This document shows, piece after piece, positions 1 to 64,000 of a stretch of DNA of 64,000 bases. The DNA comes from Telopea speciosissima (taxonomy: Eukaryota > Streptophyta > Magnoliopsida > Proteales > Proteaceae), in contig NC_057924.1 in the NCBI RefSeq assembly GCF_018873765.1, positions 1,674,001 to 1,738,000 of the forward strand, read 5' to 3'. Under the pieces are notes generated by a model. It searched no databases and was not told the origin of the DNA. It saw only the letters and a list, made by a program, of their open reading frames with translations. Positions within the stretch are counted from its first letter, which is position 1; each line of letters opens with the position of its first letter. Position numbers and translations under genes: made by a program.

Positions 1-700
1 ATGTGGTCTAATGAAGGGAGTGCTAGGCAGATTGTGAAGGCTAGGGTTGGAGGATTAGAAGGAGAAGGTAATTTCAGAATTAAATAAACTACTTGAATAA
101 CACTGATCTCCAACAATAGCAGATTGAAGAAGAGCTAAGAGAGGACCTCCCGATCTACAAGATGCAAGGAGTCACTGGGGATTCCAGTCCTTCAATCCTT
201 GATATGACTCACAAGGGGGGGGTCTTGATATGACTCACAAGACTGGATCTCATAAGAGAGAACAGCAGCAACAAAGGCAGCAAGCATAAAGCTGAGTTTT
301 TATTCATCAAAATTCGTATTCAATGCTGGCCTCCCTTACAAACTTATATAGAAGACTCAAAAATAGACTTAGACACTAAAAAGGAAAGGCCTAATCCTGT
401 CCCTAACCTATTAGCTAGCTTAAATTGACTAGGAAACTGAAATAGACTCCAAATAGAGTCTTAATCCAGCCTAACTAAACAACTAAAAGAAAAACTAATA
501 AAATCACTTAAATTGAACCATTGGTTGAACCGGTTCAAGTTAAAACACCAAATAAAAAGCTAAGTATGGTAATAAAACTAAGTATGGGAGCTAATCTCGT
601 ATGCAACATATTTACCCATATTTTAGGCCCATAAAAGTGGCCTATTACATTAGAAACCCATGGGATCAAAGACCCAACATGTATGCAACCCAACCCTAGA
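1..700 (-). mobile_element. LTR-like retroelement remnant, cut by window edge
   Basis: On the minus strand this reads like the promoter/R/U5 part of a plant LTR: a TATA-like stretch (rc of 345-360), then a leader, then an AATAAA-type signal near 295-305. No coding capacity is visible. The outer end lies outside the window and the inner boundary is not defined. The call rests on architecture only; it could be ordinary spacer. Treated as a fossil. Confidence 0.3.
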
Positions 701-904
701 CTTATTCCCAATGAAACAAGCCCTATTTGGTGATGAATCTGCATCACAAACTGTGGCTAGGTGACTCTTCATCTTCCCCAGATTGCAACCCTTCTATCCC
801 TCTTTGGTCCTACACAACCTGATCTTAATCTGGTTGTCCTCTGGAATCAATCATGCAAGAATCCCTTCTGGATTCACCATCACCCTTTCTACTTGACCAG
901 TCTG

Positions 905-1175
905 AAACCCTCTTTTTGCCCTGCATTTTTTCCCTTTTATTCTTCTAGCTTCTTCTTCTCCTCCTCCTCTACCTTCTTCTATGGCTGTCCTCTACTAGTG
1001 GTGGCTGGTGGCTTTGGCAGCTGCATTTTTTCCTTTTATTCTTCTAGCTTCATCCTCTTCTTTGTTCCGTGTCTGACCGTCTTCTACTTTTTTTATTTTC
1101 TTATTATCCTATACCTTCTTCTTCTATGGCTGGCTTCTGCCAGTGGTGGCCGGTGGCTTTGGCTGTTGCCGGAGT
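905..1175. repeat. Imperfect tandem duplication of about 110-130 bp, pyrimidine-rich
   Basis: Two head-to-tail copies (about 921-1020 and 1021-1170) share the blocks CTGCATTTTTTCC, TTTTATTCTTCTAGCTTC, CCTTCTTCTATGGCTG and GGTGGCTTTGGC. The reading frame that stays open through it is low-complexity Phe/Ser/Tyr/Leu and is not credible as protein. From 1190 to 1400 follows degenerate A+T-rich sequence with a recurring TGTGATTATGTAATT-like motif. Confidence 0.55.
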
Positions 1176-1499
1176 GGCTGGTGCTGTAATTTCTGTGATT
1201 CAATGTAAATTGTGCATTTCTTAGTATAATTTATGAAATGGATCTATTATTACAAGTTCTGCAATCTGTGATTATGTAACTATTTATTCTATGATTATGT
1301 GAGTTTGTAATTCTAACATCATGTGAGTAAGTAATTATGTGATTCACTGATTTTGTAATTCTGTGATTATGCTATTTTGCAATTCCTTGATTATGTACTT
1401 CAATTCTTTCATATTTATTTAGTATATAAGTAGAATTATATAAAAATTAATATGCTATTTGTGCCTCATAAAATGGTTATATAAAAAAAAGAATACTAG

Positions 1500-3480
1500 A
1501 ATGCCTTGCGGCCGCCCTATCGCCAAGGCACTTAGGAAGGCCCTCGTCAAACACCATGGTCGCCTTGTGCCTTGATACCTATGACTTGAAGAGTGGATAC
1601 CATCAGATTCGGATCCGGCCAGGAGATGAATGGAAGACTGCATTCAAGACCAAAGATGGGCTATATGAGTGGAAATCGATGCCCTTCGGTCTCACAAATG
1701 CACCAAGTTCCTTCATGCGTGTAAATTGACACAGGTACTCTGTCCATTCATCAGTAAGTTTCTTGTAGTTTACTTTGATGACATTCTTATCTACAGTCAA
1801 ACCACTGAGGAGCATCTTGATCATCTGAAGCATGTGATGAGAGTGTTACGAACAGCGAAACTCTTCATCAACCTCAAGAAGTGCTCTTTTATGCTGCCTA
1901 AGGTTATCTTCCTTGGGTTTATTATATCTTCATGAGGTATTGAAGCTGATCCGGCAAAGGTGCAAAGCATAGTTGATTGGCCAATACCACAAACCTTGAC
2001 AGAGGTCAAGAGTTTCCACGGCCTAGCATCATTCTATCGGCATTTCATTCGTAATTTCAGTAGCATCATGGCACCTATTAGTGAATGCATGAAAGAAGGC
2101 AAAAGGCAAATTCCATTGGACACCTACTGCTACCAAAGCTTTTGCATTGATCAAGCAAAAGATGACTGAGGCACCAGTTCTACGGCTACCCAACTTTGAT
2201 GTCATATTTGAGGTGGCTACATATGCATCCCATGTTGGAATTGGTGGAGTTCTTATGCAATCAAGTCACCGCAATGCCTTCTACAGTGAAAAACTAAACG
2301 AAGCCAAGCGGCGATACTCTACCTATGATCTGGAACTATATGCAATGATCCTTATCCTAAAGCATTGGAGACACTACCTTGTGGGCAAGGAATTTATTCT
2401 CTACTCTGATCATGAAGCCCTCAAGTATCTACATTCACAGCGATCCATAAGCAATCGGCATGCTAAATGGAATGCTTATCTCTAGGAGTTCCACTTTGTT
2501 CTAAGGTACAAAGCCAGCAAAGAGAATCAGGTTGCTGATGCGCTAAGCCATTAAGTACTCACCATGTCCACCTCCACTACTCACACTGCCAGCATTGAAC
2601 ATATTAGAGACGAGTACCCATTTGATTCTGATTTTTCACCTATTCATGCTACGTTACAGCAAGGTGGAACTGATGTGAAGTACTCCTTACATGATGGATA
2701 CCTCTTTTTAGGGACACGTTTATGTATCCCTAACACTTCCCTTCGGCAGCACCTCATCAGGGAGCTACATGGCGGTGGTATGGGAGGACACTTAGGGGTT
2801 ATCAAGACGTATGCTGCAGTTGCTGATTTATACTATTGGCCACACCTACAGCGCCGATGTGCAGCAGGTGATACAAAGTTGCCGTGCTTGCCAGCTTGCT
2901 AAGGGCGATAAACAGAACATAGGCCTATATACACCTCTACCAATACCACATGCACCCTGGTTGCATATCAGTATGGACTTTGTCCTGGGTTTACCATCTA
3001 CACGGGAGCGCCATGACTCTAAATTTGTAGTGATGGACAGATTTTCGAAGATGGCTCATTTTATTCCCTGTCGGAAGACATTTGATGCGAATCATATAGC
3101 CAAACTCTTCTTTAAAGAGGTGATATGTATTCATGGGCTACCAGAGTCCATCATTTCTGATCGTGATGTGAAATTCACTAGTTATTTCTGGAAGACCATG
3201 TGGATGAAAACAAATACCAAATTGAAGTTCTCCACAACCTTTCATCCTCAAACCGACGGTCAGACTAAGGTGGTTAACCGCAACTTAGGCAATCTCCTCT
3301 GATGCCTTGTTCATGATCATGTGAGAGACTGACCTTCTATCCTCGATATTGCAGAGTTCGCATGCAACAGCTCTGTTAATCGTACCACTGGAAGTACCCC
3401 ATTTGAGATTGTTTTGGGCTTGCAACCTAAGCGCACTGTGGACTTGATTCCTCTTCCTCCTCATGTTCGTGTTAGTGTAG
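1500..3480 (+). mobile_element. Ty3/gypsy LTR retrotransposon pol fossil (RT, RNase H, integrase)
   Basis: Successive plus-strand blocks match gypsy pol in the correct order. They are: reverse transcriptase (about 1505-2000, including VYFDDILIYS), RNase H (about 2190-2560, including YSDHEALKYLHSQ), the integrase zinc-binding region (about 2750-2910) and the integrase core (about 2930-3330, including [13 protein letters not shown]). Gag and protease are not seen upstream. The element is broken many times over and is an old, inactive copy. Chromovirus-like ancestry is plausible from the integrase wording, but no chromodomain is visible. Confidence 0.88.
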
Positions 3481-3497
3481 GAGTAGCCATCAGGTAG

Positions 3498-3953
3498 GTG
3501 TAGGGGATTCCCTACACCAGCAGTAATCGTGGGCTGAAAATAGGATTTTATTTGGTATTTTTCTAGTTAATCTTTTATTGAGCTGTAATTCTTATTAGGA
3601 TTCCTAGTGCAAGTTTGAATCCTAATTAGAAGTCCTATTTAGCATTCCTAGTTTTGTTTTGAGTCATAGTTAGAGTTTGTTTTCTTTTCAGCCATGAGGC
3701 TATAAATATGTCTAAGAGCTCCAATTGAGCCCCCAGGATTTAATGAATAAGAAATTTGCTTTTGCAATTGTCAATGTACTGGGATAGGCTGTGAGGGTGA
3801 GATACCCAGGCTGAGATAGCCTACACTGTCTCTCTCTCCATCGATCTACATTCAAGTATTCAAGTTGTTTCAATTCTGCCCTAGCCGATAGCTTGAAGAT
3901 TCAACTTAACTGCTTGGATTCTGCTGCTATACTCAAGAACAGTTCAACCACAA
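3498..3953 (+). mobile_element. Probable LTR next to the gypsy fossil
   Basis: The segment starts TGTAGGGGATTCC and ends near CAACCACA, so it has TG...CA ends. In between are a TATA box (GGCTATAAATATG, about 3700) and an AATAAG-type polyadenylation context (about 3745), a typical LTR layout. It directly follows the truncated integrase region, so it may be the 3' LTR of the same element. No second LTR or target duplication is visible to confirm this. Confidence 0.42.
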
Positions 3954-5310
3954 GTAAGTGCAACACCCCAACCCCCAAACCCTTCTTCTTCTAATCCTCT
4001 AAATCTAACCCTACATTCCCACCATCTATGAACATCATCTCCATTACCTAAATTCCATTCAGACCAAACCACTCATCAAAACCATCTTTATTGATTCGAT
4101 CTTTCCCCCTCACCATAAGGGAAACTCGATTCTAGTGCCAACCCTAGGTGACCATCCTAAACCCTAGATTTCCCTTCCTTTCACTTTCCCAAAACCCAAC
4201 CCTAGACCTAATCTATTGTTCACTCAAGTTTACATACCTAACCTCATCAAAGCATCTCAAAACCTTCAGTGGAAGCTTTCCCTACATCAACTTACCCTAA
4301 CCCAACCATTAAACCCTAGACCCCAGTAAACCCTAACCCTAATTTCACATATTTTGACCTAGCCGCTTTCCCTAATCCTTAGAAGCTCCTAGTTATTGGC
4401 TCTAGTTGGCCTCATACCCATCTAGAATTACATTACCCCCTCCCTCCTCTCCCCTCTCCCCTGCCTCCTTTGCCCCTCTGTGTTACAAAGACAACCTAAG
4501 AACTTTGGGGAAGTGACTTCAGATTTTTTTTTCCCCATACAATTTATTGCATTTAATTCCTCAGTGCATATCATAGGCAAGAAAAAAAAATGAGGATTTT
4601 CAGGTGCAATTCAAGCATAGGGGTTTGCATTCTCTCTTACAAGGCCCTAGGGTTGTCATATATCGAAAATTGGGCCAAGGTTTTGATTGAGATTGATTCT
4701 TGAAGTATGCATGATTTGGAATGGTTGAATTATAATTGATGATTATAACTCTTACAGACATTCACAAATGAGGCAACATCCGTATCCCCCAAACATAACT
4801 TGTATCAGTAGCCACAAAAATTAACAAGAACGGAATGCCTCTCTTCCAAGTTGTCAATGCCTCTGGTTTTCTCTGCATTCTTTGCAGCGTGGATATGAGA
4901 GAGAATTATTTTCTAATCACTTCAAATATATAAGGAGAAGTCCAGCTATTGTACAAATCCCAAAGCAAGAATAAAAAATCTTTAAGCCATAAACCACAAA
5001 GTCAAGAAGGGAAAAAAAAAAAGAAGAAATAATGATATAAAAACCACGTCAGAATTAATTTAAACCAAAATGATTTCTTACTTCATAACTCATATTGTCT
5101 GCCCAGGACACAAGAATAGAGGACCAGCTGGTTGCGAAAATGGGGAGAAACCGAGGAACCTTAAAGATAATAACATGGAGAAAGGAAGAGAGCAAAAAAT
5201 AGCCCAGTCAGATTGGAGGAGAGAGAACAAACAGAAAAAAGGGGGAAAGGAAAAGTGAATTTAACATGAAAATTTATAAGAACATGCAAAAATTCTTTCC
5301 CTTCCTTTGA
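3954..5310. other. Spacer; telomere-motif-rich A+C stretch, no gene seen
   Basis: Between 3960 and 4390 the plus strand is unusually rich in scattered AACCCTA-type words (for example near 4142, 4155, 4196, 4312, 4330). They are not in a tandem array, so this is not an interstitial telomere. It may be degraded retroelement leader or old UTR sequence. 4440-5300 is A+T-rich, with poly-A/T runs, and I see nothing recognisable. Confidence 0.5.
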
Positions 5311-5314
5311 CTGA

Positions 5315-5460
5315 GCAGTACAACAACAACAACAGCACAACCTTATCCCAACTAAATGGGGTTGGCTACATGGATCTTTTAAAAAATAAAGTAGGGAAAA
5401 CTGAGGTCCTCATAAAGGGAAAGGAAAGTAAGAGAAACTTAAAAGTGATGAAATGAGCCA
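5315..5460 (-). mobile_element. RTE-type LINE 3' tail fragment
   Basis: On the minus strand this ends in the tail signature ATCCATGTAGCCAACCCC..TTTAGTTGGGATAAGG followed by a (GTTGTT)n tail (rc of 5317-5378). Simple GTT tails on 5'-truncated copies are characteristic of plant RTE-clade LINEs. Similar tails occur near 31.26, 43.6, 52.98 and 53.1 kb. No ORF remains. Confidence 0.6.
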
Positions 5461-5901
5461 AAAAAACATCTATGAAACAAACAGTAGCAAATTTATCTGA
5501 AATCAACAGACAAATAATCATGACAACCTTACAAAAATTTGCAAAATAATAATCCATGGCCCCATCCTATAGTAAAGAGAAAAAGCTCCTTAATGCAAAT
5601 AAGACCCATGCTTCCATCCAAATGTGAAATTACTCAGATTACCTTAGATATTGAACATTTTGTTTGGTTTTATCATAGTAATTCACGAAATTATTTCATG
5701 CAATGCAAGAAGTTAATTCCAATTTAGCCACTGAATTTGCCGAAATACTTCATGTATTTGAATGTTTAGCCAAGCTACAAATTTTGGTCCAGATTGATAA
5801 GAATAAGTAGTGCCAGTTGCATTTTCATGGCTAGTTTTTTTTTTTCTCTTTGGAATAAAATTAGTTGAAACATTAGGTGTCTCTCAGGAACTCAGCATTA
5901 C

Positions 5902-6290
5902 CTGTTTCGTCCTTCAACAACGATTTGGAGATCAGGTTATCGATTAGAGAGAGCAGTGGCAGTAGACCTGTCGACCCTCCCAGTTCCTCCAATAATCAAA
6001 ATTGAGAGAAATTCTTGAACTAGGAAAGAGAAATATTCAAGGTGGAGAGCTCTACTCTGCGATTAGGGCCGAGGGCGATTAGGTATCAGATTAGAGAAGA
6101 AATAGATAAGGCATTTGAAACAAGGAGCTTACCTGCTCACGAAGAACGCCTGCTGCACCCGTCTGGGGTTAGGCAACAATAGAGAGAAGAAGATGATGGC
6201 TACAGCGGCGTTTTGGACGGCGGTGGCTGTAGGCTTGTCTTCGTCGACGATGAGGTTTCAATTTGAGCCAATAGGGAAATGAAATGTCTA
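5902..6290 (-). pseudogene. Decayed fragment of a saccharopine-dehydrogenase-like gene
   Basis: The minus strand from 6019 to 5902 reads SILIIGGTGRVDRSTATALS, a stop, then PDLQIVVEGRNR. This resembles the N-terminal Rossmann nucleotide-binding region (GGTGRVGGSTA...PDL.IVVGGRNR) of the plant chloroplast saccharopine dehydrogenase-like family (the At1g50450 type, from memory). It is flanked by plausible splice sites: acceptor CCTAG just upstream and donor GTAATG at 5896-5901. An upstream piece (6290-6132, ending at a GTAAGC donor) may be the first exon, but its frame does not join cleanly and no ATG is in frame. The in-frame TAA, loss of the second glycine motif residues and absence of later exons mark a dead partial copy. 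Confidence 0.6.
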
Positions 6291-6585
6291 ATTTGCCCAT
6301 TTGATTGATCCTTTAATGTATCACTGCTTATTGTGTATTAGTCTTTTCACCATTTTGTTATTTTTTCAAACATTAATGAGACATGCTCTTGATAATATCA
6401 GAATCCCTTTACCAAAAAAGATATATATATAATATCAGAATCCCCTGGGTCAATAACTGAGGCAGCACTCGCACAAAAACAAAAAAAACTGAAGCAGCAC
6501 ATCCGAAAGTATTTGCCACAAATGGTATCCAGATCGACATTGTTCCCATAAAAGTGATGAACTCCAATTTTCGTCGACATTGCAT

Positions 6586-6890
6586 AATACTCTATCCCTG
6601 ATTATCTAAGGGCATGGGGAGCCTCTTTAAAACCCATGAGTGCTGCGAAATTAAAATTTTATGGGCAATTATTTTTTATTTTGCCCTCTGGTTCACTTTA
6701 CTCATATATGAATCAAGTTTAGTATAAAAATCAGATCAAATGATTTTATGAATTTAGAATCGTGATTCTATAGAGTTGAAGTGGGTTAAAGGGAAGAATA
6801 AAAATTGATTGTCCATAAATTCCCATTTCACAGCACTCATGGGTTTTAAAGAGGCTCCCCATGCCCTTAGAAAATCAAAGATAGAGTATT
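6586..6890. mobile_element. 305-bp near-palindromic MITE
   Basis: The arms pair from 6586/6890 inward. Positions 6606-6645 and 6831-6870 are a perfect 40-bp inverted repeat, beginning CTAAGGGCATGGGGAGCC. The outer 20 bases pair with about three mismatches, and pairing continues inward, imperfectly, to about 120 bp per arm around a loop of about 65 bp. There is no coding capacity and no clear target duplication (flanks TGCAT and TGAAT match 4 of 5). The high arm identity implies a fairly recent insertion or a conserved hairpin. Superfamily is not assigned. Confidence 0.75.
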
Positions 6891-7284
6891 TGAATACGGC
6901 AAATCTGTCTTGGGGTGGCAGATCACTATCAACTGCCTTTGCCCATTTTGTGTACTGTTGCACCTAAAGCATGTCCTTTGTGTCCATGTTCATCTCCAGC
7001 CTTTTTAGGCTAAACCAATAGTTAAACGAAGGACATTTTTGGGGGTATTTTTTTGAAATATTTATAATTAATTCACTCTTGTACAATTTATTATTTAGGA
7101 AAAACTCAGACCCCCGATGAAGCCATACGGGTGCCCTTTGAAAACGAATTGCATAATTGATTCACCAAGGTAAGTGGATTAGATTGATTTAATTCAAGGA
7201 GTGTTTTTGAATCTTTTAGTCTTGTGTGTCATATTCATGCATTGTTGTTGATTGAATGTTTTCCTATGCATGTCTAGGTAGTTT

Positions 7285-7565
7285 AACTAAATAGCCATCA
7301 TGCTGGTTTGATATAGACCGGTTGATAATGGAACTGAAATTTTTTAGATTGGATTTATAAAAATTACATATCATTCGATTCGGTTTAAATTCACAATTAT
7401 TAACATAAAACTGGATCAAAAACCATTTCATTCGATTCGATTCAAATTCACGATTTTCAGCATTAAATTGGATCAACATGAACAAGTCAAATTTTAATCT
7501 TCAAAACCAAAACCAAAACATTATTTTTCGTTGGTTTCTGTTCGGTTTTAAACCTGTAATGAGAG
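7285..7565. repeat. Degenerate GATTCGGTTT-type dispersed repeat
   Basis: A run of imperfect ATTCGATTCGGTTTAAATTCAC words recurs at about 7375-7395 and 7430-7455, with a related inverted form. Sequence of the same style occurs at 41.1-41.7 kb and 63.78 kb onward. It probably derives from a non-autonomous DNA transposon whose ends are no longer clear. Confidence 0.4.
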
Positions 7566-7941
7566 ACGCACATGTTGGGACGTGGGCCAATAAAAAACTG
7601 GCAGGGCACGTAGAGGATTAGAATATTCTTTTTTTTGTACGTCAATAACGAGCACCAAGGCGAATTAAAATTCTCTGTCGGCGGGGCGGCGGCACAGCAG
7701 AGGCATGTGTTCCATTTGACCTCTACTGTGCCGTCGGATGTATACCGCCGCCCCGCCGGTATTGGAGAAGATCTGGTCAGCGCAAGTCTCACAGCAAGGG
7801 GTTCAGCTTTGGTGTGCCAAACGCTAGTTCGTTGATCCTTTTGGCATTTTCGCTCGCACGCCTCTACCGCGGATTCTGAGTTTCTCTTCCTCGCACGCAC
7901 GCACGCGGGATCGCGTCTTCTGCTGAAACACTACGCCAGTA

Positions 7942-10900
7942 ATGGAAGACTGTGGCGACGTTGATGGAGGAGTAAGAACTGCTCGGCTCCTCTCTCGTGA
8001 GAGCGTCAAGGCACTCGTCGATTCTGTTGAAGTTTTTCTCTTCGATTGCGATGGTTAGAAAGCATATCTTAACAGTCTATGTTTTTCAATTTTCGGTCAC
8101 AGATTTTGGTATTTATTTGACGATTTCATTATAAATCATAATCAGGTGTCATTTGGAAGGGTGATAACCTCATCGACGGCGTCGCGCAGACATTAGAGAT
8201 GCTTCGATCCATGGTATTTCATTCTCTTTCTTGTCCCCTCTATTTTCTTCATGAAAATCTGTTTCCTATTGAATAAGCTAATTTTCAGCTGATCTTCGAA
8301 TCTATTGCTACGATTGTTGAATTCTGCAGGGGAAGAAGCTGGTATTTGTGACGAACAACGCAACCAAGTCTAGAAAACAATATGCAAAGAAGTTCCATTC
8401 GCTGGGACTTGCAGTAAGCGAGGTCTGCTTTAGTAGGGAGAGAACGTAAATTGTTTCAATCGCATTGCGTCCTCTCTATTTATCCCCGGTGTTTGACCTT
8501 TGAAATTATTGCTATTTATTGCTAGGATGAAATTTTTTCGTCGTCCTATGCGGCTGCTATGTTCTTGAAAACCAATAATTTCCCTCCAGAGAAAAAGGTG
8601 AGGCCTTCTCTCACCTTTTCCTGTTTCGTTGCAGAAGGGTTTTCATCTGTCCACTTAATAGTTTGTTGCTTTTTGAGAATCCATTTCAGAATTTGAAACA
8701 TTAGCAGAATTTTTATTCTTATACGTGGTAAGGGACTGATCAATTTCTGCATTGACTTGAGGCTGGTGATGATGTGGGTTGTAGGTGCCTGTGCGTATTT
8801 CCTGCTTGTTTTGAGCTAAATTCCTTCTGTGCCTTTGCAGGTTTATGTGATAGGTGAGGAAGGCTTATTGGAAGAGCTGGAGCTTGCTGGTTTTACTGCT
8901 CTTGGTGGCCCTGTAAGGCTTTGCTCTACATATGAGTATACCACTGAATGATAAGCGACCTTTGGCTATCATTTTACTTGTATATTTCATTCTCTTTTTG
9001 TTCCCCTAAAAACAAATTTTTAGCTACTTCAGAACAACATTTGAGAGAGAGAGAGAGAAAGAGTCGAGGTTAATTTGCTTTTTCTCCTATTTCTCTTCCT
9101 CTTCCCACAATGCAAAACCAGTTGAACATGCTAACCAAAAACACTGAAAGAACATAAAATGTACTCAAGTAAACCCTAGATGATTCACCTTCTATGATTC
9201 TTCCCATTGTTACCCAACTCAACCGTAAAGGAAAGGACATGTCATAGCAAATTCATGTGTAATAATTGAGGCCCTGAGTTGTTAAAACTCCATTTCTCCC
9301 AACTTTTATTTAAATTATAAAAGGATCGAATAAATAGCCCGAAGTTTCAGAACCACAAAACCATCTACCATTTTGTTAATCAATACAAAGTTACTGTGAA
9401 AAAACATCAGCCTCATCCATTTCTGCAGATTGATCAATTGATCCCAATCATCTAACAATGTCTTTTCATTTTGTAAAACCTCCATCCAATATTAGAAAGA
9501 AAGAGAGTGTGGAAGGAGGGCTATCAGGGACGGAGGCATGAAAGTTTTATAGCCTTTGTAAATGTGAGTTACAAACAGAAAACAGTTCTGTCCAAATCTA
9601 GCATAATGGACCATGTCGTCTTGGGCAGCCCCAAATCAGTAGTTGGATTGAAACTTCTTGCTGGGGTTATTGTATTGGCCTTTTTTAGGTGAAAGAAAAC
9701 AAACCCTATAACTAAGGTTTTTCCTCTTTGGGTTTTCAAAATTCAAGAGACCCAACTGCACTCAATCCTTGATTTGGTCAAATGTGCTCATCTGGATCCT
9801 GATTTTGCATTCAAATTTTATATACTGCATTGATCTGTTTGGAAGCTTGAATTTCATATAGTTAGATACTTTCAAATTTGTGTTTTCATTAGATTGGAGA
9901 TATATCCTATTGCAGGAGGATGGGAACAAGAGGGTAGTGCTGGAGTCCAACTTCCTATTTGAACATGATAAGAGTGTAATGTATCCTTAAAACCATCGCC
10001 TTTCAATCATTTTACTTATAGGCATCTGGAATCATGTGGGATGAAATCACTCTGTAGCATTAACTTGCAAGGTGTATCATCCAAAATGGAATCATACAGG
10101 TGATTTTCATTTTAGGATTTGAAAAAATGAATCTATTTCTACTTCTTATACTATTTAAGCTGTGACTGAAATCATGCATTCAAATGTGTGAAAAAAATGA
10201 ATGATTTCACTCCACGTGTTTTCTAAATGCACCCTTAGTATATCTTCTCAATAATAATATAGCAGTTTCTTTTCCCAGGTTGGAGCGGTTGTAGTTGGAC
10301 TTGACCACTATATCAACTATTACAAGCTTATGTAAGATTATTTTTTTTAATGTTCCTTTCTTCCCATCTTAGTTTAGGTGGCAATCTTCGGAGCAACATA
10401 TCAAGGATTAAAGAATCCTCCCACTAGCACAGGAAGTAAACTCTGACATAGGTCAAGTGACTCTCTGTTGAGGGCACAAAAGGATGGTCTGAAACATTGT
10501 TTGGCTGGGTGTTGTAGTAAGAAATGAACTTGATAAGATGAGCCTAACCTTCTAATCTTAGGTCCTCCCATAAGAGTCTGGTCAAGAGAAGGATGTGAAT
10601 TTAATTTCCACCTAGATTTACAGCTTCTATGTGCTTCAGTGTTCTCTTGTAGCTGCAAACACAGTCTTTCTGTTTTTGTCAAACAAATCAAAATGCAAAA
10701 ACTAAGGAGAGGTTGTACTCAAATGGATCGACTTGCTGACTTCGTAATGGAAATTTTAGTGTGTAAGTTTGGAATACATGAGGTATTGGAGGGAAGGATT
10801 CCCCAACTGAGCATCCAGAAGTCTATATACCATGGGAATTTTCTTGAAACATCATTAGAAACCCTGAAGGAAGAAAAATACATGCATAAATATGGGGAAT

Positions 10901-12350
10901 TAACACAAAAATCTGAATTTCAACAGTATACCAGACAATACAGGCATTTGTTCCCTGTAAACCTATCTTGAGAGGACGCAACAACATTTCTGTATATATA
11001 GTAGTAACCATTTGAGCTGGCAGGTATGGAACCTTATGCATCCGTGAGAATCCTGGTTGCCTTTTCATTGCTACCAATTGTGACGCAATGCGCCACGCGA
11101 CTAATTTGCAAGAATGGCCAGGTATTTCATAACTATGAACATTTACTCAAATGAAATTCAGCTTTTTGAGCACTTTCAAGATGAAAATTTCAGATGTAAA
11201 ATAGTTTTCAGTTTGAGTTTCAGGTGCTGGATGTGTGGTTGGTGCAGTGCGTGGATCAACTCAAAAGGAACCTATTGTTGTTGGAAAACCATCAACGTTT
11301 ATGATGAACTTTCTACTAAAGAAGTATGCAGACCAGTCTTCTTTTTTCTTTTTTTTTTTTTCCTTTTTGTGCATGTTGTGTAGCTGTGGTTTCTTTTTGA
11401 AGGGGGGTTTGGGTGCATAACAGAGAAAATTATGGACTTGAATGCGTCATCTATGAATAGACCTGTCTACCATACTGAAACATGATTTTGATCTCATTAT
11501 TCAGGGCCATTTATTTAATGGAAAACTTTTTTAATAATCACATCTGAAATTGAGATCATAAGGTTTTAAATTGATGAGTTCGTTGAACATGTGGTATGGA
11601 GTGCAGCCATGTACAAATTATTGACGATGATAGGCCTTGATCCCTTGTATAACATTACTATATACATTAGGAAAAGGATGAATCCAATCTTTTTCTTTTG
11701 ATTAACTGTGGGAAGATGTAGTTTTGATTAGAATTTTAATACTTAGGACAGAAAAATGTGTTCCTTAGAATAGCAAAATGTCTTATGGGATTTATCATTT
11801 CCTATATTTAAAATAAGGGAAAAAGATCTCTACTTGGTGGTGTTTTCTACGCTCTCTCACAGGGCACCGTGAGATGACGCCTCTGCCCCCTTGGCCCAGA
11901 CGCTTGTGTAGAGACCATGCGACCAAGTAGAGATTTCTTGCCCTTAAAATAATGATTTCATGGGATTGATTATATAGTTCAAAGAATAGATCATTTACTA
12001 TGTCAAATCCTGCATTTCAGATTCCAAATCCCTACCTCCAAAATGTGCATGGTGGGTGATAGACTGGACACTGATATTTTATTTGGACAAAATTCTGGCT
12101 GCAAGACCCTCCTTGTTCTTACTGGTACAGTCATGTCCTATATTGCTACTTGTCTATTTATTTTCCTTCTTTGAGGAATTCCAAACAATTATGGAGAAAA
12201 CCCATTGATATTCACTCATGATGTTCTTGAAAATTTTCATCATTTGTAGGTGTGACTACTCTACCTGTCCTTGAAGATCCTACAAACAACATTCAGCCAG
12301 ATTATTACACAGGCAATCTATCTGACTTTCTTGAACTATTGGGACCATGA
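7942..12350 (+). CDS. PGLP2: 2-phosphoglycolate phosphatase, PGLP2 type (HAD superfamily)
   Basis: Dephosphorylates 2-phosphoglycolate to glycolate. The 11 exons are 7942-8053, 8146-8213, 8330-8422, 8526-8597, 8841-8912, 9916-9975, 10279-10331, 11024-11121, 11224-11323, 12021-12124 and 12250-12350 (933 bp, 310 aa), all with GT-AG introns. HAD motifs are complete: DCDGV (nucleophile Asp35, acid/base Asp37), TNN (Thr68), the GKPS lysine (Lys231) and GDRLDTD (Asp256, Asp261). Length and wording fit Arabidopsis PGLP2 rather than PGLP1. There is no chloroplast transit peptide: only about 30 residues precede the catalytic domain, so a cytosolic enzyme is inferred. The start is the first ATG in frame with conserved sequence. 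Intron 5 (1.0 kb) and intron 9, which carries a MITE, are the largest. It stands alone; the OPT gene downstream is convergent. Confidence 0.95.
11817..11943. mobile_element. 127-bp Mutator-like MITE in PGLP2 intron 9
   Basis: The ends are inverted repeats: GGGAAAAAGATCTCTACTTGG at the left pairs with CCAAGTAGAGATTTCTTGCCC at the right, with few mismatches. A perfect 9-bp direct duplication, TTAAAATAA, flanks it (11808-11816 and 11944-11952). GGG...CCC ends with a 9-bp duplication are typical of Mutator-type MITEs. It lies inside an intron and should be removed by splicing. Confidence 0.82.
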
Positions 12351-13190
12351 TTGCAACATTTGTCCTTCATAATTTTTGTTAAGATCTCTTTGATATACTT
12401 AACTTTACTTCTATATTTTGAATAAGGGTCATAACAGGAGTATGTGGCCTAGCCTTCTCACTGTACCATTGTTACTAGTTGGTTTGGGGAGCTTTGTTAC
12501 TCATATAGATCCACAAAACATATTCACTAATATTATTTCTATACCATCTTGAAGGATGTGATAAATGGTTGAGATCGTGTTATTGGGTTTAGCTTTTTCT
12601 GGCATCTCCCATTCCTTAATATATCAAACAAGATCTGAGTAATATATTGGATTCAGAATGAATCTAAAAATTTGGCAAGATACAGGTGAATGTTTCCGCA
12701 AAGTCATGGACCTTTTTGCAACTTCAAGAAATAAAAAACCAGCCAACCAAGAAGGCAGGAAATCTGTTCAAAACAAATTCTGTTTCATATGAAACTTTAC
12801 AGAAATACAAGGTGGAGAGAATTTAACTCACAATTTCCTGAACTTTGCAGTTAGTATTGCTAGATTTCCATTTAGTGCAATCAGGCTGATTTCCCTTGGA
12901 CTTGCTGATAATGATTTTAACATGCAAGGTAACTTGAATTCTCTATTCCAATTGATTAAATAAGGACCAATTTTTTTTGCCATTAAATAATCCAAATCTA
13001 CTTAAATTTAGTAAATATATCAGTGTCCCCAGTCTTCTGTGCTGTCTTATTATTTGTTCCATCAAAACTCTGACAAGTTGAATGACCAAGTAAGTGTAGG
13101 TACTTAACTAGCCTTTGAATCATGAGTAATGATAGAAAAGAAATTCAAATTTGGGTTACACAAAATAAAGGGGAAAATGTTGTAGTGATA
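12351..13190. other. PGLP2 3' UTR and spacer
   Basis: The 3' UTR probably runs to about 12.43 kb, where GAATAAGG offers a weak polyadenylation signal (about 12418-12427). The remainder is A+T-rich with no recognisable gene or repeat end. Confidence 0.4.
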
Positions 13191-13194
13191 TAAA

Positions 13195-13430
13195 TATTTT
13201 ATGGGAAATTTTCATGTACCTCCCCTGAGGTATCACGTAATTATAAAAATACTCGTCAGTTTTGGAAAATTATGTCCCCGTATTTTTGTAAAAATTTAAC
13301 AAATGCACTCATTCCGTTAAATTGTGACTAACAAAGTTAGCATTAAATGGTAAATTGATCAAATTACCCAACTTATCTTCCCCAAATCGTTTAGGGTTTG
13401 AAAAAAAGGAACACATCTCCTCTGTTTTGC
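13195..13430 (+). mobile_element. Lone terminal segment of a Mutator-like element
   Basis: GGGAAATTTTCATGTACCTCCCC followed by phrases such as CATTCCGTTAAATTGTGACTAAC and GGTAAATTGATCAAATTACCC has the same style as the long inverted ends at 24.4 kb and 28.1 kb: a short A/T-rich tip, then '..TTAACG..GTTA..' and 'AAATTACCC' words. I could not find a matching inverted end downstream, so this may be a truncated element. Confidence 0.35.
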
Positions 13431-13469
13431 GATACCTGTAACTCATTTGGGAAAAAAGGGAACACATCG

Positions 13470-13640
13470 CCGCCATTGCTACCACCATTACCCTTCTACC
13501 ACCATCACCGTTACCACCACTACCACTACCCTTCTACCACCATCACAACCACTACTGCCACTATTATCCTGTCACCACCACCACCACCACTTCCATGCCA
13601 CCATCACTGTGATCGCCACCACTAGTGCCACTACCCCGCC
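13470..13640. repeat. (CCA/CAC)n-rich microsatellite
   Basis: A dense run of ACCACCATCACC-type triplets. Frames open through it encode His/Thr/Pro homopolymer-like peptides and are not credible genes. Confidence 0.8.
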
Positions 13641-14183
13641 ACCACCACTCTTCCCAAAGAAATATAGAGAATCTATTCTTAAAAATTGAGCTACCAAATA
13701 GATTTTTTTATTCTTGAAATATTTTATATTGGTACAACCAAAATAATTTCAATTTTTTGACAGAAAAATCCATTTGTTGACTATTTCATGAAATCAATCT
13801 AAAATTGAAATAGAAATCATACCAAATCAGGCTTTAGTGTTGCTCAATTACCGTATACTTCTTGTGAATTTCCAAGAACAAATTCTATTTTCAGAGTCAA
13901 CCCAAATCTGCACCATATCTTAACACTCATCAGACATTGGGTATGGGACCTGTCTCTCTATCCTCCTACATCAGAACCTATAACCTACATTGAACCAAAC
14001 CCCCACCACATTTGGATTTCTATACCAATTCCCAATCCACAGACTAGATCACCATTATTTTCATATGGGAGCTTCGACCACATTAGCAAAGAGGGTGGAC
14101 AAATCATTTTTGTCCTCTTGAATTGTGGTCATACTGGTTCAGCCTAAGAAGTCAAGGCTCGAAAGATCAAGCAAGAAATCATT

Positions 14184-14372
14184 GGATCGGATCCCTTTGC
14201 TGTGCGGGCTGCTCCAACGGCCCTGCTGCATAGATACATCAATGCGTGCAATGACCGTCCAACCCACTATCCGAGCGCTGTGCCCAGGTGGGGTAAGGCA
14301 ATCATTGTGCGCCTTATTGTGTCTGCATAGTAGGGCCGTTGGGGCAGCCCGCGCAGCAGCCGATCCGGGTCT
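14184..14372. mobile_element. 189-bp G+C-rich palindromic element with 9-bp duplication
   Basis: The left arm (14184-14236) contains TGTGCGGGCTGCTCCAACGG and CCCTGCTGCATAGA. The right arm carries their inverse (GGGCCGTTGGGGCAGCCCGC). GAAATCATT stands on both sides (14175-14183 and 14373-14381), a perfect 9-bp duplication. The outer tips are GGATCGGATCC and its imperfect inverse. It is much richer in G+C than its surroundings. A Mutator-type MITE is the likeliest class. The open frames that cross it on both strands are a consequence of composition. Confidence 0.7.
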
Positions 14373-14830
14373 GAAATCATTGGTGCAGAAGCCAAGGAGT
14401 AAAACAGACAATTGGATTCTCCAACCAGAGTCAATTCCATTGCCTTGGGCTTGGGAGCTGTACTCACTTCTATTTAACATCCAGACTTTTTAATTAATTT
14501 TTTTTCATTCTGCATCAAGCCATTAAGAAAATGGACGGGCAATTGATTTAAAATTATAAAGATGCCATTTCATAATTTTTTATTTATTACCTGTAAGCTT
14601 CTAGTGGAACATTCACAAGCAAGTTTTTGAAATTTTGAATTAAGCTTTGACCCACTTTCCTTACTTGTTTCTGGTCATGTGCCAAGGTTATTGTGAAGCC
14701 ATTACTAGGTATAGTGAAAATAAAAGGGAAAATCTTATTGTAACAATTAAAAAGAAGTTATAATCTTACTTTTTGGCCTTTTCAGTATAAAACTTAATCT
14801 TTTCCCCTTTCAATGAGAGTAAAATTTTTA

Positions 14831-15007
14831 GGGAAAAAGAACTCTGTGCGTGAGTGTGGCCTACGCCAGCACTCCCATGAATCTATCTCTCTGCTCCTCA
14901 AATGAAAAGACACCTCTGCCCCCCCCCCCCCCAATTTTAAGGATGAGAGAGATAGACTAGTGTGAGTGCTGACGTAGGCCACACTCCGAGACAGAAAATT
15001 ACTTCCC
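14831..15007. mobile_element. 177-bp Mutator-like MITE
   Basis: GGGAAAAAGAACTCTGTGCG at the left pairs with the inverse of GAGACAGAAAATTACTTCCC at the right. Inside them, GTGTGGCCTACGCCAGCACTC and GAGTGCTGACGTAGGCCACAC are near-perfect inverses. Flanking 9-mers AAATTTTTA and AATCTTTTA match at 7 of 9 positions. The centre has a C homopolymer run. It has the same GGG...CCC design as the copies at 11.8, 32.9, 45.4 and 63.5 kb. Confidence 0.68.
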
Positions 15008-15009
15008 AA

Positions 15010-16025
15010 TCTTTTATTTCACATGCCATTTGAGAAAGCATACAAGACAATGACAACTCTTTATAGTGACATACATAATAGTGAAAAATCTCTCTTTAAC
15101 CCTTGAATATAAGAACTTTGGAGAACAAGATAAGAGGCAATCTAAAGAAAATTACAATTTATATAAATTCACCACTTTGATAACAACAAGAGCCACCCAA
15201 AATAAAAAGACATATTTACATGATCAAAAGTTCTTTCTTTCTTTCTTTTGATTTACTGTTTTGGCTTTGCTAAGGCACTGGTTAAGTCAGCAAGGGCCAT
15301 TTACTTTTTGTTTTCCCTCCTTGACTGGCAAATGTTATGCACTTATGGGAAGGGGCATTATGCCCTAGATGCCTTGTCCCTCATGTGATTTGGCCGGGTG
15401 ACCTAACTAGATCCCTCACTGGTGATCCAATCACTACCCTTTCACCAATTCCCTCATCCCCTTTTGTGCTTCACTCAGTAACTCTTCTACAGGTCTACCA
15501 CATCCATTATTTAACCATCTCTCTCTCTTGTAGTATTGCACATGCAAGCCTTTGGTTGTGTTCTAAGGGATTCCCCCAGCACTCTGCCAAAACCCTTGTA
15601 AACTCACCATTAGGGCAAGAAAAAGGAATTGTTGATCAACACATTGATGACAGTGTAAGAGTAGAATAAGAACAATACCTCCATAAAGATTCTTATCAAT
15701 CCCTATCCATTGATTTCAACTATTCAGAAAAATTTTGCCTAAAACTAAATAAAGTATACTTTACAAAAAAATACAATTAAAAGGGCCAAAAAAAAGGGAG
15801 ATGGTTCTCTAAGCAGGCAGCTAGAGATCTGCCATGTGGTAAAACAGGTGGGGCTCAAAATTTATCGACATTTAAACCCTAATTCCCCTGCCCACATTTG
15901 AAGTTTCAACCCAATCAAAAATTTTAAGGTGGCTAAATACAGGTTATCAAAAATCCAAGACTGTACACAGTAATTGCCGGAGTTACAGTAAGTGAGCATG
16001 GAAAAATATTGGGATGATGCCAATA
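15010..16025. other. Spacer, nothing recognised
   Basis: A+T-rich sequence between the MITE and the repeat at 16.03 kb. A frame open at 15337-15669 has no recognisable domain and no splice context; I do not call it a gene. Confidence 0.4.
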
Positions 16026-16029
16026 TATA

Positions 16030-16155
16030 GGAGGGTATTTGATTGAATTAGGTTCTGAAATTTGATAGTACTGGTCAATCAATACCGCTCTCTAGATATC
16101 CTTCCTAGGGTCAGAATTATCATATCACTCTTCCACGTGGCAAAAATGCAGCAGG
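16030..16155 (+). repeat. Dispersed repeat family R1, copy 1
   Basis: Begins GGAGGGTATTTGATTGAATT, then GAAATTTGATA, TCTAGATATCC, and ends in TCTTCCACGTGGC. Copies with the same order of words lie at 37.46-37.58 kb and 43.20-43.33 kb. Inverted, more decayed relatives may lie near 18.04-18.12 and 27.12-27.20 kb. No inverted ends or duplication could be fixed, so the class is unknown. Confidence 0.6.
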
Positions 16156-16237
16156 CTGCTTGGAGATTCCTTTCCGAGCTGTTCGCTTAGAGGAACTTTT
16201 CTCAAAAGAAAGGGAAAAAGGAAAAAGGAGAGAAATC

Positions 16238-19200
16238 TCATGAAACAGATGGGCATCCATCAACCTTAATCCTTGGATGTGTAGGACAAGATGCTAAAAG
16301 GCAATGATCACCTTGATCTGAACCCCACCAATCTGGACCAGGGATCCCATTCATTTCGAGAACAAAATAGATAAGGATGGACATGAAAGCAACCCCTGCA
16401 TCTAAGGCTGCTGAGAGAACATAATTGTGCCTAGCCCACCACCCTCTATACCTCCGATACACATAGACATTGAAGAAGATGCCAACCATACCCCAAGTCC
16501 AATAGTTGACAGCCTTAGCCTCTGGAAAGGAGGAAGCATTGTAGAAGATGAGGGGCATGTGGATGAGTCGTATCCATTTGTATTGTGGAAACTTGCGACT
16601 TAACCACCAAACTGGCACTGGTGAAAGAAAACCAACAAGGAAGAACCAATTCAACTTCACATACACACCAAGCTTCCCAAACATGCGAAGTGGCCCAACC
16701 ACTCCCCATATAATGGAAGCGCTGTAGAATACATGGTCACCTGGGCATGTCCATGGACTTCCCTTTGGCAAGTGATGAACATCACAAATATTCTCCACAC
16801 CATTTAGAAGCCACCATGCTGTGCCGAACTGGGTCATGTTGTTGATCAATGTCCCAACCATCTACAACAACCAAATCACAATATTGGTCTTGCTTCTTAC
16901 TGTGACACAATTTCAAAAATTGCAGAACATTACCTGAACTATGAACATTGATCTAGGAGGGATCTTCATGTAGTGTCCCAGCTTTAAATCTGAAATGAAA
17001 AAGATTGCTTGCACCATACTTATATAACCGTAGGTCTTGAAAGCCACGTTGGCAATGGGTTTTCCCGGATAAAGATAGCCAATAATTAGCTCTGTGATCA
17101 CATTCAGACCAGGTTGCTGTACACAGTTTAAAAAAAAAAAAAAACACTAGTTAGAGATGTGGTATCCTCTCCATAAGAGAGAGACGGAGAGAGAGAGAAG
17201 AGAGAGATTACTTGGTTTGTAGTTGCTGTTATTATACCAATAGGCAACGTGAAAACTAGACCCACAGCAATGGCTAATAGGATCCCCCAATAAGGAAGTT
17301 GTAGTTTTTTATCAAAACCTTCACATGTGAAAACAGATAGTCCAAGCACTGACGCAAAGATTGAATAAAACCACCACTGTGGGACTGAATCATACTTGTT
17401 CATTATCCTGTTGTAGACATCTCCAGTCTTATCTTTTATGCTTGACTTCATTTGTCGCCAAATTGATCTGTGAAGTGATAGAGCCAAGATTATGTTGAAG
17501 ATTGATAACATTGACTTCATTGGCTAGGCCGAAAGCATTGCCCTAGCCAGCTCCTCCAAGTCTAAACTCCAAAGTTGGAATATGCCTCAGGAGAAGGAAA
17601 CATAACAAAAGAGGGCGAAAAAATGGTAAAATTCTCTAGTGAAAGCATTTCTAAAACTTCAAAATAGCTTATAAAAACTCAAAACTAAATAAGCACAAGT
17701 TTTTTCTCTAATTCAAAGATAACAGCTAACTGAAAAATACCAAAAAACCTTTTCTACAACATTAGAAACAATTCACTAATTTAAGGTCAACCATCATTGT
17801 TAAGAAAATCCCTTCTACTATGGGCAAAATTTTGAGGCTTCCCCAAACTGTTCAACTTTTTGCAGCCAGAATGATGGTTGACCTTAATGAATTAATAGGG
17901 AACCCACTGGATAGTCTACAAATCAAATTCCATGGCCTTGTTCAACTATATAGTTCAGCATCTAGTTTAGTCATCTTCTCTCCTGCATTGTAAATTATCA
18001 AATCAAGATCAAATTGATAGATATCTCATATAGCAATTCTACCCATGGGATAGATAGAGGACTGTCTAGGCCGGGCATCTGTCAAATTTCAAGGCCATAA
18101 TCAATTATATATCCCACCACAATGTTGGATTTTTTACTTTAACCATCCAAATCATAACCTAGATTGACCCTTCGATTATGGAACCCGGTGTGATGCCTTT
18201 GGGTTAAAAACTTACCACAAGAGTCATTACTCAATTATATTATAGAGAAGTTTATACTAAACATGCAGTAGCGTTTTGTCCAATTCTAAGTAGTTAAATA
18301 ACACATCTCTTTTTTTCATCATCTTTTAGTTTTTTTTTTTTGGTAATATCATCATCTTTTAGTTTGTTTATTTAAGGAATAGACAGTTATAACTCAACTC
18401 AACTCAACAAAGCCTAATTATCCCAATAGAATAACCCAAAGACATGGTTACTCACCTTCCATCAAAAAGGGCTACATGGGAGAGACTTGCCGCTAATGTT
18501 GCAAAGCTCGCACCATAAGTAAATGCAAAAGCGATACTGACGTAGACCTTACTGTAGTTATCATAAGCATGTTCATTGAACTCGAAAGTCTTCAAGTTCA
18601 AGATCCGTGTAACATTGTAGCTGTTACCATATTCATCAAATGTCCCACTGGAGAAAATGGGAAACCGCTTAGACTCGAAAGAATTGGTCCAATAAGCAAT
18701 CGGGATTAAAACATAAAGTGCGAGGAAGGCACCCGCAAGCGAGCATATAATGGAGTATGGTGGGTAGGACAGTGGACTACTCAAAAAGGCAGTCACCACA
18801 TTCCAGTCGAGTGCAAATGATCCAAGACCCAGCCCTTGTACCCCTGCACCAATTTGGTGGGCTGTGATTGACTTAGGCCATATCCAACATATGAATGAGA
18901 GAGCAGTTAATGAAGGGAAGAGATAGGCTGGGAAAACTGAGTAAGCAAAGCATGAGCCAAGGGCTATCACGAAGAATTGGAAACTTGACAATCTACCCTT
19001 TAACCTTATTTCTTTCTCATGGAGAGCCCTGCAAGATCCATACCCAACAAGGTTAGTAACACATACACACATAGATAGATAGAGAGAGAGAGAAAGAGAG
19101 AGAGATACCTGAACAGAGACACCTGAACGAGGGTGGCTGGCCACCACATGTAGGGTGAATCAACGAGGAACTTTCGAAAGAGACCAGCCCAACCATATCC

Positions 19201-20281
19201 AAGCATCTGTTTGTCAAGGGGAAAAAAATTTGTTCCTTTAATTACATTTTTTATTTTTCAAATTGAGGAGGAAATACAACATCAGTTTTTTGTTATGGAT
19301 GATTGCAATGGAGTAGGTCAAGTGACAAAATCAAAGTATTTTTAAAAATAAGAACCAGAGTAGAGAGGATGAAAAATACAGAGATGCTTGAACATAAATG
19401 GCAAGGCATTTGATGAGTGACGCACCTGGGTAGTTAGGGTTAGCAAAATGGCAATGACGGGTTGGATGTCCTGCTTGTAGAAAATTCTAAGAATGGTGAC
19501 AATGTGGATCGCGTAGACACCACCACTTCCGACGTTTGCAAAAATGGTGATGAGGACGTGCTCCTTCATGTTGAATGGTCCAGGGTTCAACGAGAATGAC
19601 CACCCTCCTCCCAGCATCGGAACCCTCACTGTTTTCACCGGCAATGTCGCAGCCATCAGCTTTCCCACCGGAAGAATTGCCAGTTGAAGAGAGATGGATC
19701 CAATGCTCACCGGGTTCTGTCGAAACCGGTAAAACTGATTTATGAAGGAAAGCAACATGCATGACAGAACCCCTAACACCCAAGTTCGAAACGTTAACGT
19801 CGGCATTGTTGGGTCGTCGGTGATTGGAACTGTTAGCCGGACTTCCTCGATTGGACAATCATTCACCTCTTCTTCTTTACATTCTACAAATTGGACAAGG
19901 AAGAAAGAATACTAAGATTGATTTGGGTTGTTCTATCTATCATTACGTTCATCCTTCTTCTTTCCAGAAGCAGAACACCCCTAAATAAAAACCCAAAATT
20001 TTTGTTTTTGTTCCTGGCTCCCGAAGTACACTCCTAACCGTTGCATGGAAATTACTGGCAATGGTTTTGTTTATACAATGTTTTAGTTTCTCTTCACAAG
20101 TTTTTGTTTCAAACAAATAAAACAATTTCAAATTTTTATATGTTTTAGTTTCTCTGCAAGTTTTTGTTTCAACCAAATAACACATTTTCATAATCTATCT
20201 ACCGCCCCTGAATTAATGAAAGAATATCAGAGAGAGAGAGAGAGAAAGAGAGGCACCTTTGTCATCAGCAGAAACCGCCAT
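16238..20281 (-). CDS. OPT1: Oligopeptide transporter, OPT1/5-type
   Basis: Proton-coupled uptake of small peptides and related compounds across the plasma membrane (family knowledge). Minus-strand exons are 20257-20281, 19426-19883, 19109-19206, 18456-19028, 17212-17467, 16934-17116 and 16238-16861 (2217 bp, 738 aa), all GT-AG. The two OPT signature motifs are present: [10 protein letters not shown] (108-117) and KIPPR (521-525). There are many hydrophobic helices, and the length fits the family. The C-terminus DQGDHC.LASCPT and N-terminal [15 protein letters not shown] resemble the OPT1/OPT5 group; position next to NOP2 supports OPT1. Exon 1 has only 25 coding bases; its ATG is the first in frame and the following acidic stretch is typical. 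Intron 1 holds a tandem repeat and intron 4 a palindromic MITE. Subclade assignment is less certain than family. Confidence 0.93.
17781..17887. mobile_element. 107-bp hairpin, Stowaway-like MITE in OPT intron 4
   Basis: TTAAGGTCAACCATCATT (17781-17798) is exactly inverted at 17870-17887, a perfect 18-bp stem around a 71-base loop. If the terminal TA is taken as the duplication, the ends are AGGTCAACC..., compatible with a Mariner/Stowaway-type element. The family is uncertain, because the usual CTCCCTCC tip is absent. Confidence 0.55.
20079..20190. repeat. Two-copy tandem repeat of about 60 bp in OPT intron 1
   Basis: TGTTTTAGTTTCTCT..CAAGTTTTTGTTTCAA.CAAATAA occurs twice in a row (about 20079-20130 and 20141-20190) with few differences. 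An (AG)n tract follows at 20229-20252 beside the exon 1 donor. Confidence 0.7.
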
Positions 20282-21010
20282 TGCAGCTGCAATGGGGTTC
20301 TGCTAGTGCTAAAAGGAGAGGACTGATGAAGAAATAGTTGTTGCAGAGACGGTCAAATGACAATAATGATCCTACCCTGTATAAAAAGTTTAGAATCTCC
20401 TAGGTTCCTCGATCGAAATTCAAGTTTTGTTTCGTAATATCTTTCTATCATCTGTGTTCCCCTGTAGAACACGACCCAATTTGGTGATGGGCGTGGCGGT
20501 GGTGGTGGTGGTGGTGGTGGCGGCGGCGGTGGTTGGAGACGATGACCGGGAAACAGGGGGTTCGTTTGTTGGGGCAGGGGGTGCCAATGTGGTAAACAGA
20601 TTATCTGTTTCCTTTGACCAGTTTTCCAAATTTTTTTACCCGAAAAAAAAATTTCTTTTTCTCTTACGAGGGGGTTTCTGCTACATGGAAACAACAAGAG
20701 CCTCAGACGTCAAAACGGTTTCGGACAGATACGTATGCGTAATGCCACCCTGGCTTACTTTGAATTGATGAGGTCGGAAGGGAATAGATGAATCCCCTCC
20801 TTTATGGAGTTTTATAAATTTGGGTCCGTTTGATTTGTCACCAGCTAGGTGACAAGATCAGTTCTAACGAAAGTTCTAACTTATAAGTTTTATAACCTAT
20901 AATTCCCATGTTTTATTTTTTTTTTCAAATTTTTAGGGTTAAAATGGTAGTTAGAAGTTAAACCAAATCACTATCATTGGTTTTTTTCTCCGTGGTTATC
21001 GGAGTAGAAG
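20282..21010. other. OPT upstream region with (GGT)n tract
   Basis: This is the promoter side of the minus-strand OPT gene. It carries a GGTGGTGGC microsatellite at about 20490-20535, whose frames (Val/Ala or Pro runs) are not credible genes. No TATA box or other element could be fixed with confidence. Confidence 0.4.
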
Positions 21011-21290
21011 ATGGATTTCATCAAAAAAGAAACCGCTTCAGCGAACTTGAGAGATTTCATCACGGAAGGGAAAGAGCTTCAACGATTTTATCACAGAATG
21101 TTAATGGCTTTCAAGCATCACCTTGAGGAACAGAGCAGAAGCTTATAGCGATTTCTCCGATGCTTCTACGATATTATGTTAGCATCTGTTAGAAAAATCG
21201 TTCCTTCTGGGTTTGAAGGTCTAACTTCTCAATTCCTCCATTGGAGCTCTTGGAATTGTTGAGGCAAAGCAATCTATCTCGGAAAAGGTT
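21011..21290 (+). pseudogene. Fragment of an unrecognised gene, frame broken
   Basis: ATG at 21011 opens MDFIKKETASANLRDFITEG and continues through ELQRFYHRMLMAFKHHLEEQS before a stop. In shifted frames the sequence still looks like protein: EAYSDFSDASTILC (about 21147-21190) and SSIGALGIVEAKQSISEK (about 21235-21288), the last followed by a GTTGGT donor-like site. The composition is that of a helical soluble protein. At least two frame changes separate the parts, so it looks like the decayed first exon of a host gene. I do not recognise the family with confidence. Confidence 0.4.
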
Positions 21291-21634
21291 GGTTTTTTTT
21301 TTTTTTAACCATCCAAAAGCTCTCCGGCTTCGATGAAGAGAGGAAATATTAATGCAACATCAAAATTGTTAAAATCAAGAACTACAACATAAATAAACTT
21401 TCTTATCTTTAGCAGGCAAATTTTTTTTTTGAATTTTACATTTGCCGTAATTTGTTTCTGCGGCTATTTTGAAATTTTATCCACACGACCACACCTGCTT
21501 CGCCTTCTGTTGTTCGTAATACCATTATAGCGCAGCTGCTATTCGCTTGCAAGTAAAAGAAGCATTTTGGTCAGATTTCAAAGAGAATAGAGAAGTGACA
21601 AGGTAGGAAAAATGAGCACTGCAACCCCACCGCT

Positions 21635-22500
21635 GTGAATAGCCACCCCTATTCCGCCGTTGCTTGGCATGTATTCTGTCCGCCTCAGTGCGTGTTACCA
21701 GTCTGCCTCAGTGTGTGTAATCTCTCCCTCTATTTCAGTTTTGGTGGTTGGTTGCTCACCACCATGGCCCTTGGAAGCTGCTCGGATGATGACGCCGATG
21801 CCGACACCGACGACGACGACGACAACCGCCCCATCTCCCTCCTTCCCCTGCTGCCCCACCGCCCCATCTCCCTCTCTCACCTCTTCTGTGTCCCACCGCC
21901 TCCCCCTCCCCTGAAATTTCAGCAAAACCTCCCAGCATCCCCCATTCTACTACCCTCATCTTACCCCCTGCTCCCACCCGCCTCCAAACCTCCAGATCTC
22001 ATCGCAATTCTCACTCTCACCCCCATTCTGTTCCCACCCCATCCTCCCTCCCCCTCCCCTGTAACGCCCTATTCTCTCCACCCCATCCATGCTTCCTCCT
22101 CCCACCACCCACCACCCACCCACTTGCATCCCCCTCCCATGAAGCCGATGCCCCCTGTTTCCCTTGTTCCGTCTCTGTTATGGTTTTTTACCATCGTCGA
22201 AAACTCACCCTCTCTCCCCTGTTTCCCCTGTTCCGTCTCTGTTATGGTTTTTTACCATCGTCGAAAAAAACTCACCCTCTCTCTCTTATTTTCCCCTGTT
22301 CCGTTTCTGTTATGGTTTTTTACCATCGTCGAAAACTCACCCTCTCCCCCTGTTCACCCTCACCGCACCCCCCTCCTCGCTCTAACCCGAAGACCTCCTC
22401 TCTCACTCCCATTCAAACTCCTGCTTTGATTCCATGTTCCCACCTCAGCTCCCAACTCACCCCTTTCCACCCTGATGCATCCACCTTGCCTTGTTTTTCC
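21635..22500. repeat. Pyrimidine-rich low-complexity tract with three 64-68-bp tandem copies
   Basis: This C/T-rich stretch leaves several frames open on both strands, all low-complexity Pro/Ser/His. Within it the unit TTCCGTCTCTGTTATGG..TTTTTTACCATCGTCGAAAACTCACCCTCT is repeated three times, starting at 22167, 22231 and 22299. No recognisable domain is present. Confidence 0.65.
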
Positions 22501-22520
22501 TTTTCTTTTTTTGCTTGTGG

Positions 22521-22908
22521 CTAGGGGTGTCAAAAAAACCCGGCCAACCCGAACCCGCCCTAACCCACCCTGAGCTCAGACAGGGCTAGGTCGGGCCTGT
22601 GTTTAATATAGGGTCGGACTGGGTTTACTGTTTTCCTGGCCCTGGTAGGGCCGGCCTTGGTTTGCGCCTTGACCCTGGCAGGGCCAGCCCGACCCTATAT
22701 TATATAATATATATTTATGTAATATCTTAATTGTGGGCCTTGCTGCAATGTTTGAGGTTGTTATTATAACCAAGTGCTCATAGGTTCAAGCCACGGTATA
22801 GACTTTGCTTAATTTCGGTCGGGCTAGGCTTGGGTTTAGTTTAAGGCTCCTAGGGTGGGGCTAGGGTTCAGGGCAAATCCGGCCCAGCCCGGCCCGTTGA
22901 CAACCCTA
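22521..22908. mobile_element. 388-bp hAT-type MITE with TAGGGGTGTCAA ends
   Basis: The left end CTAGGGGTGTCAA and right end TTGACAACCCTA are inverted. CTTGTGG flanks both sides (22514-22520 and 22909-22915), fitting the 8-bp duplication of hAT elements with one base changed. The interior consists of inverted CCCGACCCGGCCC / GGGCCGGGTCGGG-type words. Positions 22740-22800 look like the promoter half of an Au SINE (GGTTCAAGCC B box), suggesting a nested insertion. Confidence 0.72.
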
Positions 22909-22929
22909 CTTGTGGTTGTGTTGTTTTTG

Positions 22930-23115
22930 CAGGTCCCAGCGTTAGTGGCGCCTTGGATTTGGCCAGAATCGAAGCCCTTCCCCCTTTCGATTGGACGGTC
23001 ACCATCGTCGGCGATGGTGAAGCTACTCGGAATGTGAACCTTGGAATCGATGCAACGACCATCAAGAACTTCATTGGGCCACGTGCATACTGTGACTTTC
23101 CCTGTCTTCCAAGGT
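22930..23115 (+). pseudogene. Unassigned coding-like stretch
   Basis: After an acceptor-like TTTTTGCAG, the plus strand reads VSGALDLARIEALPPFDWTV, VTIVGDGEATRNVNLGID and NFIGPRAYCDFPCLPR without a stop. The composition is like real protein, unlike the surrounding repeats. It may be a later exon of the same broken gene as 21011-21290, or an unrelated fragment. No family recognised. Confidence 0.3.
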
Positions 23116-23552
23116 CGTATCTAGCATGCAGCATAAAAAATGATGTCTTCTTTTTGTTTATTACTGATATTTTCATTTTTTTATGTTACTTTCGTGCATG
23201 CGCTTCATTATGTATGCTGTGTCTACAACGAGTTTCCTTGGGATGTGGTTGTTCCTTGTTTTCTTTCTTTTGGCGTTGGGCGCGCATGAATGAATAGCCT
23301 TGCTTCCTACCCCAAAAAAATAGAATGGTGAGAACTGAATGGAACCCACACTTGGAGTAAACGAAGCCATCTGTTAAGCGCACAATTCGACAGATCCATT
23401 AGGAATTACAAGAACCTTATAGTGAGATTTGAGAATTAAAACGAAAATCCGAAGCTTTACATCGATGGAGTGGCGACTGGCAACTGACTTGCCAATTTAC
23501 TCTTATCAGTCGAAGATCTCGGAACGGTAAAGCACAAGTTGTAAGAACATGG

Positions 23553-23792
23553 TTTGAGGTATTGGATCAGATCGGATCGGCCGATTTTGGCCGGATCGGA
23601 ATGGTATCGGTCGAGACCGATCCCGATATTGATCCTATCCAGCTATATGGACAGGGGTAAAAATGTAAAAGAAATTAACTTTTTTAAAAGAAAACAAGGA
23701 CAACAGTGTCATATTTGCCCGAGTTTGGGTGATCCCGATCCGTATCTGGTTGATCCGATCCGATCCAGCCGATACCGAGATCACGACCCATG
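23553..23792. mobile_element. GATCGG-rich MITE-like repeat, CATGG ends
   Basis: It begins CATGGTTTGAGGTATTGGATC and ends with the inverse style (GATACCGAGATCACGACCCATG). The interior is built of ATCGGATCGGCCGAT words in both orientations. The ends resemble those of the 27673-27930 element, but I found no target duplication. Confidence 0.5.
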
Positions 23793-23935
23793 AGCATAAT
23801 TGAAGCTTTCAATCTATATAATGACAGTCTATTAAAAGTCAAAACTCAGACTAACTCTAAGCAGCAACAGTAGGAAATACCAAACCTCCTCTTCTTCTTC
23901 TTCCCCCCCCCCCTCTCTGAAGTCTTGCAAAGCTT

Positions 23936-24048
23936 CCGCCGTTGTGGGGCGTGCAGCCTTACCCATGTTTCAGAGAGACTGTTTCCAAAGATTGACCACT
24001 TGGTCACAACCTAACCGTTGCAACAAGGTCCACCCTCAAGGAAACTAC
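23936..24048 (-). mobile_element. Au SINE fragment
   Basis: On the minus strand: TTGCAACGGTTAGGTTGTGACCAAGTGGTCA, then GGAAACAGTCTCTCTG and GGGTAAGGCTGC, in Au SINE order. The B box is degraded and the 3' third is missing. Confidence 0.7.
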
Positions 24049-24370
24049 AACCGGTTATGTAAAGATCATATGGGAGGGTTTTAAATTTTTCATATAAGCC
24101 AGATTGACCTATTTGGATTAAATTGGTGGAGGTGGATCTCAATTCTAATTGATTCCATTCCAAAATCTAGGGTTAGGGCAACCTTTAGTCGATTTCTCAC
24201 TGTTCCTATATTCATCGCCAACCTATAAACTGCTTGTATGTGCAATGGCAATATCAATTCTTGTTGTTTAAAGTCTAAGGAATTGTTTGGATCGAGGAAT
24301 TGAATTGGAATATCGAATCCGTCGAATTGAATTAATGGATTGAAATTCTATTATTTTGGGTTTTTTTTTT

Positions 24371-25724
24371 GGGTAAATTATAAATCACCACCTGGTTTTT
24401 AATCAAAACTCATATCACCCTCTGGTTTTTTTAAAACTCAAATGTTCCTCTCTACAGTAACGGTGTTAGTCTGCTGTTAGTTATTGATGTGAAAAGACTA
24501 TTTTACTTTTGTACTAAAACATTAAAATTAAATTTACAATATTACCCTTCCTTCATTTTCAACATAAATTACCCCACCCCTTTCCTGCAACTCCGCTGGC
24601 AGCACCGCCACCCCGCCTCTGCTTCGCCCTAGCCCTATGGTCCATTCGTATCACGCCCATGCTCTCTAGATCTCTCTCCGTCGTCTTCTTCCTCGCAATC
24701 CAAACCATCTCTCTCTCTCTCTTGCATCTTCTTCTTCCCAGCGAATTTTCTGTTGCCCTGTTCTGGACGGTAGTAGCAGCTCCAACCTCTGGTTCGATCT
24801 CTTCTCTCAAAAATCCTTGTTCTTCAGGCTTTAAAGTTAAGACTCCCCCACCTTAGGGCGATTCAATCTTCCTAGCCCAGATCCGAAAGCCAGTTGCTAT
24901 CTTGAGTTTGTAATCAACTTTCGAACCTGAAACTACAAGTACTGCCATAGCTACTTTCAGAGATTTGTTTCTCTCTCAGTTGCGCATCTTTAATACTATT
25001 AAGGCTTGCATTCAGTAAAGTTTGGGAGTAGAAACCTTCGCCTAAAGTCTCGTGTGGTTTAGATCAATATTGAGGAAAATCTTTCAATTTGAGAAGTCCA
25101 GGTTTTTCCGCCATGTTTTGTTTTGCCAAAGGTTGAAGACAACCTTCACCTTCATCCCATGAATCTTCTTTCTCTTATTTTATTGCCCTACTTTCCAATA
25201 ATTACCTGAAATGCCTCCATTTCAGATCCAAAGAGGTAATCCACCCCAATTAAGCAATCTTCAGGTCCGCCATTATCGTCTACCCAAATCCTATATCTCA
25301 AATAGGCTAAATCAGATTAACAACACCAGGAAAGGAAAACTAATGAAATCAGACTAAAGAGCAGACTTGAAGGAACAAAACAACTGAAACATAAAGCCTT
25401 TCCAGATCTTAAAAGTTAAAGCTCTGCTCCTTTTTCTTCTCTCTGGTGAACTTCTACTTGAGATTGAGTTGCAAGTGTGAGGAAGAGGATGAAAATGGGG
25501 TTTTTAGTTACAAGGGTAAAATCGTAAATCAACACTGGTCAAGGGTAGTTTAGGGATTTAAATTTATTTAATTGGGTTACTTCATCACTTAACAGCATAA
25601 AATTAACGTCAGAAACTAATTTGGCATTTTGGAGGCTAAATCAGGGGGTGATTTGAGTTTTTTCAAAAACCAAGGGGTGATATGAGTTTTGATTGAAAAT
25701 CAAGGGGTGATCTGTAATTTATCC
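24371..25724. mobile_element. 1.35-kb Mutator-like element with long inverted ends
   Basis: The left end GGGTAAATTATAAATCACC and right end (read inverted) GGATAAATTACAGATCACC continue as inverted repeats through AATCAAAACTCATATCACCC and AAAACTCAAAT. More loosely they continue to the 'GTTAG.TTATTGATG' words, about 75 bp well matched and about 150 bp in all. Poly-T stands on both sides, so the duplication cannot be measured. The interior has no transposase. It includes a G+C-rich segment (24560-24860) and leader-like sequence to 25.5 kb, which could be captured host DNA, but I recognise no gene in it. Confidence 0.68.
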
Positions 25725-25868
25725 TTTTTTTTAAATCCACACTAATTCCATATATGATGTCCAGAATTTGGTACTATGGATTTAAAGTTAAAAGAAAAAC
25801 AACACATCCCGTTAACTTAAAATGTACCAAAATACAATATAAATAATAAAAAATAATAAAAAACACCG

Positions 25869-26748
25869 TGTTGCATCAAGAAATCATCCGATGGCCCCTT
25901 CGAGTATCGTAACCTGCAAAAGGACCAGAGTGACAAAGAAAAATCGGTGTGGTTCCGACCTAGGACTCTCCGATGCCTAAGTTAGATCTCTCTGAGCAAA
26001 CAGATGAATGATAGAATTCAAGATGATCCATGGAGTAGCATACCTTCCTTTTTATAGCAGAGTATGGTGGTGTGGAGAGTCCCAATTTGATGGCGAGTGA
26101 TCCGTGTAGTTGACAGTCCCTGGGTTGCAGGGCTCTTGCATATTTGGTGAATTCCCTATGGGAGGGAGTGTTCCGATGGAGTTGGGATCCTTGATAGATA
26201 GACACCTGCGTGTGGTGATAAAACCTTTGGTGTTTGAGTCCGTCAGGGTGACGTGACTCCTAGGCGGTGGCCTAGAGTCCTGGAGATGGTGCATGTCTAC
26301 AGTGATGGCTGGATCGCAAACTAGGTGTCACAACGTCCGCGTAGGCCATATCTATGACGTCGAACCTGATGAGGCCGCACCCAGTGAGGAGGCCGCGCCT
26401 GGAGAAGAGGCCGTGCCATGGGGAGGTCACGCTTGCGAGGAGGCTGGGCCCGTGGGGAGGCCGCACCCAAGAGGAGGTCGCGCCTGTGGGAGGCCATGCC
26501 CAAGGGAGGCCGCACCCAAGAGGAGGTCACTCCTGTGGGAGGCCGCGCCCAAGGGAAGCCGCGCTCAAGAGGAGGTCACGCCCAAGGGAAGGTCGTGCCT
26601 GGTGAGGAGGCCGCGCCCATGGGTAGGCTACATCTGTGAGTGTTCTTGCGGTTCGTATATGAGCTGGTTTTGGGGGGGCCCACCCTTTGGACCGGGACAC
26701 GTGGCAGCTCCTGATTGGCCTGTATAATCTTAGGTTTATCACACCACA
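25869..26748 (-). mobile_element. Probable solo LTR of a large Ty3/gypsy element (Tat-like)
   Basis: On the minus strand the segment begins TGTGGTGTGATAAACC and ends GATTTCTTGATGCAACA. It contains a TATA-like TATAAAAAGGAAGG (rc of about 26040-26055) and the U5-style phrase TCTAACTTAGGCATCGGAG, which is characteristic of Tat-lineage LTRs. There is no pol sequence nearby, so it is read as a solo LTR. Boundaries and the 5-bp duplication are not confirmed. The G+C-rich minisatellite at 26.37-26.63 kb lies in its U3. Confidence 0.5.
26365..26635. repeat. G+C-rich minisatellite (GGAGGCCGCGCCCAAG units)
   Basis: Units of about 16 bp (GGAGGCCGCGCCCAAG and GAGGAGGTCGCGCCTGTG variants) are organised in a 49-bp higher-order repeat seen twice in full (26469-26517 and 26518-26566), with partial copies either side. 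All frames through it are open and Arg/Gly/Ala/Pro-rich, so the long frames here are artefacts. Confidence 0.8.
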
Positions 26749-26882
26749 ATAAAAATATTAACACATTTTTGTGATCATGAATAATAGAGTGTGAGAGTTG
26801 CGTTCAAATCATGAAGTCACTTCATCCATGGACGGAATTCTTCCTCTCTAAATCAATTACTTTTTTTTTGTTTTTTAGAAAA

Positions 26883-27045
26883 AAAGGCCATACCCAATGC
26901 ATAAGGCGCTCCCTCGTTTAGTAAGGTATGGGAAAGGTCAAATGTATGCAGCCTTACCCCTGTTTCTAGAGATATTGTTTCCATGACTTGAATCCATGAC
27001 CAAGTGTTCAACAAGTGAGCACTTGACCAACGAACCAAACACGAC
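26883..27045 (-). mobile_element. Au SINE
   Basis: On the minus strand the Au SINE order is seen: TTGGTCATGGATTCAAGTC (B box region), GGAAACAATATCTCTAG, CAGGGGTAAGGCTGCATAC, GACCTTTCCC, and the tail GGGAGCGCCTTATGCATTGG. The 5' part is degraded. tRNA-derived, non-coding. Confidence 0.75.
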
Positions 27046-27672
27046 CTTCTTTTTATTTTTTAGAACTAAAACAATTTACTTCATGTCCCCATCAAGATAA
27101 AGTCATAGCAAATGTGTTAGTTCTCACCGTTGAATAGACACTAGATGGTCTTGATAGATCAATTATCAAATTTCAAACTCCAATCTAATCATATACATTC
27201 ATGTATTTAGGCTGCATCCCCATGTAGGTCCATGCATGCCTATGGTACTTTTCCCACTATTATGCAGTTTTCATAGTCATGCATTTTCAAAGTTCTATTT
27301 TGCCTTGACATTTATCGATTAGACCAAAACTTGACAAGTAAGCAGGGCCTTAAATGTTTACCTGTCCATAAAATCTAAGCCCATCACATATGCCAAATGA
27401 CCGATTTTTAAGTCGATAAGATAAGTTTATCGATCAAATTACACTTTGCATGACATCATTTGGTAGAAATATCACTCCTAATGGGTACAAAAGGTGGAAT
27501 ATCATCTAAATAATTAAGGAGGGGGATCATTGCAGGGGCAGTCATTTTTCCCTTCCTATGTTTGAGCTCAAGCGCCACTAGCTTGACAACCTTCTTTTTT
27601 CCTATAATAATTATTCTCATGCAAATGTTTGTCACTTGGGCACTCTCCACTATTCCTATGCCCATCCCAAAC

Positions 27673-27930
27673 CATGGTTCTAAGTATCGGTATAGTATTG
27701 TCCGTATTGGGCGATACATATCGGTTTTGCTAGTCACCAATACTGATACCATTTCGATATCGTATCGGTAGCACGGTACAGACAAGGGGTAATCTCCTTA
27801 AAAAACTCATTTTAAAGGAGATTCAAGGGTAATTTTGTTCGATACAGTTGATCCAGACCGATACCGTATCGGTATCGTATCAATTTTGTAGGTTACCGAT
27901 CCCGTTTTGATACCGTACACTAAAACCATG
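27673..27930. mobile_element. 258-bp hAT-type MITE with perfect 8-bp duplication
   Basis: The ends are CATGGTTCTAAGTATCGGTAT and the inverse of ATACCGTACACTAAAACCATG. TCCCAAAC flanks both sides exactly (27665-27672 and 27931-27938), which fits hAT superfamily insertion. The interior is made of TATCGGTATCG / CGATACCGATA words in both orientations. No coding capacity. Confidence 0.8.
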
Positions 27931-28733
27931 TCCCAAACACCTAGATCTATTGGCGAAGGAAGAAAGGAAAACTGCTTCCTTCAAGTAATTACGTAAATAT
28001 TATCTATATTATGATATATACATAACTCGTTTGAAATTTAGGTTATTATAAACTCATAATCTAATACCGAACAAAAACAAAGGGTAATAGATTAAACGAA
28101 AAATTACACTATCACCTCCTAAGGTTTGTACTAAATACAGAATGACCCCCTGTGTTTCTAAATTATACAACTACACCCCCTAAATTCTCTCGTTAGTTAG
28201 GTGTTACAGTGATGGTTAAGTTTGCCCTCAAATGACTAATATACCCCTTTCAGGGTATAAGCTTACCAATTTTCCCATAGGCCCTAACTTCACACGGATT
28301 CAGATCGTCTACAGCCAAAGTCTTGGCAGCCATCGCGCTGCCACGACCATGGGAGCGACACATGGAGATATTACCATCTAACGGTTAAGTTATAAAAAAT
28401 TCAAGTTTCATGGAAGTGACTGGGTTATCTCCAACCAACCCGACCGGTCCGAGCTGACCAAAATCGACCAAACCGAAATGGTTTCAAAAAACCCTAAGTT
28501 GGACAATGCGATGAGAAGAGGAACCAAAGGTCGTCTTCTTCTCTCCTCACTGTGCCTCTCTCTGACCAAAATGCTCTTCAGCCACTCTTCACCTTATCTC
28601 CGACCTGAAACACAACCAATGTCGTCTTCTTCCTCTTCCACCTTGCCTCTCACTGATTCAAAATTGTCTTCTTCCTCTTCCCCAGTCGTGAAAGGGCTTT
28701 GCATTTACTTATTTTTCACCAAAATCGTCTTCC

Positions 28734-28881
28734 TTGATTGTGAAACATGTCACCTATATTCAGGCCTTCAGGGCAGAGGAAACATTATTGTTGACCCTGA
28801 TGAATGGGTACATCATCTTCTCTTTCTTTTCTGCAATGATTTATTCTGGGTTTTACTTCAATATTTTTCCTCATTTTGAAG
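28734..28881 (+). pseudogene. Unassigned exon-like fragment inside the Pack-MULE
   Basis: Reads YIQAFRAEETLLLTLMNGYI followed by a hydrophobic segment (about FFSAMIYSGFYFNIFPHFE) and then GAAG/GTATCC, a plausible splice donor. It looks like a captured exon of a membrane protein. Not identified. Confidence 0.35.
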
Positions 28882-29639
28882 GTATCCATTTCAAGTTTCT
28901 AATCAAATTCATGCTTACTACTTCTTAGATTCTTCTTGTAGAATGAAGTTTTTTCTTCTCTCAATTGGGGTTTTGGAGTAATGGTGTTTAAGGATTAAAT
29001 CACAAAGTTCTATTAATATGTTTCTGTTTCAGGATTTTGACCCATTCTCTTTGAGTATTGATGGGGATAAACTTCAAGGCCATGGAACAACTGATTGTTG
29101 AAGTCGAGTGTGGTTGCAGTCCTTATAGCGAACGAAGAGAATTCATCAATTCCAGGGTTGGGGTGTATGAGCTTGTGAAACATGGGTTGCTTAATAAGGG
29201 TTGCAGTCTTCATTGGATTTTATTATGCTTAAGGGCAAATGCTCCCCAAGAGAGGCACGGTGAGGAGAGGAACCACACAGGCAGGTGAGTTGCGGCCATC
29301 ACTCACGGTGAGGAAAGCAACCGCAGCGGCAGGGTGAAGAAGACGAGGGTCTGAAAATGGTTCAGTTTGTTTTGGTCAACTCAGACTGGTTGGGGTTGAT
29401 TGTGGAGATAACCAAGTCTACATTTTAAAATTTGAATTTTTTTAAAATGGATCGTTAGATGGCATTTTATACCCGTGTCACACCATGGGAGCATGGCAGC
29501 GCGATGGCTGCTAAGACTTTGGCAGTAGAGGATCTGAATCCACTTCACACCCCCTCTTCCCGGTTTTTCTCCTCTCACTCGAAATCTCCCCTCTTTCTCT
29601 CTCTCTCTCGAAGCAGAAGAAGGGTAATAACAATCGCCT

Positions 29640-29718
29640 CCCTTGATAAAAATCTCACAGGAACCATCCCTTCCACCATAAAAAATCTCAAGCACCTCAC
29701 CACGATCCGCCAAGGTAA
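29640..29718 (+). pseudogene. Leucine-rich-repeat snippet inside the Pack-MULE
   Basis: LDKNLTGTIPSTIKNLKHLT matches the plant extracellular LRR consensus (N.LTG.IP..I..L..L). Only about one repeat is present, likely from an LRR receptor kinase gene. Too short to name a donor. Confidence 0.55.
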
Positions 29719-30274
29719 CCGGCAAAGGGAGATTTGCCTTACCCAAACCAGTCCTTCGATAGACGCATCTATTGCTTTCGTTTTTTGCTCGCATTTACTC
29801 TCCATTTTCCACAAAAAAAAAAAAAAAAAGAATTTTAACTAACAGTCTCAGTCTCCATTTTGATTTCCATTAAAACAAATTCTCCAGAATCAGAGATCTC
29901 TCCCAGATGAACCACCGCCTACATAGTATATGAAAAAAATCCCCTCAAAAAAACAAAGTTTATGATAAAGAGATAGAGATTCAAAACCCAGCAGAAGAAA
30001 AAAGACATTCAAAAAAAAAAAACACTAGAATGAGATTGGCTCTCTTGCGGACTGAAAACCGAAACAGTAAATAGTGGATAGGGTTTTGATTTGTAAGGAC
30101 AAGATCCAGGGAGATTTCATTCCTTGAACGGTTCTCTGAATCAGCTCATAAGCTCATTATTTCCCCTTTTTTTCTCTTCCTTTTTTTTTTTTTGGGCTTT
30201 TGCTTCTTATGTTTTGCTTGACTGTGATTTTCAGAGTTTTAAGAATGGGGAAGAGAGATGAACATCATTAGGTT

Positions 30275-30502
30275 GGATTGCTCCAAGACCTCACCGATGA
30301 AGATGTACTTGAAGACAATGATGAACTGGCTCGGACTCTAGTCGATTCCTTGATTGAAAACAATGCTCTTGAATTGCTGGTTCAGAATCTTGGGAGGTTG
30401 AATGAGAGTGACCCAGATGAGATGACTGCAATTTATAACACTCTTGCTACTATCGAGAACATGATTGAAGGTGAGAGGACCAAGTTGTTGCGGTGGCTAT
30501 TG
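30275..30502 (+). pseudogene. Captured fragment of beta-catenin-like protein 1 (CTNNBL1 homologue)
   Basis: Reads LLQDLTDEDVLEDNDELART, LVQNLGRLNESDPDEM and ATIENMIEGERTKLLRWLL, characteristic of the armadillo-like N-terminal region of CTNNBL1, a spliceosome-associated protein. Compared with the family as I remember it, about ten residues between ENMIE and ERTKLL are missing without breaking the frame. The frame stays open past the homology to 30619, adding unrelated residues, so a chimeric peptide could be encoded. There is no ATG in frame at the start of the homology. It is a captured fragment, not a working copy. Confidence 0.78.
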
Positions 30503-31084
30503 GTTAAAGATTGCATTTACTGCTTTGATGAAGCGTCATTATCTCTGCAACGAACATGGGAAGAGGAACAGGGGAAGAGGGAGTGTGAAGTTTGGGATGC
30601 CCTATGGGCAAAATGGTAAACTCATAGTGTGAAAGGGGTATATTAGTCATTTGAGAACAAACTTAATCATTACCATAACACCTAACTATCAGAGTGGGAA
30701 TTGAGCCATATAATTTAAAAACATAGGGAGTCGCTCTATATTTAGGACAAACCTCAAGGGATGGTAGTGTAATTTTTCCTAGATTAAAAGGTTGGTTTAT
30801 TAAACAATAGAGCAATAGTACATGGGGGTGTACAAGTTATTTTTTAAAAAATAAAAATAAAAATAAAAATAAACTCATAATCTATACATACCAGCCCAAC
30901 CTCTTAGAGTCTCAGCCTTATGCCCTTATGGTAATGGCACATTTTAATTGTGAATTTAGTAGGTAAATGATATGATTTATTGTTTATCCAATTTTATTTT
31001 TTTTTTGTCATTATCTCAACAAAAAAAAAAAAAAAAAAAAAACCTTATAATTCCTTCAATTTGAATCACATTATTCTTTTGAAC

Positions 31085-31320
31085 TTGAGCATTCAAAGGC
31101 CTTCATGAACTTTCTCGTATCTTATCATGTGTCAGAGCTACTCCAAAACCAATTCCAGTATGATCATTCCTTACTTTATCATTTTTAGTTTTGCCATTCA
31201 TCCATCTCAACATCCTCATCTCCACTATATTGAGATGATTCAAAATAAAACTAATTGGAGGATAATGATCCATGTAGCTAACCCCATTTAGTTGAGATAG
31301 AGTTGAGGTTTTTTTCTTTT
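31085..31320 (-). mobile_element. RTE-type LINE 3' fragments in opposing orientation
   Basis: The minus strand over 31100-31235 reads RWMNGKTKNDKVRNDH and GFGVALTHDK, typical of the C-terminal end of plant LINE reverse transcriptases. At 31255-31300 a plus-strand tail signature follows (GATCCATGTAGCTAACCCC ATTTAGTTGAGATAGAG), so two truncated pieces abut or one has been rearranged. Confidence 0.65.
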
Positions 31321-31559
31321 TAAAAATGAAAAAAGGCTATTTATATAGGAAGGCAAAAAAGACTTACAGAGATTTGTACATCGAAAATATATCATACCAT
31401 TTAAAACCTATATTGGTATAGTTCTCAGTACGTAGCTTCTGCCAATTCATTATAGTTGTTTATAAAGTTCCAAGGGATGGGAATAGAAGAAAGAGGATTA
31501 AACATTTCACAAAGCCCCTTGTTGCAAAATCATATTTCTTTTAGATTAATATTTTCCTG

Positions 31560-32815
31560 CTTAGTTGTTTTCCATCATTGAACGATCCCAAAAAGTTCAG
31601 CCTCCTTCTCGTCCTTTGTCAGCAATCTACCTGCATCTGTTAGGAAATATTGTTTCTCTAACAAAATGTAAAAAATCCACTGTGCTAGTTTATGATCGGG
31701 TTCATAAATTCCTGCGACCAGTAAACCAGGCAATTTTATTTTAACATTAGCAAATATTGACATGAGTGGTGGATGGTGTGTGTTGTGCAACAATTCTGTA
31801 CAAGAATTTGTAACAGGGGGTGAATATTTAGATTTGAAATCCATTGCAAGACATTATAGATGACCACCATTGGACCAGCTTTAGCTGCAGACATAATTAC
31901 TTTGTTCCTTACATGCCAAATATAATAACAAGTTATAATAAAGACAGAAAAAAACCAAATTAAAGATTGTTTATCAAGGGCTTGTGAGCCAAGGAAATAA
32001 GCACAGAGGTCAGTGAAAGACGGAGCAGATAAATGCTCAGTTTTTAATCCAAGAGGGCAGAAGCCCAGATACGCTTAGTCCAATCACATGATAAGAAAAT
32101 ATGCCAAATCGATTTATCATAAGAACCACAGAAAACACATGAAGGCTCGACGGGTATCTATTTCGAAAGATATGCACTGATAGGGATTCCTGCATTTAAA
32201 ACACGCCAAAAGAAAGTTTTAAAACGAGGATGAATGTGAAGTTTCCAAAAGAATTTCCACCAATGGAACATCAAGGACCTAGGAGAACTAGAAACAGTGG
32301 TAATGCAAGAAGCCGATTTCTTTGTTGAAAATTTTTCAGATTTTGAAAGAGAGCAGCTCCAAGAATCCTTAACGTTGGAAATATTAATTCGCAGAATATT
32401 AGAGACATACAAAGGATCAAAACAGGATTGCAAGCTTACTCTATTCCATGATGTGTTAGACATCAAGTTATGGACATTATGGAAAGTATTATTGTGCAAA
32501 GTAATTTGAGGTAAGAACTTACTAGATGTGGAAGGTATCGAGGGGTCATACCAGCATGAAGTAGTCTTACCATTCCCAATATGTCGAAACACCATCATTT
32601 TTAACTCCGAAAGAGTTTTGTCAATTCTATTCAAAGTCCATGAGCGGCCCTTTGCAAGGGTTTTTGGGTGGAAAATGGACAATTTAGGAAAATACTTTCC
32701 TTTGATAACGTTTGCCCAAATAGAAGATGGGAACACACCAATGAGGTGCAACAAAACGATATCGATCATAGAATCATTTCATGTGAGGAAGAGACAGATA
32801 GATGTATAGGCACAA
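31560..32815 (-). mobile_element. L1-type LINE fragment (zf-RVT and RNase H region)
   Basis: A minus-strand frame of 203 codons (32769-32158) includes WKFFWKLHIHPRFKTFFWR, the zf-RVT region that follows reverse transcriptase in plant L1 LINEs. Downstream come CVFCGSYDKSIWHIFLSCD (zinc-binding end) and an RNase-H-like tail (31844-31575). The upstream RT and endonuclease are absent (5'-truncated) and several stops and frame changes interrupt the rest. No clear A-tail or duplication was located. Confidence 0.78.
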
Positions 32816-32866
32816 AGCGTATCTTGCCCTTCGGGCTTAGAGAACCATTTCACTTGCTTTTATTTT

Positions 32867-33093
32867 GGGGAAAGGAACGTTACTTGGTCGCGTATAGCTT
32901 GCGGCTCCTGCGCCTAGACACATGGTTGTGTGAAATGACTGTCATACCCCTATAAAAAAGCATAAATCCCTGAGGGTGCGAAGGTCAGTTCGTACCAGCT
33001 GCCTTTTGATGGGGATGCGACGATCATTTTGCATAGCCCTGTCTAGGTGCAGGAATTATGCACCGCACACGACTAGGTTGCGTTCTATTTCCC
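32867..33093. mobile_element. About 227-bp Mutator-like MITE upstream of NOP2
   Basis: GGGGAAAGGAACGTTACTTGG at the left pairs with the inverse of CTAGGTTGCGTTCTATTTCCC. Pairing extends about 50 bp to CTGCGCCTAGACAC / GTCTAGGTGCAG. Flanking 9-mers agree only 6 of 9, so the duplication is weak. It lies about 0.5 kb from the NOP2 start and may touch its promoter. Confidence 0.65.
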
Positions 33094-33330
33094 TATTGTT
33101 ATTTAGTTTATAATCCACCGGGTCATGGGAAATATCTCTCATACATTGGAGGGTGAGGAGTTTCCCTACCCGTATCTAGATATAGGGTAACCTTGGTGGG
33201 GAGATTGCGGGTAAAACCTTTTTCGGTGCCCCGTTCTTACCCGTTTTCGTCCCTACTCGGAGCGTCCCGTCCAGGTCCTGTGCCGAGATGTTGACCGTTA
33301 CGGTCCTTATGGAGTAATAATAGATTAGAT

Positions 33331-33365
33331 CAGACCAGACCAGACCAAACCAGACCAGACAGACC
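33331..33365. repeat. (CAGAC)n short tandem repeat
   Basis: Seven near-perfect CAGAC/CAAAC pentamers in the NOP2 upstream region. Confidence 0.75.
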
Positions 33366-33394
33366 GGTTGTACAATCGCTAGGTGTGGCGCTTA

Positions 33395-33403
33395 TAGGGT
33401 TTT
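33395..33403 (+). promoter_or_regulatory. Telo-box-like motif upstream of NOP2
   Basis: TAGGGTTTT, the inverse of AAACCCTA, lies about 210 bases before the NOP2 ATG. Telo boxes near transcription starts are characteristic of plant ribosome-biogenesis genes. The functional call is inference; the transcription start is not known here. Confidence 0.4.
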
Positions 33404-33610
33404 GTTCGACTCCCTCAGGAAACTTGCGGTGCGAGTCTGTGAGAGGTTTTGGAGCTGAGAGCTCCTTCTGTTTCTGACTCTCTGCTACTATTAAGCTTAG
33501 TTATTTGCTCCTCCAGTCCTTCTCATCATCTGTCTCTCTGTGAAGAATTAAGAAGCTGACCCTAACATCTCAACTTCGAAGCAACATCACCTGAGCTCTC
33601 TGCTGCTTCC

Positions 33611-36600
33611 ATGGCGACGGCCGCCGTTACCAAGAAGAAGGGCCTGAAGGCGAAAAAGCTTCCAATTAAGAAGAAGCAGAAGAAGGATTCTTTCTCTGAA
33701 AAACCGCCGAAAAAGCTCGAACTTATCGAGGATTCTGATAGCCCAAATGAAGAACCCGAAGTAGAAGGAGTAGAAGGAGATGACTCTGCTTCTGAAATTT
33801 CTTCTGACGGGGACGATGTCTTCGCCGATGATTTTCTCCAAGGCAGCGATGAAGGAGGTTATTTGATTCTCGAATTAATTTCTCTTAGCAGTCTGTTTAT
33901 TTTGGTATTCATGCTTTTGGGATATTGAATGTTGTACTGAGTGTTGGTTGGCCTTTTGTACTAAAGAGAAGGGTTCGGATTCGGATTCGTATTCTGATTC
34001 AGAAGAGTCAGATATAGAAGATAAGTCCAGAGCTATCGATGAAGAGAGGGCGAGGGAAGAAGAAGAAGCAGAGGAGGAATTGCAGCTCAACATTAAAGAA
34101 GAATCGGACGAGTTCCGCTTGCTTACCGAAGAGGTTTACTCTTTTATTATCTAAACTTTATAATGTATTTATGGGGTACGCGTGCGGTTTATGTGAATTG
34201 CAATTCTCGTTTTTAAGTTTAAGAATGCGTGCGTGCGTGTGTTTTTCCTGAATAAATTTAGGAGCTTGAAGAAGAGACACATCGCCCCCCTGATCTTCCG
34301 AATCTTCAGCGGAGGATGAAAGAGAGTGAGTATCAGGTCCTTCAGAGCTGCATATGCTTATTCTTTCTTTCTTTCTCCCACCTATTTAGTTGACTGGTTA
34401 GTGCTTTGCTTCTCTGCTGACTGCTCTCAGTTGTTCGAGTGCTTTCAAATTTTAAGTCTTTAAGGCAAGAGGGAGTGACACGGAAGGATTACGTTGAGCA
34501 GCTTAAAAGGGATTTAAGTTCTTACTATGGTTACAATGACTTCCTGATTGGTGTCTTGATCGAGGTATGTTCCAAGGCAATGCTCTTTTGGCTATTTGCC
34601 ATTGTGACATCCAATTTCCATGTCAAATTTAAATTTCATTTCTTGGGTTTGCAGATGTTTCCAGTTGTTGAGCTCCTAGAACTTATTGAAGCTTTTGAAA
34701 AGCCTAGACCCATTTGTCTACGAACTAATACTTTAAAGGTTAAATTCACTGCTCTTTATGTTCTTCTTCTCTTTCTTTTTTGTTTTTTTTCCGGGAGGGG
34801 GGGGGGGGGTTGGGGGTTGGGGGTGTTGATGAGTTCATTGCCCTTTAGGTTTTAATCCGCTATGTAGTATTTCAGTTTTATTTAAATAACAAGCTGTGTC
34901 TTTATGAAATTAGTTTCTTTTTCTATACAGACACGGAGACGGGATTTGGCTGATGTGTTGATAAATAGAGGGGTAAACCTGGATCCCTTAAGCAAGTGGT
35001 CAAAGGTAAAGATTTCCATCATTTCACTCAGATTTCCATTTAATGTTCTGTTATCTGAAAAATCGTCACCAATATCTTGGCAGGTTGGACTGGTTGTTTA
35101 TGATTCTCAAGTACCAATTGGTGCAACTCCTGAATATATGGCTGGCTACTACATGGTAGATCTTGTTTCCAAGTGTTGTTTATGCTATCTCAATGCTCTG
35201 TTGTCACCTTTTTTTTTTTTAAAAAAAAAAAAATGTTTCTATTACTTGTTATGTTCGGCATTATCCATTTGTACTTTTTTGACTCACAGCTACAAAGTGC
35301 AAGCTCCTTTTTGCCTGTAATGGCCCTTGCTCCTCAAGAGAGGGAGCGAATTGTAGATATGGCGTAAGTCTGTTGAACCTTGTTTGGAATTAACTCATAC
35401 TAAGTGTCATGTTTCCAAAAAATTAACAAGACTAATTGCAATTTGAATTTTTAATTTATTGGTTTATTTATTTTGCAACTGTCTGAGTGCATGTTTCAAT
35501 CTAAATTCAAGCACCAGCAAAAAGAACAAAGAAAATTAAGCATGGCATTCCCCCGGGCCACAAACCTGAACATTTCTCAGTCATAAGATTGAAGCCAGCT
35601 GGGGATGAAGTGGGCTTTCATGGTTGGGAGTTTAATGAAATTCCTGAACTTTTAGGAATTCATTTCGAGTACTATGGTCACTGGAAGTCTAGAATGAGAT
35701 AAAAGTTGAATTCAAATATAAATATTCAAGAACAAAGCATACAAACTTGAAAGAGGTACCAAAGAAATAAAAGAGAAATCTGGATACAATTAAAAACCTA
35801 GGATTTTTTTAATAAAAACAAAAAAAGATACTAAGAATTTATTGTTTTCACATTTAAGTTCCTTCGCTTTTGCGTTGTCAATGCTTAAACTACTATGACT
35901 TTTTTATAATTTAACTGTGATGCTTTAATTCTCTGATATTTTCATCCACTGGAAGAAATCAGAAGATGAATGTGCTTCCCCACCCATCTTAATGGGGAAG
36001 TTTATTTTTCTTTTCTTTTAAAAAAAAATAAATAAATAAAAGGAAACAGTTCTCAAAATATTTTGGCAAAGTCACCATTTTCTAACATTTGCATATAGTA
36101 ACCGTCACTGCATCGTTTAAGCATCCTTGTTGTCTTTTCCTGATATCGGTCTATGCTTGTCACAGGGCTGCTCCTGGTGGTAAAACAACTTATATAGCAG
36201 CTCTTATGAAGAACACTGGTATGCACATTGTTAGAATCAATGAATTATTTTAAATATTTTGTTCCTGATTCTTCTGATGGACTTCTTTCCCCCCCTTTTT
36301 GTTAATATTAAATTTGGAAATGATGTAGTGAAAGCAAATTAAAGTCATTTTGCTGTAAGACTAGTTCGGATTGGAGTATTGTGGCTGTTGTCTGTGGTCA
36401 AAATTTTAACCACACATAATTTTTGAGAAAGCACAAATGTTATGGTCCAGCAAATTTGTATGCATAAATCTTGCTTTTTTGGTGGGAGGGGCATTGATAC
36501 TTCATTTATATCTTCCTCTTTTACTGTTTAGAAAAATTTTAAAATCAATATCTTCATTTTTTTTGAGTAATGTGCATGGCATTTGTCATCTTTATTTTAT

Positions 36601-39600
36601 TTTTATTTTTTTGATTTTCTTCTCTCTTCTACAATATTCTGTACCTTATACCCATAATTTAATAGAAGTATTATCCATAAAATATTTGATTTTTTTTTGG
36701 TACTTCCCCATCTTTATTTCGTTTTTTCAATTTTTGAGATTCATTTATTCCTCGATGTTGGTTGCTTCATAGAGAAAAGGACAGCAATAAAATACAATAA
36801 TGTTGTTGCAACTATTTAAGTTACTTTGCAGAGAACTCATCATATTGCCACCTACTATTTAAGAAATGGAAATTAATATTTTTAACCACTTAAATCTCTG
36901 TATACAACTTCTCCTGTAGATTAACCGATACACATAGTGCCATTTCTGATGAATCATAATTGTCATATACTCATATATTCATTTTCAAAGTCTTCTGGTG
37001 AAGCATTTAGTACTTGCATTTCCTGTCTCTTAGCATTACTGTTCTGTTTCATCTTCTATAATTCATTAATGCAATCTTCTTCAGGATTAATTTATGCAAA
37101 TGAAATGAAGGAGCCTAGACTCAAGTCACTCACTGCAAATTTGCACCGTATGGGTGTAACAAACACCATAGTTTGTAATTACGATGGGAAGGAGGTTAGT
37201 TTCCATTTTTGTAACTTCTGTGCACCTGGTGGAGTACTTACTAGTTATATGGTTTTGAGAATTGTTTCTACTTTAATAATGGGGTAGTTATCCATGTAAC
37301 AATGGAAGGTGATGTTTCTGAAAATCACAAGATGTATCTGACTCATCCATTTTAAAAAAAAAAAATCTAAACCGTCTATTCCCATTCAGAGTTGGGAGAG
37401 TGCACAGTAATGTCTGGAGTACTGGTACACATGCACGGACATACATGGGATGTGTGTGAATACAAAAGGGGGTTATTTGATTGAATTGGACTTCGAAATT
37501 TGACACGTAGCTAAACGAGACCATGTCCTCTCTATCCAACAGTAGGAAGGGATATATCACCTGTGCACGTGGCAGAATGGATTCCTTATGCCATATGAAA
37601 AAATAGACAACCTTTGTGACAATAATAATTCACCTTAGTAATGTCAATTTTGTGTCTGAGAAAAACGAAGTGTTTTTTTCTCGTTGCTTGGATGGTTGTT
37701 ATGCTAATGGAAATATGTAGGTACTTTGGGTAAACTATAAGAAAGGGTTTGCCATTCTTAGAAATCATTCTACTGGTCAGGGTGAACTCGAGATCCTCCT
37801 CTGAGCTAGGTATTGAAAAATCAGTACATGAGATTTTAATAAATTTGAAAGAAATTGTATTGGGAAGTAATTCGTATGGAACTCACAACGCATCTATTTG
37901 CATCAGGGGTCCTAGATACGTAACTTCTCAAGACATCATCCCACCAGGTTCATGTCAAACTAGAAAGTATGATACCTTGTTGCTCATAACAATTTTTGGT
38001 CCCCATCATCTATGTTGTAGCAAAAGAACCATATAGATGAGAAGCTCCAAAAATCTGTTACTCATTGGACTTGTTTGACTAAGCTTTTCAGACTTCTGCT
38101 TCTCAGATTCTGAGAATCCAGCTTTTCCATATGAGGAGCTCCAAAACTCCGTTCCAATGAGGAGCTGGTGCTTGAATACTTTCCCATCAGAATCTGAGTA
38201 TGAGGTTCGAGATTTCGGTTACGAACATGGTCGAAACCGAAATATTTCAGGTTTCAACCAAAATTTGCCTGAAATTCTGCATGTTTCGGTTGGTCATTTC
38301 CTTTGACCATTTCGGTTGTTGAATGGTCATATTTTGGCCCGAAACTTCGGGAAACCCTAATGAAGCTTCTCTAAACATATTAAGAACCTTTAGACTCTGT
38401 TGTATACTTTCCCAAATATAGCTATTCTACACATAATTTAGTATTAGAAGTTTAGAACACAAAATTCAGTGATAAACTAAAATATATATTAGGAATGAAG
38501 AAAAACTAATTAATATTACACAATGTTAAAGTGTTACAACCACAAGTATAAAAGTGTTAAAAGTAGTCAAGTACAAGTGTACAACCAGGGTTAGAACTCC
38601 CCTTACCGTTTCTCCAACTCTATGTCAATACAAAATAGAGTTCCGGGAAGACTTGAAACCTTTGGGGAAAAAGGGTATACCTCTAAGTTTGAATCTTCCA
38701 CAAATCTTGTTCCAATGTAGGAAATCGTCGCTGTAGGTGCATTGTAGTAGTCCTCAATACCTTGTTCCACCAAGAAATGTAGGTGATTTGGTAAAAAAAT
38801 ACCAAATCTGGAGTTTTTTGGAGTTTTCGCCTCTAACAGGTGAAGCCACTTGAAACTCACGAAATGGGTCAAAATTTTGACCCATTTCAATTGAAACAGT
38901 GTCAAGTTGACCAAAATTTCAGTTGAAATCCTGCATTTCTATTGAGTTGCACCCAGTTTCGTTTTGACTTTTGTTGAAACCGAAATATTTTGCGAAATCT
39001 CGGTGATTTCAACTGATTTCGAATTATGGCTGAGAAACGGCCCCCATGTCTGCATAAGCAAGCTCGAGAGGGTGAGCCAAATATGCCCTCAATAACTCTG
39101 GTTCTTTGGTGTGCTTGGCTTCTTAAGTCGCTTAACACTTGCACTTGAGAATGAGCAATAAATTGCATGAGCAGTATTTATTGGCTCATGCCTTGGGGTC
39201 CAGTAATTCATCTCCAAAACAGAAGCACCTTTGATTAATGAGATTTTGAAATGAATGAATCCAATTGATGACTCCATTATTTAGGTAATTTAAGAACAAA
39301 TTCCAATATAAATCAGGTTTGAAGTTAAGGATATTATCCCATATTGGAGTGAATATTTGAATTTTTTGTTTACATAAAAAAAAAGCTTTTAGTTAATCAA
39401 GTTCTTTTTGAACTGGTAAATTGGTTCTCTGCTAAGGCAAACTGGTTTATGTTGGTTTTGAATTTAAAAAATTCATAATAAATCTTACTCATGGTTGAAT
39501 TTACCTTCTCTTTTTGGGTAAGTACAGATCCCCAAGTTTCATTTCTTTGGTAAAATTTTTATGGAAACATAGTCTTATGTGACTAGTTGCATATCCTTAT

Positions 39601-42600
39601 CATAATGGTGGCAAAGCATGCAAAGTGCATACAATGTTTATTCTAGAATGCCATTTGCAATGCTATTTTATTGTACCTTTTTTTCAGTTCCTATTCTGTT
39701 TTATAAGATTGTTTTTTGATATAAGTATGCATATTTGCTATTTTCCTCTTGTGGTTAGCCTTCACTAAATTTAGTGAATTTTAGATGAGACTAAGGAAAT
39801 TGTTTTTAATATTCAGCTGCCAAAGGTCTTGGGACTAAACACTGTTGATAGAGTGTTGTTGGACGCCCCCTGTAGTGGAACTGGAGTAAGTTTTTTGAGA
39901 ATTTATCTGATTACCTACTTGCTGTCCTGGAAGATTTTATTGTCTTTATTGGATGCTTGATAAAAAAATTAGCAAAACGTTATTGATTTGCAGGTTATAT
40001 CTAAGGATGAGTCTGTCAAAGCCTCTAAAAGTTCTGAAGATGTACAAAATTGTGCTTTTCTGCAGAAGGTATTTTTGTTCTTTCTCTCTCCCTCTCTTTC
40101 AGTAGGGGAAGTTGGTTGGGCAGATCTCAGATGTGGGGTTTACACGGATGCTGAAACTAGATAAAAATTGGTTATTTGAAGTGCTTCGATGTTTTTTCTG
40201 CAGCAATTGATACTTGCAGCGATTGACATGGTGGATGCTAATTCCAAATCTGGGGGATACATCGTCTACTCCACTTGCTCTATAATGATTCCAGAGGTTT
40301 GTATGTGAGTTTGCCTCTTTGCAGAACCAGTAATACCAGTTGATTCTAAACTTCAAACTTGCCATTTCAGAATGAAGCAGTTATAGACTATGCGCTGAAA
40401 AAAAGGGATGTGCAGTTGGTCCCATGTGGACTAGACTTTGGCCGTCCAGGGTAACTCTTGTTTCTCATACTAGCTGTCATAAGTAAATCTTGTAGTTTTT
40501 CTACTCCTCTGATCATTGTGTATTCCTCAGATTTACACGCTTTAGAGAGCACCGGTTTCACCCTGCGCTAGAAAAGACTAGGCGCTTTTACCCCCATGTT
40601 CAAAACATGGATGGGTTTTTTGTGGCTAAGGTATCACTTCACCTTAAAATTGTACATCTCACAAGAAAAGTTATTTTAACATGTTTTCTATTCTTCTTTT
40701 TTCTCTAACATCGTTCCATCTGTCTTAATCGAAAAAATTTGAACTATAAGGCTTGTGTGGTTGGGCCTGCCCTTAATCTTTCTCTTTACATGCTGGCATG
40801 CCCCACACATGGACATTGGTTGGATGCTCATACAAGCACATAAGTTTTGACCTTGACAAATCTGTGAACTTCATATTGGCAGTTGGATATACTTCTGGAA
40901 GTATAGAATTCTTGTTAAGATGCTCTTGGCTTAACTATTCAAGAAAACCATACATTTCATTATTGCATTTTTTGGCACTTAATTATCGAAGCTAAACACG
41001 AGTCTCTGTATTCTTTCTTATAATTAACAACCGTGTAGGATAGAATCTCCTTAAGTGGCACCTAGTTCTTCCACTTGTCAAGTCTCAGCCTAAACGGTGT
41101 TGGCCATGTGGCAAAACGAACCATTGAAAATATCGAACTACCTAGAGTCGAGGTGACAAAATGGAGGCCGAACCAAAAAGAACAATCGAACCAAACCAGA
41201 AAAACCGAAACTGACCTGATCAAACTCCTTAGCGGTTTGGTCTTGGTTTTTATTTTTTAAAAAACTCTTGGTTCAATATGAACAATTGGACCGATAAGAC
41301 TGATCGAGACCGACCAAATGGACTGAAAACAGAAAACCCGATAAAAAGTTAATATTTGTTTGGAAAAAGATTGCCACACTGACAAAGTGCAATTTCTCTC
41401 ACATGCTCTGAATATGTGGGCCCCATATGAATGATACCTTTTTCAAGACAGCCATTGGTTTGGCATGCATATTCCTTCCTACACTGGCAGCGTGGGAAAC
41501 CTTCTCCCTATTTGTTTATAATAGTTTTTTTAATTAATAAAACCGTGGCCAGTCCAATAATATCTATCCGATATGTGCGTGAAACCAACCAGACCAATAG
41601 TTATCAGTTTCAGTTTGGATTCTATAGACTGATTAGTTATCAGTCTGATTTTGTTCTGGCCCTATATAGGCTGAAAATCGATAAGACCGGACCAAAATGA
41701 AACGAACTGACCGTTTGACACTCCTATCCTAGATGGTGACAAGACTTCAAAGAGGTGCATAGGCATACATGGAAGGGTGTGTGATGCAGATTAAAATGCA
41801 GCAGTGGCCTTGTTTTAGTGGAAATAAACCTTGGGTCATTTCCAGAGGGCGGGCGTTGGTGCAACGGTTAAGGTTGCTCCGTTGTGACCAAGAGGTCATG
41901 GGTTCGAGTCTGGAAACAGCCTCTCTGCTTAAGCACAGGGGTAAGGCTGTGTACATTATGACCTCCCCAGACCCCACAGTGGTGGGAGCCTCGTGCACTA
42001 GGTACGCCCTTTAAGCCTTTGGTTAGGAATTTGGCCCAGTGAGTTTTCTTTGTAATATTCCACTTTAATGGGCCTAAAATATTGGGTTGGAGGTAGGAAT
42101 ACGAGATTTTCTTTATTAGTTAGTCTAGTTTGAGTCACAATTCTTTTCTTTTTTTTTAATGTCATTAAAGTGTTTTAGTTAGGCTGGAATAGGTTTCTAT
42201 TAGTCCAGCCTTGTTTAAGTTGTTCCTTTCTTATCTTTTGATTTCAGGGGAGGGGAGGGTTATTACTCAATACCCAGGGGTGGGGCTTGTCATTTGGGCA
42301 TAATCGAGGGGAAGGGGGAGTAAGTTACCCTTTATTTAAACATATGTAAGGGGAATGCCCGACACAAATTTTGATGAATTAATGAAAAGATTTTGCTTTG
42401 TTTTGGTCTGTGGATTCAGGCTTGCATTTGTGGGATTCAGATGTGTTGACTCTTTTGGATTCAAGAGTGTGAGATTCAGTAGTGAACCCTGGTGGGATTT
42501 CAGGTTAGGGTACTGGTGGGATTGTAGCACTACTGATCAGGCGGATTTCTGATCATATTCTGTTATCTTCTTTCTAGTTCTGTTTGCTTGCTGCTTTATT

Positions 42601-44580
42601 ACTCTGTTAGTTAGTATTCTACATTGCTTTTATTCAGTTTACTACTTTTTGTTTTTAGTTCTCAATTCAGTTCAGATTTCAAATCTAAAATAATAACCGA
42701 TACTTGAAATCTTACCACAGGCAGTTTTCTTCAAATCTGGTTTCTTAAATTCTGCTTTCTGTTTTCTAATCTCAGTTTCTAGGTACTGAACTGAATTAGC
42801 CTGCTTAATTACAGGTCTGAAATCTGATTTTATAACTTCTAAAATCTGCTATCGAATTCTGCAATCCTGGATTTCTGATCTCGAGTCCTAATCAAAACAG
42901 GATTTCTTCATAATTCAGAATCCATCCACTAGAATTTGGTCAATTTTTGCAGGATTGTTCTTTGTCCCATAACAGACCTTCGACCAGACCCTTGGCCAAA
43001 CCAGACTTATCTTTTTTTGTTATTGGTTTTCTCTTGAAATTTGGTTTGTACTTTTTCCTGCAATCTTTTTTCAAGTTGGTCGCCTAGGGCCTTATTGGTG
43101 TCACCTAGTGTCCAGTCCACTTCCAATGCCTTGGGTTGTCTAGACGTTGTGACGACTATGATCCTGTTGCAAGCTGATCTCTAGTTGGATCTCACTGTTT
43201 CGTATACCATTACATAGGAGGGTATATGATTGAATTTGAGTATGAAATGACATGTGCCATCTTCAGACCATTCCCTAGATATCCAACAGTAGGTTTGCCA
43301 CAATCCACATCGCTCTTCCATGTGGCGAAACTTGGTGTGCGATGTTCATGTTAAGTAAATTCAATCCTAAATGGCTGTGGAAGGAAACTTTTTGCCTCAA
43401 CTCTAGTCTTACTCCATGAATAATGGCCAAATTCATATTGGTTTTGAGTAATGAACTGGAGGGCAGTTTTTTCTTTCTTGGGCTTTTCACATACAGAAAC
43501 CAAGTCACGCCATGATACTTAAAGTTTTTTTGGTTCAATTGTGTTGTGTGTGTTGTGTGCTCCTTCCTTTTACTTTATATTATTAATATTCTACTTCTAC
43601 TAGGATCCATGTAGCCGACCCCTTGTAGTTGGGATAAGGCGTTGTTGTTGTTGTGTTTGGGGGCTGGGGGGGGGGAATGCTCGGCTCAAATGGTGTTTTG
43701 AGCAACTTTATTGGGCAACATTCTACTTTTATAGGTTCTCAGTTTGTGATCCAGATTTAAAATAGTGCAGCTTTCCTATTTCAGCATGTAGAATTTCTAT
43801 GTTCTGCACGGATGGAATTACTTATGTTAGTCTGTTGTTGCATCTGCAGTTGAAGAAATTGAGCAATTCCAAACCAACACTGAAGCCATCCGAAGAATCA
43901 GGAACTGTAGAACAGGCACCTGGGCCTGATAATGCACAAATCAATGAAAAGAACAACACAGAAGGAAAACCTCAACCACCCGAAGTTGCTAATCTTAAGA
44001 AGGCAAAAAGCAATGGTGGCTTCAGAAAGGGTTTATCACCCAATGGGAATCAAGAGCCACAAGATAAAGCCAAAGATAAAAAAAGGAAGCTTCCATCAAG
44101 AGAAGAAATCGCAAGAGCTAGGTAAGCCGCCTTTGAATTCACTCGATCCTTGTTTTATTAATGTCGATAACTGCTTCATATGCACCTGTAAACTATGATA
44201 TTACTGCTAGCATGTATCTCATCATTTGGTTTTGGAAGGATAAAATGCTAAACATGCCTTTGTTAACCAAACGACGGGAGCTAACACACGACGGTGCCCT
44301 ACAATCAGCGTACGCTCCATTGGGCTCATCCCTTGCTTCCTTGTTCTGGCGCACTAGCCATTGTATATAGTCGGGCCCTTGCTTGTGTAGGGTGAAGTGT
44401 GTTAGCGTAGTAATTTTATTGCATTATTGCGCCAGGTGTCATTGATAGCCTAAAGCGGACATTATAATGGTACATTTTCACGGTTTTGTGGCAAGGTGAT
44501 TTTGAATCTTATATGCTTGAACCACTTGCAGAGAAGAGAAGAGGAAAGCTTTGAGGAAAAATAAAGCTTTGACGCAATAA
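33611..44580 (+). CDS. NOP2: NOP2/OLI2-type 25S rRNA m5C methyltransferase
   Basis: Nucleolar RsmB/Nol1/NSUN-family enzyme that methylates a cytosine of large-subunit rRNA and supports 60S assembly. Exons: 33611-33857, 33967-34133, 34262-34325, 34431-34564, 34655-34738, 34931-35005, 35084-35155, 35290-35363, 36166-36218, 37085-37194, 39817-39885, 39994-40068, 40204-40296, 40371-40450, 40531-40630, 43850-44121 and 44532-44580 (1818 bp, 605 aa). An acidic and lysine-rich N-terminus is followed by the SAM site AAAPGGKTT (306-314), the motif IV cysteine in DAPCSGTG (Cys379) and the motif VI catalytic cysteine in YSTCS (Cys433). The C-terminal tail is basic. All junctions are GT-AG and in frame. 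Introns 10 (2.6 kb) and 15 (3.2 kb) are enlarged by repeats. The first ATG fits the conserved basic start. Confidence 0.95.
37460..37578 (+). repeat. Dispersed repeat family R1, copy 2 (NOP2 intron 10)
   Basis: GGGGGTTATTTGATTGAATT, GAAATTTGACACG, TCTATCCAACAGTAGG and GTGCACGTGGCAGAA follow the order of the 16.03-kb copy. Confidence 0.6.
38195..39040. repeat. TTTCGGTTTC-type repeat, about 840 bp, NOP2 intron 10
   Basis: The two outer parts (38195-38350 and 38830-39040) are full of GAAACCGAAATATTTC / GAAATATTTCGGTTTC words in opposite orientations, with CGAGATTTCG near both extremes. This suggests a MITE-like or other non-autonomous element with an unrelated middle. Exact ends and duplication not found. 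Confidence 0.4.
41100..41735. repeat. GACCGAACC-type repeat with a TTGACACTCCTA end, NOP2 intron 15
   Basis: CCGAACCAAAAAGAAC, CCGATAAGACTGATCGAGACC and similar words fill both ends. The right end TTGACACTCCTA (about 41716-41727) matches the hAT-type end seen at 22.9 kb. The left end is not clear. Confidence 0.42.
41846..42012 (+). mobile_element. Au SINE in NOP2 intron 15
   Basis: A nearly complete Au element: A-box region GGCGTTGGTGCAACGGTTAAG, B box GGTTCGAGTC (41901-41910), GGAAACAGCCTCTCTGC, GGGTAAGGCTGTGTAC, ACCCCACAGTGGTGGGAGCC and the tail TGCACTAGGTACGCCCTTT. Same strand as the gene. The best preserved of the SINEs here. Confidence 0.85.
42050..42970 (+). mobile_element. Possible solo LTR in NOP2 intron 15
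   Basis: TATA-like TTTATTTAAACATATG near 42333, followed by an ATTAATGAAAAG context and a long pyrimidine-rich U5-like part, resembles the layout of the LTR near 3.5 kb. No ends or duplication are established. It may simply be intron sequence. Confidence 0.25.
43203..43328 (+). repeat. Dispersed repeat family R1, copy 3 (NOP2 intron 15)
   Basis: TAGGAGGGTATATGATTGAATT, GAAATGACATG, CTAGATATCCAACAGTAGG and CTCTTCCATGTGGCGAAA follow the same order as the 16.03 and 37.46 kb copies. Confidence 0.62.
43600..43662 (+). mobile_element. RTE-type LINE tail
   Basis: GGATCCATGTAGCCGACCCC followed by TTGGGATAAGGCG and (TTG)n. Plus-strand 3' end only, in NOP2 intron 15. Confidence 0.6.
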
Positions 44581-45443
44581 AGAACAGATATGAAGAGGTC
44601 GCTCAATGAAGAACTAGCATATGAAGCATGGATTGGTGGAATGCAAGTGCGTGGGAGATGCGTGGTAGAATGACATTGGCTTGGTAAATCAATTCCAGTG
44701 AGGCAAATTGGGATGGCAAGACAGCAAGCCAATCAATTATGTTATTGCAATGTGATATTAGAATGCATGTCCAGGGATTGATTCATGGTTTTCACCTGCA
44801 TTATGTTGTTCAACCTCCTTGGTAAAACATCAGCATCTGGCTAATCATGTAGGGGTAGATCTGCTTTCCCTCCTCTGGCTCATCGAGTTAGAAAAGTTTT
44901 GTTTTCTTGTGTTTCTCCAAATTTTGGTTAATGATTGCACAATTTCTACCCGTTTTCTGTATCTTATATGTGAGATAACATTTGAAAATATGCACCATCT
45001 ATGATTAGTATAAAGGTACAAATCAGGTTAGAAAATCCCTATCACCCTCTGCATTTAAAATTTTGAATGTAAACACAAATTTGGACCAAGTTTATCTTCA
45101 CCCATGATGAAGAGATTCCTTCTCTTTATTGCCATTAGATGCAAGTTATGCAACCCTACGGGTAGTGTCAGACTTTTTACAATAAATAATAATGGGCTAT
45201 GATCCTCGATTCTCTTCCTTATGAGTGAAAAGAAAATCTCTTACATTCTTAATGTGGCCCTCACAAATTTTCTATTGCGTGGTAATATTTTAACAACTAA
45301 ATCTCTACTTTCTTTTTTGATCGTGATGGATGTGACGCCAGTTTTTAACAATCTAAATCTGTCAGTTCTTGCCATAACAGCACTGATGGATGGTATGTTG
45401 TGAACTTGTGGTAGATGGATCTCTTTTAATTAAATATTAATAT

Positions 45444-45611
45444 GGGCGATGTTCTTTTGCCCGGGAGCGCACGGGTTGCAGGGTGTGCTCAAACTCATGG
45501 GGTGGGATAGATGCATCATTTCGGTCATGGTGGGGGGTTTGGGTCGGTCATTTTGCCATCTCCATGTGTCGGAGCGCGTGTCCTGCATCCGAGTGCAAAG
45601 AACAGTTTCCC
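45444..45611. mobile_element. 168-bp Mutator-like MITE
   Basis: GGGCGATGTTCTTTTGC at the left pairs with the inverse of GTGCAAAGAACAGTTTCCC at the right. Flanking 9-mers TATTAATAT and TTTTAATTT agree 7 of 9. The interior is G+C-rich. It lies downstream of the NOP2 3' end; the sequence just after it (45620 on, GGGAAAAATTATCTGTCCC) may be one end of a related copy. Confidence 0.62.
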
Positions 45612-45619
45612 TTTTAATT

Positions 45620-46560
45620 TTATAAATAAGGGAAAAATTATCTGTCCCAAAATGTGGCTGCTGCGCCAGTGTGGATGCATCGAAGCATCAATAAGGGTGG
45701 ATTTTTGTCTTTCATGGGGGTTAGTGGTCATTTGCTTTATCCTATGTTTTGGATGTAGGAACCATGCTTTTGGACATAATCCTTTTTCCCATAAAACAAT
45801 ACTACAAGTGTACCAAAAAATAGACATTTCCAATACGTTATATGAAGAAAAAACTATTTGATATGGGCAATACAGAAACCTAAAACCATGCTCAGCTAAG
45901 GATTTTTCTCTTCTCTGAACCCAAACCAATATCCTTGCTAGTCAAAGCAATAAGCATGCACTGCAAGAGCTAGATGATAACGGATAACCCCATTCATGTT
46001 CATGCCCCACGAATTTAACAATTTATCAAGCAGGACATGTGCAGAAAAAGGGTGAGGTAACATGAGGCCATTTTCCTGATTCGTATCCAATAAGAATAGA
46101 GTAATATCAATTAGATCTTGACCATTCAGATTCATTGTGGAGACTGGGTCAACATGGGTCTTGAGTTAGACTTTGACAGCCACCATTGACAACCCCTATC
46201 CGCCAGGGAAATTAACATACAAATTGTATCTTATCCAATTTACAGAAAGAAAAAGCTGTGAAAAAAAAAAAAACCCTCATGGCCTCCTCCTTCCACTCCT
46301 CTGTTTTGAGGGTATTTGAGTAATTTGATCAGAATATGCCTGGTTGTCCTTTCCTGTCTTTCCGTGCAAAACGACAACCACAATTTCAAAATTTTGTAGC
46401 TGCTACAAAGAGAGGGAGGGAGAGGAGAGGAGAGAGAGAGAGAGAGACAGACAGAGAGGGGTTGCTTGTTTTGTTTATGGTTCCTACTGCCTCTGCCTCT
46501 CTCTCTGTATGTCTGGCTCTTGACAAGTTGTTTTTTAACGGTGCGAAAACCTGACCTGGG
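45620..46560. other. NOP2-TREPH1 spacer
   Basis: No gene recognised. Contains a poly-A run (46258-46271) and a long (GA)n tract at about 46408-46452, the latter probably in the promoter or leader of the TREPH1-like gene. Confidence 0.45.
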
Positions 46561-46599
46561 CCAGGTCACCTGGCTCATCCCATATCAGTTTCTCTCTCT

Positions 46600-47127
46600 T
46601 CCGGGCTTTGCAGAATCTTGTCTCATTTAAAATTGCATCAAACCCACTTTTGAACTTTCAAAACCCGTCTTCCCCAGGATCCCATCTCTCTATCTCTCTG
46701 TCTCTCAACCCCATTTGTCCTTTCTGCAACTCTTGTGCCATTGTTTCCTAATCAACGTGCAGGCCTCAATATTGAAACAAAAAAGGGCTAAACTTGCTTT
46801 TCGAACGCTTAGAAGCGGCTTTCCTTTGAATCTTCACTGGTATCCACCGGGTTTCTGTCTTGGGTCATTCGTGTATTATGTGTTCTTGGCTTAGAGGGTT
46901 CTCTTCAGGGTTATGACCCACTTTGCGTTTGTTATCATGAATGCAGATTACTAGGAGGAACCGTCGTTGATTCAGCCTGCTGTTTCTGGGTTTGTGGAGT
47001 TTGAGGCATTTTATTCTTGGAGCTTCCTGAATATTCCTCCGTTACTTCGAGGATTTCTAGGGTTTTGACTTTGTTCCCTGGCTCTTGGAAGGTCCTTTCA
47101 TAAAGCTTTTGACCACTCGATTCTCAG
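46600..47127 (+). other. Probable 5'-UTR exon of the TREPH1-like gene
   Basis: A pyrimidine-rich, ATG-poor leader ends at TTCTCAG/GTATG (donor at 47128). The coding exon begins after CTTAGCAG at 49503, implying a 5'-UTR intron of about 2.4 kb (47128-49503). Exon start and exact donor are not proven. The intron contains a GATCGG-type repeat near 47.65-47.81 kb. Confidence 0.45.
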
Positions 47128-49524
47128 GTATGTTATTCATGTATTGCGGTATTGCCTTCTCTTTGAGTTTTTCTAGTCCTTTTTTAAATGATTCTGTTTC
47201 CCGTTCTTTTCCTTCTACATTTCATATTCCTTCCATTATACTTTTATATGTTTCCATGTTTCTCAATGTATATATTCCTCTGAACTTTGAAATTCCCGAC
47301 AAAATCCTCTTATCTGTTGGGTATGCTTGAGGTGCTTGAAGATTGAATTTCATGCAGAAGACGAATGCCTTTTACCTCTTCTCTCTGAACAGTTAAATGG
47401 AATTAATTGGTAATCTTATTTTCATATTCAGATTATTTGTTTGAAAAAGGAAAAAAAAAAATAATGTTGAGAAATTTGAAATATATTATGGAAGTGGATA
47501 TCTAAAGGGATCAACCTGCATCTCTAAGATCGAGTCTCAGGGCAGATAAAGTATTAATTTGTGGGTTTGGGTACAACCCACATGCATCGCCAGAGGTCCT
47601 CAATTGATGATCAGCTTTGAGAGCTTTTAAACCCATACGCACAAAGTCAAGTAAGCAGAATCGGCAACGGGATCGGCCTCAGGACTTGGCCAAAAATCTT
47701 GTATGGATCATCCGATTTGGATAGGCAGGAATCATGATCGGGCTCCACAGATTCTGATTCCAATCCACCGATCTGACTGATCCAATTCCGATTTTTTAAA
47801 CCCTGCACATGCCAGATGCTATATTGAACCCTTTAAGGAGTCTCCATCAACTAATAGGTTTTCTCTTTGTACTTTTTAGGCTGGTGCTTTTTTGATGCCT
47901 TTTTCTTTTTCCTCACTATTGCTATGGTCTGCTGTATTTGGTGGTCCATGGAGGATGATCAGTTTGTGAGGAGCCAGGTTGCTCATTTGATGCACGTAAC
48001 CTGTGAGCTGAGCGAATGATAACAGGGCATAGCAATACATTTCTACTAATCCTTCAAGATCTTCATGTTTGAGTAGTTTGTGTCAGATTGTGCTATTGTA
48101 AATATGCCCTATCATATCCTGACTAAAATATTATTATTTGAGATTATGGAAATTGTTCATCAATTTTTGGAGATGTTTTCATCACTTACATGGGAATTTG
48201 AGGAGGCATCTCCATTGCTGAGGGTTTATCTTTATCTGGAGTTTGGAATATAGGTATCATTCCATTAATGCTAACTCCTTTTTCCTCTTTGGAACCTGTG
48301 ATGTGGTTACGATTCAATTTAGCTTCTTGCTATTTAATGGGTGGTTGTGTTAAGCTAGCAATCTCAATAAGGAAAGAGAAGGGCTTCGGGTTTATTGCCA
48401 TTCTGATTACTTTAATCATGGATTGTTGCGTCCTTGGAATATGGAATATTGTATTATTTTTGCGTCATTGGAATGTGAAATATTGTATTCTCGTGTTTCG
48501 TAGTATTTCTCTTACCATTTATGATATCGAGATTCTCCTAACTTAAATAGAAAACCTAAACCCTCACCATTCTCATGTCTTAGGGTTGCAAAAATTGCTG
48601 CTATTTGTGAAGTCAGAGCTTCTGTTGAGAATCAGAGAAGCTTGGGAATGTCAATCCTGATGTGATCAATGTTCGTACAACGGATATTTGGTCAATTACC
48701 TAGGATAATTGGATGTTTTGTAATTAAGTGACCCTGTGTAATGGGTGAAATATCCTTTTTGCTAAGGTCCAAACTCACCATGTGTTTCTTTAGTCTATTT
48801 GTTATTATCTGGATCTTTGGTGAGCTATAAAATATCATGAGGTTGCGGAACAATTTTGGATTGGAAGAGCAGGTTGAGTACCATTACCGCCCCTACTGGA
48901 ACTGTAACCAATTGGACTGGTCCTATCTATTAGACACAGTGGATGGGTCGATCTTCAGCAATTCTGTATCTGGTCCTCTGGATACTTATTCCTTTGTACC
49001 ATCTGATCGATTCGAATCTGGATCAGTATTACCTTTTAATTATTGGGGTTTTGATACTGATTTAAATCCCTGAGGGGAATAGTTTGGTAGTTTGGTATAT
49101 GAACCCTCCATATCCCAGAATATGAGAGAGAAGCTTTTCTCTCGGTATCCTTCAGGGAAAGCAAAGAAAGGCTTAATTCTTGTGCTCACTATCAGATATT
49201 AGAAAATTTTATTTCTATTAATATCTTGCTTTCTTACCTTTAAAAAAAGTTAAACTTGTCTGCAAGAAAAAACAGAAAATTGAGAACATGCAGGTTTCTT
49301 AAAACATACCTCTCTTTGCCCTCAATTGGGGTGTTATTTCCTTTGCAGATAAATTACTCCACCTTCTCCCACCAATAAGCTGATTTTACCTTCCTCTTTA
49401 TATTCCAGCTATTAAAAGGTAGGTTCATGCCTACCACTCTTTCCCTTTTATGTGCCCTCCATAGTAGCTCAGTGATGTATCATTTTTTAACCTATCTTAG
49501 CAGGTGGACTGTAGTGGTGAAAAC

Positions 49525-52478
49525 ATGATGGTTGTGAAAGTTCGCCAGAATTCAACAGACTCTCCGAGAGCAGCAGAGGTGGGAGAAATAGACACTAGAG
49601 CCCCATTCCAATCCGTCAAAGCTGCAGTCAGCTTGTTTGGTGAAGGATCCTCGTCAGGGGAGAAACCTGCCATTAAGAAGTCAAAATCTATTTCTACAGA
49701 GGTATTTCTGAAATTGAGTCACTAGATTTGGAGAACTGCGACTCAAACTTATTGGTTTTTCTGATATTAATTAATTAGTTTGAAAATCTGAAAAATGAAA
49801 TATCTATACCACCACTGTTTGATAGAAGGGGCTCACCTTCCTGGTCAGAAGGCAAAAAGTGGCTAATTGGATGTTCTTATGTTCAATGTGATGGTTATTT
49901 TGGCTTCTCTCTAGATCAAGGCCAGACATTATTAAGTTTGGGCCTAATTGACAACTCTAGACTATAATATGGAGACGGACTGTTAATTGGATTATGACAC
50001 TCTAAAAGATTTTTTCCCCCATAGATATCCCTGTTTTACCACATTGGCAGATTAGGTTCTAGAATCCAATCCAACAGATGGGTGAAAGAGAGGGATAACT
50101 GTTAAATTAAACCTAGATAGTCTATAATCATGCCTCCCACTTTTCATCCTTTTTTTTTAGAAATTTTTATTTTTTGTTTAAGATTTTCTTTTATATGATA
50201 CCAATGGTTCCAATAAATTATCTTAATTTGATTTGAAATGAAACTTAAGTTTCCCCTAGATACTTACTTTTAAGTAGTGGCATTTAATTGCCATAAAAAT
50301 TATTTTAACTTGTGATGTATCATGCATTTGGCTGGTTGGTGCACACACTTTTAGAGCAATATTTTTATGTAATAGCCAGGGTCAATTGGATGTGAATTTA
50401 GTGTTATAAAGTCTTATATTGATGAGGTGATTCTCATTGGTCTTTAGAGTTCAAACTCCACAAATTAGGTAGAGATTACAAGTTCAATGTAATTGGGCTT
50501 GGAAGGCCAGGCTTAAATTCCCATTTCACAAACAAAATATATCCAATCCCAACCGTAGAGTAGCAAATTCTTGGCTGGCTGGACTCCAACAGTTCATACA
50601 GTGTTTAGAAGAATTTGAAAATACACATAATGCATTAATTTCAATTTGACGATATATGTCTAAGATCTGTGCTTCCAATTTCTTTTTGTTTTGCCACAGA
50701 AGGTATTGGCAACGGAGACACAACTTCTCCTGGCCCAAAAAGAGCTAAACAAGCTCAAGGAACAGTTGAAAAATGCAGAAACTACCAAGACACAAGCACT
50801 TGCTGAGCTTGAAAAGGCTAAACAAACAGTTGAGGATTTATCCAACAAGCTGGAAAATGTAAATCAGTCTAAGGAATTGGTAATTAAGGAGACAGAGGTG
50901 GCAAAGAGCCAAATAACGCAACTAGGAAAAGGGAACTCTAGTCACTCTGTCGGAACTGATGATGCGTGGAAACAGGAGTTGGACAATGCAAGAGAACAGT
51001 ATGCAGCCACCATTTCTGAACTTGATGCTGCCAAACAAGAACTCAGGAAATTCCGGCAGGATTTTGAGTCATCCGTAGAAGGAAAAGCTGCTGCATTCCA
51101 GCAAGTAGCAGAAGCTGAACTTGCAGCCGAGGTTAATGCAGAGAAGGCCGCTGAGCTGTCGAAGGAGCTTGCAACCATAAAAGATTCACTTGGGCATGTG
51201 AAGCTTGCTTCTTTGCAAGCCCAGCAGGAGCAAGAAAAGATTCTTGAGGTCAAAAATGCTCAGAGACAGTCTTATAGAGCAGCCCTGGAAGAAGCAGAGA
51301 AGAAACTGCTATCTTTGAAGAAAGAGTTTGATCCTGAACTTGCCAGGAACCTCGAAGATAAGCTTGCTGAAACAGCTGCTGAGATCGGGGCTTTACAAAA
51401 GGAGAAGGAAAATGCCCAGGCTTCTGATATGGATTCTGTAAGAAATGTGACGTCAGAGCTTGATGGTGCTAAAGAAGCATTGCACAAAGTGGCAGAAGAA
51501 GAAAGCACTCTGCGGAGCTTGGTGGAGTCTCTCAAGGTAGAGCTGGAAACAGTGAAGAAAGAACATTCTGAACTGAAAGAGAAGGAAGCCGAAACTGAAT
51601 CTATTGCTGGAAACTTGCATGTCCAGCTCCGGAAAAGTAAGGCTGAACTTGAGGCAGCCCTTGCCGAAGAATCTAAAGCCAAAGGTGCTTCAGGTGAGCT
51701 GATCTCTACCCTCCAACAGTTATCCTTAGAATCGGAAAATGCAAGAAAGGAGGCAGAAGAAACAAAGAGAAATGCTGAAGAGTTGAAGAAAGAAGCTGAA
51801 GCCACCCGTGCTGCCCTGGCAGAAGCAGAAAAGACACTACAGATTGCACTGAAAGAGACTGAAGAAGCAAAGGCAGCAGAGGCAAAGGCCCTGGATCAGA
51901 TTAAGATATTGTCTGAAAGAACCAATGCAGCTCGTGCTTCAACATCAGAATCTGATGCAATGATCACATTATCAAAAGAGGAATTTGAGTCTTTTAGCTG
52001 GAAAGTTGAAGAATCTGATAAATTGGCTGAAATGAAAGTAGCCGCAGCAATGGCTCAGGTGGAAGCCATAAAGGCAAGTGAGAATGAAGCACTAAATAGG
52101 TTGGAGGCAAGCCAGAAGGAGATTGAGGAGATGAAAGCTACAACGGAGGAGGCTTTGAAGAGGGCAGAGATGGCAGAGGCAGCAAAGAGTGCTGTTGAGG
52201 GAGAACTTCGTAGGTGGCGTGAAAGAGAGCAAAAGAGAGCAGCTGAGGCTGCTGCTCTTATTCTTGAATCGGAGGTTTCTGCAGCTTCATCAACACAAAA
52301 TGCCACGGTTCAGAAGCAGAACCAACCAGAGAAGGTTGTCGGTGTCCCTAAGCTGGATAAAACAAAATCTGGCTCAAGGAAGGTACTGTTGCCCAATCTC
52401 AGTGGTATCTTCACTAGGAAGAAGAACCAGGTTGAGGGTGCGTCTCACTCTTACCTCCCTGGGGAGAAACCAGTGTGA
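49525..52478 (+). CDS. TREPH1: WEB-family coiled-coil protein, TREPH1-like (At5g55860 type)
   Basis: The coding parts are 49525-49701 and 50700-52478 (651 aa). The N-terminus has the WEB/DUF827 signature GEIDTRAPFQSVKAAVSLF (20-38). Residues about 60-560 form an almost continuous Ala/Glu/Lys-rich coiled coil. The C-terminus is basic and ends LPNLSGIF...SYLPGEKP. Arabidopsis TREPH1 (649 aa, from memory) is a touch-regulated phosphoprotein; other WEB proteins take part in chloroplast photorelocation. The serine of LPNLSGIF (Ser627) aligns with the touch-phosphorylated Ser625 of TREPH1. Two adjacent in-frame ATGs (49525, 49528) could start it. A GT-AG intron separates the exons. Long minus-strand open frames over the second exon are shadows of its biased codons. 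Polyadenylation signal candidate AATAATAAAA near 52650. Confidence 0.93.
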
Positions 52479-52979
52479 TTTTTGTGTTTACTGATGACTG
52501 TTGTGCCAGTGTGTGAATGACATGAGGGGAAGAAGGGGGGAGGGGGTGGGGATGGGAAGAAAAACACCTCCATGACTTGGTTGTGTAAATTTCAGATCAC
52601 TAGTGTCTATGTTATTACTTTCCATTGTCTATATCTGAAATATGAAAAGAATAATAAAACTAAATTCTGAAGTAGAGAAAAGAAGAACTTTCGGTGACAC
52701 AGATAGTTTTGTGATTGTCCTTGGCTTACATAAATCATTAATTAAGGAAAAACATTGTAGAGAAATCTGGTAAGAGTGAGTGGGCAGACTTCTTTGTACC
52801 ATAAAGGGAAGGCATAAATGATATTACACATCATAACCAAAAGTGATAAAAATCCATTCACTACCTAGTTTTTTATTTTTAGGGCGGAGGGGGTTGGGTT
52901 AGAATCATGAAATTATCACATCAGCACAAATGTAATAAAAATGAACCACCTAAATCTGAAATATGTGACTCATTCTGTA

Positions 52980-53615
52980 TTGTTAACATAGCTGACCCCA
53001 TTTAGTTTGGTGGGATAAGGTTGAGTTGTTGTATAATGTATTGGTATCACCCTATGATGGACTGTTGTGGGTTCTAATAGATTAGTCAACAACAACAACA
53101 AAAAACTCACCCTTTTTCCCAACTGAATGGGGTTGGCTACATGGATTTGTGTAAACAAAGTTAAAAAAACTGACGGTTACATAAATAAAATGAAATAAGA
53201 CGAATGAAAAAACGAGAGATCATAAAAGATAAGTGAGAGAGTAAGAGGGAAGGAGAATCTCAGTTAAATGGGGTCGACTACATGTATCCTTGCTTTTCTA
53301 ATAGGCTTTATCTGAGTTCATATTTGGGACAAGACCTAGACTATACATGTCCTTCCACACTACTATGGTCACAATTTAGAGCTGCCCCTAGTTCTTTTAA
53401 CTCCTTCAATCAGGATCAACTCATTCCTCCTTACTAGGGCGTCCCTAAGCCTTCGCTGAATATGGCCATACCACCTTGGACGGCTTTCTTTGAATTTGTC
53501 ATTGATTGGGGCAACACCCAATTCAACTCTAATACGTTCATTTGTCACTTTACCTTCCTAGTTTTGCCGCACATCCCTCAGTCCTAAAGAACTTTCTTTT
53601 AAGCTTTAAAGAGAT
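52980..53615 (-). mobile_element. RTE-type LINE 3' end with an opposing tail
   Basis: The minus strand reads RWYGHIQRRLRDALVRRNE (rc of about 53405-53480), the C-terminal motif of LINE reverse transcriptase. It runs to the tail AATCCATGTAGCCAACCCC and (TTGTTG)n (rc of 53089-53150). Immediately before it, 52985-53032 is the same tail in plus orientation. Truncated, dead copies; the upstream pol is absent. Confidence 0.75.
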
Positions 53616-53619
53616 ACAC

Positions 53620-54417
53620 CGATCACTTGTCAAATATTCTGCTGTTCTTTTTCTAAGATTTTTTCTTGGTTCTGTTTGTTTCCATGTAAGGTGGTGAAGA
53701 GAAAACTTTCCTGTAAAGTAGGATTATTCACTGTTTGTTTTGAAGTACAACATAAAAAATAAAAAAATGAAAAATAAATTTTTTTTAATATAAAATATTA
53801 TTAACATTAAAATGTTTTCAATGAAACTAGAGCTCAGCATCTCTATCCAAATCTATAGATTACTTGCTAAGCACACAACATTTCAGGCAAATATGTTTAT
53901 ACATGTATGTTGCCTGTCTAGGAATAAAGAAAAGGTTTTCTTGAACAAGATCTGAGTATTGTTCTAGTAAATCCCCTTGTAGGGTTGCAATTGCTGGGCA
54001 TGGTAGCGGTGGCAGATTAAGAGAAGGGTCTGAATATGACTAATAAAATTTGACATGTAACCACTCCATTTCCCCATCCATCTTTTATTAGGTCAGAAAT
54101 GGGAAAAGATCCCAATTCTTCCAACCATTTAAAGCTCATATTTTTTTACTAAGGTTTACACTACTCTTTCTTTAGCTTTCTCAGGCAGAGATGGCTCCAT
54201 CTGTATGTCAACTTACATAACCAAATTAGCTTTCCTATGAAGCCTGCATCAAGCTAATGCAAGCACGTACTATTACATCCCATAGCATGGACACCCACAA
54301 TCTGGGAGGAGCTGCAAAACCCTACCCGTGGCCCTCATGTTGAGATGTCACAACATGATTGAGCCCCGAAGTGTCGAATTGTGATATCTTATGTTACATA
54401 CACCATTTCCTCCCATC
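53620..54417. other. Spacer between TREPH1-like and SEC14 genes
   Basis: A+T-rich; contains the SEC14 3' UTR at its right end. Nothing else recognised. Confidence 0.4.
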
Positions 54418-57400
54418 TCATTCACCATTGATTTTCAGGTTATCCGGTGAATGCGAGAACCCATTCTGATCCCGGAGCTTGTGGAACTCAGATTCAATGG
54501 TTTGAGCAATCTTCGTGTCTTCTGGGTTTGGCTCAGGCACATCTACATGGAAAGAACATTGTTTGATGGGTGCAACAGATTCTAGTCTCAAGGATTTCTG
54601 CTTGATGTAATTGTAGAGATCCTGATGAAAGGCATGGTCCAAGGAGAAGCAGTCATCCGTTCCATTAGTTGAATGCCGGGACGAACCCGAACCTTCTCTT
54701 TTGCAGAAATGCGGAAGGGATGCATGGTCCATTATCTACATACATGATGCAGGTTCACAAAAATTAAAGCTCTGTTATTGGATCATAAAGTGAGTATGAT
54801 GATTAATAACGTGAATTTAATCGAGAATGGACCTAATGTCCTAAAATAAATCCTCCGCCAAGTACAATGACTTCCATATTTATATGCGGGCCTCATAAAC
54901 TGGTCATATTAAAAAATAAACTACTTCACACGAAAAAATACATCAGATGATCTCACCTTCAGCAACTCAACTCTACCACACCCTTGCAGCACCTGAATTT
55001 TCCTCCTTGTCCGCTCTTGCAATAGAGGCTTAACTACCTGTCAAAAGTTTGGGAGAATGCACAAAGTTGGCATGCCAGCTGAGCTATACATTGTAATGGA
55101 AAGAACCACATATTTTACCCTTGCAAGAACTTACAAAAACAACAGCTGATGGGTGATTAAGATCTTGCACCGTATGCACAAAATCAAAAAACCACAACAT
55201 AGAGGAACATTAGGTTTCAAATCCAGAAGAGAAGACAAAGGGCTAACCTTCCAACAAGCTGAAAATATGTATGGAGCATTCACAATGTAATATGTATCTG
55301 TCTTCTCTGGATAGTTTAGATCATCAACAGTAGATATAGCCGTCAATAGCTGCATTAGCAAATGATTTATAATAATGTTAAACAAACACTAAAGCCAAAC
55401 TGGTTTAAGGTAGGAGCATACTTACATAGAAAATAATTATCTAAAAATAAGTAATTATCCAAAAAATGTTCACTATAAATGGAGACAAGCCTTTTGATCA
55501 TGTAACTCTTACCAGAGAAATGCACATGAACAAAGATAAATATTGAAGAATCATAAAATGAAACAATAAATACTTAATGGGAAAATATACACTTCACAGT
55601 TGTTTGTGAACTAACATCAATTTCCTGCACATTTTTTGCTCCTAATTGCTCTTGGACAGGATACTAACAGAAAGATTAAAAATGGTCATCTCACTTATAC
55701 TCCTTGAAAACTGTGGAAACACTTATTTCCCTCTAGAACATGTGCTCATGGACTTAAAGGTCACTTCATTGGGCTGCCCCTTGTCATTGACAGCAACAAG
55801 GGCATAGCTAACTGTTGAGGCCTTCTTTCTCCGATAACAGTTCTGCTAATATGACTTGTTCTAAGATGAGCTGTGGTTGGAATAAAGGTTTCTGAAGATG
55901 ACAAGCACATCTCCTGTCTGAATGAAGTCAATCAAAAGTCAATAAACCCATCCTTACCTATGGCATTCAAATGGAAGAAAACTGATTTGACTTTTCTACG
56001 TCTCTGGACAGGTCTAATATCTTCTTTCCTCTCCCCTCATCTAAAGAATCATTGTAAACGGTACCAAACTAGCCTTCTCTCTGGTAGATCCCAACCACTA
56101 GAGATGCAGTTTTAAATGGCATTGTTGCTTGGCAGCACCTGAAAACCATCTGTGACTGGTATAATGTTGCAACACAATAGTAGATTAATCTAACACCAAT
56201 CTCTGCAACTAAAAGGAGGCTTCTTAAGCTCAAGTCCAAGTGGGCACAACAGTTCAACTAGGTTAACGCCCACAAGGCCATCAACATGAGAGTAGTCATA
56301 GCTCACTTTTAGTGCAGAAAATAGGGTCGCTAAAGTTTTCTCAGCAACTTGAGCCCTCAGGGGAATGGGAAATGGAAAGGGACTATTTCCCTCATGCTCC
56401 AAGTACTACCTTCGTTTACCACTATACCCTGTCAAAGAATCTATACTTTAACTGTGCATTGATCATAGATTTTGTTCAAAATTGTGCTTTTAACCCTACA
56501 TCAAGTCTCACTTCTACTACTGTTGATTTCAGGGCAAACTGGCAGAGTTTCGATGGCAAGTCACTGACAGTAATGCCAATTATCACTGAGATTTTATATA
56601 TCAAAATCAATTCATGAATCAATTGAAGGGTAGAACATGGGTGGGGTTAAAAAAGAATCAACTGACCAACTCATCCCAACATTAGCTGATTTGGGTTGCC
56701 ATATCAAAACCTTGGGGTGTGCTTGGGACAGCATATTCGTACCTGAACTCATGTCAGCTCAGGATGAGCTTGGGCTAGAAACTCATTTATTCAATATTTC
56801 AATCTAGACAGACTGTTCAACTGGTTCTCTAATAAGGATCAGTTTGGTTGGCTCCAGGAATGGCAGCAGGGCAGATTCAGTGGGGTTATCACCAATACCA
56901 TTCACATACTCGCTTAGAATAGAGCAAAACCATACCTTACCTGCTCCACAAAACATGCACGGGGCTCCTAATTTTACAAGTTAAAGGGAATGAGTATCCA
57001 CAGGCAGAGGTGTGGTGGGGCACGTACCCTGTGTTTTTCAAATACCATAACTGACCTTAACATGAAAATAGTTGCACTATACCTGAACCATATAGGGTAG
57101 GGCGGAGGTAGATACCCGCTTCAAGCCGCCCCATTGCCATTCCTGGTTGTCTTTGTGGGTCGAGGCAATTTTGCTAGGGAGATGGCCCAATTAGACCCTA
57201 ACTTTTAAGTAGAAAATAAGCAAGCAAAATCATGCAAACCAAACCCAGAGAAAGGAAATGGATGGGTTCAGGTATGTCATTGTGTTGGAATTAGAATCCC
57301 CACAAGAGGCCTTAGAAAAGGGGATAACGAGGAGGGAGATTCAACTTGCTTTACCCCCTCCCTCTGGAGGGAAAACGGGGGGGGGGGGGGGGTGATGAAA

Positions 57401-60400
57401 ATTTAGACCCTGCTTGCTTTTCCCCCTCCCTCCTCCATTTCCTTCCCCAAGCTACTTGGAAGTTTCCCACATAAAACAATTACAATTGACCAAAGAAAAA
57501 GGAGTTTCTAAAATCAATAGAAAATACCTTAATTTGGCTTAGTGCTGATAGCTTTAGACCAGTCATATCCAAAACCTTCACACAGGTGCCAATAAGATGC
57601 CCATATTTCTTTGTTGCTGAAGGCTACAACAAAATCTACTAAGTTACAAAAATGAATAGACACAGAAACTAAGCAGCTTTGGAATGTTATACTCACCAAA
57701 ATAACACGGTCCCGATATTCATTAATTTGGATGTGTGACTGAATATAGTAATGAACCTATATGAAACAGAGTACAGTAAATTATCATAAAAACTGGAACT
57801 AAATGAAGGTATGCACAGATGCACCATGTAGTAAGACAACACAACAGAAGAAGCAAATCCCAATTTATGGGTGCTATTGAAGAAAATTCAATTAATTGTG
57901 TTGCATATACATGTATATTCCCTTGAAACTATATAACAATGACAGCCCTGTTTATCATTTTATGCCTGCCCCTCAACATGTTGGACACTGACAACATCTC
58001 GGCACAGCAGGAAACGTAATGAGGAGAGAGAGATGCAGGGATGTAATATAATCAAATTTGTTGGCATAAAGAAACACAATTCTAGTCACACCGAGATGAC
58101 TGCCTAACCACTGGGGGCCTACTATGCCAAAAGCGAGAGAAACCCCATCCCTCTCTTTCCTTTTTGCCATGTCGCCACACAGAAGGGACATGGGGAGGTA
58201 AAAAGGGGGATCCTATCAACTTCTTCCGACCTAGGATAATAAGCTCATGGGCTTGGTCTTACTTCACCTCCTTTTCAGGGAGAACTAATGCTGTTGGGTA
58301 TTATGGTTTGACATTGCTTCACACCCAAAATGAAGCGAGCTACGTCTGAGCTAAGCTTAGAGATGGAAGTCTTCTTTCATAATGGTAAAGGTCGTGATGC
58401 CAGAGGAATCATTACCGCAGGGCATAGAGGGGGAAGTTATAAGCGTCCGTTGTTTTCCTTTACTTTTAGAGAAGGAAACAGGGCGGCAGACTGGTTGGCA
58501 AATTATGCATGTGAATTGGGAACTAACTCTCTGTTTAGTTCTGATTCTACTATTCCTTTGGATCTCAGGCGGATATTGCGCAAGGATGTTACAGGTCTTC
58601 CAGTCTTGAGAAAGCAATAGGTGCTTTTTGGGTTTTGTAAGGGAGAGAGATCCTTTTTTTGAGTGAGTGACTTAGTTTGTTCTCCTTTTCAGGTTGGGGT
58701 AAGGCGGGAATGTTCCCCCCTTGTATTTATTCTATTTGATTGATTCTGATTTTAATAAAAATTTTAAGGGACAGCCCGGGTCCCAGAGAATGTTTGGGAT
58801 AAAAAAAAAAGATGACTGCCTAACCCTAGCAGAATGATGCAGGTCCATGGATGTATCTGCATGTCAAGTTCTAGTCACACCAAGATGACTGCCTAACCCT
58901 AGCAGAAAGATACAGGTACATGGATGTATCTGCATGTCAAGTTCCAAGGCTTCCATGTTAGACACATACCCATGTACTTGCCACATATCCATCAGGTTTA
59001 TGTAAATCTACACGATAATTTCAACAATTTTTTCCTTTTTGTCTTAATGACTAAAGCCATGATAAAGTATCAACCATTAATCTTTTTTAAGCGGAGTTAT
59101 ATTTTAAGAAATTTCATCAGAATCCTTAATCACTGAGCATAGATGTGTCTCAATTCCTTTAGGAGTTGCCTTTAAGGAGAAAAGCTGGAGAAGGTGTTTG
59201 TGTGGATTTTCCCACCATTCTAGACCTCTATTCATTCAGACACGACATTTCTCTGGTGGACGCAAACTTCTGTCTGACCCCTTTTCCATCTATAAGTTCC
59301 AAGCTCCCTTAGTGATACCATATCTTTTTCCTTCATCCCAGTCCACAGAAGGGCTCAGTGGTCTATCATTCTGGGAACCATTTGTGGATCTTTTAAAGCC
59401 GACAAAGAATAGAATTGTCAATAAAAGGAAGACTATGTTATCATTAACCTTTAGAGATTGCCCAGGGAGATAGAATAAGATTCAGTGAAAGATTTTAGCA
59501 ACAGAGATAAAAAATTTCAGGTTCAGCATGAAATGGATAAAGTGACAAGCTACCATTAATCTTATCTGGGCAGATGCTACTTAAGAAGACATGAACTAAC
59601 TTTTAGGAGGAGCTGTTAACACAAGAAATTTCATGATTTAGTGAACTTTGGCAAGTCTATTATTTTTGTACGAATCTAGCAGGTTAAATAAAGGTGGTTA
59701 TCCTCTAGGTTATTTTTTTTTTACTTCTATTTTTCCTGACAAACAAATAAATGATTTAAGAAGACCACACACACGATCCCCATATTAAAATACTACATGC
59801 ATTAGATCAAAATGGTTTGATCATCTAGAGTTTAGACAAAGAGAACGAGTTTTACCAAATTGTTAAATTATTTTGAAAAATACACACGTTCTTTTTGTTT
59901 CTCCACATTGTGAATCATAAGTCGTAATTTTTAGTTCAGCAAAAAAAAAAAATTAGCATCACAATAGTAAGACGGTAGAAAGAAACTAAAGAAATATGGT
60001 AAGCCTTACAGATGCTTTGTCATATTTGCTGAGCCCAACGCCAATGGCAAAAACGGGGACACCCTGTCAAAAAACCAAAGAGGCTAAAACTTAAAATGTG
60101 GACACAAGGGGAAAATTTGTAATTATCACAAAGGTGCTTTTGGTGGAATTTAGTTGATTTTGTCAACAAAGATGACAGCATTATTTAGCAAGACATTATA
60201 CACCACACTATAATGGTATGATGCCAGGTGGAATTCAATAAAACTGCATGTATACCTCTTTTGTATAACCTGACATTCCTATAAGCTGCGAGTCACGCAC
60301 TGCTCTATAGAGGTCTGTCGGAGAGATTGGTTTCTGTGCAAAGAAAAAGTAGTCAAATTAGTAGCATACAGGCACAATGCGAAGCATTGCATCTATAAGT

Positions 60401-62725
60401 TTCCTTCACAACAAGATCATCAAGAATCTTCTCAAAATACTGCAGTATAACTCTCCAACATTATGCATGAAGTTTTCATAGTAGTAGTAAAGATACAGGG
60501 CACAATCTTGCTGATTCAAGCCAAGGCTCTCTCCCATCTTATTTGTAAATCTTAACCAACTACGGTAATTTCAAGTTCTACAGCCTGCCTACCCTTCATA
60601 TCAAGAAAATGTAATCTAGAAACGGTCATATACTTCCACATTTTCCACGATAGCATGAATATATGCTATTTGATGTTCAAGGATTGACTTATGAAGAGGA
60701 AATATCATTGCACAGAAGATAACACTAGATAATCAACAATTCATTTTTTTTATGAATATTCATGCACTGCATTCACAGCTGCTATCTACACCAACTCAGC
60801 AAGACAATTATGTTCTTTCTTTAAAATAATATATCCCACAAGTTACAACATGCAACAATTTAACCAGATCCATTCAATCAAACACTAGATGGCCAAATAT
60901 ATATTTTTGGCAGACAACAGAAGCAGCAATGAATTGTGCACATGCATAAAATGGGAAAGTATTTAAATTAGATTAGCTACATTGTAAGATGTAAATTTGA
61001 TATTATTTATCTAGTATCATGAATTCTCACCGCCAATATATTGTCAATCTCATTTTGTATTCTCCAGTTTAAACAATCCACCAACTGAAACACAATAGGG
61101 GCATTATCAGTACAAAATAAGAAAAGAGAGGAAGCATATATTTTACACTTTGGCAAAAGCACAGTTCTGAAGATTAACAGAATCTCACCATTTTATGCGC
61201 TTTGGGAATATTCCACTCTCTTGCCTTGAGAAACCGCACCAAGGTTTCTTTCGGATATCCTTGATGCATATTCTGAATCATTAAGAAGCAAATAATAAGA
61301 AGAAGCATTTGTAAAACTCATAAATCAGAAAGTCTTCCCATTCAATGACTAGCCGTCAGGTATTACAAAAGACACAAGCAAGGTTGCCTAGAAACAGTAT
61401 AAAAAAGAGCATCAAAGCCCGAAAACCAGACATTGACTTAGATGGCAACATTCACTGTGACCAATTACTTATTTCTAACCAACATGAGATCTAGGTTATC
61501 TTCTTATTGAATGTGATGACATCCCATCCGCCAATCTTCTTCTTTTTTTTTTTTAACTGTAACCATAATAAAGTCTACAGTTGGCATGAATTTTATACCA
61601 AGGAATTGTACCATGTAACCTGCAGTTTAACAGATATGAAAAGTTTCAATTCCATCATTTACCCTCCTGATACTCCTTCCGAATCTCTTCCCTGCTCCTT
61701 CCAGCCACTCATGACCTGGCTAATCTACTTAAGCTCAAGATTACTTGATGTGGAGCAACAGACATGAATATGTGAACCAAAATAATTCTTTAGTAGTTCT
61801 ATCCTGTAATTTAGCTTGCTATGCGGGGCAGGAGAGGTTGACAATCATAAAAGAAAGAAACAAATGAAGAAGAAGGGCCCATATTATTTCATCACTAGCC
61901 TACTGAAAGAGATCAGGTAGTTCTAACAAAAAGAAAACCTCGCATCACATGGTTTCACTGAATTGAGGGTGAAAAGCACGTCAGATCCTCCAACTGCTGC
62001 ACTAGATATGAGGTAAATTGGCAGCAAAAGTAGCCCATTGCCAAATTCCAGAAACACCCAGAACCCCGTGTGGTACAAATCAATTACAAAGCTCAAACAA
62101 TTCTGTTTAATTATTACAAACATTATGGGATCAAACTTTAGTAACAACACAAAAGGAAAAACATTAAAAGGGCAAGCTCAAATTCGAAGAATGGCTGATT
62201 ATATCTCAAATTTCACCATTTCAAAGAACAAAGTACCGCCTCGCCTAACTACATTCACAGAATCACAGTAACACTTCAAAGATACGATGAGTATGTGTGA
62301 GAAAAAACTCAAAATTTTTCATGGATCTTAAAATTAACAAATGGAACTAATCAAAAGAAGTCTTACAGCTGCACAACGCAAGCAAATAAACAGAGATCAA
62401 GTCGAGAGTACTACACCCAATGATCAAAAAATAATCCTCCAAATTCCCACCCGGAAAAAAAAAATACCATTACCATGTGAATGAAAAAAAAATAGTGTAC
62501 AGTTCAAACGAACACAGATAGAGGTCTACCAACCTGAAAGGATTTCTTCAATGGCTCATCGACTGCAAACAAAGAGAGGGAGGAAGAAAAAAAAAAGTGA
62601 GAAAACTTTTTAGGGATTTTCAATCTAAGATCAGTGATCTTGAAGAAGAGAGGAGATCAAGTGAAGTTACCCTGATCGATTAAAGCTTGGAACTGCTTGA
62701 TCGCATCTTGAGGAACGAGTCCCAT
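54418..62725 (-). CDS. SEC14/CRAL-TRIO phosphatidylinositol transfer protein
   Basis: Cytosolic lipid-binding protein of the plant Sec14p-like family (At1g55840/At1g55690 type, from memory), exchanging phosphatidylinositol and phosphatidylcholine between membranes. Minus-strand exons: 62671-62725, 62534-62562, 61189-61272, 61031-61084, 60256-60333, 60010-60063, 57697-57756, 57528-57623, 55248-55349, 54957-55037 and 54418-54735 (1011 bp, 336 aa); all GT-AG. A CRAL-TRIO N-terminal region (TLVRFLKAREWN) is followed by the lipid-binding fold (VKVLDMTGLKLSAL, NYPEKTDTYYIVNAPYIFS, GCGRVELLK). There is no GOLD or nodulin domain, so it is the short single-domain class. The start is the first ATG, directly after a CT-rich leader. 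Intron 6 (57757-60009) holds a LINE insertion. Confidence 0.95.
58110..58810 (+). mobile_element. 5'-truncated L1 LINE in SEC14 intron 6, with 15-bp duplication
   Basis: A plus-strand frame (58330-58620) ends in FREGNRAADWLANYACELG, the RNase H C-terminus of plant L1 LINEs. A short 3' UTR and an A-tail (58801-58810) follow. GATGACTGCCTAACC stands exactly before (58095-58109) and after (58811-58825) the insert, a perfect target-site duplication. The insert is antisense to the host gene and only about 0.7 kb, so most of the LINE was never copied. Confidence 0.88.
58811..58955. repeat. Two-copy tandem repeat of about 73 bp beside the LINE
   Basis: The unit begins GATGACTGCCTAACCCTAGC and continues ATGGATGTATCTGCATGTCAAGTTC; it occurs at 58811 and again at about 58884 with few changes. 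The sequence left of the LINE (TTCTAGTCACACCGAGATGAC) belongs to the same array, so the LINE landed inside it. Confidence 0.75.
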
Positions 62726-63060
62726 TTTCCCCTTTTTTTTCCCTCTAAAACTTTCTCTAAGTTAAAGATATATATATTAAGTAAGTTGGATCAAAATTAG
62801 TTCTTTTTTTTCTTCTTTCTTTTCTCCTCTTTACTGAACAAAGAAGAAAGAAAGAAAGAACGAAAGAAGGAAAGAAACAAGAAGAAGAAGAAACAAGAGA
62901 GAGAGAGAGAAAGAGAAAGAGAGAAAGGCGGGCCTTGAGAACTCTCCTCTCTGAAGATTGAAGCTCTGACCTCTGGTGTATTTTATCATGAAAGATATTG
63001 CCAAAAAAAAATAAAAAATCTATATTACACATAATTTGAGTTTGTAAATAATTCAATCAA
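62726..63060. other. SEC14 leader and promoter region
   Basis: On the minus strand this is a CT-rich leader: a (GA)n/(GAAA)n tract on the plus strand at 62840-62930. Pyrimidine-rich leaders are common in plant genes. No TATA box fixed. Confidence 0.45.
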
Positions 63061-63294
63061 AAATATTAAAAGAATTTTTTTGGTAGGAATATACTAAGAG
63101 ATAATTTGAAACGTAATATATATGACAATAATGTTTCGTCATATATATATATATATATTACTTAAATTTGAATTTATAAATAAAGAAAATGAAAGCTGTA
63201 GTAAAATTGACATCTTTGTCCATGTAGGGCAAAGCGTGTGCATTTAAGATCTTACACGCGTGGAGTGGAGGTGCTGAGAACGTTTAGCGTAAGG

Positions 63295-63520
63295 TTTCGT
63301 GACACGTATAAAAAAAAATATTCGGTATGATTTGGTACAGGTATTGGGTAAGGTATCGGTATGGTATGGTGTATTTTTAGCATTTTATCCATATCAATAC
63401 CATATCAAATACCGATTCGGTACATGTATCTCATACTGAATTTATTCAATGCGTTTCGGTATAGATAATTCGATATAGAAACGATATCGATATACAGTAC
63501 ACAATTAACATTGACACCCT
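63295..63520. repeat. GGTATCGGTATGG-type repeat with TTGACACCCTTA end
   Basis: Interior of GGTATCGGTATGGTATGG / CCATATCAATACC words. The right end ATTGACACCCTTA (about 63509-63521) matches the hAT-type ends at 22.5 and 41.7 kb. Left end possibly TAAGG..GTGACAC at about 63290-63305. Confidence 0.42.
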
Positions 63521-63545
63521 TAGCAGCAGGTTATTATTATTGTTA

Positions 63546-63657
63546 GGGGAAAGTTTTCATACATGGCTGTGTAAGGCGTGTATGTGAGAGGGTGAGAGTT
63601 TTCAAGGCATTAATTAATGAGTGGATGCTTACACGGCTGTGTATAAAAACTTCTCCC
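63546..63657. mobile_element. 112-bp Mutator-like MITE with perfect 9-bp duplication
   Basis: GGGGAAAGTTTTCATACATGG at the left pairs with the inverse of GTATAAAAACTTCTCCC at the right, and the GTGTAAG words inside also pair. TTATTGTTA flanks it exactly (63537-63545 and 63658-63666), although within a TTA-rich context that weakens the proof. Confidence 0.75.
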
Positions 63658-63776
63658 TTATTGTTATTATTATTATTTTTTTTAATCTTGGGTCATACCA
63701 ATGAATCGGTTAATATTCACGATTGGCCTCAATCGATACTGATCCGCGATTCAGACAAATCAACAATCATATAGCT

Positions 63777-64000
63777 ATGGGTGTCAATCAGTTCTCGATC
63801 CTATATTTTTTGTTCAATTTAAGATACAATATGTAAAAATGGAAATTGGATTTTATTCTGTTTTTTAAATTTGTTTCATTCGATCCACATACCGTTTTAT
63901 TAATTTGGTTCAAATTTGATTTAAGTGGAATTATTTTATTGAAACAAAGGCCTTAATAATGAGCACCGAACCCCAACAACCTTCCCTGCGCAAACCTTTC
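63777..64000. mobile_element. Left part of a hAT-type MITE-like element, cut by window edge
   Basis: Starts ATGGGTGTCAATCAGTTCTCG, the same GGGTGTCAA end as the 22.52-kb element, followed by ATTCGATCC / GGTTCAAATTTGATT words. Its right end is outside the window. Confidence 0.4.

Follow-up and report, generated by a model that had tools for sequence, protein, structure and literature searches.

The 2683-bp element in the left half of the window (the whole stretch of 64,000 nucleotides of Telopea speciosissima DNA analyzed here, C9:1674001-1738000) is very probably two nested Pack-MULEs, the inner one, with M20-peptidase cargo, lying in the left TIR of an outer one with a CTNNBL1 mosaic. The preliminary description had proposed one Pack-MULE carrying pieces of several host genes; the kind of element and the origin from several loci were borne out, but a single element was not. 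Because there are two elements, the M20 exons and CTNNBL1 were collected by different ones. The nesting, two 9-bp TSDs, an empty site, two donor loci, a kept intron, and deletions common to the relatives were all observed directly. The features are listed in Table 1. Genome searches covered 822,943,500 bases on 1287 contigs, and the TIR types are referred to as shells A to D.

Table 1 Features of the nested elements, in window positions
Feature	Position	Strand	Basis
Left TSD TAGATTAAA, outer element	28088..28096	+	Sequence; 9/9 versus right copy
Right TSD TAGATTAAA, outer element	30780..30788	+	Sequence
Outer Pack-MULE, TIR shell A, 2683 bp including inner element	28097..30779	+	C10 sister without inner element
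Outer left TIR, outer portion, 199 bp	28097..28295	+	End pairing, genome matches
Left TSD ACTTCACAC, inner element, within outer left TIR	28287..28295	+	Sequence; L009 empty site
Inner nested Pack-MULE, TIR shell D, 1246 bp	28296..29541	+	Sisters at 89-96%
Inner left TIR	28296..28463	+	Inverted match to 29370-29541, 78%
M20-peptidase exon fragment, then GT splice donor	28732..28807	+	Alignment to L012; about 70 nt of donor exon missing
Captured intron of M20-peptidase donor, 225 nt, GT...AG retained	28808..29032	+	Alignment to L012
M20-peptidase second exon fragment	29033..29197	+	Alignment to L012; about 60 nt of donor exon missing
Inner right TIR	29370..29541	+	Inverted match to left TIR
Right TSD ACTTCACAC, inner element	29542..29550	+	Sequence; L009 empty site
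Outer left TIR, inner remainder beyond nested insertion	29542..29561	+	Pairs with 30572-30591, 95%; first 9 bp are TSD copy
LRR-like piece, 131 bp, about 25 LRR-like residues	29585..29715	+	Other MULE-like elements have 29585-29640 as inner TIR
Captured low-copy leader segment	29736..30271	+	C5/C3 copies 79-88%; C7/C2 via L014
CTNNBL1 exon fragment, two internal deletions	30271..30538	+	27 bp versus donor L015; 395 bp versus L011
Outer right TIR, about 208 bp	30572..30779	-	End pairing, genome search

Results

Borders and sisters of the outer element

MULEs are recognized by long TIRs (about 100 bp or more) and by TSDs of 9–11 bp. The ends of the outer element pair in two blocks, 28098-28167 with 30709-30778 at 83% and 28194-28281 with 30601-30688 at 85%, giving a TIR of about 210 bp with 78–85% identity between the ends. 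They had been described earlier as inverted and about 180 bp long; the inversion was correct, but the length was not, the left TIR being divided by the inner element. The perfect 9-bp duplication of TAGATTAAA noted in the same description was confirmed, with agreement at all nine positions.

A search of the genome with a 22-base pattern from the shell-A end, with up to 1 mismatch allowed, gave 448 matches (216 forward and 232 reverse), and the reversed control gave 0; the ends thus belong to a genuine repeat family. L009 (C10:6931655-6933066) is a sister copy of the outer element that lacks the inner one. The prediction that the ends would lead to sister elements thus held, both in the pattern matches and in the C10 copy. 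No similarity was found between the flanks of the window element and those of L009 in about 1.1 kb on each side, and on the evidence of this sister in dissimilar surroundings the outer element moved as a unit. The TSD of L009 itself falls in poly-T and is unreadable. Because it contains a host-gene fragment with a donor elsewhere (CTNNBL1, on C11), the outer element is a Pack-MULE.

Degenerate repeats of a GATACCGTATCGGTATCG-like unit occupy window positions 27742-27919, just left of the outer element. Elsewhere in the window, frames judged by eye resemble a Gypsy integrase (2796-3299), an oligopeptide transporter (16241-19911), a LINE-type product (32161-32778), and a coiled-coil protein (50664-52475).

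The inner element and its insertion site

When the whole interval was searched against the genome and the best 40 of 1209 candidates were scored, query positions 200-1445 matched several places as a unit, and positions 1-199 and 1446-2681 adjoined each other on C10. L009 holds one uninterrupted ACTTCACAC, where the window holds ACTTCACAC, 1246 bp, and ACTTCACAC again. Because this empty site is exact, we conclude that the inner element entered the outer left TIR at a later time. The pairing of 29542-29561 with 30572-30591, past the inner element, likewise demonstrates that this TIR was split. Among the best 40 of the 1209 candidates, the inner element was not seen nested in an outer element a second time.

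Distances between copies were in keeping with this order. With gaps left out, the two outer copies, window and L009, were separated by a JC distance of 0.074 (1207 columns), and the window copy of the inner element and its sister L017 by one of 0.033 (1246 columns), as expected if the inner element is younger; its distances to L019, L020, and L022 were 0.045–0.084, also with gaps left out. TIR-to-TIR JC distances within the window were 0.23 for the outer and 0.32 for the inner element. Because these far exceed the distances between copies, TIR divergence is no clock here.

The five inner sisters examined were L017, L019, L020, L021 (partial), and L022. The TSD of the inner element agrees at 9/9 positions in the window and, at the other sites, in L020 at 9/9, L017 at 8/9, L019 at 6/9, and L022 at 5/9; that of L021 is unreadable. 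A 25-base pattern from the shell-D end had 30 matches in the genome and 0 in the control. Its TIRs, 9-bp TSD, donor locus elsewhere, and sister copies identify the inner element as a Pack-MULE in its own right. One of the sisters, L017, is itself interrupted by a retroelement (integrase-like frame, by eye).

The inner cargo, 28732-29197, aligns to donor locus L012 on C11, where the frame of the second donor exon (L012:4753-5073) matches Peptidase_M20 (PF01546; 8.1e-11) and that of the first has no family match in Pfam. This M20 peptidase may be acetylornithine-deacetylase-like. Because its intron was retained, the cargo was captured from DNA. An exon-like stretch with a splice-donor-like end had been noticed earlier; it exists, as part of the nested element and not of the outer cargo. 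The interior pieces had been expected to find donor genes elsewhere, with introns kept if capture was from DNA, and CTNNBL1 and M20 loci were both found on C11, the latter with the intron that the cargo retains; the part of each gene that was checked forms the basis of this comparison.

The CTNNBL1 piece and its deletions

The interior had been thought to contain a CTNNBL1-like fragment, and the window frame 30272-30619 indeed matched the CTNNBL family (PF08216) with an E value of 2.2e-17. The family matched nine stretches across the genome, the strongest being donor L015 (C11:49450408-49451466), in which a 390-aa ORF gave an E value of 9.9e-135. Another CTNNBL fragment, with stops, lies at C8:20183339-20183836 (L055).

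Three other copies share the history of the window piece in part. L011 (C5) is a shell-A element with both TIRs, a TSD of 8/9 by eye, and a longer CTNNBL1 piece that is without 27 bp of the donor. The same 27-bp loss is found in L010 (C7), L009, and the window, all of which also lack a further 395 bp present in L011. In L010, which displays one end only, CTNNBL1 sequence continues leftward past the position corresponding to 30271, where the leader takes its place in L009 and the window. Past the CTNNBL1 exon, L011 and the window have only about eight non-donor bases in common.

Capture of CTNNBL1 from cDNA, in which the gap would reflect intron loss because 30502-30538 matches L011 395 bp further on, was considered and rejected. 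The missing stretch lies within one reading frame in donor L015, and the 395-bp gap is therefore a deletion.

The leader segment

Between the LRR-like piece and CTNNBL1 lies the leader, whose C5 and C3 copies, part-length in some cases, are 79–88% identical to it. The C3 version (L014) in turn matches C7 at 72% over its full length and C2 at 85% over part. One C5 copy is near a wall-associated-kinase frame (GUB_WAK_bind in L013), and the likeness among L013, L026, and L014 ends soon past a short ATG frame. The leader may be a promoter or a 5' leader, which is a guess. A TAG at 30269-30271, just ahead of the CTNNBL1 frame, closes its short frame in the window; by eye, the L009 frame runs for two codons before a stop. 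Directly before the leader in two C5 copies, 28 bases match the right end of shell D (L013 4243-4269 and L026 6351-6377).

The LRR-like piece and TIR families

A 181-bp query containing the LRR-like piece matched 22 places: the window, L009, 14 in the nine loci examined, and 6 others, short matches that were left out. All nine loci have the inner TIR region of shell B (L050 is matched by all eight others), and the LRR-like piece spans the border between shell-B TIR and cargo. In six of the nine (L046, L048, L050, L051, L053, and L054), 29585-29640 recurs in inverted orientation without the LRR-like part, as expected of a TIR edge. Four loci have clear outer ends at both sides, two of shell B (L048 and L050) and two of shell C (L051 and L053); no matching end pair was found in the stretches examined of L047, L049, and L054. 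By eye, the shell-B TSDs look right (8/9 in L048, T-rich in L050), and those of shell C in L051 and L053 are unclear. A genome search with the LRR-like peptide found four places, the window, L009, and two MULE-like loci, and no LRR gene.

The four shells appear unrelated to one another. Over their first 72–75 bases they scored no higher than shuffled sequences, except that one A copy was weakly like C (23 versus a shuffle maximum of 21). One LRR-like cargo occurs under three of these TIR types, A in the window and L009, B in L048 and L050, and C in L051 and L053. L051 and L053, 89% identical over 1639 bp including the ends, enclose the body of L050 with near-identical breakpoints (L050 positions 473/469 and 1618/1617). 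Judging from these breakpoints, the ends of another family seem to have appropriated an element body, the outermost shell-B ends being replaced in L051 and L053. A cargo body of about 1.1 kb is common to L048, L050, L051, and L053, under two unrelated TIR types.

Transposase

The absence of a transposase, remarked on earlier from inspection, was upheld as far as it was examined: 28 frames of 40 aa or more were listed in the element, and of the four interior ORFs put to Pfam none matched a transposase, CTNNBL being the only family above the cut-off in the outer element. No MULE transposase (PF10551; 150 places scored of 827 candidates) lay within shell-A ends among the places listed, which were compared by eye and include part of the 448 end-pattern matches. 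Among these, one shell-A end was near such a place (C3:60489328 and C3:60497861), but the pairing gained no support, none being found in 2.2 kb beside the C3 transposase candidate. An autonomous partner of the outer element was thus not found among these places.

Larger shell-A elements were also inspected. L045 (C7:23668800-23678500) holds at 648-8669 an 8.0-kb shell-A element whose TIRs are 97% identical, with an inverted repeat of about 1.75 kb (90%) that might conceivably give a hairpin-forming transcript; the element appears by eye to have a cargo reading frame in common with L063 (C4), and no transposase was seen by eye among its six longest frames. None was seen by eye among the ten longest frames of the 6-kb L065, in which one frame looks gag-like. 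In L023 (C4:8600800-8604300), a shell-A element has a 150-aa frame (1319-1768) that is PPR-like by eye, and in Pfam gave only a sub-threshold match to Med16_bridge.

Discussion

The element belongs to a known kind of mosaic and is well preserved. Parsimony applied to four copies (L011, L010, L009, and the window) suggests the following order of events. A non-autonomous Mutator-like element with shell A would have acquired a CTNNBL1 exon fragment, after which losses of 27 bp and, next, of 395 bp would have occurred in its copies. The left side of one lineage would then have been rebuilt, with the low-copy leader and part of another MULE-like element joined on, and this lineage would have transposed, so that it now occupies both C10 and the window locus. 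Later, a shell-D Pack-MULE carrying the M20 exon-intron-exon piece would have inserted into the left TIR of the window copy. Template switching or gap repair could account for the capture, and a transposase provided in trans for the movement. The window element is most likely inert now, because its left TIR is interrupted and the leader frame stops at the CTNNBL1 junction.

That one Pack-MULE gathered every fragment might be supposed from the position of all the pieces between one TIR pair and one outer TSD, but this is very improbable: the inner 1246 bp is bounded by TIRs and a 9/9 TSD of its own and has five sisters at other sites, and the empty site in L009 refutes it. Still less credible, to the point of being negligible, is a native gene or pseudogene that decayed at this locus and lies among chance or unrelated repeats. 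Such a gene would account for the exon-like and LRR-like pieces; both donor loci, however, are on C11 and not on the contig of the window, hundreds of genome matches to the end pattern stand against none for the control, the outer element recurs on C10, and the sister copies and TSDs refute this reading. A role for the nested elements through a chimeric transcript, or through small RNAs acting on CTNNBL1 or the M20 peptidase, appears improbable, though somewhat less so. The CTNNBL1 piece, in sense orientation, has the leader directly upstream of it, and the long TIRs could form hairpin RNA, but the leader frame is closed by a stop in both the window and L009. Over 63 codons of the CTNNBL1 frame, the window and L009 differ by three synonymous and two non-synonymous changes, too few to show selection. 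By these comparisons, there is so far no sign of a putative benefit to the plant.

The LRR-like piece is a less settled matter. An LRR snippet had been reported in the interior, and LRR-like residues are present; an LRR gene as their source was not confirmed, since the loci examined are MULE-like. The piece does read as an LRR repeat, and it could have come directly from an LRR gene that other TIR families took independently, its position in the shell-B TIR being secondary, because acquired sequence can enter extended TIRs according to one study (PMC3310237). Both outer ends are clear in only four of the nine loci examined, moreover, and six short matches were set aside. Against this stand the shell-B inner TIR region in all nine loci, the second, inverted occurrence of 29585-29640 without the LRR-like part in six, and the recovery of the peptide at only four places, namely the window, L009, and two such loci. 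We therefore consider direct origin from a gene rather unlikely, and conclude that the LRR-like piece was probably taken from another Pack-MULE.

Jiang et al. 2004 reportedly dealt with Pack-MULEs in plants.

The Pack-MULEs of rice, maize, Arabidopsis, and tomato (Ferguson and Jiang 2012; PMC3310237) resemble those described here in having long TIRs, a 9-bp TSD, host-gene fragments, sister copies, and no transposase seen; here, in contrast, one element is nested in the TIR of the other and one piece probably comes from a third MULE-like element. The same work describes MULEs with multiple or tandem TIRs, which like ours contain extra MULE ends, and considers acquisition of TIR sequence as a route to them. 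The extra TIRs in the window, unlike those, were brought in by a nested element whose TSD is clear, and L051 and L053 contain the body of an element with TIRs unrelated to their own. Where another report (PMC3903597) describes nested insertions in transposase-bearing MULEs, host and guest here both carry genes, and the insertion is in a TIR. Pack-TIRs formed by FoSTeST or gap filling (PMC8277862) are similar in that non-adjacent pieces are joined inside TIRs and then amplified; the model was drawn from animals, whereas the mechanism proposed here is read from junctions only. Our literature searches, with most subscription journals outside their scope, found nothing on nested Pack-MULEs, TIR exchange, or captured Pack-MULEs. 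Within the same scope, a search for Pack-MULEs in Proteaceae returned only the lotus genome paper, the main text of which is without the term, and none of the papers listed treated Telopea together with Pack-MULEs or Mutator-like elements.

How Pack-MULEs come to contain pieces of several genes is an unsettled question. With the intermediates L011, L010, L009, and the window, together with donor loci and an empty site, all in one genome, the steps can be read and not guessed. That Pack-MULEs rob each other, so that gene fragments cross between unrelated TIR families and mosaics arise partly by re-capture and not by repeated theft from genes, is a proposition to which we give an even chance. 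If re-capture between TIR families is general, the number of 'gene capture events' counted per element would overstate the copying of genes themselves.
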